Part shown: piece by piece, positions 1 to 64,000 of the stretch
Layout of the letters: every line of letters starts with the position of its first letter
How positions within the stretch are numbered: position 1 is the first letter of the stretch
Source of the DNA: Pseudomonas antarctica
GTDB lineage: Bacteria > Pseudomonadota > Gammaproteobacteria > Pseudomonadales > Pseudomonadaceae
Direction of reading: 5' to 3'
Assembly (NCBI RefSeq): GCF_001647715.1
Contig: NZ_CP015600.1
Location: forward strand, 5,208,001 to 5,272,000
Length of the DNA stretch: 64,000 nt
Notes under the pieces: generated by a model
What the model was told of the DNA's origin: nothing
Databases searched by the model: none
What the model saw: only the letters and a program-made list of their open reading frames with translations
Program-made: the position numbers and the translations under genes

Positions 1-932
1 ACGACTACACCCAGCTCAAACCCAAGCTGACCCAGGAATTCCTCAACACCGTCGATCCTAACCGGATCTACGATCACAGCAATGCGGAAAAAACCTGGCA
101 CCGTGTCACCCCTAAATTCGGCCTGACCTACGCGCTGACCGATCACTACACCTGGTTCGGCCAATACGCTGAAGGCTTCCGCACACCGTCGGCCAAAGCC
201 TTGTATGGCCGCTTTGAAAACTTGAATGAGGGCTACACCGTCGAGCCCAACCCGAATCTCAAGCCTGAGAGCAGTAAAGGCGTGGAAACCGGGATTCGTG
301 GCAACTTCGACGAAGGTTCGTTCGATATCGCTGTGTTTTACAACAAGTACCGCGACTTCATCGACGAGGACGCCTCGGTTGCCGGCGGCACCGTGCAACA
401 GTTCGAAGCCAACAACATCAAGCACGCCACCATCAAGGGCATTGAAGCCAAAGGTCGCCTGAACCTCGACGCCTTCGGCGCACCGCAAGGCCTCTACACC
501 CAAGGCTCGGTTGGCTACACCTACGGCCGCAACGACGACAACGGCGAGCCGCTCAACAGCGTCAACCCACTTAAAGGCGTATTCGGCCTGGGTTACGAGC
601 AAGAGCAATACGGTGCGTTGGTCAGCTGGACGCTGGTCAAGAAACAGAATCGCGTCGACAGCACCACCTTCCACGCACCTGATGGCAGCACCAGTGCCCC
701 GTTCAAAACGCCTGGCTTCGGCATCGTCGACCTGACCGGCTACTACAAAGTTACCAACGACGTGACCATCAACGGCGGCCTCTACAACCTCACCGACAAA
801 AAATACTGGAACTGGGATGACGTGCGCAGCTACGACGGTGTCGGCGAAGCGGGTGTTACAGCGCCCGCCAACCTCGATCGCCTGACCCAGCCCGGCCGCA
901 ACTTTGCGATCAACCTGATCTGGGACATCTGA
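1..932 (+). CDS. TonB-dependent haem receptor, C-terminal part (5' end outside window)
   Basis: The visible 309 residues (reading frame begins at base 3) are the C-terminal half of a TonB-dependent outer-membrane receptor: alternating beta-strand pattern, GFRTPSAK near base 175 and a NPNL motif near base 250. These match the FRAP/NPNL region that is typical of haem and haemoglobin receptors. The barrel ends in a short hydrophobic/aromatic strand (NLIWDI), as expected for Bam-dependent insertion. The gene is followed by a terminator and then by hemO, which supports haem as substrate. The plug domain, TonB box, signal peptide and promoter lie outside the window, so the exact family member (HasR-, PhuR- or HxuC-like) cannot be decided. 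Confidence 0.9.
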   Translation, partial: DYTQLKPKLTQEFLNTVDPNRIYDHSNAEKTWHRVTPKFGLTYALTDHYTWFGQYAEGFRTPSAKALYGRFENLNEGYTVEPNPNLKPESSKGVETGIRGNFDEGSFDIAVFYNKYRDFIDEDASVAGGTVQQFEANNIKHATIKGIEAKGRLNLDAFGAPQGLYTQGSVGYTYGRNDDNGEPLNSVNPLKGVFGLGYEQEQYGALVSWTLVKKQNRVDSTTFHAPDGSTSAPFKTPGFGIVDLTGYYKVTNDVTINGGLYNLTDKKYWNWDDVRSYDGVGEAGVTAPANLDRLTQPGRNFAINLIWDI

Positions 933-939
933 CCACTTC

Positions 940-986
940 CTCCTTGCCTCGCCACGATTAAACAGCGGCGAGGTGAGGATTTTTTA
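940..986 (+). terminator. Rho-independent terminator after the haem receptor
   Basis: A stem built on CCTCGCC / GGCGAGG, with partially paired flanks, is followed by a run of six T at about 980-985. It sits 8 bases after the receptor stop codon, so the receptor and hemO are probably at least partly separate transcripts. Confidence 0.75.
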
Positions 987-1070
987 CTGTGCCGCGTCTT
1001 CTTGTTCGTCTAGTTGATAACCGCTCTCTTTAGGGCACCCAGGCGCTACTCTTCTCAAGGACTTTTTTCG

Positions 1071-1679
1071 ATGACCGCTTCCCCTACCGCAGAACGCCCA
1101 AGCCTGCGCTCCCAGCGCCTGAACCAGATCACTCACGCGCCGCACACCCAGCTCGATGCGCTGGTCAAAGCCCACGCCCCGTTCGAAACCCAAGCCAACT
1201 TCGCCCGCTTCGTGGTCGCGCAATACCTGTTCCAATCAGAATTGGTAGCCCTGTACAACGACCCCGAGTTGATCAAGATCGTCCCGGACCTGGCCGAGCG
1301 CTGCCGCGCCGATGCCGCCAAGCTGGACCTCGGTGACCTCGACACTGAAGTGCCAGCACCGGTCGCCGGCGCCGTGAAAAACCCGAGCAAGGCCGAAGCC
1401 CTGGGTTGGCTGTTCGTGTCCGAAGGTTCCAAGCTGGGCGCTGCGTTCCTGATCAAGCGCGCCGTAGGCCTGGGCCTGAGCGAAACCTTCGGGGCCGGCC
1501 ACCTCGGCGAGCCGGCCGGCGGTCGCGCCGAAGGCTGGAAGCGTTTCACCCGCACCCTCGACGGCCTGGCGTTCAGCGCAGAAGAAGAAGCCGCGGTCGA
1601 AAAAGGTGCGATCGATGCGTTTGTGCGCTTCACCGTGTTGCTGGAACAGGCGTACGCTACGGCCCCTGAACTGGCGTAA
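1071..1679 (+). CDS. hemO: Biliverdin-producing haem oxygenase HemO/PigA
   Basis: The 202-residue protein opens haem to biliverdin, iron and CO in the cytosol, releasing iron from imported haem. It aligns from memory along its whole length with P. aeruginosa HemO (PigA): LRSQRLN, a proximal histidine at H25 (APHTQL), NFARFV-AQYLF and GWLFVSEGSKLGAAF. N18 and K33 correspond to N19 and K34 of PaHemO, residues tied to its unusual delta/beta regiospecificity; the Phe of WLFVSEG and the Lys of AFLIK are also kept. The ATG at 1071 has CAAGGA 9 bases upstream; an in-frame upstream start at 1014 lacks a ribosome site. Placement after a haem receptor agrees with a role in haem-iron use. Confidence 0.94.
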   Translation: MTASPTAERPSLRSQRLNQITHAPHTQLDALVKAHAPFETQANFARFVVAQYLFQSELVALYNDPELIKIVPDLAERCRADAAKLDLGDLDTEVPAPVAGAVKNPSKAEALGWLFVSEGSKLGAAFLIKRAVGLGLSETFGAGHLGEPAGGRAEGWKRFTRTLDGLAFSAEEEAAVEKGAIDAFVRFTVLLEQAYATAPELA

Positions 1680-1701
1680 ATACGCCGGTAGAAACCGGTT
1701 C

Positions 1702-1794
1702 AATGTGGGAGCTGGCTTGCCTGCGATGGCGGTGGGCCAGCCCCCGATGTGCAGGCAGGCAGTCCGCTATCGCAGGCAAGCCAGCTCCCACATT
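1702..1794. repeat. REPIN, family A (GTGGGAGCTGGCTTGCC arms), head-to-head
   Basis: Two inverted arms, AATGTGGGAGCTGGCTTGCC... at the left and its reverse complement at the right, flank a spacer of about 40 bases. It lies between hemO and the DUF454 gene. The same arm recurs near 36.7, 47.3 and 55.5 kb. Confidence 0.92.
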
Positions 1795-1848
1795 TGAGCG
1801 CATTTCAGTTCGGATAATGTGTAACCCTCTCACCAGATAAGCGTCACC

Positions 1849-2250
1849 ATGACCGGCAAAACCCAATCCACCTCAAAAATCGCGCAGATCCTCTTCGGCC
1901 TGCTGGCCTACGTCAGCCTGGGCATTGGGTTGGTGGCGATTGTCATACCGGGTTTGCCCACCACCGAATTCATCCTGCTGGCCGCCTGGGCCGCGACTAA
2001 AAGCTCGCCGCGCTTGAGTGCCTGGCTGGAAAACCACCGGCTGTTCGGGCCGATTCTGTTCAACTGGCGCAACGGCAAGATCATCGCGCGCAGGGCCAAA
2101 GTCAGCGCCACTGTGAGCATGTTGCTATGTGCCGGTTTGATGCTGGTGATGCTCGACCACGGCTGGCCGATCTACCTGGCGATTGCCGGGATGAGCCTGG
2201 GCAACCTGTGGATCTGGTCACGCCCGGAACGGCTTGCAACCCCCGTATAA
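1849..2250 (+). CDS. DUF454 (YbaN family) inner-membrane protein
   Basis: A 133-residue protein with three to four hydrophobic segments, roughly residues 12-45 and 88-122. The signature GIVAIVIPGLPTTEF-like stretch (seen as GLVAIVIPGLPTTEFILLAA) and the later SPRLSAWLENHRLFGP block define the DUF454/YbaN family. The function is unknown; in many proteobacteria the gene lies beside haem-uptake or haem oxygenase genes, and here it follows hemO after a REPIN. Its own ribosome site is weak (AGATAAG). The family call is firm; any role in haem metabolism is inference from position only. Confidence 0.85.
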   Translation: MTGKTQSTSKIAQILFGLLAYVSLGIGLVAIVIPGLPTTEFILLAAWAATKSSPRLSAWLENHRLFGPILFNWRNGKIIARRAKVSATVSMLLCAGLMLVMLDHGWPIYLAIAGMSLGNLWIWSRPERLATPV

Positions 2251-2389
2251 CGCCGCGTTCAAGCTTTTGCCTACCGCTCATCGCCTCCGCCTCATGAAAC
2301 ATCACGTTACGCCGATGTTCCGGACATAGCGCCGAATGGACTTGGCTCGCCCTGCTTGCTTTCTAACAAGTCCAATCGCGAGTGAACCT

Positions 2390-4528
2390 ATGTTCGACAC
2401 CCTCTCCATCCGCTTGAAAATAGTGCTGCTGTCGGGCCTTTGCCTCCTGGGGGTGATCGCGCTGATCGTCGGCATCAACCTTTACGAGGCCGACCAGAAC
2501 AACCGACTGGTCAGCGAATCAAGCTCGCGAATGCTCACCAACAGTGTGCAGAACCTGTTGCAGGCCAAGGCCGCTGAACAGGCCGTACAACTGCAAAAAA
2601 CCTTCGGCGAAAGCCTGGTCGTCGTCACCGCGCTGGCCGACCAGATCAAGGGCCTGCGCAACACGGCCGCCAAGCGCGGGCTGGACGCGAGCGCCCTGCG
2701 TGAAGAACTCAACCAGAGCCTCAAGACCGCCTTCGAGCGCAACAGCAAAGTGCTGGGTATCTGGCTGTCGTTCGAACCCAACGCCCTGGATGGCAAGGAC
2801 AGCGAGTTCGTCGACGACAAAGCCCGCGTTTCCAACGAAAAAGGTCGCTTCTCCAGCTACTGGAGCCGCGCCGGCGGCGATGGCCTGAACACCGTGATGG
2901 TCGAAGACGACCTGATCAAGACCACGCCCAATCTCAGCGGTACGCCCTACAACATCTGGTACACCTGCCCACGAGACACGCGCACTGTGTGCCTGCTGGA
3001 CCCGTACGCCGACGAAGTCGCCGGCAAGCAGGTGCTGATGACCACCATTTCGCTACCGTTAATCGTGGACGGTAAAGTCATCGGTGTGGTGGGCATCGAC
3101 CTGGCCTTGAATGCCCTGCAAGCCGCCACGGACGCGGCGCAAAAAGACCTGTTCAACGGTGCCGGCTACCTGGAAATCCTCTCCAGCACCGGTTTGATTG
3201 CGGCATTCAGTGGCCAACCGGACAAGGTCGGCAAAAACCTGATCGACACCATTGGCGCCGAAGGCAAAGACATCGTGCAACTGCTGGCCAGTGAAACCCG
3301 CATGATCCGCGAACAGGACGACACGATTCGCGCTGTGTACCCGGTGAAACCCATTGCCGATGCAAAATCCTGGGGTGTGGTCATCAAACTGCCAAAAGAA
3401 GTGATGCTGGCCGACGCACTGAAACTGCAAGGGATACTCGACAAGGCCCAAAACGCCTCCACGCTCAAAGCGCTGCTGGTCGGCGCGGCCGCCGCCTTGC
3501 TCGGCTTGCTATTGATCTGGCTGACCGCCACCGGCGTCACCCGCCCCATCAATACCGTCGCCGCCATGCTCAAGAACATCGCCAGCGGCGAAGGTGACCT
3601 CACCCAGCGCCTGAGCTATGCCAAGAAAGACGAATTGGGCGAGCTGGCAAACTGGTTCAACCGCTTCCTCGACAAGCTGCAGCCGACCATCGCACAGATC
3701 AAGCAAAGCATCACCGAAGCACGTGGCACGGCAGATCAGTCTTCAGCCATCGCGCGCCAGACCAGCGAAGGCATGCAGGTGCAGTTCCGCGAAATCGACC
3801 AGGTCGCCACCGCCTCCAATGAAATGAGCGCTACCGCCCATGAAGTGGCCAACAGCGCCTCCAACGCCGCCAGCGCGGCGCGCGGGGCGGATCAGTCGGC
3901 GCGTGATGGCATGTCGATCATTGAACAGAGCACCCGTGATATCACCACCCTCGCCGACGAAGTCAGCAAAGCGGTGAGTGAAGTCGAAGCCCTGGCGGTG
4001 AACAGCGAGCAGATCGGCTCGGTGCTGGAAGTGATCCGCAGCATTGCCGAGCAGACCAACCTGCTGGCACTCAACGCCGCCATCGAAGCCGCGCGCGCCG
4101 GGGAAAGCGGGCGTGGCTTTGCGGTGGTGGCCGACGAAGTGCGCAACCTGGCCAAACGTACCCAGGATTCGGTGGAAGAGATTCGCCTGGTGATCGAACG
4201 CATCCAGAGCGGAACGCGGGGCGTGGTAGCGACTATGCATTCCAGCCAGCACCAGGCCCAGAGCAATGCCGGGCAGATCCATCAAGCGGCGCAAGCGTTA
4301 GGCAAGATCAGCGATGCGGTGACAGTAATCAGCGACATGAACCTGCAAATCGCCAGCGCCGCCGAACAACAGAGCGCTGTGGCCGAAGAGGTCAATCGCA
4401 ACGTTTCGGCAATCCGCACCGTGACCGAAACCCTCACCAGCCAGGCCACCGAGTCGGCGGCCATCAGCAGCCAACTGAACGCGTTAGCCAGCCAGCAGAT
4501 GAAGTTGATGGATCAGTTCAAGGTGTAA
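2390..4528 (+). CDS. Methyl-accepting chemotaxis protein with periplasmic Cache domain
   Basis: The 712-residue transducer has TM1 at about residues 9-30, a large periplasmic double-Cache-type sensor to about 355 (containing [17 protein letters not shown]), TM2 at about 362-380, a HAMP domain ([23 protein letters not shown] region) and a cytoplasmic signalling domain. The conserved hairpin tip is at about 552-590 ([19 protein letters not shown]... [11 protein letters not shown]). It would signal ligand binding to CheA/CheW at the cell pole. The ATG at 2390 begins [10 protein letters not shown], typical of this family; the upstream start at 2336 is not supported by a ribosome site. It is a single gene between REP-flanked regions. 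The ligand cannot be read from sequence; amino or organic acids are common for Cache receptors in Pseudomonas. Confidence 0.93.
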
Positions 4529-4556
4529 CGCCTGACTTGAAAATGATGATGAGCAA

Positions 4557-4648
4557 ATGTGGGAGCGGGCTTGCTCGCGAATGCGGTGTGACAGTCACTG
4601 GATGTATTGACTGATCCACCGCATTCGCGAGCAAGCCCGCTCCCACAT
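4557..4648. repeat. REPIN, family B (GTGGGAGCGGGCTTGCTCGCGAA arms), head-to-head
   Basis: Left arm ATGTGGGAGCGGGCTTGCTC and its inverted copy at the right are separated by about 35 bases. It sits between the convergent chemoreceptor and nitroreductase genes. Family B differs from family A in the stem (GCGGG...CTCGCGAA). Confidence 0.92.
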
Positions 4649-4667
4649 AAAGCAGATCTGCGCTTTC

Positions 4668-5231
4668 TTACAGACCAGTCCAGACTGTAACAAACGGCGT
4701 CAGGTCTTCTTTCGGCGCAGTGCGCGGCGGGTTCTGCGGGGTGCCCAGGTAGAGGAAGCCAATCACTTCCTCATCTGCCGTCAGCCCCAGGCCTTTGGCG
4801 ACGTGAGCCGAGTAGGACAATTCACCGGTGCGCCACACGGCACCAATCCCCTGAGCGTACGCCGCCAGCAGAATGCCGTGGGCCGCACAGGCGGCCGCCA
4901 GCAGTTGTTCGGACTTCGGCACTTTGAAGTGTTCTTGCAAACGGGCAATCACCACAACGACCAGCGGTGCGCGCAATGGGCCGTTCTGGGCCTTGTCGAT
5001 GGCGGCTTGCGGCGCGTCGGCGTCCTGCAGTCGCGCGGCTTCGGCCAGCAGCGTGCCCATTTGCTCACGGGCCGCGCCTTCCACGGTCAGAAAACGCCAT
5101 GGGCGCAGTTGGCCATGGTCGGGCGCGCGCATGGCGGCGGCGAACAGCACGTCGCGCTGCTCCTGGGTCGGTGCCGGTTCCAGCAAACGCGGCACGGAAA
5201 CACGGTTGAGCAAAGCGTCGAGAGCCTGCAT
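4668..5231 (-). CDS. YdjA-like nitroreductase family protein
   Basis: The 187-residue protein belongs to the FMN-dependent nitroreductase superfamily, closest in size and layout to E. coli YdjA (183 residues). Visible family features are MRAPDHGQLRPWRF near residue 33 (FMN/substrate region), LLAAACAAHGILLAAYAQGIGAVW and the C-terminal GFLYLGTP. These enzymes use NAD(P)H to reduce quinones, nitro compounds or selenate; the natural substrate is unknown. The start at 5231 gives MQALDALLNR; a reading frame continues upstream to 5681 but runs antisense through the next gene and is not coding. It is divergent from the DUF1111 gene with a 139-bp shared promoter region. Confidence 0.88.
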   Translation of the reverse strand: MQALDALLNRVSVPRLLEPAPTQEQRDVLFAAAMRAPDHGQLRPWRFLTVEGAAREQMGTLLAEAARLQDADAPQAAIDKAQNGPLRAPLVVVVIARLQEHFKVPKSEQLLAAACAAHGILLAAYAQGIGAVWRTGELSYSAHVAKGLGLTADEEVIGFLYLGTPQNPPRTAPKEDLTPFVTVWTGL

Positions 5232-5293
5232 TGGCCACCTCCAGATAAAAATGTGCGGCCATTCTAGCGGTAATGAATCGGATTCCACCAAAC

Positions 5294-5312
5294 GATAATT
5301 GCTCTTATTCAA
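5294..5312. promoter_or_regulatory. Weak Fur-box-like sequence before the DUF1111/imelysin cluster
   Basis: GATAATTGCTCTTATTC shares about 10 of 19 positions with the classical Fur consensus GATAATGATAATCATTATC, mainly in the left half. Clusters with imelysin and DUF1111 proteins are iron-regulated in pseudomonads as far as I recall, which makes the site plausible, but the match is poor and could be chance. Confidence 0.22.
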
Positions 5313-5370
5313 TCCGCCCTGCCCTGTTAGACTTTGCGGCCTTATTTTCCGCCTTCGTTCAGGGAATTCG

Positions 5371-6810
5371 ATGTTCCGTTCGTTTCTTCGCCTGTGCGCA
5401 ACATTGATGGCCTTGAGCCTGACTGCTTGCGATGACGCCCCACGCTTCACCAAGGCTGAGCCCGGTGAAGCGCGAGCTGGCGGCGCGACGACGGTCAACA
5501 AGCGCGACCAGAACGCGTTTTCCCTGCCCTCGGCCAACCTTGCACCCAGCCGCCGCCTGGACTTCAGCGTCGGCAACAGCTTCTTTCGCAGCCCCTGGGT
5601 GATCGCGCCGTCCACCACCACTGCGCGCGATGGCCTGGGCCCGCTGTTCAACACCAACGCCTGCCAGAACTGCCATATCAAGGATGGCCGTGGTCACCCG
5701 CCGCTGCCCGATGCGCCCAATGCGGTGTCGATGCTGGTGCGCCTGTCGATCCCCGCGCCTACCTCAGACCTGCCGGCCTACGCCAAGCTCATTGAACAGA
5801 TCGGCGTGGTGCCAGAGCCGGTGTACGGCGGGCAACTGCAAGACATGGCCGTGCCGGGCGTAGCCCCCGAAGGCAAAGTGCGGGTCGACTACACGCCCGT
5901 CAACGTGACGTTCAAGGACGGCACGCAGGTCGAGTTGCGCAAGCCCGCCCTGCAAATCACCCAGCTCGGCTACGGCCCGATGCACCCGGATACACTGTTC
6001 TCGGCGCGAATCGCCCCGCCGATGATCGGCCTGGGCCTGCTCGAAGCGATCAGCGACGCCGATATTCTGAAAAACACCGACCCGAACACTGCCGACAAAG
6101 ACGCCATCGTCGGCCGAGCCAACCAGGTCTGGGATGACGCCCGGCACACCACCGTCCTCGGGCGTTTTGGCTGGAAAGCCGGGCAACCCAACCTCAATCA
6201 ACAGAATGTTCACGCGTTCTCCGGTGACATGGGCCTCACCACGTCGCTCAGACCCTTCGATGACTGCACCGACGCCCAAGTCGCCTGCAAACAGGCCCCT
6301 AACGGCAATGGCCCCGACGGTGAGCCGGAAGTCAGCGATAACATCCTGCGCCTGGTGCTGTTCTACACCCGCAACCTCGCCGTGCCGGTACGCCGTGGCG
6401 TCAACACGCCGCAGGTGCTGGCCGGGAAGAACCTGTTCTACCAGGCCGGTTGCCAGGGTTGCCATAAGCCAACGTTCACCACGGCCGCCAACGCTGCCGA
6501 ACCCGAACTGGCCAACCAAGTCATTCGCCCCTACAGCGACCTGCTGTTGCACGACATGGGCGAAGGCCTGGCCGACCACCGCAGCGAATTCAAGGCCAGT
6601 GGCCGCGACTGGCGCACGCCGCCGTTGTGGGGCATTGGCCTGACGCAAACCGTCAGTGGCCACACTCAGTTTTTGCATGACGGCCGCGCCCGCAATCTGC
6701 TTGAAGCCGTGCTCTGGCATGGCGGCGAAGCGCAGGCGGCGCAGCAGCATGTGTTGTCCTTTAATGCCGAGCAGCGGGCTGCGTTGCTGGCGTTCCTGAA
6801 TTCTCTATAA
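5371..6810 (+). CDS. Di-haem DUF1111 (thiol oxidoreductase-like) lipoprotein
   Basis: The 479-residue exported protein has an N-terminal lipoprotein signal (LMALSLTAC, lipobox Cys about residue 18) and two c-type haem sites, CQNCH near residue 96 and CQGCH near residue 360. The layout is that of DUF1111, a distant relative of bacterial di-haem cytochrome c peroxidases. The start at 5371 precedes MFRSFLRLCA; the longer upstream frame has no signal-peptide logic. It leads a tight cluster with an imelysin-like lipoprotein and a DUF1513 protein, the conserved iron-linked arrangement (PA4373-PA4371-like). A periplasmic redox step in iron handling is a reasonable inference; biochemical function is not established. 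Confidence 0.88.
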   Translation: MFRSFLRLCATLMALSLTACDDAPRFTKAEPGEARAGGATTVNKRDQNAFSLPSANLAPSRRLDFSVGNSFFRSPWVIAPSTTTARDGLGPLFNTNACQNCHIKDGRGHPPLPDAPNAVSMLVRLSIPAPTSDLPAYAKLIEQIGVVPEPVYGGQLQDMAVPGVAPEGKVRVDYTPVNVTFKDGTQVELRKPALQITQLGYGPMHPDTLFSARIAPPMIGLGLLEAISDADILKNTDPNTADKDAIVGRANQVWDDARHTTVLGRFGWKAGQPNLNQQNVHAFSGDMGLTTSLRPFDDCTDAQVACKQAPNGNGPDGEPEVSDNILRLVLFYTRNLAVPVRRGVNTPQVLAGKNLFYQAGCQGCHKPTFTTAANAAEPELANQVIRPYSDLLLHDMGEGLADHRSEFKASGRDWRTPPLWGIGLTQTVSGHTQFLHDGRARNLLEAVLWHGGEAQAAQQHVLSFNAEQRAALLAFLNSL

Positions 6811-6841
6811 GCTTTGCCCCACTTACCGAAGGGAGCTCGAC

Positions 6842-7906
6842 ATGTTTCGTCCCAAGTTGTTGTTCACCAGCCTGGCCGCCCTCGCACTCGGCGCCTGCTC
6901 GCCTCAGGACCCGCAAGCCGTGACCTCGGCGGCCATCGCCAAGCAAGTGATCCTGCCGACCTACAGCCGCTGGGTTGACGCCGACCGCCAACTGGCCGTC
7001 AGCGCCCTCGCCTACTGCCAGGGCAAGGAAAGCCTGGAGACCGCCCGTGCCGACTTCCTCCACGCGCAAAAAGCCTGGGCCGAGTTGCAACCGCTGCTGA
7101 TCGGCCCACTGGCCGAGGGCAACCGTTCGTGGCAGGTGCAGTTCTGGCCGGACAAGAAAAACCTGGTGGGTCGCCAGGTCGAGCAACTGGTTACCGCCCA
7201 GCCGCAGATCGACGCCGCCGCCTTGGCCAAGTCCAGTGTCGTGGTGCAGGGCCTTTCGGCCTATGAATACATCCTCTACGACGCCAGGACTGACGTCGCC
7301 GACGAAACCCAGAAAGCCCGCTACTGCCCGTTGCTGGTCGCCATCGGCGAGCGCCAGAAGGCCCTGGCCGAAGAGATCCTGGCCAGTTGGAACAGCACCG
7401 ACGGCATGCTTGCGCAGATGACCAAGTTTCCGAACCAGCGCTACGCTGATTCCCACGAAGCCATCGCCGACCTGCTGCGCGCGCAAGTGACAGCACTGGA
7501 CACCCTGAAGAAAAAACTCGGCACGCCAATGGGTCGCCAGACCAAAGGCATCCCGCAACCGTTCCAGGCCGATGCCTGGCGCAGCCAGTCTTCCCTGCAA
7601 AGCCTGCAGGCCAGCCTCGCGGCAGCCCAGACCGTGTGGGTCGGTGTCGACAACAAAGGCCTGCGTGGCTTGCTGCCGTCGGAGCAGAAGCCGTTGGCCG
7701 ACAAGATCGACGCCGCCTATGCCGCGTCCCTGAAACTGTTCGCCGGCAACCCGCGCACCCTCAATGAACTGTTGGCCGACGATGCCGGGCGCCAGCAGCT
7801 CAACGATATTTACGACAGCCTCAACGTCGTCCATCGCCTGCACGAAGGCGAGTTGGCCAAAGCGCTGGGCATCCAACTGGGCTTTAACGCCAACGACGGT
7901 GACTGA
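6842..7906 (+). CDS. Imelysin-family lipoprotein lacking the GxHxxE histidine
   Basis: The 354-residue lipoprotein has signal LAALALGACSP (lipobox Cys about residue 20) followed by an all-helical imelysin (peptidase M75-like) domain. The family motif GxHxxE is replaced by GLSAYE at residues 137-142, so the histidine is a serine (S139) while the glutamate is kept. Classical insulin-cleaving activity is therefore doubtful; binding of iron, haem or a protein partner is more likely. The ATG has GGGAG 8 bases upstream. It starts 31 bases after the DUF1111 gene and its stop overlaps the next start (TGATG), so the three genes are probably one operon. Confidence 0.87.
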   Translation: MFRPKLLFTSLAALALGACSPQDPQAVTSAAIAKQVILPTYSRWVDADRQLAVSALAYCQGKESLETARADFLHAQKAWAELQPLLIGPLAEGNRSWQVQFWPDKKNLVGRQVEQLVTAQPQIDAAALAKSSVVVQGLSAYEYILYDARTDVADETQKARYCPLLVAIGERQKALAEEILASWNSTDGMLAQMTKFPNQRYADSHEAIADLLRAQVTALDTLKKKLGTPMGRQTKGIPQPFQADAWRSQSSLQSLQASLAAAQTVWVGVDNKGLRGLLPSEQKPLADKIDAAYAASLKLFAGNPRTLNELLADDAGRQQLNDIYDSLNVVHRLHEGELAKALGIQLGFNANDGD

Positions 7907-9006
7907 TGATGCTCAGGCGACAGGCTTTGGCGGTTGGCAGCGTGCTGCTCAGTGCGATCACGCTGGGTGGCTGGACGCTGTTCAAGCAAAAGGACAAAGG
8001 GCCGCTGCTGCTGTCGGCGCGCGATGATGCGGACGGCAAGCACTACGCCGTAGGCTATCGCCTGGACGGCAAGCAGGTGTTTGCCACGCAGGTTGGCCAG
8101 CGCTGCCACGACATCATCAACCACCCGACGCTGTCGATTGCGCTGTTCGTCGCCCGTCGCCCGGGCACCGAAAGTTACCTGATCGACCTGCGTGATGGCG
8201 CGCTCCTGCAAACCATCACGTCGAACGCCCATCGCCACTTTTATGGCCATGCGGTCATTCACAAAAGCGGCAACTGGCTGTACGCAACCGAGAATGACAC
8301 CTCCGATCCGGGCCGCGGCCTGCTTGGCGTGTACACGTTCGAAGGCGAGCGACTGGTACACAGCGGCGAAATTTCCACCCATGGTATCGGCCCGCATCAG
8401 GTGTCCTGGATGCCCGACGGCGAAACCCTGGTGGTGGCCAACGGCGGCATTCGCACCGAAGCCGAAAGCCGTGTGGAGATGAACCTCAACGCCATGGAGC
8501 CGAGCCTGGTGTTGATGCGCCGCGATGGCAGCCTGATCAGCAAGGAAACCCTCGACCAGCAGATGAACAGCGTGCGCCATATGGGGATTGCCAGCGATGG
8601 CACGATCCTTACCGGGCAGCAGTTCATGGGGCCGTCCCAGGAGCGTTCCGAGTTGCTCGCGATCAAGCGCCCGGGGCAGCCGTTCGTGGCGTTCCCGGTG
8701 GCCGATGAGCAATTGCAGGCGATGGGGCATTACACCGCGAGTGTCGCAGTGCACAGCGAACTGCGCCTGGTCGCACTGACGGCGCCACGGGGCAATCGCT
8801 TTTTTATCTGGGACATGGACAGCGGTGAGCTGCGCCTGGATGGGCCTTTGCCGGACTGTGCCGGCGTGGGCGCGGTGGCGGATGGGTTCGTCGTCACGTC
8901 AGGCCAGGGGCGCTGCCGCTTCTACGATTGCCGCCAGCAGCAGTTGGTCGCCAAGCCATTGGAGTTGCCGGCCGGGCTTTGGGATAACCATCTGCACCTG
9001 ATCTGA
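7906..9006 (+). CDS. DUF1513 periplasmic beta-propeller-like protein, probable Tat substrate
   Basis: The 366-residue protein begins with a twin-arginine-type leader (LRRQALAVG followed by a hydrophobic run), so it is probably exported folded. The mature part reads as repeated strand units such as HRHFYGHAVIHKSGNWLYAT and THGIGPHQVSWMPDGETLVV, like a seven-bladed propeller; this is DUF1513. Several conserved histidines suggest metal binding. The start codon overlaps the imelysin gene stop, implying translational coupling; a second ATG three bases downstream is equally possible. Third gene of the DUF1111-imelysin-DUF1513 operon. The function is unknown; a role with its neighbours in periplasmic iron handling is inferred. 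Confidence 0.87.
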   Translation: MMLRRQALAVGSVLLSAITLGGWTLFKQKDKGPLLLSARDDADGKHYAVGYRLDGKQVFATQVGQRCHDIINHPTLSIALFVARRPGTESYLIDLRDGALLQTITSNAHRHFYGHAVIHKSGNWLYATENDTSDPGRGLLGVYTFEGERLVHSGEISTHGIGPHQVSWMPDGETLVVANGGIRTEAESRVEMNLNAMEPSLVLMRRDGSLISKETLDQQMNSVRHMGIASDGTILTGQQFMGPSQERSELLAIKRPGQPFVAFPVADEQLQAMGHYTASVAVHSELRLVALTAPRGNRFFIWDMDSGELRLDGPLPDCAGVGAVADGFVVTSGQGRCRFYDCRQQQLVAKPLELPAGLWDNHLHLI

Positions 9007-9018
9007 TCGCCGTCATGC

Positions 9019-9040
9019 ATAGGGCCACGTATGGCCCTAT
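9019..9040. terminator. Hairpin between convergent operons
   Basis: ATAGGGCCA / TGGCCCTAT forms a perfect 9-bp stem with a 4-base loop, between the end of the DUF1513 gene and the end of the SGNH gene on the other strand. There is no T tract, so it may act as a weak bidirectional terminator. Confidence 0.5.
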
Positions 9041-9059
9041 AGCGGTGGCAGCGTCTTTG

Positions 9060-10610
9060 TTACTTCTTTTTAACTGCGTCTGCGTTCACGCCGGTAGCCA
9101 GGTTCTTGAGTGAAAACCCTGAGCAGGCAGTGGTGCTGTCGATGTCAAAGCGAACATTGACGACTTGCTCTGTGGTCGGCCAGCCAGGCGCGCCGGACAG
9201 GTCCACAGACGTAGTGCCCTGGTTAATAAAGAACCGGGCGCTGTGGCTTTCCATGAACCCTTCAGTGGGCGTGGACCAGAAAATCTGCACAGGCGTGAGT
9301 TTTTCCGCTGGGTTGAAGCATTCTGCATCGAAGGTCAACTGATGCGACTTTGAACCCGTGGCCTGTGGGGCCATGGTGAACACGATGAAAGGGTCCGGGC
9401 CAGTAATGTCATAGCGCCCTGCCGTTTTCGTGGTTTTGACGTCGTTGATCAGCGAGACCGTGCCCTTGGCGGACGGCACAAACTCATCGCTATTGGGCGA
9501 CATCGCATACAGCTCAGGCGGCGAAACGAACAAGCCGATTCGCGACCCGCGCTCTACCACGGAATACACAACGTAGTCAGGTTTGAAGCGCTCAACCAAT
9601 TTGGTCAGGCTGTCACTGTCGAGGGCATCGTGGTGCACCTGAACCACATTGGAAAAGGTTGCGGCCATGAAGGGAGACATCGCGATGCCATACGAATCGC
9701 GCAGCCACAGGACCTTTTTATCATTCAGAGCGTCCTTGGAGACAAACAGCTCAGCGTGATGCGGTGGCTCTGATGGCATATTCTGGCTCGTACCCAGCAA
9801 TTTCCCCGAGTCGTAGTCGTAACGATCAACCTTGATTTTGTATTTTTCGTCAAAGCTCAGGACAACTCTCTGATCACGCGTCGAGTTTTGCACGCGCTGG
9901 AACTTGGCCAAATCACCGCCGCCCTGCGGGAGAATAGAAGCCACTTTACCGTCGGCAGGATCCGGCCAAATCAGCTTCGGCTCAGCTTTGCGCAAGTTAT
10001 CCGCCAAGGCGGTAAAGGCGATCCAGGCACCCAGGTTGTTCCAGTGAGTGTCGGTCTTGAAGTACAGCGGTGGGTTCTTGTCTTTCGCTACCAGGAGCGG
10101 TGTGAACGCATCGACGTACACCCCTTGCGGAGCAACTTTCAGCAACTGCGCGGTCACAGGGTTGGCCGAATGGGCCGCCCAAGCGGGCAAGAATTCCGGG
10201 TAAATGGAATCTTTATCGGGGCCAATCAACACGCGGTACTGCTTAACGCCGTGGTGTTTGTACCACTTGTCCCACTTGGCCTGCGTGTCCGCGACTTTCT
10301 CGACAGTGCTGGCCTCTTGCGGCGTCATACCGGTGCGTTTAACCGAAATAGACTTTATGTAGTCATCGCCCAGGAACAGCCAGCCATCCTTGCCCAGGAT
10401 CACTTCACCCGGATCGATAGAAACCCCGACCATGCTGTAAAGGCTGCCCAACAACGGCATCGCAAAATCAACGTTATAGAGGAACGAGAGTTCCCACCAT
10501 TTCACATTTTCATCGGTATGGCCGGGCAAGCGTGTTGCAAGATTGAAGACCGGCGAAATCATCAGGATCAGAAATGCAGAAATGAAAAAGACCGCTATTT
10601 TATTTTTCAT
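9060..10610 (-). CDS. AlgX/AlgJ-like SGNH acyl-transfer protein
   Basis: The 516-residue protein has one N-terminal membrane/signal segment (IAVFFISAFLILMISPVF), then an alginate O-acetyltransferase-type SGNH domain. Key positions are GKDGWLFLGDD near residue 75, the catalytic Asp/His pair in FKTDTHWNNLG near residue 190, and the serine in LWLRDSYG near residue 310. A C-terminal 150-residue beta-rich segment resembles a carbohydrate-binding extension as in AlgX. It would transfer acetyl groups, supplied by the MBOAT partner, to a periplasmic polysaccharide. Start: ATG at 10610; a TTG at 10625 overlapping the upstream stop is possible. No alginate or cellulose genes surround it, so the polymer is unknown. 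Confidence 0.85.
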   Translation of the reverse strand: MKNKIAVFFISAFLILMISPVFNLATRLPGHTDENVKWWELSFLYNVDFAMPLLGSLYSMVGVSIDPGEVILGKDGWLFLGDDYIKSISVKRTGMTPQEASTVEKVADTQAKWDKWYKHHGVKQYRVLIGPDKDSIYPEFLPAWAAHSANPVTAQLLKVAPQGVYVDAFTPLLVAKDKNPPLYFKTDTHWNNLGAWIAFTALADNLRKAEPKLIWPDPADGKVASILPQGGGDLAKFQRVQNSTRDQRVVLSFDEKYKIKVDRYDYDSGKLLGTSQNMPSEPPHHAELFVSKDALNDKKVLWLRDSYGIAMSPFMAATFSNVVQVHHDALDSDSLTKLVERFKPDYVVYSVVERGSRIGLFVSPPELYAMSPNSDEFVPSAKGTVSLINDVKTTKTAGRYDITGPDPFIVFTMAPQATGSKSHQLTFDAECFNPAEKLTPVQIFWSTPTEGFMESHSARFFINQGTTSVDLSGAPGWPTTEQVVNVRFDIDSTTACSGFSLKNLATGVNADAVKKK

Positions 10611-10621
10611 CACGACACCGA

Positions 10622-12103
10622 TCAAAAGTTAAAATACAAGAAGACGGTGCTGGTCGTCTTCAGGGTGGAATACATGGCAATCGCAAATACCAGCGTCATC
10701 CAGATGGTTTTTTTCCAACCAAATGCGCCTTCGACTGTCAACGTGAACGAGTTCTTCATCGGGGTGATAATGAAACCAATCAGAATCATCGCGAAGCAAA
10801 TCGCGTTCACGGCGATACCCTGTGGAAGCAGGCTCAGCAAGTGATCCGACAGCACGCCGCCCCACGCCAGGTTGGCGGTGGGTATGGCACTGACCGGTGT
10901 ACCGGTGATGGAGCCGAAATCAAACATTTTGATAATGATGTTATTCGCGTCCTGCATCGAGGTCGCGCGGAAAAACACCCAGGTGATATTGATAAACAGA
11001 AAAGTAACCAGCCAGGCCAGCGGGTTCGGCATGCTCATGCCCAACTGCTTCCAGACTCGATGGATAACCAGTGCACCACCGTGCAACGCGCCCCAGATGA
11101 CAAACATCCAGCTCGCCCCGTGCCACAGGCCGCCGAGAATGAAGGTCAACATCAGGTTCATGTAGATACGCGGGGATGAACAGCGGTTGCCGCCCAACGG
11201 GATATACAGATAATCACGCAGGTAGCGACTCAAGGTCATGTGCCAGCGACGCCAGAAATCCTGGATGTCGAGGGACTTATACGGCGAGTTAAAGTTGATC
11301 GGCAGCCAGATATTGAATAACAGCGCCGCGCCGATCGCCATGTCGCAGTAGCCACTGAAGTCAAAATACAATTGGAACGTATACGACAGGCTGGTGGCCC
11401 AGGCGCTGTAGAAGTCATGATGAGCGCCGGGTGCATAGCCTGCGTCCGCCCACACCGAGAAGGTGTCTGCCAAAATGACCTTTTTGAACAGGCCCACGCT
11501 GAAAATGAAGATGCCCATCAGAATGTTTTTGTGGCGAACAAACAACGTCCAGCGCGATTCAAACTGGGACATCATTTCTTTGTGGTGAAGAATCGGGCCT
11601 GCAATCAGATGCGGAAAGAACGTCACAAACAAGGCGTAGTTAATAAAGTCATATTCTTTCGCCTCGCCGCGGTAGCTATCGACCAGGAAAGCGATTTGCG
11701 TAAAGGTGTAAAAACTGATGCCCAGTGGCAAGATGATTTGCTCAAACCCGACATGACCACCGGCCAGCGCGTTAAAGTTATCAATCAAAAAGTTTGTGTA
11801 TTTGAAATAGGCAAGCAACGAAAGGTTTATCGCAATCGCACCGGCCAGCGCCCACTTTTTGGCCCGCGCCGTTTGAAGAGCCTTTGTATACGGCGAGACT
11901 AACCAGCCGCCCGCGTAGTTAAAGACAATTGAGCCCAGCAACAGCGGCAGGTAGGCGACACTCCAGTAACCATAAAAAAACAAACTGGCCAATACCAACC
12001 AGATCTTCCCGGCTGATACCAACCTGGCTTTGTTTAAAATAAAGTACACGGCAAACACTATTGGCAAATACACCAATATGAATATAGAAGAGCTAAAAAT
12101 CAT
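10622..12103 (-). CDS. MBOAT (AlgI-like) membrane O-acyltransferase
   Basis: The 493-residue protein has about 11-12 membrane segments and the MBOAT signatures DFWRRWHMTLSRYLRDY near residue 290 and GGLWHGASW near residue 330, with the catalytic His in WHG and a second His in GALHGG. MBOAT proteins of this class pass acetyl groups across the inner membrane to an SGNH partner. The start at 12103 gives MIFSSSIFI, as in AlgI proteins, and has GGGGTGGG upstream. The next gene begins 12 bases after its stop. Coding DNA here is visibly richer in A/T than in flanking genes, which fits acquisition by transfer. Confidence 0.9.
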   Translation of the reverse strand: MIFSSSIFILVYLPIVFAVYFILNKARLVSAGKIWLVLASLFFYGYWSVAYLPLLLGSIVFNYAGGWLVSPYTKALQTARAKKWALAGAIAINLSLLAYFKYTNFLIDNFNALAGGHVGFEQIILPLGISFYTFTQIAFLVDSYRGEAKEYDFINYALFVTFFPHLIAGPILHHKEMMSQFESRWTLFVRHKNILMGIFIFSVGLFKKVILADTFSVWADAGYAPGAHHDFYSAWATSLSYTFQLYFDFSGYCDMAIGAALLFNIWLPINFNSPYKSLDIQDFWRRWHMTLSRYLRDYLYIPLGGNRCSSPRIYMNLMLTFILGGLWHGASWMFVIWGALHGGALVIHRVWKQLGMSMPNPLAWLVTFLFINITWVFFRATSMQDANNIIIKMFDFGSITGTPVSAIPTANLAWGGVLSDHLLSLLPQGIAVNAICFAMILIGFIITPMKNSFTLTVEGAFGWKKTIWMTLVFAIAMYSTLKTTSTVFLYFNF

Positions 12104-12511
12104 TGACCCACCCCAAAAAAACAAAACTTGCAGTTAAAGACCACTGCGTTCCAACCCTCATAAGAGCCGCAGGTATCTATCCTTCATGTTTACCACTGCA
12201 AGCGTTCATCTTGAGCTATTAACGTTCATCAACATTCACCCGTTCCTTCAGCTACCGATATCCGGTCGATTATCCTTCTCCCCCCCTTCTGCAATACGCA
12301 AAGCGTCGACAGAAGCCCCAGTCGCTGGAAAAAAGGAGAGCGAAGATACCATAGCGCGCAGGAATTCGAGCGCTTGAAACAGGAAAATTCCGACACGTCT
12401 GTCAGACATTTCCTAAGGGTTCCCTGCACCAATGCACGCTAGAGGCGTCAATTTTCAAACAAGGTGAGTCATTGGAACGGACGTCTTTCGGCGGGTATCT
12501 GCGCGTTCAGT
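12104..12511. other. Gene-free, A/T-rich upstream region of the O-acyltransferase pair
   Basis: About 400 bases without a credible gene. Short frames on both strands have no ribosome site or recognisable product. The part next to 12103 must hold the promoter of the MBOAT-SGNH operon (transcribed leftward). I found no convincing sigma-70 or AlgU hexamer pair by eye. Confidence 0.6.
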
Positions 12512-12548
12512 AACGTAAAAGGCCCCGCAGTGCGGGGCCTTTTACGTT
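12512..12548. terminator. Strong bidirectional terminator (perfect 18-bp inverted repeat)
   Basis: AACGTAAAAGGCCCCGCA, one base, then its exact complement. The arms begin with AAAA and end with TTTT, so it can act in either direction. It closes the warA-inaA operon on the minus strand and insulates the acyltransferase pair from it. Confidence 0.9.
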
Positions 12549-12561
12549 GGCTGTGATGTAT

Positions 12562-12789
12562 TCAACTCTGCGGTCTCATCCCTTGGGACATCCCGAACAT
12601 GAATAACAGCAAATCATGATCAGGCTTGACCGCCACACTGGCCTTGGCAACACGTGGTAACAGACATTGCCCGCTACCCTGCACCGCGCTCAGCACTTGT
12701 GTGCGAGGTTGTTCCCACGCAGCCAGCGCCAGGGCTGCAATGCCCAACGCGCCGACCAGGAACAAACCTCGTGCTATTTCTAGCTTCAT
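12562..12789 (-). CDS. Small membrane-anchored protein coupled to inaA
   Basis: A 75-residue protein with an N-terminal hydrophobic segment (GLFLVGALGIAALALAAW, residues about 8-25), then a short tail with a single Cys and the end GMSQGMRPQS. No domain recognised. Its ATG overlaps the inaA stop as ATGA, so it is translated by coupling and is the last gene of the warA-inaA transcript. In P. aeruginosa a small hypothetical gene (PA4377, from memory) holds the same place. A role in the inner membrane with LPS modification is inferred from position alone. Confidence 0.7.
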   Translation of the reverse strand: MKLEIARGLFLVGALGIAALALAAWEQPRTQVLSAVQGSGQCLLPRVAKASVAVKPDHDLLLFMFGMSQGMRPQS

Positions 12790-13505
12790 CTGGTTAAACC
12801 CTTGATAGCGCTGCCAAACGCCGTCTCGTAAAAGTAGCTGAGTTTTTCCCAGTCGGTACTGCTCCACGACGAATGGCGCCGCAGTTGCAGCATGTCATGG
12901 GAAGCCGCCCGATAAGCGGTCAAACGCTGGCGGCACTTTTCGAAATCCAGCAGCGCCACTTCCACATTGGCCGAGTCGCCCTCGCCAGTCACCCGTACAA
13001 AGATGTGTTTGATGTACAGGCAACCATGCTGCCAGCGGCCCTTGTGCATGCGTGCCAGGGTGTAGGCCAACTCCTTGAGCACGCGTTCGTGAACCAACTC
13101 GCCGTACTGCTCGCGGCCACCGGCGGCGTACCAGTTTTCGATTTCATCGAATCCGTCCAATGACGCGGTCACCAACAGCGCTTTCCACTGGTGCTCCGGA
13201 TCACGGCGCGCGCCGCAGAACACCAGTTCCGGTACGCGTACATCCAAGGAGCGCAGGCCCTTCAGGGCATCGCGCTCGCGCAACACGGTCGGACGTCCAA
13301 ACGGGTGGAGCCAACTGCGGTAGATGTGCCCGGTCTGGCGCTTGCTGTAGAGCAAGCGGCCATTGGGGCTGATCACCCGTTGCACACCACTTTCCCCCCC
13401 ACGTCGACGGTTGGGCTCCTCGACCCACTCGCCCCGTTGGCGCCAGAAATAATCAAATCGCTCTTCGGGAGCTACGTGACTGCCTGATACGCACTCAACT
13501 GCCAT
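12786..13505 (-). CDS. inaA: InaA/WapQ-type lipopolysaccharide kinase-like protein
   Basis: The 239-residue protein belongs to the Kdo/WaaP-InaA kinase family with a protein-kinase-like fold. The catalytic loop reads RWQHGCLYIKHIFV near residue 155 and the metal-binding motif is LLDFEK near residue 185. The family phosphorylates sugars of the LPS inner core; in P. fluorescens WCS365 the gene below colRS was named wapQ. The start at 13505 has AGAGGTAACAGG upstream and lies 5 bases after the warA stop; the longer frame upstream runs through warA. It is ATGA-coupled to the following small gene. Activity as a true kinase rather than a stress protein is inferred. Confidence 0.85.
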   Translation of the reverse strand: MAVECVSGSHVAPEERFDYFWRQRGEWVEEPNRRRGGESGVQRVISPNGRLLYSKRQTGHIYRSWLHPFGRPTVLRERDALKGLRSLDVRVPELVFCGARRDPEHQWKALLVTASLDGFDEIENWYAAGGREQYGELVHERVLKELAYTLARMHKGRWQHGCLYIKHIFVRVTGEGDSANVEVALLDFEKCRQRLTAYRAASHDMLQLRRHSSWSSTDWEKLSYFYETAFGSAIKGLTR

Positions 13506-13509
13506 CCTG

Positions 13510-14190
13510 TTACCTCTTACGCAATACATATACTCGCCACATGGCGTAGAGCGGCATGAAGTCCAGGGACTCCTGAACCCGGAAACCGGCCTGCTCAAAC
13601 TCTGCCTCAACAGTAGCAGCCGGTAACACAAACCGGTTTTGATAACCTTCCTGCTCACCTTTCTCGCGACGTTTCGCTTCGAGGCGCTTGCGTTTCCAGG
13701 CCTTGAAATTGCCATCTACCCACAGCGAAACAATCACGCTGTCGCGGGTAACTCGTTGAAATTCCTTCAGTATCGCTAGCCTGTGTTCCGCATCACCAAT
13801 GTGGTGCAGCAGGCGCATACAGAAAATGCTGTCGACCGAGTTATCCGGTAAATCAATATCGAATGCAGACGTCTGCAAAGGACGTACCCGTTTCACCACT
13901 TCAGCCGGTTGGGCAATGGTGGCGACGTTCAACATCGACGCCGAATTGTCGGCCCCGATAATCACCCGGTTGGGCTTTTCCGCCAGCAACGACCAGAAAC
14001 GTCCAGCCCCACAGGGCAGGTCCAACACCAAGCCTGGCTCGCCGGCCATGGCCAACGCGCCGCGCGCCAATTGCTCGTCGCGTTTGTGGGACAACCGGCG
14101 AGCCAGATTGTCCTGATGTTTGAGCAAATATTCTTGCGCGTGCTGATCGTCGTACTTTTCAGAAAAATCGAGCTTGATCGGGGTAGACAT
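13510..14190 (-). CDS. warA: WarA-like SAM-dependent methyltransferase
   Basis: The 226-residue class I methyltransferase has SAM motif I GLVLDLPCGAGRFW near residue 53, motif II in IGADNSASML, and motif IV region IFCMRLLHHIGD near residue 120. It is the orthologue by position of the methyltransferase below colRS (orf222 in P. fluorescens WCS365, WarA/PA4379 in P. aeruginosa), which affects LPS O-antigen modification. The start at 14190 has GGAGAA 9 bases upstream. It leads the warA-inaA-small-protein operon and is separated from colS by 190 bases carrying a ColR-like box. The substrate is not readable from sequence. Confidence 0.86.
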   Translation of the reverse strand: MSTPIKLDFSEKYDDQHAQEYLLKHQDNLARRLSHKRDEQLARGALAMAGEPGLVLDLPCGAGRFWSLLAEKPNRVIIGADNSASMLNVATIAQPAEVVKRVRPLQTSAFDIDLPDNSVDSIFCMRLLHHIGDAEHRLAILKEFQRVTRDSVIVSLWVDGNFKAWKRKRLEAKRREKGEQEGYQNRFVLPAATVEAEFEQAGFRVQESLDFMPLYAMWRVYVLRKR

Positions 14191-14258
14191 CAACGGTTCT
14201 CCAGTTGCTGATGCCTACAACCTTAAGCAGCGAAGTGTGACTAACAGGTCAACCCGTT

Positions 14259-14274
14259 GTGAAAAACTTGTCCT
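14259..14274 (-). promoter_or_regulatory. Putative ColR-binding site upstream of warA
   Basis: The minus strand reads AGGACAAGTTTTTCAC. The 3' half TTTTTCAC is the fixed part of the ColR consensus as I recall it from P. putida (YYNASNNYTTTTTCAC). The last base lies exactly 69 nt upstream of the warA start codon. The 13-mer ACAAGTTTTTCAC is identical to the one before the sulfatase gene at 16451-16466. Confidence 0.6.
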
Positions 14275-14349
14275 GTCCAGCCCCATACATTTCAAGACTT
14301 TACAGACACAATCAGTGGCATGGGGCCATCTTCGCCGAAAAGCGGGGTA

Positions 14350-14371
14350 CCTGCCGCAGGATAGCGGCAGG
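14350..14371 (-). terminator. Hairpin after colS
   Basis: CCTGCCGC / GCGGCAGG stem with a 6-base loop, 9 bases past the colS stop; on the minus strand a short GCTTTT follows after some bases. It is probably a weak terminator separating colRS from warA. Confidence 0.45.
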
Positions 14372-14379
14372 GAGGGTGC

Positions 14380-15660
14380 TCAGGGTTTGACCTGGCTCAA
14401 CTGCACATGAAAGCGGCAGCCATTGGGCTCCATGGTGCTCAGGCTGACGCTCCAGCCCTGGCTCTCGCAGATCCGTTGCACCAACGACAAGCCTAAACCG
14501 AGGCCTTCACCGCGCTTTTCGCTGCCGCGCACAAAGGGCTCGAACATCGCTTCACGCTTGTCTTCGGGAATCCCGACGCCGGAGTCTTCCACAACAAAGC
14601 CGCTGGGTTCGAGTGTCAGCCGGATAAAGCCCCGCTCGGTGTAGTGCAGCGCGTTGCGCAGCAAGTTGCCCATCACTGCATGCAAGAAGGTGGTGTTGTA
14701 GCGGGTATCCAGGGGATTGCCCGGGAGGTAGATCAATTCAAGGCCTTTGTGCTCGATGGGCTCGCGCCAGATGCCGAGCAAATCTTCGGCCACCTGGGTC
14801 AGGTTGACCTGGGGCGACATGGCCGCATCATCGTGTTTGGCACGGGCCAGCATCAGGAAGGTTTGCACCAGCTCGCGCATTTCTTCGCAGGCCCGGGCAA
14901 TGCGCAGCACCTGATTGCGGCCGCGCTGATCAATGGCGGGGTTTTCCAGCAGCAGTTCACAGGAGCTGGCCAACACCATCAGGGGGGTGCGCAACTCGTG
15001 GCTGACATCGCTGGTAAACAATTGCTCACGAGACAATGCCTGCCGCAACCGGCCCAGGGTGGCGTCGAAGGCCACGGCCAGCTCACCGACTTCATCGGCC
15101 GCGTAATCCGGCGCCAGGGGCGGCGCCAGACCCAGCAACTGGTCACGATGACGAACCTGGCGCGCCAGACGCACCACGGGCGCCATCACCTTGCGGGCCA
15201 GCACCCAACCGAGGAACACCGCCAGCGCCAGGCTGAGTACAAAACCCACCAGCACTACGGCAAACAGTACGCGCTCGCGCTCTTCGAAATCGCTTTGGTC
15301 TTGCAGCAGGACGTAGCGCCGGCCATCGACCACTTCGACCATGGCGTGGTACGACAGCGACTCGCGAAACACCTCATGAAAACCCGGTTCCAGATGGCGC
15401 AAATCCTTGGGCAGTTCGAAATCCCCGGGCCCGCCGCTGAAATAGAACAGTTGATCCGGCTCTGGGCGATGGCTCCAGTCCTCGACACTGTCCATCAGCA
15501 ACAGGCGCTGCAGGTCGCCGCCCAGGCCGGCCGAAATCAGTTTTTCTTCCACCAGGTGCACGGTCGCAACGATGCCCATGGCGAACGCCCCCGCCACCAG
15601 TGCGCTCATCAAGGCAAAGGCGATGATGATCCGCTGGGCGAGGCTTTGCTTAAACTCCAT
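14380..15660 (-). CDS. colS: Sensor histidine kinase ColS
   Basis: The 426-residue kinase has TM1 (residues about 10-32), a short periplasmic domain of about 100 residues, TM2 (about 133-153), HAMP, a HisKA H-box SDVSHELRTPL near residue 235 and an ATPase domain with G boxes VEDSGVGIPE and GEGLGLGLSL. Residues implicated in metal sensing in Pseudomonas ColS are present: H35, E38, E96, H105 and the ExxE pair E126/E129. It phosphorylates ColR in response to excess zinc, manganese or ferric iron. The start at 15660 overlaps the colR stop by 11 bases, so the pair is translationally coupled; the upstream start at 15690 would lie inside colR. Confidence 0.93.
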   Translation of the reverse strand: MEFKQSLAQRIIIAFALMSALVAGAFAMGIVATVHLVEEKLISAGLGGDLQRLLLMDSVEDWSHRPEPDQLFYFSGGPGDFELPKDLRHLEPGFHEVFRESLSYHAMVEVVDGRRYVLLQDQSDFEERERVLFAVVLVGFVLSLALAVFLGWVLARKVMAPVVRLARQVRHRDQLLGLAPPLAPDYAADEVGELAVAFDATLGRLRQALSREQLFTSDVSHELRTPLMVLASSCELLLENPAIDQRGRNQVLRIARACEEMRELVQTFLMLARAKHDDAAMSPQVNLTQVAEDLLGIWREPIEHKGLELIYLPGNPLDTRYNTTFLHAVMGNLLRNALHYTERGFIRLTLEPSGFVVEDSGVGIPEDKREAMFEPFVRGSEKRGEGLGLGLSLVQRICESQGWSVSLSTMEPNGCRFHVQLSQVKP

Positions 15661-16333
15661 CACGCCCCTCGGCCAGGCGATAACCCACACCGTGCACGGT
15701 TTGCAGCAACGGCTTGGCGAAGGGCTTATCGATCACTTGGCGCAATTGGTGAACGTGGCTGCGCAGGCTGTCGCTGTCCGGGCAGTCGTCGCCCCACAGG
15801 GCTTCTTCGAGAATTTCTCGGCGCAACACGTGCGGGCTCTTTTGCATCAGCACCGCGAGCAATTTCAGGCCCACCGGGTTGAGCTTGAGCAGGCGCCCTT
15901 CGCGGGTCACTTCCAGGGTATCAAGATCGTAATGCAGGTCGGCCACTTGCAGCGCGCGACGGCCGCCCCCTTGGGCACGGCGCAGAACCGCTTCGATGCG
16001 CGCGGCCAATTCCGACAGGGCGAACGGTTTGAGCAGGTAATCATCGGCCCCGGATTTGAAGCCCTGCAGCCGGTCATCCAACTGGTCGCGCGCGGTGAGC
16101 ATAATTACCGGCGTATCGCGACGAGCGTCTTCACGCAGGCGTTTGCACAAGGTGTAGCCATCGATGCCAGGCAGCATGATGTCGAGCACGATCAGGTCGT
16201 AATGCTCGGTGGCGGCCAGGTGCAAGCCCGACAAACCGTCCTGCGCACAGTCTACGGTATAGCCTTTTAGCCCCAGGTAATCGGCCAGATTGGCCAGAAT
16301 ATCGCGGTTGTCTTCAACCAATAAAATTCGCAT
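15650..16333 (-). CDS. colR: Response regulator ColR
   Basis: The 227-residue OmpR-type regulator has receiver acidic residues in LLVEDNRD, the phosphoacceptor Asp in LIVLDIMLPG (D51), Thr/Lys switch positions in MLTARD and LLKPF, and a C-terminal winged helix ending QTVHGVGYRLAEG. Its identity as ColR rests on the Pseudomonas-typical sequence, the partner ColS with the ExxE motif, and the warA/inaA genes downstream. It controls LPS and outer-membrane remodelling genes. The ATG has a weak ribosome site (GGAGACACTGCCC). It is divergent from the sulfatase gene across a 200-bp region containing a ColR-like box. Confidence 0.93.
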   Translation of the reverse strand: MRILLVEDNRDILANLADYLGLKGYTVDCAQDGLSGLHLAATEHYDLIVLDIMLPGIDGYTLCKRLREDARRDTPVIMLTARDQLDDRLQGFKSGADDYLLKPFALSELAARIEAVLRRAQGGGRRALQVADLHYDLDTLEVTREGRLLKLNPVGLKLLAVLMQKSPHVLRREILEEALWGDDCPDSDSLRSHVHQLRQVIDKPFAKPLLQTVHGVGYRLAEGRDGV

Positions 16334-16450
16334 GGGCAGTGTCTCCGTACGCGGTAACGGCCGTGTTGGCTCGCGCAGCTTAAGGCCAAGCGAGGCTCAG
16401 GGATAGAGCTGGACGCCACGTCGATATAGGTTTTCAACCAATTATACAAA

Positions 16451-16466
16451 CCAACAAGTTTTTCAC
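16451..16466 (+). promoter_or_regulatory. Putative ColR-binding site upstream of the LTA-synthase-like gene
   Basis: CCAACAAGTTTTTCAC matches the remembered ColR consensus YYNASNNYTTTTTCAC at 15 of 16 positions (G at position 8). It ends 69 nt before the ATG at 16535, the same distance as the warA box to warA. It also lies about 118 nt upstream of colR on the opposite strand, so it might feed back on colR. Confidence 0.65.
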
Positions 16467-16534
16467 TATAGCTTCACAAACTGGCTACAGTGACAGGCCG
16501 AATATCGGCGTCCATTGATATAAGGAATATGGAC

Positions 16535-18484
16535 ATGGGGTTTTTCAACACCGCGCCGATGCGCTTTCTGCTGCTCGTAACCGGCGCATGGCTGGTTATT
16601 TTCCTGCTTACCCGCACTGTGCTGCTGATCACGCATTTGGATGAAGTCGGTGGCAACCTGCTGCCCGTGTTTGGCGTTGGCTTGCTGTATGACCTGGCTT
16701 TCCTGGCCTATGCCGCTTTGCCGCTGGGGCTGTATCTGCTGCTCTGCCCACCCGCACTGTGGCGCCGCCGTGGCCATCGCTGGTTCCTGCAGGCGGTGCT
16801 GACCGTCAGCCTGTTCGCCATGTTGTTTACGTCGGTGGCCGAGTGGCTGTTCTGGGATGAATTCGGCGTGCGCTTCAACTTTATCGCCGTCGATTACCTG
16901 GTGTACTCCAACGAGGTGATGAACAACCTGCTGGAATCCTACCCGATCGGCAAGCTGCTCAGCCTGTTGGCGATGCTCGCGATTGTGCTGAGCCTGGCCT
17001 TGCGCAAGCCGTTCAACAGCGCCATGAACGCGCCCCTGCCGCCCCTGCGTGGTCGCTTGTTGAATGCCCTGTGCCTGTTGGTAGTCGCCGGTCTCTTCAT
17101 GCAATTGATCAGTCAGGACAGCCCACGTTCCTCGGGTGGCAACGCTTACAAGAATGAATTGGCGAGCAACGGCCCGTATCAGTTTTTTGCCGCGTTCCGC
17201 AACAACGAGCTGGATTACACACAGTTCTATAAAAGCCTGCCCACCGAGGTTGTCGCCAAGCAATTGCGTGCTGAACTCAGCGAGCCCAATGCGCGCTTCA
17301 TCGGCACCGACCCGCTGGACATCCGCCGTGCAATCACCAACCCCGGCACATTGCGCAAACCCAACATCGTGCTGGTGACCATCGAAAGCTTCAGCGCCAA
17401 ATACATGGGCAGCAATGGCGACGACCGCAACCTCACACCCAACCTCGACGCCTTGCGTAAACAAAGCCTGTATTTCAATAACTTCTATGCCACCGGCACC
17501 CGCACAGACCGTGGCCTGGAGGCGATCACCCTGGCGATTCCTCCCACGCCCGGCCGTTCAATCGTCAAGCGCATCGGCCGTGAAAGCGGTTTCGCCAGCC
17601 TAGGCCAACAACTCGGCGCCATCGGTTACGACAGTGTCTTTGTCTACGGCGGACGCGGTTACTTCGACAACATGAACGCGTTTTTCAGCGGCAACGGTTA
17701 TCGGGTCGTGGACCAGAGCAGCGTGGCGGAATCGGAAATCTCGTTCAAAAACGCCTGGGGCATGGCCGACGAAGACCTCTACCGGCAAACCCTGAAACTG
17801 GCCGATGCCGACTACGCCAAGCAGCAGCCCTTCCTGCTGCAACTGATGACCACGTCCAACCATCGCCCTTACACCTATCCGGAAGGTCGCATCGATATCA
17901 AATCCGGCAACGGCCGTGACGGCGCGGTGAAATACACCGACCACGCCATCGGCGAGTTCCTCGACGCGGCACGCCAGAAGCCGTGGTTCGATAACACGAT
18001 TTTCGTGTTCGTCGCAGACCACACCGCCGGCAGCGCAGGCAAGGAAGACTTGCCTATCGCCAACTACCAGATCCCGCTGTTTATCTATGCACCCAAGCTG
18101 ATCGAGGCCCGGGAAACCGCGCAACTCGCCAGCCAGATCGACCTGGCACCTACGTTGCTGGGTTTGATCAACCTGAGCTACGAATCCACCTTCTTCGGCC
18201 GCAACCTGTTGCAAGACAGCCCGCTGCCGCCGCGCGTAGTGGTCGGCAACTACCAGCACCTGGGGTTGTTTGATGGCAAGGACCTGGCGATCCTCAGCCC
18301 ACGCCAAGGCCTGCGTCGCCACGATCAGGCCTTGGGCGAGAGCCAGGAGTTACGCGTGGGCACGGATGACCCGTTGATCCAACGCGCAATTACTTACTAT
18401 CAGGCCGCCAGTTATGGGTTCACACAGCAATTATTGAGCTGGAAAGCGCCCAAGGACGCGGCGCCTGCAATCAGCGTGCGCTGA
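16535..18484 (+). CDS. LTA-synthase-like sulfatase/phosphotransferase of the inner membrane
   Basis: The 649-residue protein has five N-terminal membrane segments (to about residue 190) and a periplasmic alkaline-phosphatase-fold domain of the LTA synthase/phosphoethanolamine transferase family. Visible metal and nucleophile positions are VTIESFSAKYMG, the Thr in ATGTRTDRGLEA, and FVADHTAG near residue 495. Such enzymes move phosphoglycerol or phosphoethanolamine from phospholipids to glycans or lipid A. The start at 16535 lies 8 bases after AAGGA; the ATG at 16529 is too close and the GTG at 16490 lacks a ribosome site. A ColR-like box 69 nt upstream suggests control by envelope metal stress. 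Confidence 0.86.
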   Translation: MGFFNTAPMRFLLLVTGAWLVIFLLTRTVLLITHLDEVGGNLLPVFGVGLLYDLAFLAYAALPLGLYLLLCPPALWRRRGHRWFLQAVLTVSLFAMLFTSVAEWLFWDEFGVRFNFIAVDYLVYSNEVMNNLLESYPIGKLLSLLAMLAIVLSLALRKPFNSAMNAPLPPLRGRLLNALCLLVVAGLFMQLISQDSPRSSGGNAYKNELASNGPYQFFAAFRNNELDYTQFYKSLPTEVVAKQLRAELSEPNARFIGTDPLDIRRAITNPGTLRKPNIVLVTIESFSAKYMGSNGDDRNLTPNLDALRKQSLYFNNFYATGTRTDRGLEAITLAIPPTPGRSIVKRIGRESGFASLGQQLGAIGYDSVFVYGGRGYFDNMNAFFSGNGYRVVDQSSVAESEISFKNAWGMADEDLYRQTLKLADADYAKQQPFLLQLMTTSNHRPYTYPEGRIDIKSGNGRDGAVKYTDHAIGEFLDAARQKPWFDNTIFVFVADHTAGSAGKEDLPIANYQIPLFIYAPKLIEARETAQLASQIDLAPTLLGLINLSYESTFFGRNLLQDSPLPPRVVVGNYQHLGLFDGKDLAILSPRQGLRRHDQALGESQELRVGTDDPLIQRAITYYQAASYGFTQQLLSWKAPKDAAPAISVR

Positions 18485-18495
18485 CGCCCTCGTGA

Positions 18496-18520
18496 GCCCT
18501 TGCCTCCCCATGGCAAGGGC
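18496..18520 (+). other. Inverted repeat between the sulfatase gene and the next regulator gene
   Basis: GCCCTTGCC / GGCAAGGGC with a 6-7 base loop, 12 bases after the stop. No T run follows, so it could be an mRNA-stabilising hairpin or a weak terminator. Confidence 0.4.
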
Positions 18521-18559
18521 GTAACACTTGCGCCCATTCTCCGGCGATGGCGCCCTCTC

Positions 18560-19258
18560 ATGTCCGACACCCTGCTGCTGATTGAAGACGACCGCCCCTT
18601 GGCCGCACTGACGGCCGAATTCCTGCGTGCCGAAGGGTTTACCGTGGCGGTTGAGCACCGTGGCGATCGCGCCGCACAGCGCATTCTTGACGAACAGCCG
18701 GCGCTGTTGATCCTCGATGTCATGTTGCCGGGCATCGACGGGTTTACCCTGTGCCGACAGATTCGCGATCAGTACCCCGGGCTGATCCTGATGATGACCG
18801 CGCTGGATGAAAACGCCGAGCAACTGACCGGCTTCAACGTCGGCGCGGATGACTATGTCGTCAAGCCTGTCGACCCGCTGCTGTTGCTGGCCCGAATTCG
18901 CTCGTTGCTGCGTCGCCATCCTCAAGCCCCGCGTGCTTATTACCAGTGGGGCGCCTTTCGGCTGGACCTGAACAGCCATTTCGCCTGGCTCGACGAGACC
19001 CCTTTACAGTTCTCGGTTGCCGAGTTCGAATTACTGGCGATTTTCGCGCGCCATTGCGGGGTGTTGCTGACGCGGGAAAAACTCCTGCAGAGCCTGCGCG
19101 GCCTGGAATACGACGGGCTCAACCGTTCCATCGATATGCGTGTGTCGCGCTTGCGTAAAAAGCTGATGAGCCTGGAATGCCCGGTGACCATCCAGACCAT
19201 CACCGCCCAAGGCTACCTGTTCGTGGAAAGCCCGCAGGAGGCCCGACATGTTGACTAA
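18560..19258 (+). CDS. RstA-like OmpR-family response regulator
   Basis: The 232-residue regulator has a receiver domain (IEDDRP, phosphoacceptor in LILDVMLPGIDG at about D52, MMTALD, VVKPVD) and an OmpR winged helix with TREKLLQSLRGLEYDGLNRSID, a form typical of the RstA branch. The start at 18560 gives MSDTLLLIED. Its last 11 bases overlap the kinase gene, and the ribosome site for that gene (GCAGGAGG) lies inside this one. It follows the sulfatase gene by 75 bases in the same direction. The signal is unknown; the neighbours point to envelope stress. Confidence 0.87.
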   Translation: MSDTLLLIEDDRPLAALTAEFLRAEGFTVAVEHRGDRAAQRILDEQPALLILDVMLPGIDGFTLCRQIRDQYPGLILMMTALDENAEQLTGFNVGADDYVVKPVDPLLLLARIRSLLRRHPQAPRAYYQWGAFRLDLNSHFAWLDETPLQFSVAEFELLAIFARHCGVLLTREKLLQSLRGLEYDGLNRSIDMRVSRLRKKLMSLECPVTIQTITAQGYLFVESPQEARHVD

Positions 19259-20546
19259 GGTGCGGCCCTGGATGGTCGCCGTAGCAGGCGCGGGCTGGGC
19301 GAGTTTGACGTTTTATCTGCTGTGGCTATGCGCCAACGCCTCGGTGTTTGTCGGCGAAGACAGCTTTTTGCGCCTGATGGCCGGGCCGGCCTACCTGGTA
19401 GCCGAACAGCTCAGAGCCTTGCCGGCCGACCAACGTGAAGCACGCATGGAAATCCTGCGCGCGCACTTCCAGTACCCGGTAAATCTGATCACGCTGGACG
19501 AGGTCGAGTTGCCGCCGGAAGCGTTGGTCATGCTGGAACATAAACAACCGGCACTGAGCAGCGACGAAGACATCAGCTACTTTCCGCTGGATGACGATAC
19601 GGTGATCCAATTCGGCCCTATGTGGGGCAGTGCCGAGGTCAAGGATCTGCTGAAATTCCCGGTTTACTGGATCACCGCCGGTGTAGCAGGCCTGCCGGTG
19701 CTACTGCTACTCTGGATCGGTTTACGCCTGCACCGCCGTCGCACCACTGACCTGAACACCCTCAAGACCTGCCTTGGCACACTGGCACGCACCCCGAATG
19801 TAATGTTGCCTGCCATGGGCAAGGAATGGACGCCGTTGCTGATGACGTTGCAGCAACACGCGCGGGATATCAGCGCCATGAACGAACGCCACCGCGAAGT
19901 CTCCCAGGCCGTGTCCCACGAACTGCGTACGCCATTGGCACGCATGCGTTTTGCCTTGACGCTTCTGGGTAAAAGCGAAGACCCGCTCACCCGTACACGC
20001 CTGCAAGAACGCTTGCTCACCGATGTCGAAGAGCTCGAAGCCCTGGTTCGCGCCAGCCTCGCCTTTGCGAGACTGGCGGGCGCACCGACCGACCTGCAGC
20101 ATGAGCCGATCAACCTGCGAGAATGGCTGCACCAGGAGTTTGCCTTGCTCGACGGGCACCACCGCCAGTTGAGCCTGGAAACCGAGCCAGCCCACCTTGA
20201 ACTGATCGGTGACCGTGCCCTGCTGCACCTGATCGTGCGCAACCTGTTGAGCAACGCCATCACCTACGCACGCGATCAAGTGTGCGTCAGTGCCACTTAC
20301 CACGGCCAACATCACCTGGTGCTGCATGTAGACGATGATGGCCCCGGCGTATTGGCGGAGAACCGCGACAAGATCTTCGAGCCCTTTGTGCGGCTTGCCC
20401 TGGGCGGCGATGAGCCTACTGGCTCGGGCCTTGGCCTGGCACTGGCCAAGCGCGCAACCCAGTGGCATCACGGTGAATTGTCGGTATCGCGCAGCCCTTT
20501 GGGCGGCGCACGCCTGAGCCTTATTCTGCCACTAAGGCCGATGTAA
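19248..20546 (+). CDS. RstB-like sensor histidine kinase
   Basis: The 432-residue kinase has TM1 at residues about 8-30, a periplasmic region of about 110 residues, TM2 (about 140-160), HAMP-like linker, H-box QAVSHELRTPLARM near residue 222 and ATPase motifs VRNLLSNAITYA, DDDGPGV and GSGLGLALAK. Organisation and pairing resemble RstB. The periplasmic part is acidic (PLDDDTV, SSDEDIS), as in cation-sensing PhoQ-like sensors, but this does not identify the ligand. It is coupled to the preceding regulator gene by an 11-base overlap. Confidence 0.87.
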   Translation: MLTKVRPWMVAVAGAGWASLTFYLLWLCANASVFVGEDSFLRLMAGPAYLVAEQLRALPADQREARMEILRAHFQYPVNLITLDEVELPPEALVMLEHKQPALSSDEDISYFPLDDDTVIQFGPMWGSAEVKDLLKFPVYWITAGVAGLPVLLLLWIGLRLHRRRTTDLNTLKTCLGTLARTPNVMLPAMGKEWTPLLMTLQQHARDISAMNERHREVSQAVSHELRTPLARMRFALTLLGKSEDPLTRTRLQERLLTDVEELEALVRASLAFARLAGAPTDLQHEPINLREWLHQEFALLDGHHRQLSLETEPAHLELIGDRALLHLIVRNLLSNAITYARDQVCVSATYHGQHHLVLHVDDDGPGVLAENRDKIFEPFVRLALGGDEPTGSGLGLALAKRATQWHHGELSVSRSPLGGARLSLILPLRPM

Positions 20547-20629
20547 CCTGCGTGTTACAGCCTGTGACAGTGAAGCTTTCGCATTGCTCGTAACCTCACC
20601 AACTGAATCCCAGGTTGGAGAGCTCTTTC

Positions 20630-21007
20630 ATGCGTCCCCGTAAGAAGCATTTGTCCACGTTGATGCTGTCGCTGTGCATCTTTTCCGGCTCACTCTTGCC
20701 CGGCAATGCGTCGGCCTCGCGCCTGGCGGTCACAGACTCGCCATCGCCACGAATGGAAGACAAACACGCTGGCGACCACACCGCGAATACGGCGCGCCCC
20801 GCAAAAACCCAGGGTCTGGTCGTCACACCCGCGCCTGGGAGGCGGCCCAGGCCCACCGCCCCTGAAAAACTCGCGCACCTGCCTGTCCCTCGCCCACTCA
20901 AGGAAGTTGCTGCACCGCAACCCCTGGCACTTATGCCGACTGCCCAAGTGACCTTGGCGCGGGGAATGACCTTCAGGAAGCTGTTGCGACGGCGCACCCT
21001 CGGCTGA
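20630..21007 (+). CDS. Small secreted basic, proline-rich protein of unknown function
   Basis: A 125-residue protein with a clear Sec signal (MRPRKKHLSTLMLSLCIFSG, cleavage probably after NASA near residue 28). The mature part is rich in Pro, Arg and Ala with no predicted globular motif and ends in FRKLLRRRTLG, a positively charged tail. No family recognised. GGAG lies 9 bases before the ATG. It is 84 bases after the kinase gene, same strand, and is followed by a strong terminator, so it may be the last gene of a sulfatase-regulator-kinase transcript. A periplasmic or LPS-interacting role is speculation. Confidence 0.68.
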   Translation: MRPRKKHLSTLMLSLCIFSGSLLPGNASASRLAVTDSPSPRMEDKHAGDHTANTARPAKTQGLVVTPAPGRRPRPTAPEKLAHLPVPRPLKEVAAPQPLALMPTAQVTLARGMTFRKLLRRRTLG

Positions 21008-21024
21008 TTCATCATCAAGCCCCA

Positions 21025-21064
21025 TAAAAAAACCCCGCCTGCATCGCTGCAGGCGGGGTTTTTA
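21025..21064. terminator. Bidirectional terminator between the small secreted protein gene and groEL
   Basis: ACCCCGCCTGCA / TGCAGGCGGGGT stem with a TCGC loop, bordered by A and T tracts on both sides. It serves both convergent units. Confidence 0.92.
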
Positions 21065-21083
21065 TTAGCCGGGTAAGGCTGGC

Positions 21084-22742
<1,659 letters not shown>

Positions 22743-22780
22743 TTAAATTCTTTGGAGTAACGGAAAAATGAGCGGGAAAA

Positions 22781-23077
22781 TCAGCCTTCCAGTACAGCGA
22801 GAATTTCGTTCTCAGCCATTACCAGCAGGTCTTCGCCGTCAACTTTCACAGTGTTGCTGCCGGAGTAAGGGCCGAAAACAACCTTGTCACCGACTTTAAC
22901 GGCCAGCGCACGCACTTCACCGTTTTCCAGAGTCTTGCCTGGGCCTGCAGCGACGATCACACCGTGGTTGGCTTTTTCAGCAGCCGAACCTGGCAGAACG
23001 ATACCGCCAGCGGTTTTCTTTTCTTCTTCGCTGCGACGGATAACGACGCGGTCGTGCAGAGGACGAAGCTTGCTCAT
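22781..23077 (-). CDS. groS: Co-chaperonin GroES
   Basis: The 98-residue protein starts [15 protein letters not shown] and contains the mobile loop ([19 protein letters not shown]) and the roof motif region [12 protein letters not shown]. It caps the GroEL ring. AGGAGAGATCGAC gives a strong ribosome site. First gene of the groESL operon. Confidence 0.99.
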
Positions 23078-23219
23078 TGTCGATCTCTCCTAATTGTGTT
23101 TTTCATCGGCCGGTATTGGTACCGGCGGGTTGTATTCCGGCTGTGCCGGTCGCGCCTCGCCAAGCAAGACGCGGAAGTCTGTCTGGTGTCGCCACCAGAA
23201 ACCTTGCGGTGACCGTTAC

Positions 23220-23245
23220 ATAAGGGCGCATAAGCTTATTTCAAG
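23220..23245 (-). promoter_or_regulatory. Sigma-32 (RpoH) heat-shock promoter of groESL
   Basis: On the minus strand CTTGAAA (23245-23239) matches the -35 consensus exactly, and GCCCTTAT (23227-23220) matches 6 of 8 positions of CCCCATNT, with an 11-base spacer. It lies about 142 bases before groS. Confidence 0.75.
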
Positions 23246-23290
23246 GGGCCGCGGCGGAAATTTTTTGCGTGTGCCGGGCGGTAAACGCAA

Positions 23291-23312
23291 CACGGCACCC
23301 GAAGGTGCCGTG
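23291..23312 (-). terminator. UUCG-loop hairpin after fxsA
   Basis: CACGGCACC / GGTGCCGTG stem; on the minus strand the loop is TTCG, an extra-stable tetraloop. A mixed T-rich stretch (TTGCGTTT) follows. It ends the fxsA transcript upstream of the groESL promoter. Confidence 0.7.
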
Positions 23313-23324
23313 CCGATTAAGCGG

Positions 23325-23801
23325 TTATTTACTGTCGCGGTGCTCGAACTCACCTTCGATCACATCACCTTCACGCCCCAACGGTTGGCGCGGAGCCGGG
23401 CCACCACGAGTTTGCAGGTCATCGGCGAATGCACGCTGGCGAATCGCAGCCTCTTCGGCACGCTGGCGCATCTTGCCGGCCAACAGCTTGCGGGTGAACG
23501 GCAACAGCATGACCAGGCCAACCACATCGCTGATAAAACCCGGCAGGATCAACAAGCCACCCGCCAAGGCCATCATCAGGCCTTCAAGCATGGTCTGCGC
23601 GGGCAGTTCGCCACGGTTCAGGCTTTCACGGGCACGCAACGCAGTTGCCAGGCCGGCGACGCGCAGCACCAGGACGCCGAGCATCGAGCCCGCGATTATC
23701 AGCAACAGTGCCGGGAAGAACCCGATCGCACTGCTGACTTGAACGAATACGAACAGCTCCAACACCGGAAACAGCAGAAAGAGCAATAAAAAAGGGCGCA
23801 T
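23325..23801 (-). CDS. fxsA: FxsA family inner-membrane protein
   Basis: The 158-residue protein has an N-terminal membrane segment (PFLLLFLLFPVLELFVFVQV), a second (FFPALLLIIAGSMLGVLVL) and a third around ALAGGLLILPGFISDVVGL, the FxsA signature. In E. coli overproduction of FxsA blocks exclusion of phage T7 by the F plasmid; the native role is unknown. GAGGAA precedes the ATG at 23801. It sits upstream of groESL, as in P. aeruginosa. Confidence 0.9.
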   Translation of the reverse strand: MRPFLLLFLLFPVLELFVFVQVSSAIGFFPALLLIIAGSMLGVLVLRVAGLATALRARESLNRGELPAQTMLEGLMMALAGGLLILPGFISDVVGLVMLLPFTRKLLAGKMRQRAEEAAIRQRAFADDLQTRGGPAPRQPLGREGDVIEGEFEHRDSK

Positions 23802-23867
23802 CAAATGGTTCCTCAACGCAAGAATGCCTTGCCAGTTCACCTTAGATGACGTCGCCGTTTCGTGATT

Positions 23868-24599
23868 TCAAGCGTCGGCGGGTTCTTTTTTCGGCCAAAC
23901 TTCGGCGTGAGCCAATGAAACCAGGGCTTCGCGTACTTGTGTCGGAGTGTTGCAAGGCTCTGCGAAGGGCAGCCAATGCAGGGACTGACCGATACGCAGG
24001 TGCATGCCTTCGCTGTCGATACCGGCCAATTGCGCCGGTTCATGTGCAGGCAAGCCGGCGAGTTCGACGTAATGCGCAATGGCCTTGGTGTGGTCGCTGT
24101 TCATGTGCTCGATCATGCTGCGCTCGGTCTTGACGGCGAACGGGTTGGCCAGGGTCAACTGATCGACCCAGTGAATCGCGCCAAACCCGCCGATATAGCG
24201 GTGCCGCACGGGCTTGAGCACCCAGAAGTCGAAATCGTGGGCTTTGTGATAGTTGGCAGAATCCGGGAAGTAGCGGTAATACCGCTCGGCGGCCGCTTCA
24301 ATCGCAGCCTCATCCTCAAGCTTTTCAGCTTCGGCCAGGTAGGTCAGGCGCCCTACCGCTTGTATATCATCGGCCTCGCGCTCCCCCACCAGCAGCGAAC
24401 ACTTGGGATCTTTCTGCAGGTTATGGGTGTGCTGGGCGATACGGCTGATCAGGATAATCGGGCGGCCCTGCTCGTCGAGGCAATAGGGCACGACCGAGCC
24501 GAAGGGAAACCCGGGCATGGCTTTGGACAATGTGGAGAGAGCCCCACGGTATTCCTTGAGCAACAGCTCTCGGGCGTTCTTGGCAACCTGCGCGCTCAA
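23868..24599 (-). CDS. HugZ-family haem-utilisation-like protein (FMN-binding split barrel plus DUF2470)
   Basis: The 243-residue protein combines an N-terminal pyridoxamine-phosphate-oxidase-like split barrel (GSVVPYCLDEQGRPIILISRIAQHT) with a C-terminal DUF2470 domain starting at SMIEHMNSDHTKAI. This layout is that of the HugZ/HutZ family, some members of which bind or degrade haem; others are uncharacterised flavin proteins. The start is TTG at 24599, 8 bases after GAGGAG; the first in-frame ATG would remove 28 conserved residues. Neighbours do not concern haem, so specificity remains open. Confidence 0.84.
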   Translation of the reverse strand: MSAQVAKNARELLLKEYRGALSTLSKAMPGFPFGSVVPYCLDEQGRPIILISRIAQHTHNLQKDPKCSLLVGEREADDIQAVGRLTYLAEAEKLEDEAAIEAAAERYYRYFPDSANYHKAHDFDFWVLKPVRHRYIGGFGAIHWVDQLTLANPFAVKTERSMIEHMNSDHTKAIAHYVELAGLPAHEPAQLAGIDSEGMHLRIGQSLHWLPFAEPCNTPTQVREALVSLAHAEVWPKKEPADA

Positions 24600-24711
24600 T
24601 GTATGACTCCTCGGGTGTTCAGCCGCCCACAGCGTACGACGTCTATGGGAATGAATCTCAACACAAGGTAATCAATATCCGCGCAGGTTGCCAGAGTGAC
24701 CGATGCAGCTT

Positions 24712-25719
24712 TTACCAGGCCACGCCGAACCCTGCGGTGTAGCGCGTCTTGTCCAGGCTGCTCTGGGATTCGCCATTAATGATGTCGCGCTCAGCCTTGA
24801 GGTTAAGCGAAGCCCATTCAGTGACTTTGTAACGCAGCCCCATTTCCGCATCCAGGGAGTATTCGGACGGCCCGGCAAGTGGTTTGCCCAATTCACCATT
24901 GGTGAAGAACTCCACGGTCTTGCCCACCAGGTAGCGGTTGTAGCTCCACTTCATGGCCAGTGAATAGAAGTTGGTTTTGCCGCCGTCGGCGTATTCATAA
25001 TCGGTGCGGTTAACCAGCGAACCGAGGGAGAACGCGCCCAGCTCATCGTCCCAGAACTGGTAGCCCGGGCCGGTACCGACGGTGCGCTGGCGGGACAAGT
25101 CTTCGACCTTGTCGCGTTTGTAGGTCAGACGGCCCTGCCAGAACCAATGCTCGGTAATAAAGCGGTCCAGGTCATATTCCAGCGCCCAGTTATCGGTGGT
25201 GGTCACGTCATCCTGGAACTCGCGGTTGTATTCACCCTTCGCGGTATGGCGCCACTGGCCGTGACGGGCCGAGGTCTTGAAGTCAACGTCGTAGTCGTTG
25301 GTGTCTTTGTCGGCGCGCTTGTAATCCAGCGCCAGGTCGACGTTGCCCTTCCACACCAGGTCTTCGATGACCGGCTTGGGCTTGATGATTTGCTGGATGC
25401 TGGCCAAGTCCACAGTCTTGGGCGCTTCGCCATTGGCGAGAACGACCTTGCCGTCCTCCGCCGCTTTCAGGGACTTGGCTTTTTCACCGCTGTAGGCGTC
25501 CTGCTTGACCAGCAGTTCCTGATCGCTCTCCAGGGTCTTGACCTGCTTCCAATCCACCGGGATCGCCCCCGCATAGCTGGTCTGAATCAGCAGCTTGCCA
25601 CCGTCGAAGACTTTGATCTTGCCGGTCAGGCGGTCACCGTTCTTCAGCCAGACGGTGTCGGCGAGCAAGGGCGTGGAGGCGCTGAAAACAGCAAGGCACA
25701 GCAGGGTTCTGGACAACAT
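24712..25719 (-). CDS. DUF481 (YdiY-like) outer-membrane protein
   Basis: The 335-residue protein has a Sec signal (LLCLAVFSASTPLLAD), a short N-terminal SH3-like segment (VWLKNGDRLTGKIKVFDGGKL) and a C-terminal beta-barrel-like domain of about 210 residues with alternating aromatic strands, ending in a hydrophobic Trp (GFGVAW). This is the DUF481 family, of unknown function and in E. coli acid-inducible (YdiY). It is divergent from the alkyltransferase-like gene across 143 bases. Confidence 0.85.
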   Translation of the reverse strand: MLSRTLLCLAVFSASTPLLADTVWLKNGDRLTGKIKVFDGGKLLIQTSYAGAIPVDWKQVKTLESDQELLVKQDAYSGEKAKSLKAAEDGKVVLANGEAPKTVDLASIQQIIKPKPVIEDLVWKGNVDLALDYKRADKDTNDYDVDFKTSARHGQWRHTAKGEYNREFQDDVTTTDNWALEYDLDRFITEHWFWQGRLTYKRDKVEDLSRQRTVGTGPGYQFWDDELGAFSLGSLVNRTDYEYADGGKTNFYSLAMKWSYNRYLVGKTVEFFTNGELGKPLAGPSEYSLDAEMGLRYKVTEWASLNLKAERDIINGESQSSLDKTRYTAGFGVAW

Positions 25720-25862
25720 AAGCGGATTCGGGGCTCAGGATTGGCGAAAAAAGGGGCGCTATCGTGTTAGATAGGTACGACTGACTCAAGTATTTATGAT
25801 GAGTTCAATGCTCACCACCAAGCTTACAGACGTTTCTTACAAATCAACCGACGATACCTACA

Positions 25863-26216
25863 GTGAATCAACCTGCCGAGACACCACAAAGCCCCGCCGA
25901 AATGCGCCGCACGGCGTTGTACCTGACATTGGCGCAAGTGCCCGAAGGTTGCGTGGTGAGTTATGGCGAGCTGGCGCAGCTGGCCGGGCTGGGCCGTGCC
26001 GCCCGCTGGGTCGGGCGCACGCTCAGCCAACTGCCCGAGGACACCCGGTTGCCCTGGCACCGGGTACTGGGTGCCGGTGGTCGGATAAGTCTGCCAGCGG
26101 GCAGTGCGTCAGGCGACGAACAACGTGCGCGTTTGCGCAGTGAAGGCGTCAGTATCCTGAACAATCGCGTTGATATTCAGCGTCATGGCTGGCGCCCGGT
26201 AGAGCACAGCGGTTAG
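25863..26216 (+). CDS. atl: Alkyltransferase-like protein (MGMT family, Trp in place of Cys)
   Basis: The 117-residue protein has the C-terminal fold of O6-alkylguanine-DNA alkyltransferase, with the helix-turn-helix region SYGELAQLAGLGRAARWVG (arginine finger R in AARWVG) and the active-site motif PWHRVL in place of PCHR. Without the Cys it cannot remove alkyl groups; proteins of this class bind O6-alkylguanine and recruit nucleotide-excision repair. The start is a GTG at 25863 without an obvious ribosome site; ATG at 25902 is an alternative that keeps the domain whole. Confidence 0.88.
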   Translation: MNQPAETPQSPAEMRRTALYLTLAQVPEGCVVSYGELAQLAGLGRAARWVGRTLSQLPEDTRLPWHRVLGAGGRISLPAGSASGDEQRARLRSEGVSILNNRVDIQRHGWRPVEHSG

Positions 26217-26259
26217 AGTGCGCGCTTTGTTTCCGCAAATCTGAGGCAGACTCCAGCCC

Positions 26260-27792
26260 ATGCCCCGTAAAACCTGGCGCGCCGCGCTCGCCGCCTATGC
26301 CAGCCCCTCGACGTTAGTGCTGTTGTTGCTCGGCTTTGCCGCCGGCTTGCCTTACATGTTGGTGTTTTCGACGCTTTCTGTGTGGTTGCGCGAGGCCGGC
26401 GTGGCCCGCGAGACCATCGGCTATGCGAGCCTGATCGGCTTGGCCTATGCCTTTAAATGGGTCTGGTCGCCGCTGCTCGACCAATGGCGCCTGCCGCTGC
26501 TCGGTAAACTCGGACGTCGTCGTTCCTGGCTGGTACTTGCCCAGACGCTGGTGATCCTCGGGTTGATCGGCATGGGCTTCTGCGACCCGCAAAAACATCT
26601 GTCCTGGCTGATCGCCATTGCCGTCATCGTTGCCTTCGCCTCAGCCACCCAGGACATCGCGGTAGACGCCTATCGCCTGGAAATCGCCGACGACAGCCGC
26701 CAGGCCGCTCTGGCCGCCAGTTACATGTCCGGTTATCGCATCGCCGCCCTGCTGGCCACGGCTGGCGCGCTGTTCTTTGCCGAAGGCTTCGGTTCGACCG
26801 GCTTCAACTATAAGCACTCGGCATGGACCGGCACTTATGTGCTGTTCGGCTTGCTGATGATCCCGGCACTGCTGACCACCTTCTTCATGCGTGAACCCGA
26901 TGTGCCACTGCGCACCCAGTTGCAGGCCGGCCGCTACAGCTTCGCGCACCAATTGGTCTCGGTGTTCGTGCTGATCGTACTGCTGGTGTCGGTCCCCGCG
27001 ATGTTCACCCAGTTGTACAACACGGATTTCGCCAGCGTGCTGTTCCACGGTGTAAGCCTGTGGGAATTGCTGATGGAAGACCGCGCCTTCCTGCGCGCCA
27101 TCTTGTACATCATCCTTACCACACTGTGCCTCTCGGCCATGGGCCGGCGTGGCTTGGCGCCGGTGCTGACGCCGGTCAATGACTTTATCCTGCGCTACCG
27201 CTGGCAGGCGCTGCTGCTGCTTGGGCTGATTGCGACCTATCGCATGTCCGATACGGTGATGGGCGTGATGGCCAACGTGTTCTACATCGACCAGGGCTTT
27301 ACCAAGGACCAGATTGCGGGGGTCAGCAAGATCTTCGGCCTGATCATGACCCTGCTCGGCGCCGGTATGGGCGGCCTGTTGATTGTGCGGTTCGGTATCC
27401 TGCCGATCCTGTTCATCGGCGGCGTAGCCTCGGCGGCCACCAACCTGTTGTTCGTGATGCTCGCCGACATGGGCCCGGACCTGCAGATGCTGATTTTCAC
27501 CATCTCCCTGGATAACTTCAGCTCAGGCCTGGCCACCTCGGCCTTTGTCGCCTACCTGTCGAGCCTGACCAACCTCAAGTTCTCCGCCACCCAATATGCG
27601 CTGCTCAGCTCCATCATGCTGCTGCTGCCGCGCCTCATTGGTGGCTACTCGGGCGTGATGGTCGAGAAGTTTGGTTACCACAACTTCTTCGTCATCACCT
27701 GCCTGCTGGGTGTGCCGACGCTGTTCCTGATTGCGTTGCACTGGTTTCAGGAAAGTCGGCGGGCTCGTTTGAGCCCTTCACAGGAAGACTGA
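26260..27792 (+). CDS. ampG: AmpG-type muropeptide permease
   Basis: The 510-residue MFS protein has about 14 membrane segments. Typical AmpG stretches are [24 protein letters not shown] near residue 24, [11 protein letters not shown] near residue 130 and [18 protein letters not shown] near residue 420. It imports GlcNAc-anhydroMurNAc peptides from the periplasm for cell-wall recycling and so feeds the AmpR beta-lactamase circuit. It starts 43 bases after the alkyltransferase-like gene and may share its transcript. At 510 residues it is shorter than the 594 I recall for P. aeruginosa AmpG. Confidence 0.9.
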
Positions 27793-27901
27793 CACCACTC
27801 GGTCACACATACCCCTCTGCATTCTGATACCTGTACTCCAGCAGTTTGCGCCCGTACAATCCCAAGTCATTTCAAGTCCAAGCAACCGACAACGGCCTAC
27901 C

Positions 27902-29617
27902 ATGCGTACCAGTCAATATTTGCTCGCCACACAGAAAGAAACGCCTTCCGACGCGGTCGTGATCAGCCATCAGCTGATGCTGCGCGCGGGCATGATCCGC
28001 AAACTGGCCTCCGGCCTGTACACCTGGCTGCCCATGGGTTTGAAGGTGATGCGCAAGGTCGAAGCGATCGTTCGCGAAGAAATGAACGCCGCCGGCTCTC
28101 TGGAAGTGTTGATGCCAAGTACCCAACCGGCTGAGTTGTGGCAGGAGTCCGGGCGCTGGGAAGAGTACGGCCCTGAGTTGCTGCGCTTCAAGGACCGTCA
28201 TGGCCGCGATTTCTGCGCCGGCCCGACCCACGAAGAGGTCATCACCGACCTGATGCGCAACGAGCTGAGCAGCTACAAGCAGCTGCCGCTGAACCTGTAT
28301 CAGATCCAGACCAAGTTCCGTGACGAAATCCGCCCACGCTTCGGCTTGATGCGCGGCCGCGAATTCATCATGAAGGACGCCTATTCGTTCCACGCTGACC
28401 AGGCGTCGCTGCAGGCCACCTACGACCGCATGCACACCGCCTACTGCAACGTGTTTACGCGCCTGGGCCTGAAGTTCCGCCCGGTTGAAGCGGACAACGG
28501 CTCCATCGGTGGCGCCGGCTCCCACGAGTTCCATGTACTGGCCGACTCCGGCGAAGACGATATCGTGTTCAGCAACGGCTCCGACTACGCGGCGAACATC
28601 GAAAAAGCCGAAGCCGTACCACGCGAAACGTCCCGCCCGGCGCCAAGCGAAGAGCTGCGCCTGGTCGACACGCCAGAAACCAAGACCATCGCGGCCCTGG
28701 TGGAAAAATTCAATCTGCCGATTGAAAAGACCATCAAGACCCTGATCGTGCGCGCCGAAGAAGAAGGCAAGCTGATCGCCCTGGTCATCCGTGGCGACCA
28801 CGAGCTCAACGAAATCAAGGCAGCCCAGCAGCCAGGCGTGGCCAGCCCGCTGGTCATGGCCACCGACTCCGAGCTGCGCGACGCCATTGGCGCCGGTGCC
28901 GGTTCGCTCGGCCCACTGAACCTGCCGTTGCCGATCATCATCGACCGTTCGGTCGAGCTGATGAGCGACTTCGGTATCGGCGCGAACATCGACGACAAGC
29001 ACTATTTCGGCGTGAACTGGGAGCGTGACCTGCCGGTTCCGACCGTGGCCGACCTGCGTAATGTGGTAGCCGGTGACCCAAGCCCGGATGGCAAGGGCAC
29101 TCTGGAAATCAAGCGCGGCATTGAAGTCGGGCACATCTTCCAGCTGGGCAACAAGTACAGCAAGGCGATGAAGTGCGAAGTGCTGGGCGAGAACGGCAAG
29201 CCGATCACCCTGGAAATGGGTTGCTACGGCATTGGTGTGTCCCGCGTGGTTGCCGCTGCAATCGAGCAGAACAACGACGAGAAAGGCATCATCTGGAGCG
29301 ACGCCCTGGCGCCGTTCCAGATTGCCCTGGTACCGCTGCGTTATGAAACCGAGCAAGTACGCGAAGCCACCGACAAACTGTATGCCGAACTGACGGCTGC
29401 CGGTTTTGAAGTGTTGCTCGATGACCGGGACAAGAAAACCAGCCCGGGCATCAAGTTCGCCGACATGGAACTGATTGGCATCCCGCACCGGATCGTGGTC
29501 AGTGACCGCGGCCTGGCCGATGGCAATCTGGAATACAAGAGCCGGACCGAAGCCGAAGCCCAACCGTTGCCGGTGGCTGACGTGCTGTCTTTCCTTCAGG
29601 CGCGTATTCGTCGCTGA
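27902..29617 (+). CDS. proS: Prolyl-tRNA synthetase
   Basis: The 571-residue class II synthetase charges tRNA-Pro. Motif 1 ([28 protein letters not shown] region), motif 2 ([25 protein letters not shown], near residue 140) and motif 3 (GCYGIGVSR, near residue 440) are clear. An editing (YbaK-like) insertion domain lies between motifs 2 and 3, near residues 240-400, which clears Ala-tRNA-Pro. Length is normal for the bacterial type. The gene stands 109 bases after ampG and 20 bases before a lipoprotein gene. Confidence 0.98.
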
Positions 29618-29637
29618 AAACCAGATCAAGAGAAGTC

Positions 29638-30591
29638 ATGTTCAAGCGAAACACCAGAGCCCTGGGGGGCGCCGCCTTGTGCGGCGCCCTGCTGGTCAGC
29701 GGCTGCGCCAACCAGATGTCGCAACGCAGTGAGCACGAGGAGCGGGTCGAGCGTAAGTTGCTCGATCACAGCCTGCAAATCGATGTAGGCGAACCCAAAG
29801 TATTGGAGCTTCCACAACGCCGGGTGCGCATTCACGAGCAAAAGACCTTCGAGGTCACCGAATTCGAAGTCACCCGCCGTTACGATCGCTACACCCCCTA
29901 CCAACCCTGGCGCAAACTCTATGAAATGCCCCTGGGTGCGGTCGCCCTGGTGGCGGGCGCAGGCGCCAACGTGGCGAATATCTTCGCCCTCGGCAACTTG
30001 CCCACCAGCATGACGCGCGATTGGCTGACGTACGGCGTGGATGGCATCAACCCGTTCATGAACGTGCAATCCCATGGCCGAGCGCAACAGAACCTGGCCG
30101 GTATCGATGAGGTCCAGCGCGACAAGCGCACGGAGTATTCGAGCCTGCCCTGGAGCGAGCGTCCGGTACAGGTCACCGCCGGCAAGCAAACCCATGAGCT
30201 GACCACCGACCGCGACGGCATACTGCGCCTGAACCTGTTGGACAGCCCATTTGCCGAGCAGGACCTGAACCGCATCACCACCTTGAAAATCAGTGTGGAA
30301 GATGGCCAGGACGACGTGCATTCGGACTCGACCCTGGCGATCAGCACCACTTTGCGCGGCAAGTTGCTGGAAGCTCATGGCCTGATCTACGACGATCTGG
30401 AGGACGACGAAGTCAACCAGTGGGTCCACCGGGTCAAGCGCCTGTCGGAACTGGGCCTGGAAGAAGAAGCCAGCGAACTGGAACAAAGCCTGATCGAACT
30501 GACCCGTAACGATCCCGAGTTGCAGCAGGAATTCCTGCAAGCGCTGACCAGGGATGCGGGGCGGCTTGTCGCAGATCCTGGGGCACGCTGA
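29638..30591 (+). CDS. Lipoprotein of unknown function downstream of proS
   Basis: The 317-residue protein has a lipoprotein signal (GALLVSGCAN, lipobox Cys about residue 23). The mature part is charged and mostly helical at its C-terminus (ELGLEEEASELEQSLIELTRNDPELQQEFLQAL), with one hydrophobic stretch near residues 98-120 (PLGAVALVAGAGANVANIFALG). No domain recognised. AAGAGAAG gives a ribosome site and the gene begins 20 bases after proS, so they are probably cotranscribed, as with PA0956-PA0957 in P. aeruginosa from memory. Confidence 0.82.
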   Translation: MFKRNTRALGGAALCGALLVSGCANQMSQRSEHEERVERKLLDHSLQIDVGEPKVLELPQRRVRIHEQKTFEVTEFEVTRRYDRYTPYQPWRKLYEMPLGAVALVAGAGANVANIFALGNLPTSMTRDWLTYGVDGINPFMNVQSHGRAQQNLAGIDEVQRDKRTEYSSLPWSERPVQVTAGKQTHELTTDRDGILRLNLLDSPFAEQDLNRITTLKISVEDGQDDVHSDSTLAISTTLRGKLLEAHGLIYDDLEDDEVNQWVHRVKRLSELGLEEEASELEQSLIELTRNDPELQQEFLQALTRDAGRLVADPGAR

Positions 30592-30614
30592 GATTCTGAA
30601 AACGCTATAGATCT

Positions 30615-30709
30615 AAATGTGGGAGCGGGCTTGCTCGCGAATACGATGTATCAGTGATGAATGTATCGACTGACATTGCGCATTCGCGAGCAAGCCCGCT
30701 CCCACATTT
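30615..30709. repeat. REPIN, family B, head-to-head
   Basis: AAATGTGGGAGCGGGCTTGC and its inverted copy flank about 40 bases, in the space between the convergent lipoprotein and dinB genes. Confidence 0.92.
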
Positions 30710-30721
30710 GGTTTCCGGTTT

Positions 30722-31780
30722 TTACCAGGGAAACTGCAGCTGTTCATTGCCGCTGCTGAGGTCGAGCAACCGCACCCCAATCCCCAACAACCGCACCGGC
30801 TTACCGCCACGATTGAACGCCTGGCTCAACAGCTGTTGATAACTCTCCAGGTCCCGCCCTGCCCCGGCCTGCTCCAGGGTGGTCTGGGTAAAGTCATGAA
30901 ACTTCACTTTGACGAACGGCTTGCCCGCGCGGTAACTGCTGTCGATGCGCGCCATGCGCCCGGCCAGGGTTTCCATCAGCTCGGGAAGTTTCGCCAAACA
31001 ACTTGATAGATCCGGTAGGTCTACATCGTAGGTATTTTCCACGCTGATGGATTGCCGCCGGCTGTCGTTCTGCACCACGCGGTCATCAATCCCACGGGCC
31101 AGGCTCCAGAGCCGCTCGCCAAAGCTGCCGAATTCGCGCACCAGTGACAGCTTGTTCCACTCGCGCAATTGCAGGCAGTCTTCAATGCCCAGGCGCGCCA
31201 GCTTATCGGCCGTGACCTTGCCGACCCCGTGCAACTTGTTCACCGGTAACTGCGACACAAAATCTTCGACCTGATCCGGCGTAATCACAAACAGGCCGTT
31301 GGGCTTTTTCCAGTCGCTGGCAATCTTGGCTAAAAATTTGTTGGGCGCCACGCCTGCGGACACGGTGATGTGCAACTGGTTGGAGACACGACGGCGAATG
31401 TCCTGGGCGATACGTGTGGCGCTGCCGCCAAAATGCGGGCTGTCGGAGACATCAAGGTAGGCCTCGTCCAGCGACAGTGGCTCGATCAGGTCGGTGTATT
31501 CGCGAAAGATCGTCTGGATTTCCTTCGACGCTTCTTTATAGGCATCCATGCGCGGCTTGACGATGGTCAGGTCCGGACACAGCTTCAAGGCGTGGCGCGA
31601 GGACATGGCCGAGCGAACGCCATATGCCCGCGCTTCATAGTTGCAGGTGGCGATCACCCCTCTTCTATCCGCCGAGCCGCCGACCGCCAGGGGCTTTTGC
31701 GCCAGGCTCGGGTCGTCGCGCATCTCGATGGCGGCGTAGAAGCAATCACAGTCGACGTGGATGATTTTGCGCTGCGTCAT
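30722..31780 (-). CDS. dinB: DNA polymerase IV (Y family)
   Basis: The 352-residue translesion polymerase has motif I HVDCDCFYAAIE (catalytic Asp), GGSADRRGVIATCNYEARAYG with the steric and primer-binding residues, the second catalytic pair in SLDEAYLDV near residue 103, helix-hairpin-helix VGKVTADKLARLGI and a little-finger domain to the end. The last residues QLQFPW resemble a short beta-clamp-binding tail. The start at 31780 gives MTQRKIIHVD. A LexA box about 50 bases upstream puts it in the SOS regulon. Confidence 0.97.
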   Translation of the reverse strand: MTQRKIIHVDCDCFYAAIEMRDDPSLAQKPLAVGGSADRRGVIATCNYEARAYGVRSAMSSRHALKLCPDLTIVKPRMDAYKEASKEIQTIFREYTDLIEPLSLDEAYLDVSDSPHFGGSATRIAQDIRRRVSNQLHITVSAGVAPNKFLAKIASDWKKPNGLFVITPDQVEDFVSQLPVNKLHGVGKVTADKLARLGIEDCLQLREWNKLSLVREFGSFGERLWSLARGIDDRVVQNDSRRQSISVENTYDVDLPDLSSCLAKLPELMETLAGRMARIDSSYRAGKPFVKVKFHDFTQTTLEQAGAGRDLESYQQLLSQAFNRGGKPVRLLGIGVRLLDLSSGNEQLQFPW

Positions 31781-31827
31781 ATAAACAGAGGGTGTAATCC
31801 AACGGGTGGCCAGTATCGCACTCACCC

Positions 31828-31843
31828 CTGTATATAGCACCAG
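31828..31843. promoter_or_regulatory. LexA box of dinB
   Basis: CTGTATATAGCACCAG fits the LexA pattern CTG-N10-CAG with a TATATA core, about 48-63 bases upstream of the dinB start. Known SOS control of dinB supports the call. Confidence 0.85.
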
Positions 31844-32019
31844 TAGTTTGAATCTTCCGTTCGAGCGGTAGGAAAACGCCAGGTTGAATTTATTTTTTCA
31901 ATCGAAATCAGCCTACCGATAGAGCTGAAACCCTCGGCCAGACTGGCCCGGAGGCGTTTCTACCAGCGCTTTGGAGAGCTAACCGATTGAACCACAAGCG
32001 CTTTTCTTCAATTCACAGG

Positions 32020-32047
32020 TTGACACACCTGCGTTCCGCTGTAGAAT
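32020..32047 (+). promoter_or_regulatory. Sigma-70 promoter of the first initiator tRNA
   Basis: TTGACA (32020-32025) and TAGAAT (32042-32047) with a 16-base spacer, ending 13 bases before the tRNA. Confidence 0.82.
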
Positions 32048-32060
32048 GCCGACACACAGA

Positions 32061-32137
<77 letters not shown>

Positions 32138-32143
32138 AACATC

Positions 32144-32175
32144 AAAAAAGGCTACTCGAAAGAGTGGCCTTTTTT
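32144..32175 (+). terminator. Terminator of the first initiator tRNA
   Basis: GGCTACTC-GAAA-GAGTGGCC stem-loop with one G-T pair, flanked by an A run and followed by TTTTTT. Confidence 0.88.
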
Positions 32176-32304
32176 GTGCGCCTCTGTTTTATCCCTGTAT
32201 GAAAATTGTAAGACAAAAAACTCTTTCCCCATCGCGGACTTACCGCACATAGTCAACACGCAGCGGCTAATTCACACTTATTTGACCCATCGGCCGATTA
32301 ACGG

Positions 32305-32332
32305 TTGACACCCCGCCGCTGGGCTGTAGAAT
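32305..32332 (+). promoter_or_regulatory. Sigma-70 promoter of the second initiator tRNA
   Basis: TTGACA (32305-32310) and TAGAAT (32327-32332) with a 16-base spacer, a near copy of the first unit. Confidence 0.82.
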
Positions 32333-32344
32333 GCCGGCCACAGA

Positions 32345-32421
<77 letters not shown>

Positions 32422-32430
32422 AACATCAAG

Positions 32431-32459
32431 AAAGGCCACTCGAAAGAGTGGCCTTTTTT
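32431..32459 (+). terminator. Terminator of the second initiator tRNA
   Basis: GGCCACTC-GAAA-GAGTGGCC perfect 8-bp stem with GAAA loop followed by TTTTTT. It differs from the first copy by a compensating T to C change in the stem. Confidence 0.9.
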
Positions 32460-32509
32460 GTATCCGGTTAAAAAAGTTCTTCTGAAACAATGGCATGGCA
32501 TCTTTCATG

Positions 32510-32525
32510 AAACCGTATACGGTTT
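32510..32525. other. 16-bp perfect palindrome upstream of mprF
   Basis: AAACCGTATACGGTTT lies between the second tRNA terminator and mprF, about 175 bases before mprF. GTATAC-centred palindromes are typical operators of GntR-type regulators, but one such palindrome is expected by chance in a window of this size. Confidence 0.35.
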
Positions 32526-32701
32526 GCAGAGTCCATGTCATTGCAAGCTATGCTCAGTACTCAAGCACGACCCTCTACGACCAATGGCCGCATTCGCCCC
32601 ACCCGGCGATAAGCGTTAATATTTGTAATTATTTTGTCCATAGGGATTGGTAACTTGGCTGGATACCTCCATCCTGTCGCGCACAATCCACGAGGTGATT
32701 G

Positions 32702-35344
32702 ATGCGCGCCAACTCGTCTGAACCACAAGACACCGTCACAGCGGAACAACCGATTACTCCCACCCGTTTGCGTTGGCTGGATCTGTTGAGCAAATACCGT
32801 CAACCCATCGGGCTGGCCGTCACCCTGTTGCTGTTCGCAATTGCCCTGATCGCCTGCCGACACCTGCTGCTGGAACTGGACCTGTACGCCCTCCACGACT
32901 CGATCCTGGAAGTGCCCAAACCGGCATTGCTGGGCGCGTTTGCGGCGGCGGTCGCCGGTTTCATCATTCTGTTGGGTTACGAGTTCTCCGGCGCCCGCTA
33001 TGCCGGGGTGAAACTGCCTGCCAAGACGTTGGCTCTGGGTGGTTTCACAGCCTTTGCGATTGGCAACGCCATAGGCCTGTCGATGCTTTCCGGCGGCTCG
33101 GTGCGTTACCGCTTATATGCACGCCATGGCATCGGGGCCTCGGAAGTTGCCCACATGACCGTATTCGCCAGCCTGGCCCTGGGCACTGCCCTGCCACCGC
33201 TGGCCGCACTGGCCACGCTGAGTAACCTGCCGGCTGCGTCCACCTACCTGCATCTGTCGCAAGGTTTGCTCGGCAGCATTGCCGGCGCGGTATTGCTGTT
33301 GTCGGTCGCGCTGTGCATCGGCATTTATCGTCGCCGCCTGCCGGAACAACCCTACCCGGACAACCTGCTGGTCAAGGCCGGGCGCCGCACGCTGCGCCTG
33401 CCGGGCCGGCGCCTGACCTTCCTGCAGTTGATCATCACCGCACTGGACGTGGCGGCCGCCGCCACTGTGCTCTATATGTTGCTGCCGGAAGCGCCGCCGT
33501 TCGGCCCCTTCCTGCTGGTGTATCTGCTGGCCCTGGCCGCCGGTGTACTCAGCCATGTTCCGGGCGGCGTGGGTGTATTCGAAGCGATTCTGCTCGCCGC
33601 CTTCGCCGACAAGCTCGGTGCCGCGCCTTTGGCCGCGGCCCTGCTGCTGTACCGGATGATCTACGTGGTCCTGCCGCTGCTGATCGCCTGCGTGTTCCTG
33701 CTGGTCAACGAAGCTCAGCGCCTGTTCCAGACCCAGCAGAGCCTGCGGGTTGCATCCGGCCTGGCCGCACCCGTGCTGGCCGTACTGGTTTTTTTGTCCG
33801 GCGTGGTCCTGCTGTTTTCCGGCGCAACGCCGGAAATCGACACACGCCTGGAAAACATCGGCTTTCTGATTCCCCACCGCCTGATTGACGCCTCGCACTT
33901 TGGCGCCAGCCTGATCGGCGTGCTCTGCCTGTTGCTTGCCCAGGGCCTGCGTCGGCGCTTGTCGGCTGCGTGGATGCTGACCATGGTGTTGCTGCTGACC
34001 GGCGCCCTGCTCTCGCTGCTCAAAGGCTTCGACTGGGAAGAAGCCAGCCTGATGATCATGACGGCGGTGCTGCTGGCGATCTTCCGTCGCTCGTTCTACC
34101 GCGCGAGCCGCCTGACCGAACTGCCGTTCTCGCCGTTGTACCTGGTGGCCAGCGTTTGCGTGCTGGGCGCCTCGATCTGGCTGCTGCTGTTTGCCTATCA
34201 AGACGTGCCGTACAGCCATCAACTGTGGTGGCAGTTCACCCTGGATGCCAACGCCCCCCGCGGCCTGCGCTCATTGCTCGGTGCGGCAGTGTTGCTGGTG
34301 ATCGTGTCGTTGACCTGGCTGCTGCGCACTGCGCGGCCGGTGATCCACTTGCCGACACCCGACGAACTGGAGCGCGCCACCAAGATTCTGATGGCCTCGT
34401 CCCAACCCGACGGCGGCCTGGCGCTGACCGGCGACAAGGCGCTGCTGTTCCACCCTAACGACGAAGCCTTCCTGATGTATGCCCGTCGCGGGCGCAGCCT
34501 GGTGGCCTTGTATGACCCGATCGGCCCGACCCAACCCCGCGCCGAGATGATCTGGCAGTTCCGCGACCTGTGCGACATCCATCACGCCCGCCCGGTGTTC
34601 TACCAGGTACGCGCCGAGAACCTGCCGTACTACATGGACATCGGCCTCACCGCGATCAAGCTGGGCGAAGAAGCCCGTGTCGACCTGAAACGCTTTGACC
34701 TGGAAGCCAAGGGCAAAGAGATGAAGGATTTGCGCTACACCTGGAACCGTGGCACCCGGGACGGCCTGTCCCTGGAGATCTGCGAACCGGGCCAGGCGCC
34801 GATGGATGAACTCAAAGTCATCTCCGATGCCTGGCTGACCGGCAAGAACGTACGGGAAAAGGGCTTCTCCCTGGGCCGTTTCAGCGACGACTACCTCAAG
34901 CACTTTCGCATTGCGATCATTCGCTTCGAAGGGCGCCCGGTGGCCTTCGCCAACCTGCTCGAGACCTACAACCATGACCTGGCCAGTCTCGACCTGATGC
35001 GTGCGCACCCGGACGCGCCGAAGCTGACCATGGAGTTCATGATGGTCGGCCTGATTCAACATTATAAGAACCATGACTACGCCCGCTTCAGCCTCGGCAT
35101 GGTGCCGTTGTCGGGCCTGCAACCACGCCGTGGCGCCCCGCTGACCCAACGCCTGGGCTCAATGGTGTTCCGCCGTGGCGAGCAACTGTATAACTTCCAA
35201 GGTTTGCGCCGCTTCAAAGACAAGTTCCAGCCTGACTGGGAACCCCGTTATATGGCCGTGCCCGCAGGACTTGATCCGCTGGTGGCACTGGCCGATACCG
35301 CCGCCCTGATTGCGGGCGGCTTGACTGGATTGGTGAAACGCTGA
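32702..35344 (+). CDS. mprF: MprF: aminoacyl-phosphatidylglycerol synthase and flippase
   Basis: The 880-residue protein has an N-terminal flippase half with about 14 membrane segments (to about residue 540) and a cytosolic C-terminal DUF2156/GNAT-like synthase domain (LTGDKALLFHPNDEAFLMYARRGRS region onward, with KGFSLGRFSDDYLKHF and SLGMVPLSG). It moves alanine or lysine from tRNA to phosphatidylglycerol and flips the product, lowering the negative surface charge. P. aeruginosa makes the alanyl form, so that is the likely product here. The ATG at 32702 follows CGAGGTG. Its stop overlaps the next start (TGATG). Confidence 0.94.
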   Translation: MRANSSEPQDTVTAEQPITPTRLRWLDLLSKYRQPIGLAVTLLLFAIALIACRHLLLELDLYALHDSILEVPKPALLGAFAAAVAGFIILLGYEFSGARYAGVKLPAKTLALGGFTAFAIGNAIGLSMLSGGSVRYRLYARHGIGASEVAHMTVFASLALGTALPPLAALATLSNLPAASTYLHLSQGLLGSIAGAVLLLSVALCIGIYRRRLPEQPYPDNLLVKAGRRTLRLPGRRLTFLQLIITALDVAAAATVLYMLLPEAPPFGPFLLVYLLALAAGVLSHVPGGVGVFEAILLAAFADKLGAAPLAAALLLYRMIYVVLPLLIACVFLLVNEAQRLFQTQQSLRVASGLAAPVLAVLVFLSGVVLLFSGATPEIDTRLENIGFLIPHRLIDASHFGASLIGVLCLLLAQGLRRRLSAAWMLTMVLLLTGALLSLLKGFDWEEASLMIMTAVLLAIFRRSFYRASRLTELPFSPLYLVASVCVLGASIWLLLFAYQDVPYSHQLWWQFTLDANAPRGLRSLLGAAVLLVIVSLTWLLRTARPVIHLPTPDELERATKILMASSQPDGGLALTGDKALLFHPNDEAFLMYARRGRSLVALYDPIGPTQPRAEMIWQFRDLCDIHHARPVFYQVRAENLPYYMDIGLTAIKLGEEARVDLKRFDLEAKGKEMKDLRYTWNRGTRDGLSLEICEPGQAPMDELKVISDAWLTGKNVREKGFSLGRFSDDYLKHFRIAIIRFEGRPVAFANLLETYNHDLASLDLMRAHPDAPKLTMEFMMVGLIQHYKNHDYARFSLGMVPLSGLQPRRGAPLTQRLGSMVFRRGEQLYNFQGLRRFKDKFQPDWEPRYMAVPAGLDPLVALADTAALIAGGLTGLVKR

Positions 35345-36630
35345 TGATTCGACGCTCCTGGCGGTATGTATTGGCCTTTGTAGTGCTGCTCGCCCTGATC
35401 GCAGGCGGCGGCTTTTGGTTCTGGAACCGCCCTGCCCCGCAACCGACCCTGGAACAACTGCCACAGGCTGATGGCACGGTTATGACCCGTGTGACGCCCA
35501 ACGGCTCGGCAAAAGCCCGTGTGGCCGTGGCCGTGATGGCTGATGAAACCCTGACCGACAGCCAGCTGATTGCACTGAGCCAAGGTGGCGCTGCGCAAAT
35601 CGTTCAAGTGATCCTGCCGAAGGATGACTGCAAGTTGCAGGAACAAGCCCTGCAAAGCGCCCTGGGCCAGCTTAAAGGCCCGGCGACCCTGGTCAGCGGC
35701 ATTGGCCCTGGCGCTGCGCTCGCCTGGCGCTGGCTGGCCACACAGAGCGATGACAAAGCCAACGCCATCTCCGTCGGCTTCACCCTGGTACAGGAAGGTT
35801 GCAAGGACCCGCTGCCGAAAACCTCCGCCCATGGCAACTGGCTGGTGGCCTGGAACGACAACCCTGACGACGAAAGCGCCAGTTTCGTACGCGACACCCC
35901 GCGCGCAACCACCAGCATCAGCGACTACGACATTCACTACCCGCAAGTGTTGAACAACGAACTGCGTAAGCAGCTGGTCGGTTCGGACAACGGCGGCCTG
36001 GCGATTCCTGTAGTGGAAGTACCGGCTGGCCAAGCCAAAGATACCGTCACCCTGTTCCTCTCCGGTGACGGTGGCTGGCGTGACCTGGACCGCGACGTGG
36101 CCGGTGAAATGGCCAAGATCGGCTACCCGGTGGTCGGCATCGACACGCTGCGCTACTACTGGCAGCACAAGACCCCGGAACAAAGCGCCAAAGACCTCAG
36201 CGAACTGATGCAGCACTACCGGCAGAAGTGGGGCACCAAGCGCTTCGTACTGACCGGCTACTCGTTCGGCGCCGACGTACTGCCCGCCATCTACAACCGC
36301 ATGCCGGAAAACGAACAGCAGCGTGTCGACGCCATTATCCTGCTCGCCTTCGCGCGCACCGGCAGCTTTGAAATCGAAGTGGAAGGCTGGTTGGGCAACG
36401 CAGGCAAAGAGGCCGCTACCGGCCCGGAAATGGCCAAGCTGCCCGCCGACAAGGTGGTGTGCATCTACGGTGCCGAAGAAGTCGACGAGAGTGGCTGCAC
36501 CGACAAGACCGCTGTGGGCGAAGCCGTGAAGCTGCCGGGCGGGCATCACTTCGATGAGAACTACCCGGCGCTGGCCCAGCGTCTGGTGGACATCATCGTG
36601 AAGCACCAGGCCAAGGATAAAGCCGAGTAA
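35344..36630 (+). CDS. AcvB/VirJ-type periplasmic aminoacyl-phosphatidylglycerol hydrolase
   Basis: The 428-residue protein has one N-terminal membrane anchor (YVLAFVVLLALIAGGGFWFW) and a periplasmic region whose C-terminal half is an alpha/beta hydrolase: oxyanion strand VTLFLSGDGGWRDLD, nucleophile Ser in LTGYSFGADVLP near residue 311, and His in GGHHF near residue 400. The family includes Agrobacterium AcvB and P. aeruginosa PA0919, which hydrolyse lysyl- or alanyl-phosphatidylglycerol. Its overlap with mprF makes a synthesise-and-remove pair very likely. Two Cys pairs (CK.., CI../GC) may form disulfides. Confidence 0.88.
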   Translation: MIRRSWRYVLAFVVLLALIAGGGFWFWNRPAPQPTLEQLPQADGTVMTRVTPNGSAKARVAVAVMADETLTDSQLIALSQGGAAQIVQVILPKDDCKLQEQALQSALGQLKGPATLVSGIGPGAALAWRWLATQSDDKANAISVGFTLVQEGCKDPLPKTSAHGNWLVAWNDNPDDESASFVRDTPRATTSISDYDIHYPQVLNNELRKQLVGSDNGGLAIPVVEVPAGQAKDTVTLFLSGDGGWRDLDRDVAGEMAKIGYPVVGIDTLRYYWQHKTPEQSAKDLSELMQHYRQKWGTKRFVLTGYSFGADVLPAIYNRMPENEQQRVDAIILLAFARTGSFEIEVEGWLGNAGKEAATGPEMAKLPADKVVCIYGAEEVDESGCTDKTAVGEAVKLPGGHHFDENYPALAQRLVDIIVKHQAKDKAE

Positions 36631-36667
36631 TCCCGAGCTGTACGCCAAAAAACGGTGTGCTGGCTTG

Positions 36668-36754
36668 TGTGGGAGCTGGCTTGCCTGCGATGGCATCACC
36701 TGGGTGTGTCAGTCACACCGCAGTGCTGCTATCGCAGGCAAGCCAGCTCCCACA
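36668..36754. repeat. REPIN, family A, head-to-head
   Basis: TGTGGGAGCTGGCTTGCCTG and its inverted copy flank about 35 bases, between the convergent hydrolase and recJ genes. Confidence 0.92.
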
Positions 36755-36779
36755 TTTGGTTTTGCGGTGCTGGTCGGAT

Positions 36780-38489
36780 TTAGCGCGGTTCGATATGCGC
36801 GATCATCAACTGCACGGTTTCCTGCCCACGAAATTCGTTCACGTCCAGCTTGTAGGCCAATTCCACCCAACGCACCGTCGGGTTAGGCCAGACCTCTCGG
36901 TCCACGCCAAACGCAATGCCATCGAGCTTCACTGACCCGCATTCGCTCTTGAGCACCACCTTGAGGTGCCGCTCCCCTACTACGCGCTGCTCGACCAACT
37001 GAAACACACCGTGAAACAGCGGCTCAGGAAAGTGCTGGCCCCATGGCCCGGCATGCCGCAATGCGCGCGCCAGTTCCAAGTGAAACTCTTCCACAGCCAA
37101 GGTGCCGTCGGACAGCAGCCGCCCGGTGAGGTCTTCTTCGCGCAGTTGCCGACGCACTTCAGCATCAAAGGCCTCGGCAAACAGTGGGAAATTCGCCTCG
37201 GGCAAGGTCAAACCGGCCGCCATCGCATGACCGCCGTATTTGGCGATCAGGTTGGGATGCTGGCTCGCGACGACCGCCAGGGCATCACGGATGTGGAAAC
37301 CCTGCACAGAGCGCCCTGAGCCCTTGAGCAGGCCATCACCGGCGTCGGCGAAGGCGATGGTCGGGCGGAAGTACCGCTCTTTCATGCGCGACGCCAAAAT
37401 GCCGATGACGCCCTGGTGCCATTCCGGGTCGAACAGGCACAAACCGTAGGGCATCGATTCCACCGGCAAGTCCTTGAGCTGGGCGAGCGCCTCGCGCTGC
37501 ATGCCCTGCTCGATGGATTTACGGTCCTGGTTCATGCCGTCCAGTTGCGCCGCCATTTCCCGGGCCGCCGCGAAGTCGGTGGTGAGCAGGCATTCGATGC
37601 CGAGGCTCATATCATCCAGGCGGCCGGCGGCATTCAGCCGTGGCCCAAGAATAAAGCCCAGGTCGGTCGAGGTGATACGGGCATGGTCGCGCTTGGCGAC
37701 CTCAAGGATCGCCTTGATCCCCGGCCGGGCGCGACCGGCGCGAATACGCTCCAGCCCCTGATGGACCAGGATGCGGTTGTTGGCATCCAGCGGCACCACG
37801 TCGGCGACGCTGCCCAGGGCGACCAGGTCGAGCAATTCACCGATGTTCGGTTGCGGCGTGTTGTCGTACCAGCCCAGGCTGCGTAAACGCGCGCGCAAGG
37901 CCATCAACACATAAAAGATCACGCCGACACCCGCCAGCGCCTTGCTCGGGAACTCACAGCCGGGTTGGTTCGGGTTGACGATGGCATCCGCCGCCGGCAA
38001 TTCATCGCCGGGCAAGTGGTGGTCAGTGACCAACACCTTCAACCCCGCCGCTTTTGCCGCCGCCACGCCTTCGACGCTGGAGATGCCGTTATCCACGGTA
38101 ATCAGCAACTGCGGCGTGCGCTGCAGCGCCACGGCGACGATTTCCGGCGTCAGGCCATAACCGTACTCAAAACGGTTGGGGACCAGGTAATCGACATGGG
38201 CCGCGCCGAGCAAACGCAGGCCAAGGGTGCCCACGGTGCTGGCCGTGGCGCCGTCGGCGTCGAAGTCACCGACGATCAGGATGCGCTGGCGCTGCTCGAG
38301 GGCGGTCACCAGCAGGTCCACCGCCGCGTCGATGCCCTTGAGCTGCTGGTAGGGAATCAACCGCGCCAGGCTCTTGTCCAGTTCGGCTTCCGACTGCACC
38401 CCGCGTGCGGCGTAGAGACGGGTCAACAACGGTGGCAATTCACCGAGAAACGGCAGGACAGCGGGCAACGGGCGAGGATCAATACGCAT
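36780..38489 (-). CDS. recJ: Single-stranded-DNA 5'-3' exonuclease RecJ
   Basis: The 569-residue DHH-family nuclease works in RecF-pathway recombination and mismatch repair. Visible motifs are LIVGDFDADGATAS (motif I Asp), LITVDNGISS, the DHH motif in VTDHHLPG near residue 155, GPRLNAAGRLDDM near residue 290 and the DHHA1 region GKGSGRSVQGFHIRDAL-like stretch. The start at 38489 gives MRIDPRPLP; the frame runs a few codons further without a ribosome site. Normal length for the family. Confidence 0.97.
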   Translation of the reverse strand: MRIDPRPLPAVLPFLGELPPLLTRLYAARGVQSEAELDKSLARLIPYQQLKGIDAAVDLLVTALEQRQRILIVGDFDADGATASTVGTLGLRLLGAAHVDYLVPNRFEYGYGLTPEIVAVALQRTPQLLITVDNGISSVEGVAAAKAAGLKVLVTDHHLPGDELPAADAIVNPNQPGCEFPSKALAGVGVIFYVLMALRARLRSLGWYDNTPQPNIGELLDLVALGSVADVVPLDANNRILVHQGLERIRAGRARPGIKAILEVAKRDHARITSTDLGFILGPRLNAAGRLDDMSLGIECLLTTDFAAAREMAAQLDGMNQDRKSIEQGMQREALAQLKDLPVESMPYGLCLFDPEWHQGVIGILASRMKERYFRPTIAFADAGDGLLKGSGRSVQGFHIRDALAVVASQHPNLIAKYGGHAMAAGLTLPEANFPLFAEAFDAEVRRQLREEDLTGRLLSDGTLAVEEFHLELARALRHAGPWGQHFPEPLFHGVFQLVEQRVVGERHLKVVLKSECGSVKLDGIAFGVDREVWPNPTVRWVELAYKLDVNEFRGQETVQLMIAHIEPR

Positions 38490-38554
38490 GGGGTGACGGA
38501 AGCTTCTCTTCTGGTACAACGGTTAAACAAAGATATTCACAGCGAGATAGAACA

Positions 38555-38662
38555 AATGTGGGGGCTGGTTTGCCGGCGATGCAGACACCTTGGTAAGTCA
38601 GTTACGCTGCGGTGATGCTTTCGCGAGCAAGCCCGCTCCCACACACGCCAGCTCCCGCATGT
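38555..38662. repeat. Mosaic REP element (family A-like left arm, family B right arm, truncated A tail)
   Basis: The left arm AATGTGGGGGCTGGTTTGCC is a diverged family A arm. The right arm TCGCGAGCAAGCCCGCTCCC is family B. It is followed immediately by CGCCAGCTCCCGCATG, a fragment of a family A right arm. The arms therefore cannot pair fully, unlike the other copies. Confidence 0.8.
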
Positions 38663-39205
38663 TTAATCACGCTCGCCGACCAACCATTCCAACTGCACTT
38701 CATGCTGGCCACGATCATCCGTCACGAAGATCGTGCCTTCGCTGATCATCACGTCCCACTTGATAACGCGCGGCATGTCCTTGGCCAGGGTCTCGAGGAT
38801 TTCCTGAGGCACAGCGGCGATGTGTACATTCTTCAGGTTTTTTGCCACCGGCACCACTTTGCCTTCCCACACACGCAGGCTGCCGTAGGCTAGCAAGCTG
38901 GTGCGTTCGGTACGGCGCGAGCACCAGGTGAGACGATCGGCGTCAGGCTGGCCGACCTCAATCCAGTGCAGAACACGATCATCCAGGCTTTTTTCCCACA
39001 GGGCTGGCTCGTCTACATCTGACAGACCACGGCCGAACGACAAATGCTCGTTGTACCAAAGTGCGTAGGCCAAAAGACGCACGGTCATGCGCTCTTCGGT
39101 TTCCGAAGGATGGCGGGCGATGGTCTGTTTGACGCTCTCGTACACCGAGCGATCAAGGTCGGTGAGGTTGAGTTCGAATTTGTAGGTCGTGGACGGCTGG
39201 GCCAT
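38663..39205 (-). CDS. yaeQ: YaeQ family protein
   Basis: The 180-residue protein matches YaeQ from end to end (KFELNLTDLDRSVYE near the start, RLTWCSRRTERTSLLAYGS, and C-terminal VQLEWLVGERD). The fold is related to PD-(D/E)XK nucleases; the biological role is unsettled, with early reports of a link to RfaH and haemolysin expression. Stands alone between recJ and the CoA transferase. Confidence 0.93.
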   Translation of the reverse strand: MAQPSTTYKFELNLTDLDRSVYESVKQTIARHPSETEERMTVRLLAYALWYNEHLSFGRGLSDVDEPALWEKSLDDRVLHWIEVGQPDADRLTWCSRRTERTSLLAYGSLRVWEGKVVPVAKNLKNVHIAAVPQEILETLAKDMPRVIKWDVMISEGTIFVTDDRGQHEVQLEWLVGERD

Positions 39206-39354
39206 GAACGGGCTTCTAGAGACAGGGAAAGGCGGCCAGTCTAACCGATGGCGCGGCCATTCAACGAATACTGCGCTGCATCATCCTTATCCCTGGGCCG
39301 CTCGCCTATGTTAAAAGGCATCACACCACCGTTCCACGCTTGATAAGGATCCTC

Positions 39355-40554
39355 ATGTCGTTTAATGCCAAACCGCTGGCCGGCCTGAAAGTCATCGAAC
39401 TGGGCACCTTGATCGCCGGCCCGTTTGCGTCACGCATCTGCGCCGAATTCGGTGCCGAGGTGATCAAGGTCGAATCCCCGGGCGGCGGCGACCCGCTGCG
39501 CAAATGGCGCAAGCTGTATGAAGGCACCTCACTCTGGTGGTTCGTGCAGGCGCGCAACAAGCAGTCGCTGACACTGAACCTCAAGCACCCGGAGGGTTTG
39601 GCCATCCTTAAGCAGTTGCTGGCGAATGCCGACATCCTGATTGAGAATTTCCGCCCCGGCGTCCTGGAAAAACTCGGTCTGAGCTGGGAAACCCTGCATG
39701 CGCTGAACCCGAAATTGGTGATGGTGCGGCTCTCGGGTTTTGGCCAGACCGGCCCGATGAAAGACCAGCCGGGGTTCGGCGCGGTGGGCGAGTCCATGGG
39801 CGGCTTGCGCTATATCACCGGTTTCGAAGACCGCCCGCCGGTACGCACGGGGATTTCCATCGGCGACTCGATTGCCGCCTTGTGGGCGGTCATCGGCGCG
39901 CTGATGGCGCTGCGTCATCGTGAGGTCAACGGCGGGCTCGGCCAAGTCGTGGATGTGGCACTGTACGAAGCCATCTTCGCGATGATGGAAAGCATGATCC
40001 CGGAGTTCGACGTGTTCGGGTTTATTCGCGAGCGCACCGGCAACATCATGCCCGGCATCACGCCGTCATCGATTCATACCACTGCCGACGGCAAGCATGT
40101 GCAGATCGGCGCCAATGGCGATGCAATCTTCAAGCGTTTCATGAGCGCCATCGGCCGCGAAGACCTGGCCAATGACCCGCAGCTGGCGAGCAATGACGGA
40201 CGCGATAGCCGCCGTGATGAGCTGTACGGCGTGATTGATCGCTGGGTCAACTCGCTGCCGCTGGACCACGTGATTGAGCAACTGAACAAGGCCGAGGTGC
40301 CCGCCAGCCGCATCTACAGCGCCGAAGACATGTTGGGCGACCCGCAGTTTCTGGCGCGGGAAATGTTTCTCGAGGCTCAGTTGCCGGGCGGCAAGGGCTT
40401 CAAGATGCCGGGGATCGTGCCCAAGCTGTCGCAAACACCGGGTAGTTGTGAGTGGGTCGGGCCGCAGTTGGGCGAACATAACAGCACGGTCCTCAATGAA
40501 CTGGGTTACGACGCCGCAGCCATCACCCGTTTGCGCGAGGTTGGCGCGATCTGA
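39355..40554 (+). CDS. CaiB/BaiF family III CoA transferase
   Basis: The 399-residue protein has the class III CoA-transferase signature: LKVIELGTLIAGPFASRICAEFGAEVIKVE at the N-terminus, ADILIENFRPGVLEKLGL near residue 97, and LSGFGQTGPMKDQPGFG near residue 128, with the expected catalytic Asp near the GISIGDSIAAL stretch (about residue 167). It would exchange CoA between carboxylic acids; the substrate is unknown. AAGGA precedes the ATG at 39355. Its stop overlaps the start of a periplasmic protein gene. Confidence 0.9.
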   Translation: MSFNAKPLAGLKVIELGTLIAGPFASRICAEFGAEVIKVESPGGGDPLRKWRKLYEGTSLWWFVQARNKQSLTLNLKHPEGLAILKQLLANADILIENFRPGVLEKLGLSWETLHALNPKLVMVRLSGFGQTGPMKDQPGFGAVGESMGGLRYITGFEDRPPVRTGISIGDSIAALWAVIGALMALRHREVNGGLGQVVDVALYEAIFAMMESMIPEFDVFGFIRERTGNIMPGITPSSIHTTADGKHVQIGANGDAIFKRFMSAIGREDLANDPQLASNDGRDSRRDELYGVIDRWVNSLPLDHVIEQLNKAEVPASRIYSAEDMLGDPQFLAREMFLEAQLPGGKGFKMPGIVPKLSQTPGSCEWVGPQLGEHNSTVLNELGYDAAAITRLREVGAI

Positions 40555-41438
40555 TGGCTCGCCCGTACCAATGCCGGTTTATCCCTCTGTGCCTCATGAG
40601 CGTGATGCTCGGCGTGTGGCCGCTCTCGGCGCATGCCGAGGACACGCTGATCTGGCTGTTGCGCGACCTGCCGCCCATCACCATCTTTGAAGGGCCTCAG
40701 AAAGGCCAGGGGGCACTGGATGAGTTGTTGCCGATACTCGCCAAGCGCCTGCCGCAATACCGCCACACCGTGATGCACGTCAACCGCGCTCGCGGCATTC
40801 AAATGCTGCGCTCGCCGTCCCTGACCTGCGACCCCTCGCTGCTGTGGACGCCGGAGCGCGCGAAGTACATTGTGTTTTCGGCCCAGGCATTCGTGGTGGT
40901 CAGCAACGGGGTGACGATCCAACGCAGCCAGCAGGAGGCAATGGCACCCTTTATTGCCGAGGGCCAATTTGATCTGCAAGCCTTTCTCGAATCCCATAAA
41001 GCGCGCATTGGCGCTACCGCCGAACGCAGCTACGGCCCCGCCATCGACGAACAGCTCAAGCACGCTGCTCCCCACACCCTGGCATTGCATTACGGCAATG
41101 ACGCCCTTGGCAGCCTGTTGCAAATGCAGCGTCTTGGGCGGCTGGAAGCGGTGTTGGGTTACCCGCCGGAAATCCGCTATCACGCCCGGCAACAGGGTAT
41201 CGCTGCCCAGGACCTGATGTTCTATCCCATCAAGGGCTCAGCGCGTTATCAACGTTCGCATATTGGTTGCTCGGATACGCCTCAAGGCCGTCAGGCCATG
41301 CAGCGAATCGATCAGGCGATACGGGATATCCCACAGGCGCGGGTCCAGCAATCCTACGCGTCATGGTTGGACCCCGTGATGCGCGCGCAGTATTTGTTGG
41401 ACAACCCGAGTTTTTTCCAGAGTTTCCCTGAGCCCTGA
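40554..41438 (+). CDS. TIGR02285-type periplasmic solute-binding-like protein
   Basis: The 294-residue protein has a Sec signal (LMSVMLGVWPLSAHAED) and a type II periplasmic-binding-protein fold: DLPPITIFEGPQKGQGALDELL, ACDPSLLWTPERAKYIVFS and a hinge sequence KARIGATAERSYG. The family resembles amino-acid-binding proteins without cognate permease genes. It is coupled to the CoA transferase gene by a TGATG overlap, an unusual pairing, and is followed by a hairpin terminator. Confidence 0.8.
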   Translation: MARPYQCRFIPLCLMSVMLGVWPLSAHAEDTLIWLLRDLPPITIFEGPQKGQGALDELLPILAKRLPQYRHTVMHVNRARGIQMLRSPSLTCDPSLLWTPERAKYIVFSAQAFVVVSNGVTIQRSQQEAMAPFIAEGQFDLQAFLESHKARIGATAERSYGPAIDEQLKHAAPHTLALHYGNDALGSLLQMQRLGRLEAVLGYPPEIRYHARQQGIAAQDLMFYPIKGSARYQRSHIGCSDTPQGRQAMQRIDQAIRDIPQARVQQSYASWLDPVMRAQYLLDNPSFFQSFPEP

Positions 41439-41456
41439 CAAATCGCAGGCAAAAGA

Positions 41457-41488
41457 AACCCCGAGCAGTGGGGAGACAACTCGGGGTT
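41457..41488. terminator. Terminator-like hairpin between convergent genes
   Basis: AACCCCGAG / CTCGGGGTT stem. On the minus strand it is followed by TTTCTTTT, so it may serve the DUF3509 gene as well as the solute-binding gene. Confidence 0.65.
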
Positions 41489-41607
41489 AAACGTGGCCTA
41501 CAAAGACCAGTACAACAAGCCACAAACACCGGAGCACAATGTTTGCTCTTGCTGTTATGAAATCTGACCGGGCATGCGGTAGGAAGTTTCCATCATTAAA
41601 CAATTCT

Positions 41608-41892
41608 TCATGCGAGGGCGGCGCCACGGGTTTGGGCTGCGTTACGCAATGCTGCGATAACCGAGGGTTCCAGGCGCCCTTCAGCGATTTTCAGATCGCG
41701 TAGCAAGCAATCCACCACATCCACCAGTACACGCTTATCGGTCAATTGGGCCCGATCGACTTCACGCTCGACGACGATAGCGCCAGCAGGGTTCTTCACG
41801 GTCACCAGGCACTCGCCCTGTAGGCCCGAGGTGGTCAACGTAACCTGATAAGGGCTCAGTGCTTCTTCGAGCAATAGGCTGATACTTTCCAT
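41608..41892 (-). CDS. DUF3509 domain protein
   Basis: The 94-residue protein is a small acidic alpha/beta protein with the Pseudomonas-specific DUF3509 pattern (LLLEEALSPYQVTLTTSGLQGECLV, then VVDCLLRDLKIAEG). Function unknown. The start at 41892 gives MESISLLLEE; a GTG four codons upstream is possible. Confidence 0.83.
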   Translation of the reverse strand: MESISLLLEEALSPYQVTLTTSGLQGECLVTVKNPAGAIVVEREVDRAQLTDKRVLVDVVDCLLRDLKIAEGRLEPSVIAALRNAAQTRGAALA

Positions 41893-42067
41893 CTCGATCA
41901 CCACTCAATCATTCGAATAAGGTTCGAAAAACAAAAATGTCATTAAGGTGCTTACATTCAAGTGACCCGTACTCAAAGCAGAAAGTTCGACCTTTTGTGT
42001 AGCCTCCTGCCCGAGTCAAGCGAGCATGCACGGCAAAGATGACAGAGAGAAAACATCCACCGACAGG

Positions 42068-42418
42068 CTAGAATCCCTGGATTACCCTGGGAGCCTGCCT
42101 TGAAAGCCGCGTCTGAACAGCCATTGCGCGCCGTCCTGGACGCGCGCCGACCAGGCTCAGGTAATCGGCACTGATGCCCTGTTAGCGATTGCGGTCGCGG
42201 GTAATCAATCGGTTGATAATCATCAATCGAAATGCCCACCTTCAATGTCCGAGAGCGGTGAACCACTGCTGCTCCGCCGGTGCCAGGGGCAAAGGCTCCA
42301 GCGGGATAAACCCCGGCACCCGCTTGAAAGGCAGGCTGACAGCCGCCTGGCCCTTAGGCAGATGGCCGAGCAACAGCACGCAAGCCAGCCGCACCGCCCA
42401 TTGAATCACTACACGCAC
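42068..42418 (-). pseudogene. Frameshifted remnant of a periplasmic-binding-domain (BvgS-like) sensor gene
   Basis: Reading leftward on the minus strand, GTG at 42418 starts a signal peptide (VIQWAVRLACVLLLGHLPKG) and a linker PLPLAPAEQQWFTALGH that stops at 42242. The next frame continues with LKVGISIDDYQPIDY, and a third frame gives ITRDRNR-stop-QGISADYLSLVGARP. Together these match the start of a PBPb sensor domain (AEQQW...LKVGI...YQPIDY...GISADYL) as found in BvgS-like hybrid kinases, but with two frameshifts, an internal stop and no kinase part. Nothing else resembling the gene follows; the region ends near 42068. Confidence 0.7.
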
Positions 42419-42476
42419 CGATTGAGTTTCTTGAGTTTGCTGGTTGGCCGCCCGCGCAAGTATGGCTCGCCAGAAT

Positions 42477-42503
42477 GAAAAAGCCCGTCACGAAGACGGG
42501 CTT
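42477..42503 (-). terminator. Rho-independent terminator of thrC
   Basis: AAGCCCGTC / GACGGGCTT stem with TTCG-type loop on the minus strand, followed by TTTTTC, 25 bases past the thrC stop. Confidence 0.9.
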
Positions 42504-42528
42504 GACCTACCGCGTAGCAACCTGTGGA

Positions 42529-43938
42529 TCAGAGCGGCTTACCGCGATTGCCGTGCTGGCTGACAAACGCCTGCATGGCTTTCAGATCGTTCGCCAACAC
42601 CGTGCAGCGCTCTTCACGCTCGAACAGGTCAGCCAGGTGCTCGGGCAACTCCAGCGCTTTGCCAACACCGGCCTTCTCCACCGCTTCCGGGAATTTGACC
42701 GGGTGGGCAGTGCCCAGAATCACCATCGGGATGTCCAGGCTGCGACGGCATTCGCGTGCGGCCTTCACACCGATGGCGGTGTGTGGGTCGAGCAGTTCGC
42801 CGGTCTGGGCGTAGACCTCAGCGATGGTTTCACAGGTCTGCGCATCGTCCACGGCCAGGGAGTCGAACAGCTTGCGGGTTTCGGTCCAGCGCTCTTGCTC
42901 GACGCTGAAACCGCCACCTTGCTTGAAGCTGTCCATCAGGCCAGCCAGGGCGGCGCCATTGCGACCGTGCATGTCGAACAGCAGGCGTTCGAAGTTCGAC
43001 GACACCATGATATCCATGGACGGCGACAATGTGGCGTGCAGGGTTTCCTTGACGTACTGGTTGCCACTCATGAAGCGGTGCAGGATGTCGTTGCGGTTGG
43101 TGGCGACGATCAACTGGTTGATCGGCAGGCCCATGTTGCGCGCCAGGTAGCCGGCAAAGATGTCGCCGAAGTTGCCGGTCGGCACCGAGAACGACACCGA
43201 ACGCGCCGGGCCGCCCAACTGCAGGGACGCGTGGAAGTAGTAGACGATCTGAGCCATGATCCGGGCCCAGTTGATCGAGTTTACCGCCACCAGGCGCGTA
43301 CCTTTCAGGAAGCTCTGGTCAGCGAAGCTGTTCTTGACCATTTCCTGGCAGTCATCGAAGTTGCCTTCGATGGCGATGTTGTGGATGTTTTCACCGAAAA
43401 TGGTCGTCATCTGGCGACGCTGCACTTCCGACACGCGCTTGTGCGGGTGCAGGATGAAGATGTCGACGTTTTCGCAGTGCTTGCAACCTTCGATGGCGGC
43501 CGAACCGGTATCACCGGACGTAGCGCCGATGATCACCACACGCTCGCCGCGCTTTTCCAGCACGTAATCGAGCAGGCGACCCAGCAATTGCAGGGCGAAG
43601 TCCTTGAACGCCAGGGTCGGGCCGTGGAACAGCTCCAGCACCCATTCGTTGCCGTTCAGCTGACGCAGAGGGGCGATGGCGCTGTGGGAAAACACGCCAT
43701 AAGTCTCTTCCAGAATCTTTTTGAAATCCGCATCCGGAATGCTGCCGGTGACGAACGGGCGCATCACCCGGAACGCCAGCTCGTGGTACGGCAGGCCCGC
43801 CCAGGACGCAATTTCTTCCTGGGTGAAACGTGGCAGGTTTTCCGGCACATACAGGCCGCCGTCAGTGGCAAGGCCTGCCAGCAAAACGTCTTCGAAATTC
43901 AGGGCCGGTGCCTGGCCGCGGGTGCTGATATAACGCAT
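42529..43938 (-). CDS. thrC: Threonine synthase
   Basis: The 469-residue PLP enzyme converts O-phosphohomoserine to threonine. It begins MRYISTRGQAP and shows the Lys of GPTLAFKDFALQ (about residue 109) that binds PLP, the phosphate-binding GATSGDTGSAAIEG and the long form typical of gammaproteobacteria. GAGGAGCC precedes the ATG. It lies 67 bases below hom in what is probably one operon, ended by a strong terminator. Confidence 0.98.
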   Translation of the reverse strand: MRYISTRGQAPALNFEDVLLAGLATDGGLYVPENLPRFTQEEIASWAGLPYHELAFRVMRPFVTGSIPDADFKKILEETYGVFSHSAIAPLRQLNGNEWVLELFHGPTLAFKDFALQLLGRLLDYVLEKRGERVVIIGATSGDTGSAAIEGCKHCENVDIFILHPHKRVSEVQRRQMTTIFGENIHNIAIEGNFDDCQEMVKNSFADQSFLKGTRLVAVNSINWARIMAQIVYYFHASLQLGGPARSVSFSVPTGNFGDIFAGYLARNMGLPINQLIVATNRNDILHRFMSGNQYVKETLHATLSPSMDIMVSSNFERLLFDMHGRNGAALAGLMDSFKQGGGFSVEQERWTETRKLFDSLAVDDAQTCETIAEVYAQTGELLDPHTAIGVKAARECRRSLDIPMVILGTAHPVKFPEAVEKAGVGKALELPEHLADLFEREERCTVLANDLKAMQAFVSQHGNRGKPL

Positions 43939-44005
43939 GACTGGCTCCTCTAAAACATTCTCGAACAGAGGCCGCCGAACACACGGGGCCCCTGGATCAA
44001 ATCGG

Positions 44006-45310
44006 TTAGTTCAAGTGTTCGACGCGAATCCGCACCACCGGGCCAACCACCCCTTGCAGGGCTTCGAGGGCGGCGATGGCATCGTTCATGCGCTGTTCGA
44101 GCACGCGGTGGGTCAACAGGATCATCGGCACCTGGCCGTTTTGCTCCTCGACTTCCTTCTGCATGATCGACTCGATATTGATGCCGCGCTCCGACAGGAT
44201 GCTGGCAACCTGGGCCAACACGCCCGGATGATCCTGAGCCTGGATGCGCAGGTAGTAGGCACTTTCGCAGGCTTCGATCGGCAGGATCGGGTGGGCCGAC
44301 AGCGAGTCCGGCTGGAAGGCCAGGTGCGGCACGCGGTTTTCCGGGTCGCTGGTCATGGCGCGGACCACGTCCACCAGGTCGGCGATGACCGAGGAGGCCG
44401 TCGGTTCCATACCGGCACCGGCGCCGTAGAACAGCGTGGAGCCGGCTGCATCACCGTTGACCATCACGGCGTTCATCACGCCGTTGACGTTGGCGATCAG
44501 GCGGTCGGCCGGGATCAACGTCGGGTGCACACGCAGCTCGATACCGGCCGGAGTGCTGCGCGCCACGCCCAGGTGCTTGATGCGGTAGCCCAGGGCTTCG
44601 GCGTAGTTCACGTCGGCAGTGGTCAGCTTGGTGATGCCTTCGGTGTAGGCCTTGTCGAACTGCAGCGGGATACCAAAGGCGATGGAGGCCAGGATGGTCA
44701 GCTTGTGGGCCGCGTCGATGCCTTCCACGTCAAAGGTCGGGTCGGCTTCGGCGTAACCCAGCGCCTGGGCTTCGGCCAGCACGTCTTCGAAGGTACGGCC
44801 CTTCTCGCGCATTTCGGTGAGGATGAAGTTGCCGGTGCCGTTGATGATGCCGGCCACCCAGTTGATACGGTTGGCGGACAAGCCTTCACGGATCGCCTTG
44901 ATCACCGGGATGCCGCCGGCCACAGCCGCTTCGAACGCAACGATCACGCCCTTCTCGCGCGCCTTGGCGAAGATCTCGTTACCGTGCACGGCGATCAGCG
45001 CCTTGTTGGCGGTGACCACGTGCTTGCCGTTCTCGATGGCCTTGAGCACCAGCTCGCGGGCCACGGTGTAACCGCCAACCAGCTCGATGACGATATCGAT
45101 TTCAGGGTTGGTGGCCACGGCGAAGACATCGTTGGTAATCGCAATACCGGTCGTTTGGAACTGAGGCTTTGGCGTACGCGTGGCAATTTGCGCCACTTCA
45201 ATCCCACGCCCTGCACGGCGGGAAATTTCTTCAGCATTACGCTGAAGTACGTTCAAGGTGCCGCCACCGACGGTCCCTAACCCACAGATGCCTACTTTGA
45301 CCGGTTTCAC
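44006..45310 (-). CDS. hom: Homoserine dehydrogenase
   Basis: The 434-residue enzyme reduces aspartate semialdehyde to homoserine. It has the NAD(P) fingerprint VGICGLGTVGGGT, the catalytic region GIINGTGNFILTEM and a C-terminal ACT domain (YYLRIQAQDHPGVLAQVASIL) for feedback by threonine. A GTG at 45310 is preferred: GGGGAG sits 7 bases upstream and the product then begins (M)KPVKVGICGLG with the family's usual 434 residues. The ATG at 45325 would add five residues but overlaps that ribosome site. Operon with thrC. Confidence 0.97.
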   Translation of the reverse strand: MKPVKVGICGLGTVGGGTLNVLQRNAEEISRRAGRGIEVAQIATRTPKPQFQTTGIAITNDVFAVATNPEIDIVIELVGGYTVARELVLKAIENGKHVVTANKALIAVHGNEIFAKAREKGVIVAFEAAVAGGIPVIKAIREGLSANRINWVAGIINGTGNFILTEMREKGRTFEDVLAEAQALGYAEADPTFDVEGIDAAHKLTILASIAFGIPLQFDKAYTEGITKLTTADVNYAEALGYRIKHLGVARSTPAGIELRVHPTLIPADRLIANVNGVMNAVMVNGDAAGSTLFYGAGAGMEPTASSVIADLVDVVRAMTSDPENRVPHLAFQPDSLSAHPILPIEACESAYYLRIQAQDHPGVLAQVASILSERGINIESIMQKEVEEQNGQVPMILLTHRVLEQRMNDAIAALEALQGVVGPVVRIRVEHLN

Positions 45311-45328
45311 TGAAGAACTCCCCATGAA

Positions 45329-45352
45329 ACGGCCGACTCAAGGTCGGCCGTG
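45329..45352 (-). terminator. Hairpin in the dsbC-hom interval (first)
   Basis: ACGGCCGAC / GTCGGCCGT 9-bp stem just upstream of hom. It has no clear T tract; with the second hairpin at 45385-45412 it probably limits read-through from dsbC. Confidence 0.45.
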
Positions 45353-45384
45353 GTAAACAGCCGCACAACTGCGGCTCTCAATTA

Positions 45385-45412
45385 ATGCCCCGTCGACTGT
45401 TCGGCGGGGCAT
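45385..45412 (-). terminator. Hairpin after dsbC (second)
   Basis: ATGCCCCG / CGGGGCAT stem 27 bases past the dsbC stop, followed on the minus strand by TTAATT. Probable terminator of dsbC. Confidence 0.6.
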
Positions 45413-45439
45413 GATCGTCAAAGGCTCGACGATGACTGC

Positions 45440-46171
45440 TTACTTTGCACCCAGCGCCAGTTTGGCAACTTGTGGCGCAGGCTGGTAGCCCGGAATTACT
45501 TGGCCATCAGCCAAAACGATGGCCGGTGTACCGTTCACACCAATCGACTGGCCCAGGGCGAACTGCTTGGAAACCGGGTTGGCGCATTTGGCCGACTTGA
45601 TTTCCTTGCCATCGACCATTTTGTCCATGGCGGCTTTCTTGTCGGCCGAGCACCATACGGCTTGCAGTTGTTCGTCACCCGGCGAGCCCAGGCCCTGGCG
45701 CGGGAACGCGACGTAGCGCACTTCGATACCCATTTTGTTCAGCGCAGGCACTTCGGCGTGCAGCTTGTGGCAGTACGGGCAGGTGGTGTCGGTGAACACG
45801 GTGATGTGAGTCTTGGTCTCGCCGATGGCCGGGTAAACCACGGTTTCAGCCACTGGAATGCCGTTGATCAACTTGGACACGCCCAGGCGCTCGGCTTTCT
45901 CGGTCAGGTTGACCGGCTTGCCGTCTTTCAACTGGAACAGGTAACCCTGGACGATGTACTGGCCATCGGCACTGGCGTACAGCACACGGCTACCCTTGAG
46001 CTTGACTTCATACAGCCCGGCCATCGGGCTGGCACTGATGCTTTCAATCGGCGTGTCGAGTTGCAGGTTGGCCAAGCTCTTGCGAATGGTCTGCTCGGCG
46101 GCGTCATCGGCGACAACAAAGGTGGAAACCAACGCAATGGCTGCGGCGGCAATAATCTGGGTCAAGCGCAT
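45440..46171 (-). CDS. dsbC: Periplasmic thiol:disulfide isomerase DsbC
   Basis: The 243-residue protein has a Sec signal (IIAAAAIALVSTFVVADD), an N-terminal dimerisation domain and a thioredoxin-fold domain with the active site DTTCPYCHKLH near residue 121 and cis-Pro in NGTPAIV. A second Cys pair (WCSADK, SAKCANP) is also normal for the family. It reshuffles wrong disulfides in the periplasm and is kept reduced by DsbD. AGGAG precedes the ATG at 46171. Confidence 0.96.
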   Translation of the reverse strand: MRLTQIIAAAAIALVSTFVVADDAAEQTIRKSLANLQLDTPIESISASPMAGLYEVKLKGSRVLYASADGQYIVQGYLFQLKDGKPVNLTEKAERLGVSKLINGIPVAETVVYPAIGETKTHITVFTDTTCPYCHKLHAEVPALNKMGIEVRYVAFPRQGLGSPGDEQLQAVWCSADKKAAMDKMVDGKEIKSAKCANPVSKQFALGQSIGVNGTPAIVLADGQVIPGYQPAPQVAKLALGAK

Positions 46172-46340
46172 GGGAACTCCTGAAGGCAGATGCAGGGACG
46201 GGCGCATGAACACCGATCTGGAAACACGGGGCTGTCAATACGAGCCTGGGCGCCGTCCCCTTTGCGAACCGGCAAAGCCTACCACAGTTGGGCCGGGGGG
46301 CAGACTGCGGCAGGTAAATTGGGCCTTTTCCGACGTAATT

Positions 46341-47237
46341 TTATCCGCGAGGGTGATGCTTGGCGTGCATCTCCTGCAGACGTGCGCGCGCGACGTGGGT
46401 GTAAATCTGGGTTGTGGATAAGTCACTGTGCCCCAGCAGCATTTGCACCACCCGCAAATCCGCACCGTGGTTGAGCAAATGGGTGGCAAACGCGTGGCGC
46501 AACGTATGTGGCGACAGCGCCTTGCCGATCCCAGCCACTTTGGCCTGGTGCTTGATACGGTGCCAGAAGGTCTGGCGGGTCATCTGCTCACCGCGCAGGC
46601 TGGGGAACAGCACGTCGCTGGGCCGCCCGCCGAGCAATTCGCCACGGGCATCACGCATATAGCGCTCAACCCACACAATCGCCTCCTCGCCCATCGGCAC
46701 CAGTCGCTCCTTGCTGCCTTTGCCCATGACGCGCAGCACGCCCTGACGCAAGTTGACTTGCTCCAGGGTCAGGCTGATCAGTTCAGTCACCCGCAGCCCG
46801 CAGGCGTAGAGCACTTCGAGCATGGCGCGGTCACGCTGTCCGATGGCTTCACTCAGGTCGGGCGCGGCGAGCAAGGCATCGACGTCGGCTTCCGACAGGG
46901 ATTTGGGCAATGGCCTGCCGAGTTGCGGCATATCGATTTGCAGGGTCGGGTCGACCGCGATCAGCTTTTCCCGCAGCAGGTAGCGATAAAAACCACGCAC
47001 GCCAGATAGAAATCGCGCAGTGGAGCGAGGCTTGTAGTTCTGCTCAAGGCGCCAGGCCAGGTGATCAAGGATCAGCTCGCGACCGGCATTGATCAGTTCG
47101 AGGTTTTTCTCCTGCAGCCAGCCGTTGAACAGGGCCAAGTCACTGCGGTAGGCCTGGCGGGTGTTGTCCGACAGGCCTTTTTCCAGCCACAGGGCATCAA
47201 GGAAGCGATCGATCAGGGGATGGTCAATGGCGGGCAT
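46341..47237 (-). CDS. xerD: Tyrosine recombinase XerD
   Basis: The 298-residue recombinase resolves chromosome dimers at dif with XerC and FtsK. Catalytic residues are visible in order: Arg in CGLRVTELI, Lys in GKGSKERLVP, HxxR in SPHTLRHAFATHLL, His in LLGHSDLSTT and Tyr in TQIYTHV. Full length. Its place beside dsbC, as in P. aeruginosa, supports XerD rather than an island integrase. Confidence 0.97.
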   Translation of the reverse strand: MPAIDHPLIDRFLDALWLEKGLSDNTRQAYRSDLALFNGWLQEKNLELINAGRELILDHLAWRLEQNYKPRSTARFLSGVRGFYRYLLREKLIAVDPTLQIDMPQLGRPLPKSLSEADVDALLAAPDLSEAIGQRDRAMLEVLYACGLRVTELISLTLEQVNLRQGVLRVMGKGSKERLVPMGEEAIVWVERYMRDARGELLGGRPSDVLFPSLRGEQMTRQTFWHRIKHQAKVAGIGKALSPHTLRHAFATHLLNHGADLRVVQMLLGHSDLSTTQIYTHVARARLQEMHAKHHPRG

Positions 47238-47276
47238 AGGGGCTCAAGCGAATGAATGTAGTGTCGGGTAGATCCT

Positions 47277-47368
47277 ATCGCAGGCAAGCCAGCTCCCACA
47301 TGGGTTTTGTGTCATGCCTGATCTCATGATCAACATCGATCAAATGTGGGAGCTGGCTTGCCTGCGAT
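47277..47368. repeat. REP pair, family A, tail-to-tail orientation
   Basis: Here the order is reversed: ATCGCAGGCAAGCCAGCTCC comes first and its complement GGAGCTGGCTTGCCTGCGAT last, so the conserved ...CCCACAT ends face each other. It can still form a hairpin, but the inner and outer ends are exchanged relative to the usual copies. Confidence 0.88.
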
Positions 47369-47388
47369 GGCCACGACTCGGTTTCAGA

Positions 47389-47802
47389 TCAGTCTACAAA
47401 CCCAGGCAATACCGGAACCGGCCGCTTATCGGCATCAATCGCGACAAAGCTGAACACACCCTGGATCGCCTTTTCGCGGCCATCGGCACTCATGCTTTCC
47501 ACAAACACTTCGACTTCAACCTTGAGGCTGGTGTTACCGACTTTGACAACGCGCCCGATCAGCTCAACGATGGAGCCGGCCGGAATCGCGTGATTAAAGT
47601 CGATCCGATCAGTGGAGACCGTCACCAGCGGCAAACGACAAAAACGCGTGGCCGTGATGAACGACACTTCATCCATCCACGCCAGCGCCGTACCGCCGAA
47701 CAGGGTGTTGTGGTGGTTGGTGGTCGGCGGGAACACGGCCTTGGTCACGTAGGTCACGGACAGGTCGGTACGACGCTGGATTTCTTCGAGGCGGGTGGTC
47801 AT
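47389..47802 (-). CDS. Hot-dog-fold acyl-CoA thioesterase (YciA-like)
   Basis: The 137-residue protein has the YciA/BFIT signature PPTTNHHNTLFGGTALAWMDE with the catalytic Asp/Glu region, followed by the strand IDFNHAIPAGSIVEL. It hydrolyses acyl-CoA thioesters; chain-length preference is unknown. The start at 47802 gives MTTRLEEIQRR. It is the next gene below rplS but a terminator lies between. Confidence 0.9.
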   Translation of the reverse strand: MTTRLEEIQRRTDLSVTYVTKAVFPPTTNHHNTLFGGTALAWMDEVSFITATRFCRLPLVTVSTDRIDFNHAIPAGSIVELIGRVVKVGNTSLKVEVEVFVESMSADGREKAIQGVFSFVAIDADKRPVPVLPGFVD

Positions 47803-47837
47803 GGGAAAATACCGGCAAATTGACAAATTTCAGGCAC

Positions 47838-47865
47838 AAAAAAGCAGCCCGTAGGCTGCTTTTTT
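47838..47865 (-). terminator. Terminator of the rpsP-rimM-trmD-rplS operon
   Basis: AAAAAAGCAGCC / GGCTGCTTTTTT hairpin, 20 bases past the rplS stop, with a T run on both strands. Confidence 0.92.
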
Positions 47866-47884
47866 CTGCATCGGGAAGCTGGAC

Positions 47885-48235
47885 TTAAGCCAGTTTTTCC
47901 TTGATGCGAGCTGCTTTACCGGACAGGTCACGCAGGTAGTACAGCTTGGCTTTACGTACGTCACCGCGACGCTTAACGGCCATGCTGTCGATTTGCGGGC
48001 TGTAGGTCTGGAAAGTACGCTCTACGCCAACACCGTTGGAGATTTTACGAACAGTGAAAGCACTGTTCACACCACGGTTACGCTTGGCGATTACCACGCC
48101 TTCGAACGCTTGCAGACGCGAACGGTCGCCTTCCTTCACTTTCACCTGAACGACAATAGTGTCGCCTGGGGCAAAGGTAGGGATCTCTTTGGTCATCTGC
48201 TCTGCTTCGAGTGCAAGGATGATTTTGTTAGTCAT
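47885..48235 (-). CDS. rplS: Ribosomal protein L19
   Basis: The 116-residue 50S protein is at the 30S-50S interface. Typical segments are [30 protein letters not shown] and [16 protein letters not shown]. Last gene of the rpsP operon, 45 bases below trmD. Confidence 0.99.
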
Positions 48236-48280
48236 GCTGTGCTCCTAAGGTAAGTCATCGGACCTACCATCGATACGTTG

Positions 48281-49033
48281 TTAACTATCGTCCCGCGCGA
48301 GGATGTATTCCTCGAGCAGCTTCTTCTCTTCTCCAGAAAGCGAGCGGCTTTCCAGAAGATCGGCGCGTCGTTCATAGGTCCGACCAAGGGACTGCTGTAA
48401 ACGCCAACGCCGGATGTGTGCGTGATTGCCACTTAGCAATACGTCGGGAACACGCTGATCCGCATACACCTCCGGTCGGGTGTAGTGCGGGCAATCCAGC
48501 AAACCATCCGTGAAGGAGTCTTCCTCCGCGGAGTCCGCATGCCCTAAAGCTCCAGGCAGCAGTCGTGTAACCGCATCTATCAGGACCATCGCCGGCAGCT
48601 CGCCGCCAGACAGGACATAGTCCCCAATCGACCACTCTTCATCGACATGAGCTTCAATAAACCGCTCGTCAATGCCTTCATAGCGACCGGCAATCAGGAT
48701 TAATGCTTCCTCATTCGCCAGTTCGCGAACCCCAGCCTGTTTCAGCTGACGGCCTTGAGGGGACAGGTAAATTACCTTCGCCTTCTCCCCGGCAGCTGCC
48801 TTGGCCTGGGCCAACGCGTCTTCCAGGGGCTTGATCTTCATCACCATGCCCGGGCCACCGCCAAATGGGCGATCGTCCACAGTGTGATGTCGATCCGTCG
48901 TGTAGTCTCGCGGGTTCCAACAGGTAAGCTGCAACAGCCCCTGTTTCACCGCCCGACTGGTGATGCCGTACTCGCTGATGGCGGAAAACATCTCGGGAAA
49001 CAAACTGATCACTTCAATGCGCAAATTAGCCAC
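48281..49033 (-). CDS. trmD: tRNA (guanine-N1-)-methyltransferase TrmD
   Basis: The 250-residue SPOUT methyltransferase makes m1G37 in tRNAs and prevents +1 frameshifting. It shows the trefoil-knot motifs [24 protein letters not shown] and [19 protein letters not shown]. The start is a GTG at 49033, two bases after the rimM stop, giving [16 protein letters not shown] and the usual length of about 250; an ATG at 49054 inside rimM is the alternative. Confidence 0.97.
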
Positions 49034-49035
49034 GC

Positions 49036-49572
49036 TTAGAAGTCCGCGTCCCATTCCACCTTCATCTCGCCCGCTGCCAGGTCGACGGCCAACACGCATT
49101 GCCCGGTATACGGCAACAGGCGTCCGCGATCATCCAGGCTGCCAGCGCAAGGCTTGACCACCATTACATCATTGGCGCCGGTTTCCAGAAGATGATCGAT
49201 TTTCCCGAGCAATTGCCCCAGTTGATCAATAACCTTCAGACCTTCCAGCTGGTACCAGTAGTACTCGCCGTCGGTCAATTCAGGGAACAGGTTGCGCGGC
49301 ACGCAGATCTCATAACCGGCCAGAAGACGAGCTTCTTCACGATCATCAAGACCCTTGAGCTTTGCGACCAGGAACTTATCGCTCCCGCGTCCACTGACCA
49401 GCTCGACCTGTTTCACACTCCCTTCGCGCTTGAGCGTCCAGGTTTTGTACTGCAACAGGTTTTCAGTCGGATCAGTAAAGGAATACACCTTCACTTCGCC
49501 GCGAACGCCATGAACAGAGTAAATCTTGCCGATAACGATCAAATCATCAGCAACAGCTGGCGTCGCGTTCAT
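49036..49572 (-). CDS. rimM: Ribosome maturation factor RimM
   Basis: The 178-residue 30S maturation factor binds S19. N-terminal RimM barrel ([22 protein letters not shown]) and C-terminal PRC-barrel ([15 protein letters not shown]) are both present. It starts 5 bases after rpsP and is tightly linked to trmD. Confidence 0.98.
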
Positions 49573-49577
49573 ATTGC

Positions 49578-49829
49578 TCAGGCTGCGGCCTTAGCCGAGT
49601 CCTTCAACAACTTGGCAACACGCTCGGATGGCTGTGCACCAACGCTCAGCCAGTAGGCTACGCGCTCTTGGTTCACGGACAGACGAACTTCTTGACCACG
49701 AGCAACAGGGTTGAAGAAACCAACCTGTTCCTTGTGCGAACCGTCACGCGGGTTGCGGCTGTCGGTTACGGTCAAGTGGTAAAACGGGCGCTTTTTGGAG
49801 CCGCCAAGGGCAAGACGGATTGTTAGCAT
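49578..49829 (-). CDS. rpsP: Ribosomal protein S16
   Basis: The 83-residue 30S protein begins [19 protein letters not shown] and is of normal length. AGGAACG precedes the ATG. First gene of rpsP-rimM-trmD-rplS. Confidence 0.99.
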
Positions 49830-49901
49830 GTGAACATCGTTCCTGTAGTCGGTGCTGCAAATCTAAATGCACAGCGGGCATAGGTGCCCGAAAGGCCGCA
49901 T

Positions 49902-49929
49902 ATTCTAAGGAATATCCGGACTTTTGCAA
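49902..49929 (-). promoter_or_regulatory. Sigma-70 promoter of the rpsP operon
   Basis: On the minus strand TTGCAA (49929-49924) and TAGAAT (49907-49902) with a 16-base spacer, about 72 bases before the rpsP start. Confidence 0.7.
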
Positions 49930-50031
49930 ATGTCTTTTTCTGGCGCCTATCAGCGTGCCACTCAGATCTGCTATAGAGCCGTCGGTTAAAACGGCGAGTC
50001 AGCTCCCGCTAACCGCGGGTTTGCTGGAGAT

Positions 50032-50072
50032 CCCACATCCTTGTGGGTCGGAGCGCAAGCATGCTTGCGCTC
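50032..50072 (-). terminator. Hairpins after ffh
   Basis: GAGCGCAAGCA / TGCTTGCGCTC (50051-50072) is a perfect 22-base palindrome 8 bases past the ffh stop; a second small stem CCCACA / TGTGGG follows at 50032-50047. No long T tract, but both lie in the only gap before the rpsP promoter. Confidence 0.55.
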
Positions 50073-50079
50073 GAATACT

Positions 50080-51456
50080 TTACATTTTGGGCATGCCACC
50101 GCCGGGCAACATACCGCCCATGCCGCGCATCATCTTGGCCATTCCGCCTTTGGCGGAGAATTTCTTCATCATCTTCTGCATCTGCTTGTGCTGCTTGATC
50201 AAGCGACCGATGTCCTGCACCTGGGTGCCGGAGCCCATGGCGATCCGACGTTTGCGCGAACCACTGATCAGCTCAGGGTCGCGGCGCTCGGCCGGGGTCA
50301 TGGAATTGATGATGGCTTCCATCTGCTTGAATTGCTTCTCTGCCGCGCCCTGGGCATTGCCCATTTGCGCCAGGTTCACACCGCCGATGTTCGGCAGCTT
50401 GTCCATCAGGCCGCCGAGGCCGCCCATGTTTTTCATCTGTTGCAGCTGGTCGCGGAAGTCTTCGAGGTCGAAGCCCTTGCCCTTCTTCAGCTTTTTGGCC
50501 AGTTTGTCGGCCTTGTCTTTGTCGAGGGTGGCTTCGGCCTGTTCGATCAGGCTGAGCACGTCACCCATGCCGAGGATGCGCGAGGCGATCCGCTCTGGGT
50601 GGAACGGCTCGAGCGCGTCGCTCTTCTCGCCCATACCAATGAACTTGATCGGCTTGCCGGTGATGGCACGCACCGACAGCGCGGCACCGCCACGGGCGTC
50701 GCCGTCGACCTTGGTCAGGATCACGCCGGTCAGCGGCAGTGCGTCACCGAAGGCCTTGGCGGTGTTGGCCGCATCCTGGCCGGTCATGGCGTCGACCACG
50801 AACAGCGTTTCGACCGGGTTGATCGCGGCATGCAGCGCCTTGATCTCGCCCATCATCTCTTCGTCGATGTGCAGGCGACCGGCGGTATCGACGATAACCA
50901 CGTCGATGAATTTCAACTTGGCTTCTTTAATAGCCGCGTTAGCGATGTCGACCGGCTTCTGGCTCAGGTCAGACGGGAAGAAGGTCACCCCCACTTCGCC
51001 GGCAAGCATTTCGAGTTGCTTGATGGCCGCCGGACGGTACACGTCGGCCGACACCACCATCACGGACTTCTTCTTGCGCTCTTTAAGGAAGCGCGCCAGC
51101 TTGCCGGCGGTGGTGGTTTTACCCGCACCTTGCAGACCAGCCATCAGCACAACCGCTGGCGGTACGGCGCTGAGGTTCAAATCTTCGTTGGCCGCGCCCA
51201 TCAGGCTTTCGAGTTCGGCCTGGACGATCTTCACAAAGGCCTGGCCCGGGGTCAGGCTGCGGGACACTTCGGTGCCGACCGCGCGCTCTTTGACCGAGTT
51301 GACGAAGTCCTTGACCACAGGCAAGGCCACGTCGGCTTCCAGCAACGCCATGCGCACTTCACGCAGGGTGTCTTTAATATTGTCCTCGGTCAGCTTGGCC
51401 TTGCCGGTTACGTGGCGCAGCGTCTGCGAGAGACGGTCAGTCAGGTTTTCAAACAT
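50080..51456 (-). CDS. ffh: Signal recognition particle GTPase Ffh
   Basis: The 458-residue protein binds 4.5S RNA and signal peptides and delivers ribosomes to FtsY. G motifs are GLQGAGKTTTAGKLA, VDTAGRLHID and ILTKVDGDARGGAAL; the C-terminal M domain is Met-rich and ends GGMLPGGGMPKM. Full length. Divergent from the CcsA-like gene. Confidence 0.99.
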   Translation of the reverse strand: MFENLTDRLSQTLRHVTGKAKLTEDNIKDTLREVRMALLEADVALPVVKDFVNSVKERAVGTEVSRSLTPGQAFVKIVQAELESLMGAANEDLNLSAVPPAVVLMAGLQGAGKTTTAGKLARFLKERKKKSVMVVSADVYRPAAIKQLEMLAGEVGVTFFPSDLSQKPVDIANAAIKEAKLKFIDVVIVDTAGRLHIDEEMMGEIKALHAAINPVETLFVVDAMTGQDAANTAKAFGDALPLTGVILTKVDGDARGGAALSVRAITGKPIKFIGMGEKSDALEPFHPERIASRILGMGDVLSLIEQAEATLDKDKADKLAKKLKKGKGFDLEDFRDQLQQMKNMGGLGGLMDKLPNIGGVNLAQMGNAQGAAEKQFKQMEAIINSMTPAERRDPELISGSRKRRIAMGSGTQVQDIGRLIKQHKQMQKMMKKFSAKGGMAKMMRGMGGMLPGGGMPKM

Positions 51457-51689
51457 GCGCGATCCTTTCAGGCCCTATTCATCGAAATGCAGTGGTGACC
51501 GAGGTAATGGCGGCCCAGGCTGTGGTAAATCGCTATTAAAAACAGCGCTCGGCGAGCCTGCGGCGTGGGCAGGTCGCGGATTATAGCGAAGACTGCGCCT
51601 GTGCACACCCGCTGTCTGGCCCGGGAGTCTTTCGTGGAGCGCAGGTGTGTGCCAAACTCAGCGCCTTTCGGGCTTGTCTATCAGGATTT

Positions 51690-52502
51690 ATGGTCCCCTT
51701 GTCACCCAGTTTGCTACCCAGCCTCGCCGCCGCCCTTTTGTATGCCGCTGCGACTCTCTATCAGGGCACTCGTCTGGCCCAGGGCACAAAAGCGGACAAA
51801 CGCCTGCTGGTGGGCTTTGGCGTCATCGCCCTGCTGGCTCACGCCGCCAGCCTGTTCACGCATCTGATGACGCCGGTCGGCCTGGGCCTGGACTTTTTCA
51901 GCGCCGCCAGCCTGATCGCCGCCGCCGTCATCGCGCTGACGCTGATGGCCTGCTATCGAATCCCCGTCGAGAACCTGTTGGTGCTGCTATTCCCGCTGGG
52001 CATGCTGACGGTACTGCTGGCGCAATTTGCCCCGACCGGCACCGTGCAGGTCATCGACGAGGAACCGGGCATCCTCGCCCACATTCTGTTGTCGATTCTC
52101 GCCTACGGCATGTTCACCATCGCCGTGTTCCAGGCGTTGCTCGTGCTGCTGCAAGACCACCAGCTTAAAAACAAGCACCCGTCCGGGCTGATCAAGAACT
52201 TCCCGCCGCTGCAAACCATGGAAAGCCTGCTGTTCGGTTTCCTGTGGGCCGGCTGGACACTGCTGTCGTTGTCGCTGATTTCCGGTTGGCTATTCGTCGA
52301 AAACCTGTTCGCCCAGCACCTGGTGCACAAAACCTTGCTGGCGTGCCTGGCCTGGATCGTTTTCAGCGTCTTGCTGTGGGGTCGCAACCGTCTCGGCTGG
52401 CGTGGGCACAAAGCGATCCGCTGGACCCTGGCCGGTTTCTGCCTGCTGATGCTGGCCTATTTCGGCAGCAAGCTGGTTCGCGAATACATCCTGCATATCT
52501 GA
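51690..52502 (+). CDS. CcsA/YpjD-like cytochrome c assembly family membrane protein
   Basis: The 270-residue protein has eight predicted membrane segments. It belongs to the cytochrome c assembly (CcsA/CcmC-like) family, in the short branch next to ffh called YpjD; the stretch ILAHILLSILAYGMFTIAVFQALL carries a conserved His of the family (HILLS). No direct proof of a haem-handling role is known for this branch. AGGA precedes the ATG at 51690. It is followed after 12 bases by the CNNM gene, so they are probably cotranscribed. Confidence 0.83.
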   Translation: MVPLSPSLLPSLAAALLYAAATLYQGTRLAQGTKADKRLLVGFGVIALLAHAASLFTHLMTPVGLGLDFFSAASLIAAAVIALTLMACYRIPVENLLVLLFPLGMLTVLLAQFAPTGTVQVIDEEPGILAHILLSILAYGMFTIAVFQALLVLLQDHQLKNKHPSGLIKNFPPLQTMESLLFGFLWAGWTLLSLSLISGWLFVENLFAQHLVHKTLLACLAWIVFSVLLWGRNRLGWRGHKAIRWTLAGFCLLMLAYFGSKLVREYILHI

Positions 52503-52514
52503 CGGGCAGCGATC

Positions 52515-53753
52515 ATGGACAACTTGCCCCTTGGGCCGATGCTCGCGGTAATCACCTTGCTGGTGTTATGGGCGGCGCTGTTTACCGCCATCGAAGCCGC
52601 ACAACAACACCTGCTGGCACTGCGTCCTGGTACACGCCAGGGTGACAAGGCGGCCGCCCGCCTGAACTTCCCGCGTCACAGCCTGATCCTGTGCAACAGC
52701 TTGTGTCGCGCTGCAGTGGTTATTCTCTGCACCTTGCTGGCGATCTATGCCTGGGCGCAGAACGGCCCGTGGCTCGGTTGGCTGATTTCTTGCGCGATCC
52801 TGCTGGTGCTCGCCGACTACCTGCCCCGCGCCCTCGCGGTTCGCCATCCCCAGGCCGTACTGGGCTTCGGCAATACGCTGCTGGGCGTGCCGCTGAAAAT
52901 TCTTTATCCGCTGGCGTGGCTGCTCAATGGCATCAGCCTGCTGCTGCTGCGCCCCTTCGCACGCAAAACCGGCGTGGTGAAAAAAAGCGACGAGCCGCTG
53001 CCCGATCACGATGATGAACCGGAGCCCGAGTCCGACGACAACCGAACCCCCGGCATGCCCGGTATTCACGCCCTGGACAACATCACGGTCAACGACATTC
53101 TGGTACCGCGCAGCGAAGTGGACGGCATCAACCTGGACGATCCGGTTGAAGAAATCATCGAGCAATTGCGCGCTTCCCAGCGCACGCGCCTGCCGGTGTT
53201 CCACAGCGACATCAACCAAGTCGAAGCGGTGCTCAACACCCGGCAGATCCAACACCTGCTGCCTGATGCCAGCCTGACCAAAGATGCCTTGCTCGCCGCT
53301 TGCCACGAACCTTACTTCGTCCCGGAAAGCACCCCGCTGCAACTGCAGCTGCTGAATTTCCACAAGCAGCAGCGACGCCTGGGCATGGTGGTGGACGAAT
53401 ACGGTGAAGTGCTCGGCATCGTCACCCTGGAAGATATCCTCGAAGAAATCGTTGGCGAATTCGAAAACGATCAGACGGTGGATAACCCGCATATCGACGC
53501 GCAACCCGATGGCCGTTTCATCATCGACGGCGCCGCCTCGATCCGCGAACTGAACAAGAGCCTGGGCTGGCACCTGCCCAGCGATGGCCCCAAGACCCTC
53601 AACGGGTTGGTGACCGAAGCGCTGGAGACCATTCCGGATTGCGCGGTGTGCCTGAAAATCGGCCGCTATCGCCTGGAAATCCTCGAGACCGAGGACAACC
53701 GCGTCAGCAAAGTGCTGATCTGGCACACCAGCCGCGTTCCGGTCGCCGCATAA
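52515..53753 (+). CDS. CNNM/CorC-family membrane protein (DUF21, two CBS, CorC_HlyC)
   Basis: The 412-residue protein has an N-terminal DUF21 membrane domain with three to four segments (to about residue 150), an acidic linker (DHDDEPEPESDD), a CBS pair (NITVNDILVPRSEVDGI; RRLGMVVDEYGEVLGIVTLEDI) and a C-terminal CorC_HlyC domain ending RYRLEILETEDNRV. Related proteins export Mg2+ or Co2+ with Na+. The substrate in Pseudomonas is not known. Confidence 0.88.
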   Translation: MDNLPLGPMLAVITLLVLWAALFTAIEAAQQHLLALRPGTRQGDKAAARLNFPRHSLILCNSLCRAAVVILCTLLAIYAWAQNGPWLGWLISCAILLVLADYLPRALAVRHPQAVLGFGNTLLGVPLKILYPLAWLLNGISLLLLRPFARKTGVVKKSDEPLPDHDDEPEPESDDNRTPGMPGIHALDNITVNDILVPRSEVDGINLDDPVEEIIEQLRASQRTRLPVFHSDINQVEAVLNTRQIQHLLPDASLTKDALLAACHEPYFVPESTPLQLQLLNFHKQQRRLGMVVDEYGEVLGIVTLEDILEEIVGEFENDQTVDNPHIDAQPDGRFIIDGAASIRELNKSLGWHLPSDGPKTLNGLVTEALETIPDCAVCLKIGRYRLEILETEDNRVSKVLIWHTSRVPVAA

Positions 53754-53774
53754 CCTCTTGGCATAACACAATCC

Positions 53775-53866
53775 AATGTGGGAGCGGGCTTGCTCGCGAA
53801 AGCGGTGGATCAGTCAGCTCATCTAGACCTGACCCACCGCTTTCGCGAGCAAGCCCGCTCCCACAG
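53775..53866. repeat. REPIN, family B, head-to-head
   Basis: AATGTGGGAGCGGGCTTGCT and its inverted copy; the pairing extends through GCGAAAGCGGTGG / CCACCGCTTTCGC, giving the longest stem of all copies in the window. Confidence 0.92.
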
Positions 53867-54120
53867 TTGATTTGCAGCGTTTGATAGATCGTGATTGAGC
53901 CCCTTGTTGTCTGTTCAACCCCCTTCCTATAATCGGCTCGGCTTACCCAAGCCCCGCCCGACCGCGTGCTACCCGCACTCAGCGCGTCCAGGCACCGCTT
54001 TACCGTGTCTGACCGGTGTTTGCTCCCATCCCGAGCCGCCCCGCCTACGCCCCTGATCCTTGGGTGTTCGACCAATAATAATCCGCGTCCAAACGCGCAA
54101 TGACCGTCAGGGATACCGCC
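53867..54120. other. Gene-free region upstream of the MHS permease
   Basis: About 250 bases without a credible gene (more than 300 with the adjoining REPIN). It must hold the permease promoter; I see no convincing hexamer pair or operator. Confidence 0.5.
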
Positions 54121-55431
54121 ATGAGCACCACCTATAACGAGGCTGCAACCGCCGCCCCGCTCAACTCGACCGCACGGGTCGCGACCGCGAGCATCGTCGG
54201 CACCGCCATCGAGTTCTACGATTTCTATATCTACGCCACTGCTGCTGCGCTGGTGATCGGCCCGGTGTTCTTCCCGCAGACGTCCGGCACCGCGCAGATG
54301 CTGGCGTCGTTCCTGACCTTCGGCATCGCCTTCATCGCCCGCCCATTGGGCTCAGCGCTGTTCGGCCATTTCGGTGACCGTATCGGGCGCAAATCAACCC
54401 TGGTCGCCTCGTTGCTGCTGATGGGTGTGTGCACCACATTGATCGGCTTGCTGCCGGGCTATGACAGCATCGGCGCCTGGGCTCCGATTCTGTTGTGTGT
54501 GCTGCGTTTCGGCCAGGGCCTCGGGCTGGGCGGGGAATGGGGCGGCGCAGCATTGCTGGCGACCGAGAACGCACCAAAGGGCAAGCGCGCCTGGTTCGGC
54601 ATGTTCCCGCAATTGGGCCCATCAATTGGCTTTCTGGCCGCGAACGGTTTGTTCCTGATCCTGGCCATGAGCCTGAACGACGAGCAATTCCGCAGCTGGG
54701 GCTGGCGCATACCGTTCATCCTCAGCGCGGCGCTGGTGATGGTCGGCCTGTATGCGCGCTTGAAACTGCATGAAACCCCGGTGTTCGCCAACGCCGTGGC
54801 CAAAGAAGCACCGGTGAAAGTGCCGTTGGTGGAACTGTTCAGCCAGCATTGGCTGCCGGTACTGTTGGGCGCGGCGTCGATGGTGGTGTGTTATGCGCTG
54901 TTCTACATCACCACTGCGTTTTCCCTGAGCTACGGCGTATCGACGCTGGGCTACAGCCGCGAAACGTTCCTGGGCTTGCTGTGTTTCGCCGTGCTGTTCA
55001 TGGGCCTGGCCACGCCATTGGCAGCCTTGGCCAGTGACCGCTACGGGCGCAAGCCAGTACTGATCGTCGGCGCAGTGCTGGCGATTCTGTCGGGCTTCAC
55101 CATGGAACCGCTGCTGACCCACGGCTCGACCTGGGCGGTGGCGTTGTTCCTGGCGCTGGAGCTGTTCCTGATGGGCGTGACCTTCGCGCCGATGGGCGCC
55201 TTGCTGCCGGAACTGTTCCCGACGCGCGTGCGTTATACCGGTGCTTCGGCGGCGTATAACCTGGGTGGGATTGTCGGTGCGTCGGCGGCGCCGTTCTTCG
55301 CGACCAAGCTGGTGGCGATGGGCGGGCTGAGTTATGTCGGCGGGTATGTGTCGGCGGCAGCGCTGCTCAGCTTGATCGCTGTGCTGTGCCTGAAAGAGAC
55401 GCGGGATAATGATTTGAACAAGGTCGCCTGA
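54121..55431 (+). CDS. MFS metabolite:H+ symporter (MHS family, ShiA/YhjE-like)
   Basis: The 436-residue transporter has 12 membrane segments and MHS signatures: SIVGTAIEFYDFYIYATAAA near residue 20, GHFGDRIGRKS in loop 2-3 near residue 80 and GQGLGLGGEWGGAALL near residue 140. The family imports dicarboxylates, shikimate, proline-betaine and similar acids by proton symport; the substrate cannot be named. AGGGA precedes the ATG at 54121. Confidence 0.88.
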   Translation: MSTTYNEAATAAPLNSTARVATASIVGTAIEFYDFYIYATAAALVIGPVFFPQTSGTAQMLASFLTFGIAFIARPLGSALFGHFGDRIGRKSTLVASLLLMGVCTTLIGLLPGYDSIGAWAPILLCVLRFGQGLGLGGEWGGAALLATENAPKGKRAWFGMFPQLGPSIGFLAANGLFLILAMSLNDEQFRSWGWRIPFILSAALVMVGLYARLKLHETPVFANAVAKEAPVKVPLVELFSQHWLPVLLGAASMVVCYALFYITTAFSLSYGVSTLGYSRETFLGLLCFAVLFMGLATPLAALASDRYGRKPVLIVGAVLAILSGFTMEPLLTHGSTWAVALFLALELFLMGVTFAPMGALLPELFPTRVRYTGASAAYNLGGIVGASAAPFFATKLVAMGGLSYVGGYVSAAALLSLIAVLCLKETRDNDLNKVA

Positions 55432-55438
55432 TAGATTG

Positions 55439-55533
55439 CTATCGCAGGCAAGCCAGCTCCCACATTTGAAATGTATTCACACATCAAACTTTGTGAACCC
55501 GATCAAATGTGGGAGCTGGCTTGCCTGCGATAG
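55439..55533. repeat. REP pair, family A, tail-to-tail orientation
   Basis: CTATCGCAGGCAAGCCAGCT first and its complement last, as at 47277-47368. It lies between the convergent permease and purT genes. Confidence 0.9.
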
Positions 55534-55545
55534 ACGCGACGCGGT

Positions 55546-56727
55546 TTAGAGTTCTACTACAACAGCCTTCGAAGCACGCGTTGCCTTAGCCCGAGCCGCC
55601 TCAATCGACTCATCCCGCGCCAACGCCACACCCATCCGACGCTGACCATTCACTTCTGGCTTACCAAACAGACGCAACGCCGTGTCCGGCTCGCTCAAGG
55701 CGGCGCCGAGGTTGGCGAATGCCGTCTGGGTGGACTGCCCTTCCACCAGGATCACCGCCGAAGCCGAAGGCCCGAACTGACGGATCAATGGAATCGGCAG
55801 GCCCAGAATCGCGCGAGCGTGCAGGGCAAATTGCGACAAGTCCTGAGAAATCAGGGTCACCAGGCCAGTGTCATGCGGGCGCGGCGACACTTCGCTGAAC
55901 CACACCTGATCGCCCTTGATGAACAACTCCACGCCAAACAGGCCGCGACCACCCAGCGCCTCAGTGACCGCTTTGGCCACGCGCTCGGATTCCGCCAGGG
56001 CAATCGGGCTCATGGCTTGCGGCTGCCAGGATTCCTGGTAGTCGCCCTTCTCCTGACGGTGGCCGACCGGCGCGCAGAAGGTGGTGCCGCCGATGTGGCG
56101 CACGGTCAGCAGGGTGATTTCGTAGTCGAAGTCGATGAAGCCTTCGATGATCACGCGACCTTTACCCGCCCGCCCGCCTTCCTGGGCGTAATCCCAGGCT
56201 TTCTGCACGTCATCAGTGCTGCGCAGCAGGCTCTGGCCCTTGCCCGACGAACTCATCACCGGCTTGACCACGCACGGGAAGCCCAGGTCCTGCACGGCCT
56301 TGCTGTAGTCTTCGAAGGTGTCGGCAAAGTGGTACGGCGAAGTCGGCAGGTCCAGCTCTTCAGCGGCCAGGCGACGGATGCCTTCACGGTTCATGGTCAG
56401 CGACGTGGCGCGCGCAGTCGGGATCACGGTGAAGCCTTCGGCCTCCAGCTCCACCAGGGTGGCGGTGGCGATGGCTTCGATTTCCGGCACGATGAAGTGC
56501 GGTTTTTCCGCTTCGATCACGGCACGCAGGGCGGCGCCGTCGAGCATGTTGATCACATGGCTACGGTGGGCGACCTGCATGGCAGGCGCGTTGGCGTAGC
56601 GATCCACGGCAATCACTTCAACGCCCAGGCGTTGCAGTTCGATTACCACTTCCTTGCCCAGCTCACCGCAGCCACACAGCAAAACGCGGGTCGCGGTTGG
56701 CGACAATGGAGTTCCGATTCGGGTCAT
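55546..56727 (-). CDS. purT: Formate-dependent GAR transformylase PurT
   Basis: The 393-residue ATP-grasp enzyme makes formyl-GAR from GAR, formate and ATP in purine synthesis. Visible motifs are [20 protein letters not shown] near residue 15, [16 protein letters not shown] near residue 155, [24 protein letters not shown] near residue 265. Normal length. No purine riboswitch or PurR site was recognised upstream. Confidence 0.98.
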
Positions 56728-56796
56728 CTCAGGTCCTCAGGGGAGCGGATCATGGGGAGAAAGGCCGGCATTTTACATGAACTGTAAAAATTGGCC

Positions 56797-57264
56797 TCAG
56801 TTGGCGACGGCCCGTTTGCGCAAACGCCACGCCATGATCAGCCACACCACCGTGACCCCGGCGAATTTCGACACCAACGCCGTGCCGGCCACCGCTGGCG
56901 TCAGCGCGCCGATCAGGCCAAAGAAGATAAAGGTATCGATGGGAATGCTCAGCGCCGAACTTATCCACAGGCGATCATGCAGCGGGCGCTTGGTGATGCT
57001 GAACACCAGCCAGTCGATGCACTCGGACACCGCGAATGCCGTGGCGCTGGCCAGGGCGATGGACGGGTCGGAGGTGATATACGACAGCACCAGCGCCGCC
57101 AGCATGGCAATGATCGCGCCGTGGCCGAAACGGGTTTGCACCATGTCGCGCAGGATAAACACCAGGCCACCCCAGGCGGACCAGATAACGTCCAGGTGCG
57201 GGGCGGTGGAGAAAGCGAAGTTAATCAGCACGACACTGCTGATGTAGGCGATCAGGAAGAACAT
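56797..57264 (-). CDS. VUT family (YhhQ-related) putative queuosine-precursor transporter
   Basis: The 155-residue protein has five to six membrane segments and the family pattern SATAFAVSECIDWLVFS and SSALSIPIDTFIFFGLIG. YhhQ proteins import preQ0/preQ1; this short branch is only related, so the substrate is inferred. The start at 57264 gives MFFLIAYIS and follows a hairpin-forming leader. Confidence 0.78.
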   Translation of the reverse strand: MFFLIAYISSVVLINFAFSTAPHLDVIWSAWGGLVFILRDMVQTRFGHGAIIAMLAALVLSYITSDPSIALASATAFAVSECIDWLVFSITKRPLHDRLWISSALSIPIDTFIFFGLIGALTPAVAGTALVSKFAGVTVVWLIMAWRLRKRAVAN

Positions 57265-57270
57265 AGCGCG

Positions 57271-57298
57271 GGAGACCTGTGGGCAAGGGCCACAGGGT
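57271..57298 (-). other. Hairpin in the leader of the VUT gene
   Basis: ACCCTGTGGC / GCCCACAGGT can form a stem just upstream of the start codon and may hide or shape the ribosome site. It does not resemble the preQ1-I or preQ1-II consensus as I know them. Confidence 0.4.
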
Positions 57299-57336
57299 AC
57301 TTCACATTTTGAAATATGTCGTCTTGGAAGGGCCTC

Positions 57337-57422
57337 ATCGCGGGCAAGCCCAGCTCCCACACTTTGACCGTATTCCTACAGGATAAACACGATCAAATGT
57401 GGGAGCGGGCTTGCTCGCGAAA
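57337..57422. repeat. Mixed REP pair, family A-like and family B arms, tail-to-tail
   Basis: ATCGCGGGCAAGCCCAGCTC at the left is an A-like reverse arm; GTGGGAGCGGGCTTGCTCGC at the right is a B arm. Only part of the arms can pair. Confidence 0.8.
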
Positions 57423-57430
57423 GCGGTCTA

Positions 57431-57646
57431 TCAGGCCCCCGACTTACCGGGCATCATCCACACCAACCCACTCGCCTTCGCCCGCTCATGGCACAACCCC
57501 AGCACCACTCGGCGCTCGGTGTTGTCCATGCGACTCCAGCGCGTAATCTCATCCACGGTGCGCTGGCAGCCGGTGCAAATATCGTCATCATCCAACGCGC
57601 AAATACTCACGCACGGTGAGGCGACAGGCCGTTCTACCGGGTTCAT
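57431..57646 (-). CDS. DUF1289 small Cys-rich protein
   Basis: The 71-residue protein has the DUF1289 core [21 protein letters not shown], with three Cys that may bind metal, and a helical tail with [11 protein letters not shown]. Function unknown. Its start overlaps the stop of the carbonic anhydrase gene by four bases (ATGA), so it is translated by coupling. Confidence 0.9.
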
Positions 57647-58167
57647 TCTTCTTGCTCAGCCAAATCACGCGCATACCGCTGCGCGTTATGCACATAGTGT
57701 GCAGCGCTGGCTTCGAGCATGCGCTTTTGCGCCTCGGTCAGTTCCCGCACCACCTTGCCCGGCGAGCCCATCACCAACGAGCCATCGGGAATTTCCTTGC
57801 CTTCGCCGATCAACGAATTGGCGCCGATGATGCAATGCTTGCCGATCCTGGCGCCGTTAAGGACGACTGCGTTAATGCCGATCAAACTGTAGTCGTCGAC
57901 GGTGCAGCCATGCAGCATGGCGTTATGACCGATGGTCACGCCGGTGCCCAGGGTCAGCGGATAGCCCATGTCGGTGTGCATCACGCTGCCGTCCTGCACG
58001 TTGCTGTTCTTGCCGATCAGGATCAGTTCGTTGTCGCCACGCAACACCGCGTTGAACCAGACGTTGGCGCCCTCCTCCAGCTTGACCTTGCCAACCAGCG
58101 TGGCATTCGGCGCCACCCAGCTGCGTGGATGAGTCTCGACGCGGGCGTCGCCCAGGCGGTATTTCAT
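57643..58167 (-). CDS. Gamma carbonic anhydrase-like protein
   Basis: The 174-residue protein is a left-handed beta-helix made of hexapeptide repeats ([20 protein letters not shown] and following). The zinc-ligand histidines of gamma carbonic anhydrases appear in SVMHTD and GHNAMLHG. Related proteins (YrdA, PaaY) include active carbonic anhydrases and thioesterases. Normal length for the YrdA branch. Followed by the coupled DUF1289 gene. Confidence 0.92.
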
Positions 58168-58202
58168 GGTTTTTCCTCACGGCTGGCCATTCAAGCGATG
58201 GC

Positions 58203-58805
58203 TTATATATTGATAAAGCTCTTGGGCGGCTGATGCAGGCTGATCTTCGCGTCGTCATAGAGCAGGTTGATCAGCTCGACAATCATGATCGCCGTCAGCC
58301 CCCAGATCTTGTATTCGCCAAACCGATAGCTGGGCACATACCAACTGCGGCCCTGGTAATCGATTCGGTGGGTATGTTCGCGCGGGTCCTGACGGAAAAA
58401 CTCCAGGGGCACGCTGAAGACCGCAGCGATCTCCGCATCATTGGCCAGGTATTCGACGTAATCGGGGATAACCCCGACATAGGGCGTTACACGGATGCCG
58501 TGCAGGGAAATCAAGGGGCTCAACGGGCCGATGACCTCCACTAGGCCGGGCGGCAAGCCGATTTCTTCTTCGGCTTCGCGCAGTGCGGTAAAGATCAGGT
58601 CCGGGTCTTCGGGGTCACGTCGCCCGCCCGGAAACGCCACTTCGCCACCGTGGGTCGACAGGCCGCTGGCGCGCAAGGTCAGGATCAGCTCAGGTTCGTC
58701 ACTGCGAGTAATCGGCACCAACACCGCAGCCTCGGGAAAACGCCCGTCGGTCTCCAGCGTGTGAGGGGTGTGATTGCTTACCCGGCGGAGTAGCTCGTCC
58801 AGCAT
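58203..58805 (-). CDS. Nudix CoA pyrophosphatase (NudL-like)
   Basis: The 200-residue hydrolase has the Nudix box GGRRDPED...ALREAEEEIGL near residue 60 and the preceding CoA-type signature LTLRASGLSTHGGEVAFPGG. Members split CoA or acyl-CoA to 3'-phosphoadenosine-phosphate and pantetheine phosphate. It lies 35 bases upstream of the carbonic anhydrase gene in the same direction and is divergent from a second Nudix gene. Confidence 0.92.
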   Translation of the reverse strand: MLDELLRRVSNHTPHTLETDGRFPEAAVLVPITRSDEPELILTLRASGLSTHGGEVAFPGGRRDPEDPDLIFTALREAEEEIGLPPGLVEVIGPLSPLISLHGIRVTPYVGVIPDYVEYLANDAEIAAVFSVPLEFFRQDPREHTHRIDYQGRSWYVPSYRFGEYKIWGLTAIMIVELINLLYDDAKISLHQPPKSFINI

Positions 58806-58952
58806 GAGTCATCTCGGTCTGTTGGCTACCTTGCATCATGCACCAAAGCGTGCGGGTGCCCAACCCCAAAACCCGGTGCATGTCGCGAAACGACAACTTG
58901 CAGGAAAGCCTGGCACCGAGCCAAGATGTGCCGACTCTCCAGGAACCCCAGC

Positions 58953-59501
58953 ATGAACTTCTGCAGCCAGTGCGGTAAACCGGTTACCCAGCGCATTCCC
59001 GAAGGCGACGCACGCCTGCGCTTTGTGTGTGATCACTGCTCGACCATTCACTACCAGAACCCCAATATCGTCGCCGGCACCGTACCGGTGTGGGGCGATA
59101 AAGTGCTGCTGTGCCGCCGCGCCATCGAGCCCCGCCTGGGTTACTGGACACTCCCAGCCGGTTTCATGGAGAACGGCGAGACCGTGGAACAGGCCGCCAT
59201 GCGCGAAACCCTGGAAGAGGCCTGCGCCCGCGTGCGCAACCTGAGCCTCTACACCCTGATCGATGTGCCGCACATTAGCCAGGTGCATATCTTCTACCGC
59301 GCAGAGCTGGTCGACCTGGACTTTGCCGCAGGCCCCGAAAGCCTTGAAGTGAAGCTGTTCGATGAAGCCGACATCCCTTGGTCAGAGCTGGCTTTCCGCA
59401 CAGTCGGGCGTACCTTAGAATGTTTCTTCGCTGACCGTCAGCAACAGCTGTTCCCGGTTCGCAGCGAGTCGGTGCCGCCCATGACGCGGCCGGCCAAATA
59501 A
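58953..59501 (+). CDS. Nudix hydrolase with N-terminal zinc ribbon
   Basis: The 182-residue protein begins with a zinc ribbon (CSQCGKP...CDHCSTIHY) and continues with a Nudix domain whose box is GFMENGETVEQAA-RETLEEACA, with Cys at the usual Gly position. This layout is like the second half of NADH pyrophosphatase NudC but without its N-terminal domain. The substrate is unknown; ADP-ribose or NADH-like dinucleotides are candidates. AGGAA precedes the ATG at 58953. Confidence 0.88.
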   Translation: MNFCSQCGKPVTQRIPEGDARLRFVCDHCSTIHYQNPNIVAGTVPVWGDKVLLCRRAIEPRLGYWTLPAGFMENGETVEQAAMRETLEEACARVRNLSLYTLIDVPHISQVHIFYRAELVDLDFAAGPESLEVKLFDEADIPWSELAFRTVGRTLECFFADRQQQLFPVRSESVPPMTRPAK

Positions 59502-59541
59502 CAACACTCCAGGCAGCACCTTTACTAGGGAAACCGTTTTA

Positions 59542-60045
59542 ATGCGTTGGTTGCTCGCTCTTATCTGCCTGTCGTTCGCTACCCTGTCTTCGGCCTCTTC
59601 GGTGGAAACCCTCGGCGGCAAACCTGTCGAGAAAATCCTGGTGCTCAAGTCCGCCCATCAGTTGCAACTGATCAACGACGGCAAGCCGCTCAAGAGCTAT
59701 CGCATCTCCTTGGGTAAAAATCCTAAAGGCACCAAGCAGTTCGAAGGTGACCGCCGCACGCCGGAAGGCTTTTATTGGATCGACTGGCGCAAGACCAGCG
59801 ACCGCTTCAACCTGGCCATGCACATCTCCTACCCGAATATCAGCGACTCCGCCCGTGCGCGCCGCGAAGGCGTGAGGCCAGGCAGCATGATCATGATCCA
59901 CGGTACGCCCGACACCGAGGAATACCCGGAGCAGTGGTTCCACACCCTGGACTGGACCGACGGCTGCATCGGCATGCGCAATGTGGATATGCGCGAAGTC
60001 TGGAACCTGGTCAAAGACGGCACCATGATCGAGATTCGGCCGTAA
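59542..60045 (+). CDS. Periplasmic L,D-transpeptidase (YkuD) family protein
   Basis: The 167-residue protein has a Sec signal (LLALICLSFATLSSASS) and a YkuD catalytic domain: IMIHGTPD with the His near residue 121 and TDGCIGMRN with the nucleophile Cys near residue 143. It would make or trim L,D-links in peptidoglycan or attach lipoprotein. Short, single-domain form without LysM or SH3. AGGGAAACC precedes the ATG, 40 bases after the Nudix gene. Confidence 0.91.
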   Translation: MRWLLALICLSFATLSSASSVETLGGKPVEKILVLKSAHQLQLINDGKPLKSYRISLGKNPKGTKQFEGDRRTPEGFYWIDWRKTSDRFNLAMHISYPNISDSARARREGVRPGSMIMIHGTPDTEEYPEQWFHTLDWTDGCIGMRNVDMREVWNLVKDGTMIEIRP

Positions 60046-60160
60046 AGTCGTACCGCTCGTAAAATAATTCAAAAATAATTTCCTGCCCACGGCAGCACCT
60101 GCCGGTGAATACCAGTTCACCGCGCGGGCTGCGCACTTGCGCGCGCCATAAAGACCTCTC

Positions 60161-60180
60161 TAATACCACTTGATACCAGG
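60161..60180. promoter_or_regulatory. Operator-like repeat 1 upstream of nagR
   Basis: TAATACCACTTGATACCAGG; its complement reads TGGTAT-CAAG-TGGTATTA, nearly the same as repeat 2 at 60233-60252 in opposite orientation. Two TGGTAT half sites in direct order, 10 bases apart, suit a GntR-family dimer. Probable binding site of the regulator encoded next door. Confidence 0.55.
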
Positions 60181-60232
60181 CACCATTAAGGCGCCCTGAA
60201 ACCGGCACTCGCACCGTTTTGGCAGCATTGAC

Positions 60233-60252
60233 ATGGTATTTAAGTGGTATTA
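60233..60252. promoter_or_regulatory. Operator-like repeat 2 upstream of nagR
   Basis: CATGGTATTTAAGTGGTATTA holds TGGTAT-TTAAG-TGGTATTA, matching the complement of repeat 1 except for one extra base in the spacer. It lies 57 bases before the nagR start, where it could block the promoter. Confidence 0.55.
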
Positions 60253-60308
60253 ATTTCCGGCCATTACCGGGCGACAACACTCCAATAACCGCATCGGAAA
60301 CTTCACAG

Positions 60309-61067
60309 ATGAACCCTATCCTGACGCTGCGCCCAGACGACAAACAATCCACGCCGCTGTACCTGCAACTGGCCCGCAACCTTGAAGCGGCGATCCATGC
60401 CGGCCAGTGGAAATCCGAGCAGGCACTGCCATCGGAACGCGCCCTCAGCGAGCAATTAAGCATCTCGCGGGTCACCGCCCGTAAAGCGCTGGAAGTGTTG
60501 TTTGCCCAAGGCCTGATCCGCCGCAGCCAAGGTTCTGGAACCTTTATCACACCGCGCCTGGAACAACCGCTGTCACGCCTCTCAGGCTTCAGCGAAATGT
60601 TGCGCCTCAAGGGGTTTGTGCCGAGCTCCCAGTGGCTGGAGCGCGATATCACCCAGCCAACCCACGAAGAGCTGATCCGCCTGGGCCTGTCGCCCACCGA
60701 CAAAGTGGCGCGCCTCAAGCGTCTGCGTAAAGCCGACGACACCGTCATGGCGATTGAAATGACCGCCATGCCTGCCTCAGTGCTGCCGCACCCGCAAGCC
60801 ATCGGCAATTCGCTGTACGAATACCTGGAAAGCATCGGCAAGCCCATCGTGCGCGCCCTGCAACATATCCAGGCGATCAATGCCTCGGATGAGTTCGCCA
60901 AGCTGGTAGGCATCGCCCCCGGCACCGCCATGTTGCTGATGACCCGCGTCGGCTACACCGCCGACAACACGCCGATTGAAATCACCGACACCTACTGCCG
61001 CAACGATTACTACGACTTTGTCGCAGAGCTGCGCCGCTACGATTTTGCCGCTGAATTGCGGCCTTAG
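60309..61067 (+). CDS. nagR: GntR/HutC-family (UTRA) regulator of the N-acetylglucosamine genes
   Basis: The 252-residue repressor has an N-terminal winged helix (LPSERALSEQLSISRVTARKALEVL near residue 38) and a C-terminal UTRA ligand domain ending NDYYDFVAELRRY. It is followed after 10 bases by nagA, the classic arrangement of the Pseudomonas GlcNAc regulon (PA3757-like, where it was named nagR; nagQ in other groups). Likely effector: GlcNAc-6-P or GlcN-6-P, by analogy. The start at 60309 is the first ATG after the operator-like repeats. Confidence 0.88.
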   Translation: MNPILTLRPDDKQSTPLYLQLARNLEAAIHAGQWKSEQALPSERALSEQLSISRVTARKALEVLFAQGLIRRSQGSGTFITPRLEQPLSRLSGFSEMLRLKGFVPSSQWLERDITQPTHEELIRLGLSPTDKVARLKRLRKADDTVMAIEMTAMPASVLPHPQAIGNSLYEYLESIGKPIVRALQHIQAINASDEFAKLVGIAPGTAMLLMTRVGYTADNTPIEITDTYCRNDYYDFVAELRRYDFAAELRP

Positions 61068-61077
61068 AGAACTGCCC

Positions 61078-62184
61078 ATGTCCGAAGATAATATCCTCAC
61101 GCCCCACGGCTGGATTCGCGGCCGCCTGGTGCACGAACACGGCAAGGTGGTCGCCATTGAAGGCGCGCCGTGCGACCCCGCTGAAAACGATTTGCCGTAC
61201 CTGCTGCCGGGCTTTATCGACCTGCATGTGCACGGCGGTGGCGGCAAAGACATCATGGAAGGCGCCGACGCCTTCGAGACCATCACCCGCACCCACGTGC
61301 GTTTTGGCACGACGTCGCTGCTGGCCACCACGATGACGGCACCGGTGGACGAAATCTCCCGCGTGCTTGGCCAGCTCGGCACTTTCTGCGAGCAGCGCCC
61401 CACCGGCAGCGCCCGTGTACTCGGCGTGCACCTGGAAGGGCCGTACATCAACCCCGGCAAACTCGGGGCCCAACCCAACTTCGCCCACACCGCACTGATG
61501 GCCGAAGTGGAAGCCTATCTGCGCCTGGCGCCGATCCGGGTGATCACCATTGCTCCGGAGATCGCTGGCCACGATGCCCTGATCCGCGCGCTCAGCCAAC
61601 GCGGTGTGCGCATGCAGATCGGCCACACCCTGGGCAGCTATGAAGAAGGCGTCGCCGCCCTCGCTGCCGGCGCCACCAGCTTCACGCATTTATATAACGC
61701 CATGAGCCCGCTGCATCACCGCGAACCGGGCATCGTTGGCGCCGCCCTGGCGCACGCCAAATACGCTGAGTTGATCCCGGATTTGCTCCACGTACACCCC
61801 GGCGCCATCCGCGTGGCCCTGCGCTCGATCCCGTGCCTGTACTGCGTCACCGATTCCACCGCCGCCGCCGGCATGCCCGACGGTGAATACAAGCTGGGCA
61901 GCCACACCGTGACCAAATGCCTGGGCGGCGTGCGCCTGGCGGACGGGACCCTCGCCGGCAGCACCCTGACCATGGATCAGGCGCTGCGCAACCTGGTGAA
62001 AATCGGCCTGCCCATCAGCGAAGCCTCACAACGCCTGTCGCAATTTCCTGCGGATTACCTGGGCCTGGAAGAACGCGGGCGCCTGCAACCGGGCAGCTTT
62101 GCCGATTGCGTGCGGCTGGACCGCTCCCTGCACCTCACCGACGTAATGGTCGAAGGAGAAACCATTGACTTCAAAAATGCTTGA
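61078..62184 (+). CDS. nagA: N-acetylglucosamine-6-phosphate deacetylase
   Basis: The 368-residue amidohydrolase removes acetate from GlcNAc-6-P. Metal and catalytic motifs are GFIDLHVHGGGGKD near residue 50, HLEGPYINP near residue 120, QIGHTLGSYEEG near residue 185, HLYNAMSPLHHREPG near residue 205 and the catalytic Asp in YCVTDSTAAAGMPDG near residue 260. It overlaps nagB-II by 20 bases. Confidence 0.97.
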   Translation: MSEDNILTPHGWIRGRLVHEHGKVVAIEGAPCDPAENDLPYLLPGFIDLHVHGGGGKDIMEGADAFETITRTHVRFGTTSLLATTMTAPVDEISRVLGQLGTFCEQRPTGSARVLGVHLEGPYINPGKLGAQPNFAHTALMAEVEAYLRLAPIRVITIAPEIAGHDALIRALSQRGVRMQIGHTLGSYEEGVAALAAGATSFTHLYNAMSPLHHREPGIVGAALAHAKYAELIPDLLHVHPGAIRVALRSIPCLYCVTDSTAAAGMPDGEYKLGSHTVTKCLGGVRLADGTLAGSTLTMDQALRNLVKIGLPISEASQRLSQFPADYLGLEERGRLQPGSFADCVRLDRSLHLTDVMVEGETIDFKNA

Positions 62185-63187
62185 AGAGGCCCTGGCCTCC
62201 TGTGACGCCGTCGCGGCGCAACTGCAACGCCTGAACCCGATGCTGGAGGAAGTCGCCGGGCGCCTGCGCCGCCAGCCACCGCAAGTGGCGATGACCATTG
62301 CCCGTGGCAGTTCGGACCATGCCGCCAGCTACTTCGCCTACCTGGCCATGCAGCATGTGGGCATTCCAGTGGCGTCGTTGCCGATGTCGGTGGTGACGCT
62401 GTTGCAGGCGCCGCTGAAAGTCAGCGGCCAGGTCGCGTTCGGTTTCTCCCAATCGGGGCAAAGCCCGGACCTGGTCAACAGCCTGCGCTTGCTGCGCAAA
62501 CGCGGCGCCTTGAGCATTTCGATGGTCAACGCCGAGGACTCGCCGCTGGAAGCCGCCTGCGAATTCCATGTGCCATTGTGCGCAGGCCCGGAACAAAGCG
62601 TGGCCGCCACCAAAAGCTTTATCGCCACCCTCAGCGCCAGCGCGCAGTTGATCGGCCACTGGAACCAGGACCTGTTGCTGCTGCAAGCTTGCCAGGCGTT
62701 GCCCGCCGGCCTGCGTGAAGCCGCCACACAGGATTGGACCCCAGCCATCGACGCCTTGCGCACCAGCCAACGGCTGATTGTCATCGGCCGAGGCGCCGGT
62801 TTTGCCATCGCCCAGGAAGCTGCGCTCAAGCTCAAGGAGACGTCGGCGATCCAGGCCGAAGCCTTCAGCAGCGCCGAAGTGCGCCACGGGCCGATGGCCT
62901 TGATCGACCAAGGCTACCCGTTGCTGGTGTTCGCCCCACGCGGTGCAGAGCAAGCTGGCCTGCTGAGCCTGGCCGCCGACATGCGCCAACGCGGTGCCCG
63001 CGTGCTGCTGGCCGCGCCGGACGATATCAGCGAGCGCGACCTGACCCTGACCCGCGCCGAACACCCAAGCCTTGACCCGATCCTGGCGATCCAAAGCTTT
63101 TACGTAATGGCCGCTGGCCTGGCTGAAGCGCGGGGCATGGACCCGGACCAGCCGCGTCACCTGAGCAAAGTTACCCGCACTCACTGA
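62165..63187 (+). CDS. nagB: SIS-domain glucosamine-6-phosphate deaminase (NagB-II type)
   Basis: The 340-residue protein has two SIS domains (MTIARGSSDHAASYFAYLA near residue 43; LIVIGRGAGFAIAQEAALKLKE near residue 205) and the sugar-phosphate site AEAFSSAEVRHGP near residue 235. It resembles the isomerase half of GlmS without the glutaminase part; in this context it converts GlcN-6-P to fructose-6-P and ammonia. The start is TTG at 62165, six bases after AAGGAG; the first ATG (62177) is 18 bases away from it and less likely. Confidence 0.92.
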   Translation: MTSKMLEEALASCDAVAAQLQRLNPMLEEVAGRLRRQPPQVAMTIARGSSDHAASYFAYLAMQHVGIPVASLPMSVVTLLQAPLKVSGQVAFGFSQSGQSPDLVNSLRLLRKRGALSISMVNAEDSPLEAACEFHVPLCAGPEQSVAATKSFIATLSASAQLIGHWNQDLLLLQACQALPAGLREAATQDWTPAIDALRTSQRLIVIGRGAGFAIAQEAALKLKETSAIQAEAFSSAEVRHGPMALIDQGYPLLVFAPRGAEQAGLLSLAADMRQRGARVLLAAPDDISERDLTLTRAEHPSLDPILAIQSFYVMAAGLAEARGMDPDQPRHLSKVTRTH

Positions 63188-63201
63188 GTAGCGTTTTCCT
63201 G

Positions 63202-64000
63202 ATGAGTACCGTGCCCATGTCTTACAACAATAATGAATTGACCCTAAGCGCCCCACTCAGTGGCCCGGTGCTGACCCTGGGCAACGTTCCCGACGAAGTG
63301 TTCGCCAGCGGCGCCATGGGCGACGGTATTGCCATCGACCCGCTGAACGACTGCCTGCACGCGCCCTGTGACGGGGTGATTATCCATGTCGCCCGCACCG
63401 GGCATGCGCTGACGATTCGTGCCGAAAACGGTGCGGAGGTGCTGATGCATGTGGGCATCGACACCGTGGAGCTGAATGGCGAAGGGTTTGCGCTGCTCGT
63501 AAAGGAAGGCGCACGGGTGAGTCAGGGCCAGGCGCTGGTGCAGTTCGATCTGGACCGGATTGCGCGCCAGTGCAAGAGCCTGATCAGCCTGATCATTCTG
63601 ACTAATGGCGAGCACTTTGAGCTGCGGCCGGTGGCGGGAAAAATCGTCAAGCTTGGTGAGCCGTTGCTACACATCGTGGCGCGCTCGGCAGCACCGGCTC
63701 AAACGCCTGTGGATAACGCGTTCACCGAAGTCCGTGCCAGCGTGCGTATCACTCACCGGGGTGGTTTGCATGCGCGCCCCGCCGCGTTGATCCGCAAGAC
63801 CGCCCAAGGTTTCAGCAGCCAGGCGCAGCTGCACTTCGCCGGTAAATCGGCGGCGTGCGACAGCCTGATCGGCCTGATGGGGCTGGGTATCGGCGAAGGC
63901 GACGAGGTACGTGTCACTTGCCGCGGCAAGGATTGCGAGGCCGCGTTGCAGGCGTTGGTTGCGGCACTGTCTGTCGCCATCAGCGAAGAACCGCACGCGC
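63202..64000 (+). CDS. nagF: Multidomain PTS protein EIIA-HPr-EI of the GlcNAc system (3' end outside window)
   Basis: The visible 266 residues hold an EIIA(Glc)-type domain (phosphorylated His in VLMHVGIDTVELNG near residue 76) and an HPr domain (His in GGLHARPAALIRK near residue 190; Ser of the regulatory region in CDSLIGLMGLG). The reading frame runs off the window; an EI domain is expected after it. It would pass phosphate from PEP to NagE during GlcNAc uptake, as PA3760 does. Two in-frame ATGs, 63202 and 63217, lack a good ribosome site, so the start is uncertain. Confidence 0.93.
   Translation, partial: MSTVPMSYNNNELTLSAPLSGPVLTLGNVPDEVFASGAMGDGIAIDPLNDCLHAPCDGVIIHVARTGHALTIRAENGAEVLMHVGIDTVELNGEGFALLVKEGARVSQGQALVQFDLDRIARQCKSLISLIILTNGEHFELRPVAGKIVKLGEPLLHIVARSAAPAQTPVDNAFTEVRASVRITHRGGLHARPAALIRKTAQGFSSQAQLHFAGKSAACDSLIGLMGLGIGEGDEVRVTCRGKDCEAALQALVAALSVAISEEPHA

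Follow-up and report, generated by a model that had tools for sequence, protein, structure and literature searches.

ColR boxes on both sides of colRS in Pseudomonas antarctica predict an LTA-synthase-like sulfatase as a new member of the ColR regulon

Does the two-component regulator ColR govern the genes that flank its own operon to left and right? The question is raised by a locus in a 64,000-nucleotide stretch of the Pseudomonas antarctica genome (contig NZ_CP015600.1, positions 5,208,001 to 5,272,000), referred to here as the window. An earlier note on this DNA pointed out that the intergenic regions before warA and before a divergent sulfatase gene share a 13-mer, ACAAGTTTTTCAC, whose last base lies 69 nt from the start codon in each case, and it proposed that ColR co-regulates the two genes. 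The coordinates bear out the observation. The 13-mer occurs exactly at 14259-14271 on the minus strand and at 16454-16466 on the plus strand, 2.2 kb apart and flanking colRS. From 14259 to the warA ATG at 14190 is 69 nt, and the ATG of the sulfatase, at 16535, is equally far from 16466. This sulfatase start has AAGGA at the usual distance; an alternative in-frame ATG at 16529 would give a spacing of 63.

The window carries inaA, warA, colS and colR on the minus strand, followed by the sulfatase, an RstA-like and an RstB-like gene on the plus strand. colR (15650..16333, minus) encodes an OmpR-family response regulator (PF00072, PF00486) and colS (14380..15660, minus) a sensor kinase with HAMP, HisKA and HATPase_c domains; the colR-colS-warA-inaA synteny recurs in relatives. 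The class I SAM methyltransferase gene warA (13510..14190, minus; Pfam PF13649/PF08241) is by its place the counterpart of P. putida PP0903, its name being that of the earlier note and of the accessible text of PMC8805031. inaA/warB (12786..13502, minus) encodes a Kdo/WaaP-type LPS kinase (PF06293), with InaA as best NCBIfam model at 171 bits against a cut-off of 235. Divergent from colR lies a gene for an LTA-synthase/OpgB-like membrane transferase (16535..18484, plus; PF00884, E 1.3e-51; 3lxq, E 4.4e-70), which we call the sulfatase after its fold. The RstA-like response regulator (18560..19258, plus; RstA model 200 bits, cut-off 330) is the first gene 3' of it, and the RstB-like sensor kinase follows (19248..20546, plus; RstB model 184 bits, cut-off 478).

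Part of the answer comes from P. putida. ColR footprints were obtained there on PP0903 (warA) and on the stretch that separates colR from the divergent PAP2 gene PP0900; by lacZ data ColR activates both PP0903 and PP0900, while colR gave no clear response (Kivistik 2009, PMC2689224, in its accessible parts). The same parts predict a box for P. fluorescens Pf0-1 both at PP0903 and at 'colR/PP0900', together with perfect ColR sites 5' of dgkA orthologues; for PP1636, the dgkA promoter, they give a ColR response and a shift, with no footprint. Zinc induces PP0900, PP0903 and PP1636, and knocking out PP0900 alone leaves zinc and iron tolerance unchanged, only a multiple knockout having altered it, according to excerpts of Ainsaar 2014 (PMC4074579). 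Portions of later papers cite ColR dependence for warA, warB and pap2_2 of strain WCS365 (PMC8805031), describe dgkA, warA and warB as raised by zinc in P. aeruginosa PAO1 and P. putida KT2440 (PMC7744410) and list PP_0904 and dgkA1 as zinc-raised (PMC6066579). A literature search that left most subscription journals outside its reach found no paper linking the sulfatase of this locus to ColR. The warA half of the proposal is thus already published; the sulfatase is predicted here as a new regulon member.

How good are the two sites as ColR boxes? Against the reference consensus YYNASNNYTTTTTSAC (Kivistik 2009, from P. putida), the 16-mer 5' of the sulfatase, CCAACAAGTTTTTCAC (16451..16466, plus), matches at 15 of 16 positions, as the earlier note had stated, the single mismatch being G at position 8. 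The warA 16-mer, AGGACAAGTTTTTCAC (14259..14274, minus), is a weaker box, matching at 13/16 (mismatches A1, G2 and G8) and scoring 10.4 with a ColR position-weight matrix (PWM) that we built from seven published sites; the box of its P. putida orthologue has been footprinted. Conservation 5' of orthologous genes, another mark of a ColR-box promoter, is found as well, and the sulfatase box is kept in relatives. A generic promoter scan reported no promoter at either site. TACAGT (16486..16491, plus) is a tentative candidate -10 element, since 39 sulfatase loci have TACAGTG in their majority consensus; no obvious -10 element is common to warA and the sulfatase, and any such assignment is tentative.

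The features that first drew attention to the pair count for less. The earlier note rested its case on the 13-mer and the equal spacing, regarding the 8-mer TTTTTCAC as too common because it also occurs inside groL; it does, one of six copies in the window. ACAAGTTTTTCAC itself has no exact copies in the 6.6-Mb genome, or elsewhere in the window, beyond these two, yet at up to one mismatch it matches three times, against seven for a reversed control pattern. It is rare, yet by itself not enriched. The 16-mer consensus fares no better at up to one mismatch (224 matches in the genome, 225 for the reversed control, no excess) and alone does not define a regulon in this genome. Across relatives the letters vary, the two 13-mers being identical in just 10 of 125 genomes, and so do the distances from box to ATG: 69-74 at 38 sulfatase loci and 64-80 at 104 of 113 warA loci. 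For these reasons the identity and the equal 69 nt carry little weight; they are local coincidences laid over a real shared motif. A duplicated promoter as the origin of the two sites was rejected, as the letters differ in most genomes.

What marks the motif as real is a third half-site. TTSAC recurs exactly 11 bp past the second half-site on both sides of colRS, giving TTCAC-N6-TTCAC before the sulfatase (third half-site TTCAC, 16473..16477, plus) and TTCAC-N6-TTGAC before warA (TTGAC, 14248..14252, minus). The extended pattern ASNNNTTTTTSACNNNNNNTTSAC has four exact matches in the window's genome, two of which are these sites, and with up to one mismatch allowed it matches 10 times, the reversed control once. 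The three-half-site pattern lifts the shared motif beyond chance. It is also held in relatives. The third half-site stands at offset 6 in 106 of 108 divergent-gene boxes of the genus sample described below (the next best offset, 14, in 33/108), where a random 5-mer fits by chance in 3.7% of cases. At warA it lies within one mismatch of TTSAC in 104 of 113 loci; a slightly different scan gave 102/112, with offset 11 in 47/112. The columns of the third half-site are 94% conserved against a mean of 47% in the flanks. Core columns of the box reach 99%, a figure that partly reflects selection, the boxes having been picked by PWM. In our own reading of the sequences in Table 1 of Kivistik 2009, three of seven have the third half-site: PP0900 (TTCAC), PP2561 (TTGAC) and PP0903 (ATGAC). 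With three half-sites instead of two, the box would be a sharper one for predicting the ColR regulon.

If the box beside colR serves the divergent gene, it should follow that gene across the genus. We sampled 149 genus genomes, of which 136 encode warA; 143 have a sulfatase match at E <= 1e-40, many of these being a paralogue of roughly 30% identity. The genus sample takes the best warA place listed for 127 of the 135 other warA-bearing genomes and adds the window, giving 128 rows; eight genomes with weak warA matches, and those without warA, were left out. Three rows without a ColR match were dropped, leaving 125. Divergent genes were recognised by sulfatase, PAP2 and RstA queries only, and four regions were shorter than the rest, one of them being scored too short though a sulfatase is present. 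A named sample of 80 loci overlaps the genus sample in part and is biased to near relatives.

The box follows the genes. In the genus sample the slot beside colR is occupied by PAP2 in 59 rows, by sulfatase and PAP2 in 34, by sulfatase in 14, by sulfatase then rstA in three (the window included) and by rstA in one; 12 rows have none of these and two are too short. A box with PWM of at least 14 is present in 57/59, 32/34, 14/14, 2/3, 0/1, 2/12 and 1/2 of these classes, respectively. Where sulfatase and/or PAP2 is present, then, 105 of 110 loci are boxed, against 2 of 12 where neither is; among letter-shuffled 200-nt intergenic sequences, 0.2% reach a PWM of 14. In some loci that bear the sulfatase the box is weakened (below 14): 3/51 in the genus sample and 4/37 in the named sample. 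The named sample separates less cleanly, giving 56/60 with sulfatase and/or PAP2 against 6/14 with neither, the other rows being rstA alone (2/3 boxed), one too short and two without colRS. Twelve of these 14 loci with neither gene do have a box of PWM at least 10, so there the box either outlasts the loss of the genes or has another role. On the other side of colRS, the box upstream of warA reaches a PWM of at least 10 in 113 of 128 loci and at least 14 in 86. This comparison, with the footprinted P. putida counterparts, supports the earlier note's proposal of ColR co-regulation.

On a colRS tree of 123 rows, the 12 neither-gene loci represent 12 changes, at least 8 of them on starred branches. 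In about five of eight independent pairs the box moves in the same direction, and in none in the opposite one (median p 0.06), a result that taken alone is borderline. ColR is divergent (78-84%) in three of the 12 neither-gene rows, which are perhaps not true orthologues.

Could the box instead serve colR, with the sulfatase as a bystander? Such autoregulation would fit near relatives, in which box and colR are consistently about 117 nt apart regardless of the divergent gene, and it would fit the several loci that keep the box without a recognised divergent gene. Across the wider genus, however, the distance from box to colR ranges from 15 to 235 nt, the box has mostly gone where the divergent genes have gone (2/12 in the genus sample), and two sulfatases displaced from colRS carry it. 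P. putida colR is moreover unresponsive to ColR or metals despite the box, as far as the accessible parts of PMC2689224 and PMC4074579 report. We therefore rejected autoregulation as the main role of the box and regard this explanation as unlikely.

A second alternative accepts the box and disputes its sign: ColR might bind and repress the sulfatase, or have no effect. Precedents for repression exist in P. putida, where excerpts of PMC4074579 and PMC2689224 have ColR repressing oprQ and PP0737. PP0900 and PP0903, however, which share the three-half-site layout in the published sequences, are activated, and we consider repression or indifference at the sulfatase quite improbable.

The binding sites of OmpR-family regulators resemble one another. 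The shared 13-mer might then be a chance T-rich match or the site of another member of the family, such as the RstA-like protein encoded downstream, and the 13/16 match and PWM of 10.4 at warA and the lack of enrichment of the 13-mer and 16-mer alone speak for this; but the box is retained by most relatives that lack rstAB at this position, and ColR has been footprinted at the matching places in P. putida (PMC2689224, accessible parts), which makes this alternative very improbable.

We return to activation of both promoters by ColR, and to the slot that the box would serve. Sulfatase presence requires 21 changes on the colRS tree and PAP2 presence 15, which implies that loss, regain or recombination is frequent. 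The order colR, box, sulfatase, PAP2, which we infer to be ancestral, would with partial losses account for the layouts observed. P. putida would have retained PAP2, as PP0900, and the window's lineage the sulfatase. The RstAB-like system of that lineage stands where PAP2 would be, rstAB forming part of the order in one subclade (L097, L104, L117). The divergent gene in the window is a PF00884 sulfatase and not an orthologue of the PP0900-type PAP2, and a PAP2 query taken from a relative found no match in the window's genome, in a search that had no positive control. Five pairwise alignments for the point of sulfatase excision gave inconsistent gaps. Many relatives have a terminator-like hairpin between sulfatase and PAP2, so joint transcription of the two is a presumption at most. 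Viewed this way, PP0900, a known ColR target, becomes one of two exchangeable genes that share a slot, the other being an unstudied envelope transferase, and loci that have naturally lost either gene lend themselves to comparison.

The sulfatase also occurs at a distance from colRS. We inspected the upstream sequence of 20 further sulfatase regions: five lacked a readable start, three lay beside a colRS-type locus and 12 lay elsewhere. All three beside such a locus (L301, L325, L327) have the full box. Among the 12 displaced copies the full three-half-site box is present in two (G118 and G013) and absent in ten, two of which reach a PWM of 14 without the third half-site. The G118 and G013 boxes have a perfect third half-site and lie 70-71 nt 5' of the sulfatase, with colS on another contig; they may represent one event. 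By this pattern the box can travel with the sulfatase, though not always. Separately, the relative L298 has a second island with a ColR paralogue, warA, a sulfatase and, in our own reading, a frame with PAP2-type motifs; the island adjoins frames that we read as resembling sugar-transfer genes.

What would ColR gain by controlling this protein? The sulfatase has the LtaS/OpgB-like build, a PF00884 domain following five N-terminal transmembrane segments by hydropathy. Residues E284, T324, D495 and H496 are present in all 91 aligned sulfatase rows, some genomes being counted twice. By analogy with LtaS and from alignments with LtaP, LtaS and 3lxq, we take T324 to be the nucleophile and E284, D495 and H496 the metal ligands. 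Scores fall far below the cut-off in all nine NCBIfam models listed (OpgB 72 against 572, LtaS 68 against 970), so the protein is not an LtaS or OpgB equivalog by the curated cut-offs. An AlphaFold model from 24 close sequences was poor (pLDDT 51, pTM 0.43). LtaS/OpgB-type enzymes take the headgroup off a phospholipid, leaving diacylglycerol. By analogy, the most likely activity of the sulfatase is transfer, in the periplasm, of a headgroup (phosphoglycerol or phosphoethanolamine) from a phospholipid to an acceptor in the envelope, freeing diacylglycerol. A route for that product may be at hand: dgkA in the window's genome, identified by Pfam on the first 55 residues of DgkA, has a perfect-consensus ColR box, TTCACGCTTTTTTGAC, about 48 nt 5' of its ATG. 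The sulfatase family, the dgkA box, the below-cut-off likeness of PAP2 in relatives to lipid A phosphatases and to the PAP2 beside mcr-1, and the L298 island together point to envelope lipid or LPS modification.

The following scheme would join these observations. ColS would sense excess zinc or iron and yield phosphorylated ColR, which would bind the TTSAC half-sites in 11-bp register 5' of warA-inaA and 5' of the divergent sulfatase, the first gene of the sulfatase-PAP2 slot next to colR, and activate both units. DgkA, whose gene ColR most likely activates as well through a box of its own, would recycle the diacylglycerol released by the sulfatase. The ColR regulon would then make simple chemical sense: headgroups are transferred, diacylglycerol is recycled, and LPS is methylated and phosphorylated, all under metal stress. 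That both sites are ColR boxes through which ColR activates warA-inaA and a sulfatase-family headgroup transferase, with recycling by dgkA, is in our judgement probable. ColR control of both promoters is well supported by conservation and by published data on the corresponding sites, not by the identity of the 13-mers or their equal spacing; ColR binding and the metal response are known at the P. putida sites and would extend to this lineage by analogy. Our confidence is slightly lowered by zinc RNA-seq of the P. fluorescens type strain ATCC 13525, in which only 67 genes changed; warA, warB and dgkA are not among the shared genes that the accessible text of PMC7744410 names.

A wider reading is possible, though doubtful: ColR might command a full headgroup module (the LtaS-like transferase, DgkA and, in relatives, PAP2) and also drive the RstAB-like system in a ColR to RstAB cascade. 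The generic promoter and terminator scan detected no intrinsic terminator between the sulfatase and the RstA-like gene, and the gap holds a 9-bp hairpin without a T-run. In three named relatives (L092, L103, L113) rstA is the first recognised gene past the position of the ColR box, which reaches at least 14 in two. Were this reading true, the divergent unit would run on into the RstAB-like genes and put a second signalling system under the metal sensor ColS.

How does the locus compare with known systems? Closest is the ColR regulon of P. putida, with the same regulator, the same two places around colRS and the same box core; the divergent gene differs, being the PAP2 gene PP0900 there and the LTA-synthase-like sulfatase here. 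For the enzyme, the nearest solved relative is VP1736 (PDB 3lxq, an entry deposited as uncharacterized); LtaP and LtaS come next. VP1736, LtaS, LtaP and OpgB share with it the membrane-anchored alkaline-phosphatase-superfamily domain and the conserved Glu, Thr and Asp-His, whereas an LtaP Arg, presumably substrate-binding as in LtaS, aligns to Met in the sulfatase. PAP2 proteins of relatives match the models 'PAP2 family lipid A phosphatase' (98 against 275 bits) and 'PAP2_near_MCR1' (72 against 475) below cut-off. The pairs mcr-1-hpap2 and mcr-3-dgkA (PMC7559476, accessible parts) likewise set a headgroup transferase beside PAP2, as in relatives of the window, or have DgkA as partner. Unlike the EptA/MCR-type enzymes of an mcr-pap2 pair, the transferase here belongs to the LtaS/OpgB branch, is chromosomal and carries a ColR box, in a genome that gave no PAP2 match.

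The gene encoding the LTA-synthase/OpgB-like membrane transferase (hereafter the sulfatase) is separated from the RstA-like gene by a stable hairpin (18482-18562, z-score -2.8) that is not followed by a T-run. In a relative (G032, locus L189), the colR-linked sulfatase may be a pseudogene, because its sequence contains a single in-frame TAG.

Additional copies of these genes occur in relatives. G004 has a normal colRS-sulfatase locus and a divergent second copy (L301), in which ColR is 77%, the sulfatase 67% and PAP2 56% identical. This second copy, perhaps acquired, possesses its own strong ColR box and a third half-site (TTSAC in the 11-bp register). In one relative, region L298 holds a second island (108-4808) of paralogues of ColR (59%), warA (68%) and the sulfatase (77%), together with a PAP2-like frame; it adjoins frames resembling glycosyltransferase and epimerase genes. 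A PWM scan upstream of its sulfatase paralogue found no ColR box. At six loci (L146, L152, L166, L133, L106 and L095), a ColR box with a PWM score of at least 14 is retained beside colR, where none of sulfatase, PAP2 and rstA was recognised.

In the window's own genome (G000), the other two exact matches to the three-half-site pattern lie at C1:3898340 (L303) and C2:129589 (L306); inspection of the sequence downstream of each revealed no clear target gene. Two further ColR-like 16-mers match the published P. putida ColR consensus perfectly. One (C1:1781284-1781299, L002) lies about 60 nt 5' of a putative methyltransferase frame that, judged by eye, resembles a second warA; the other (C1:1412515-1412530, L001) lies about 48 nt 5' of the dgkA ATG.
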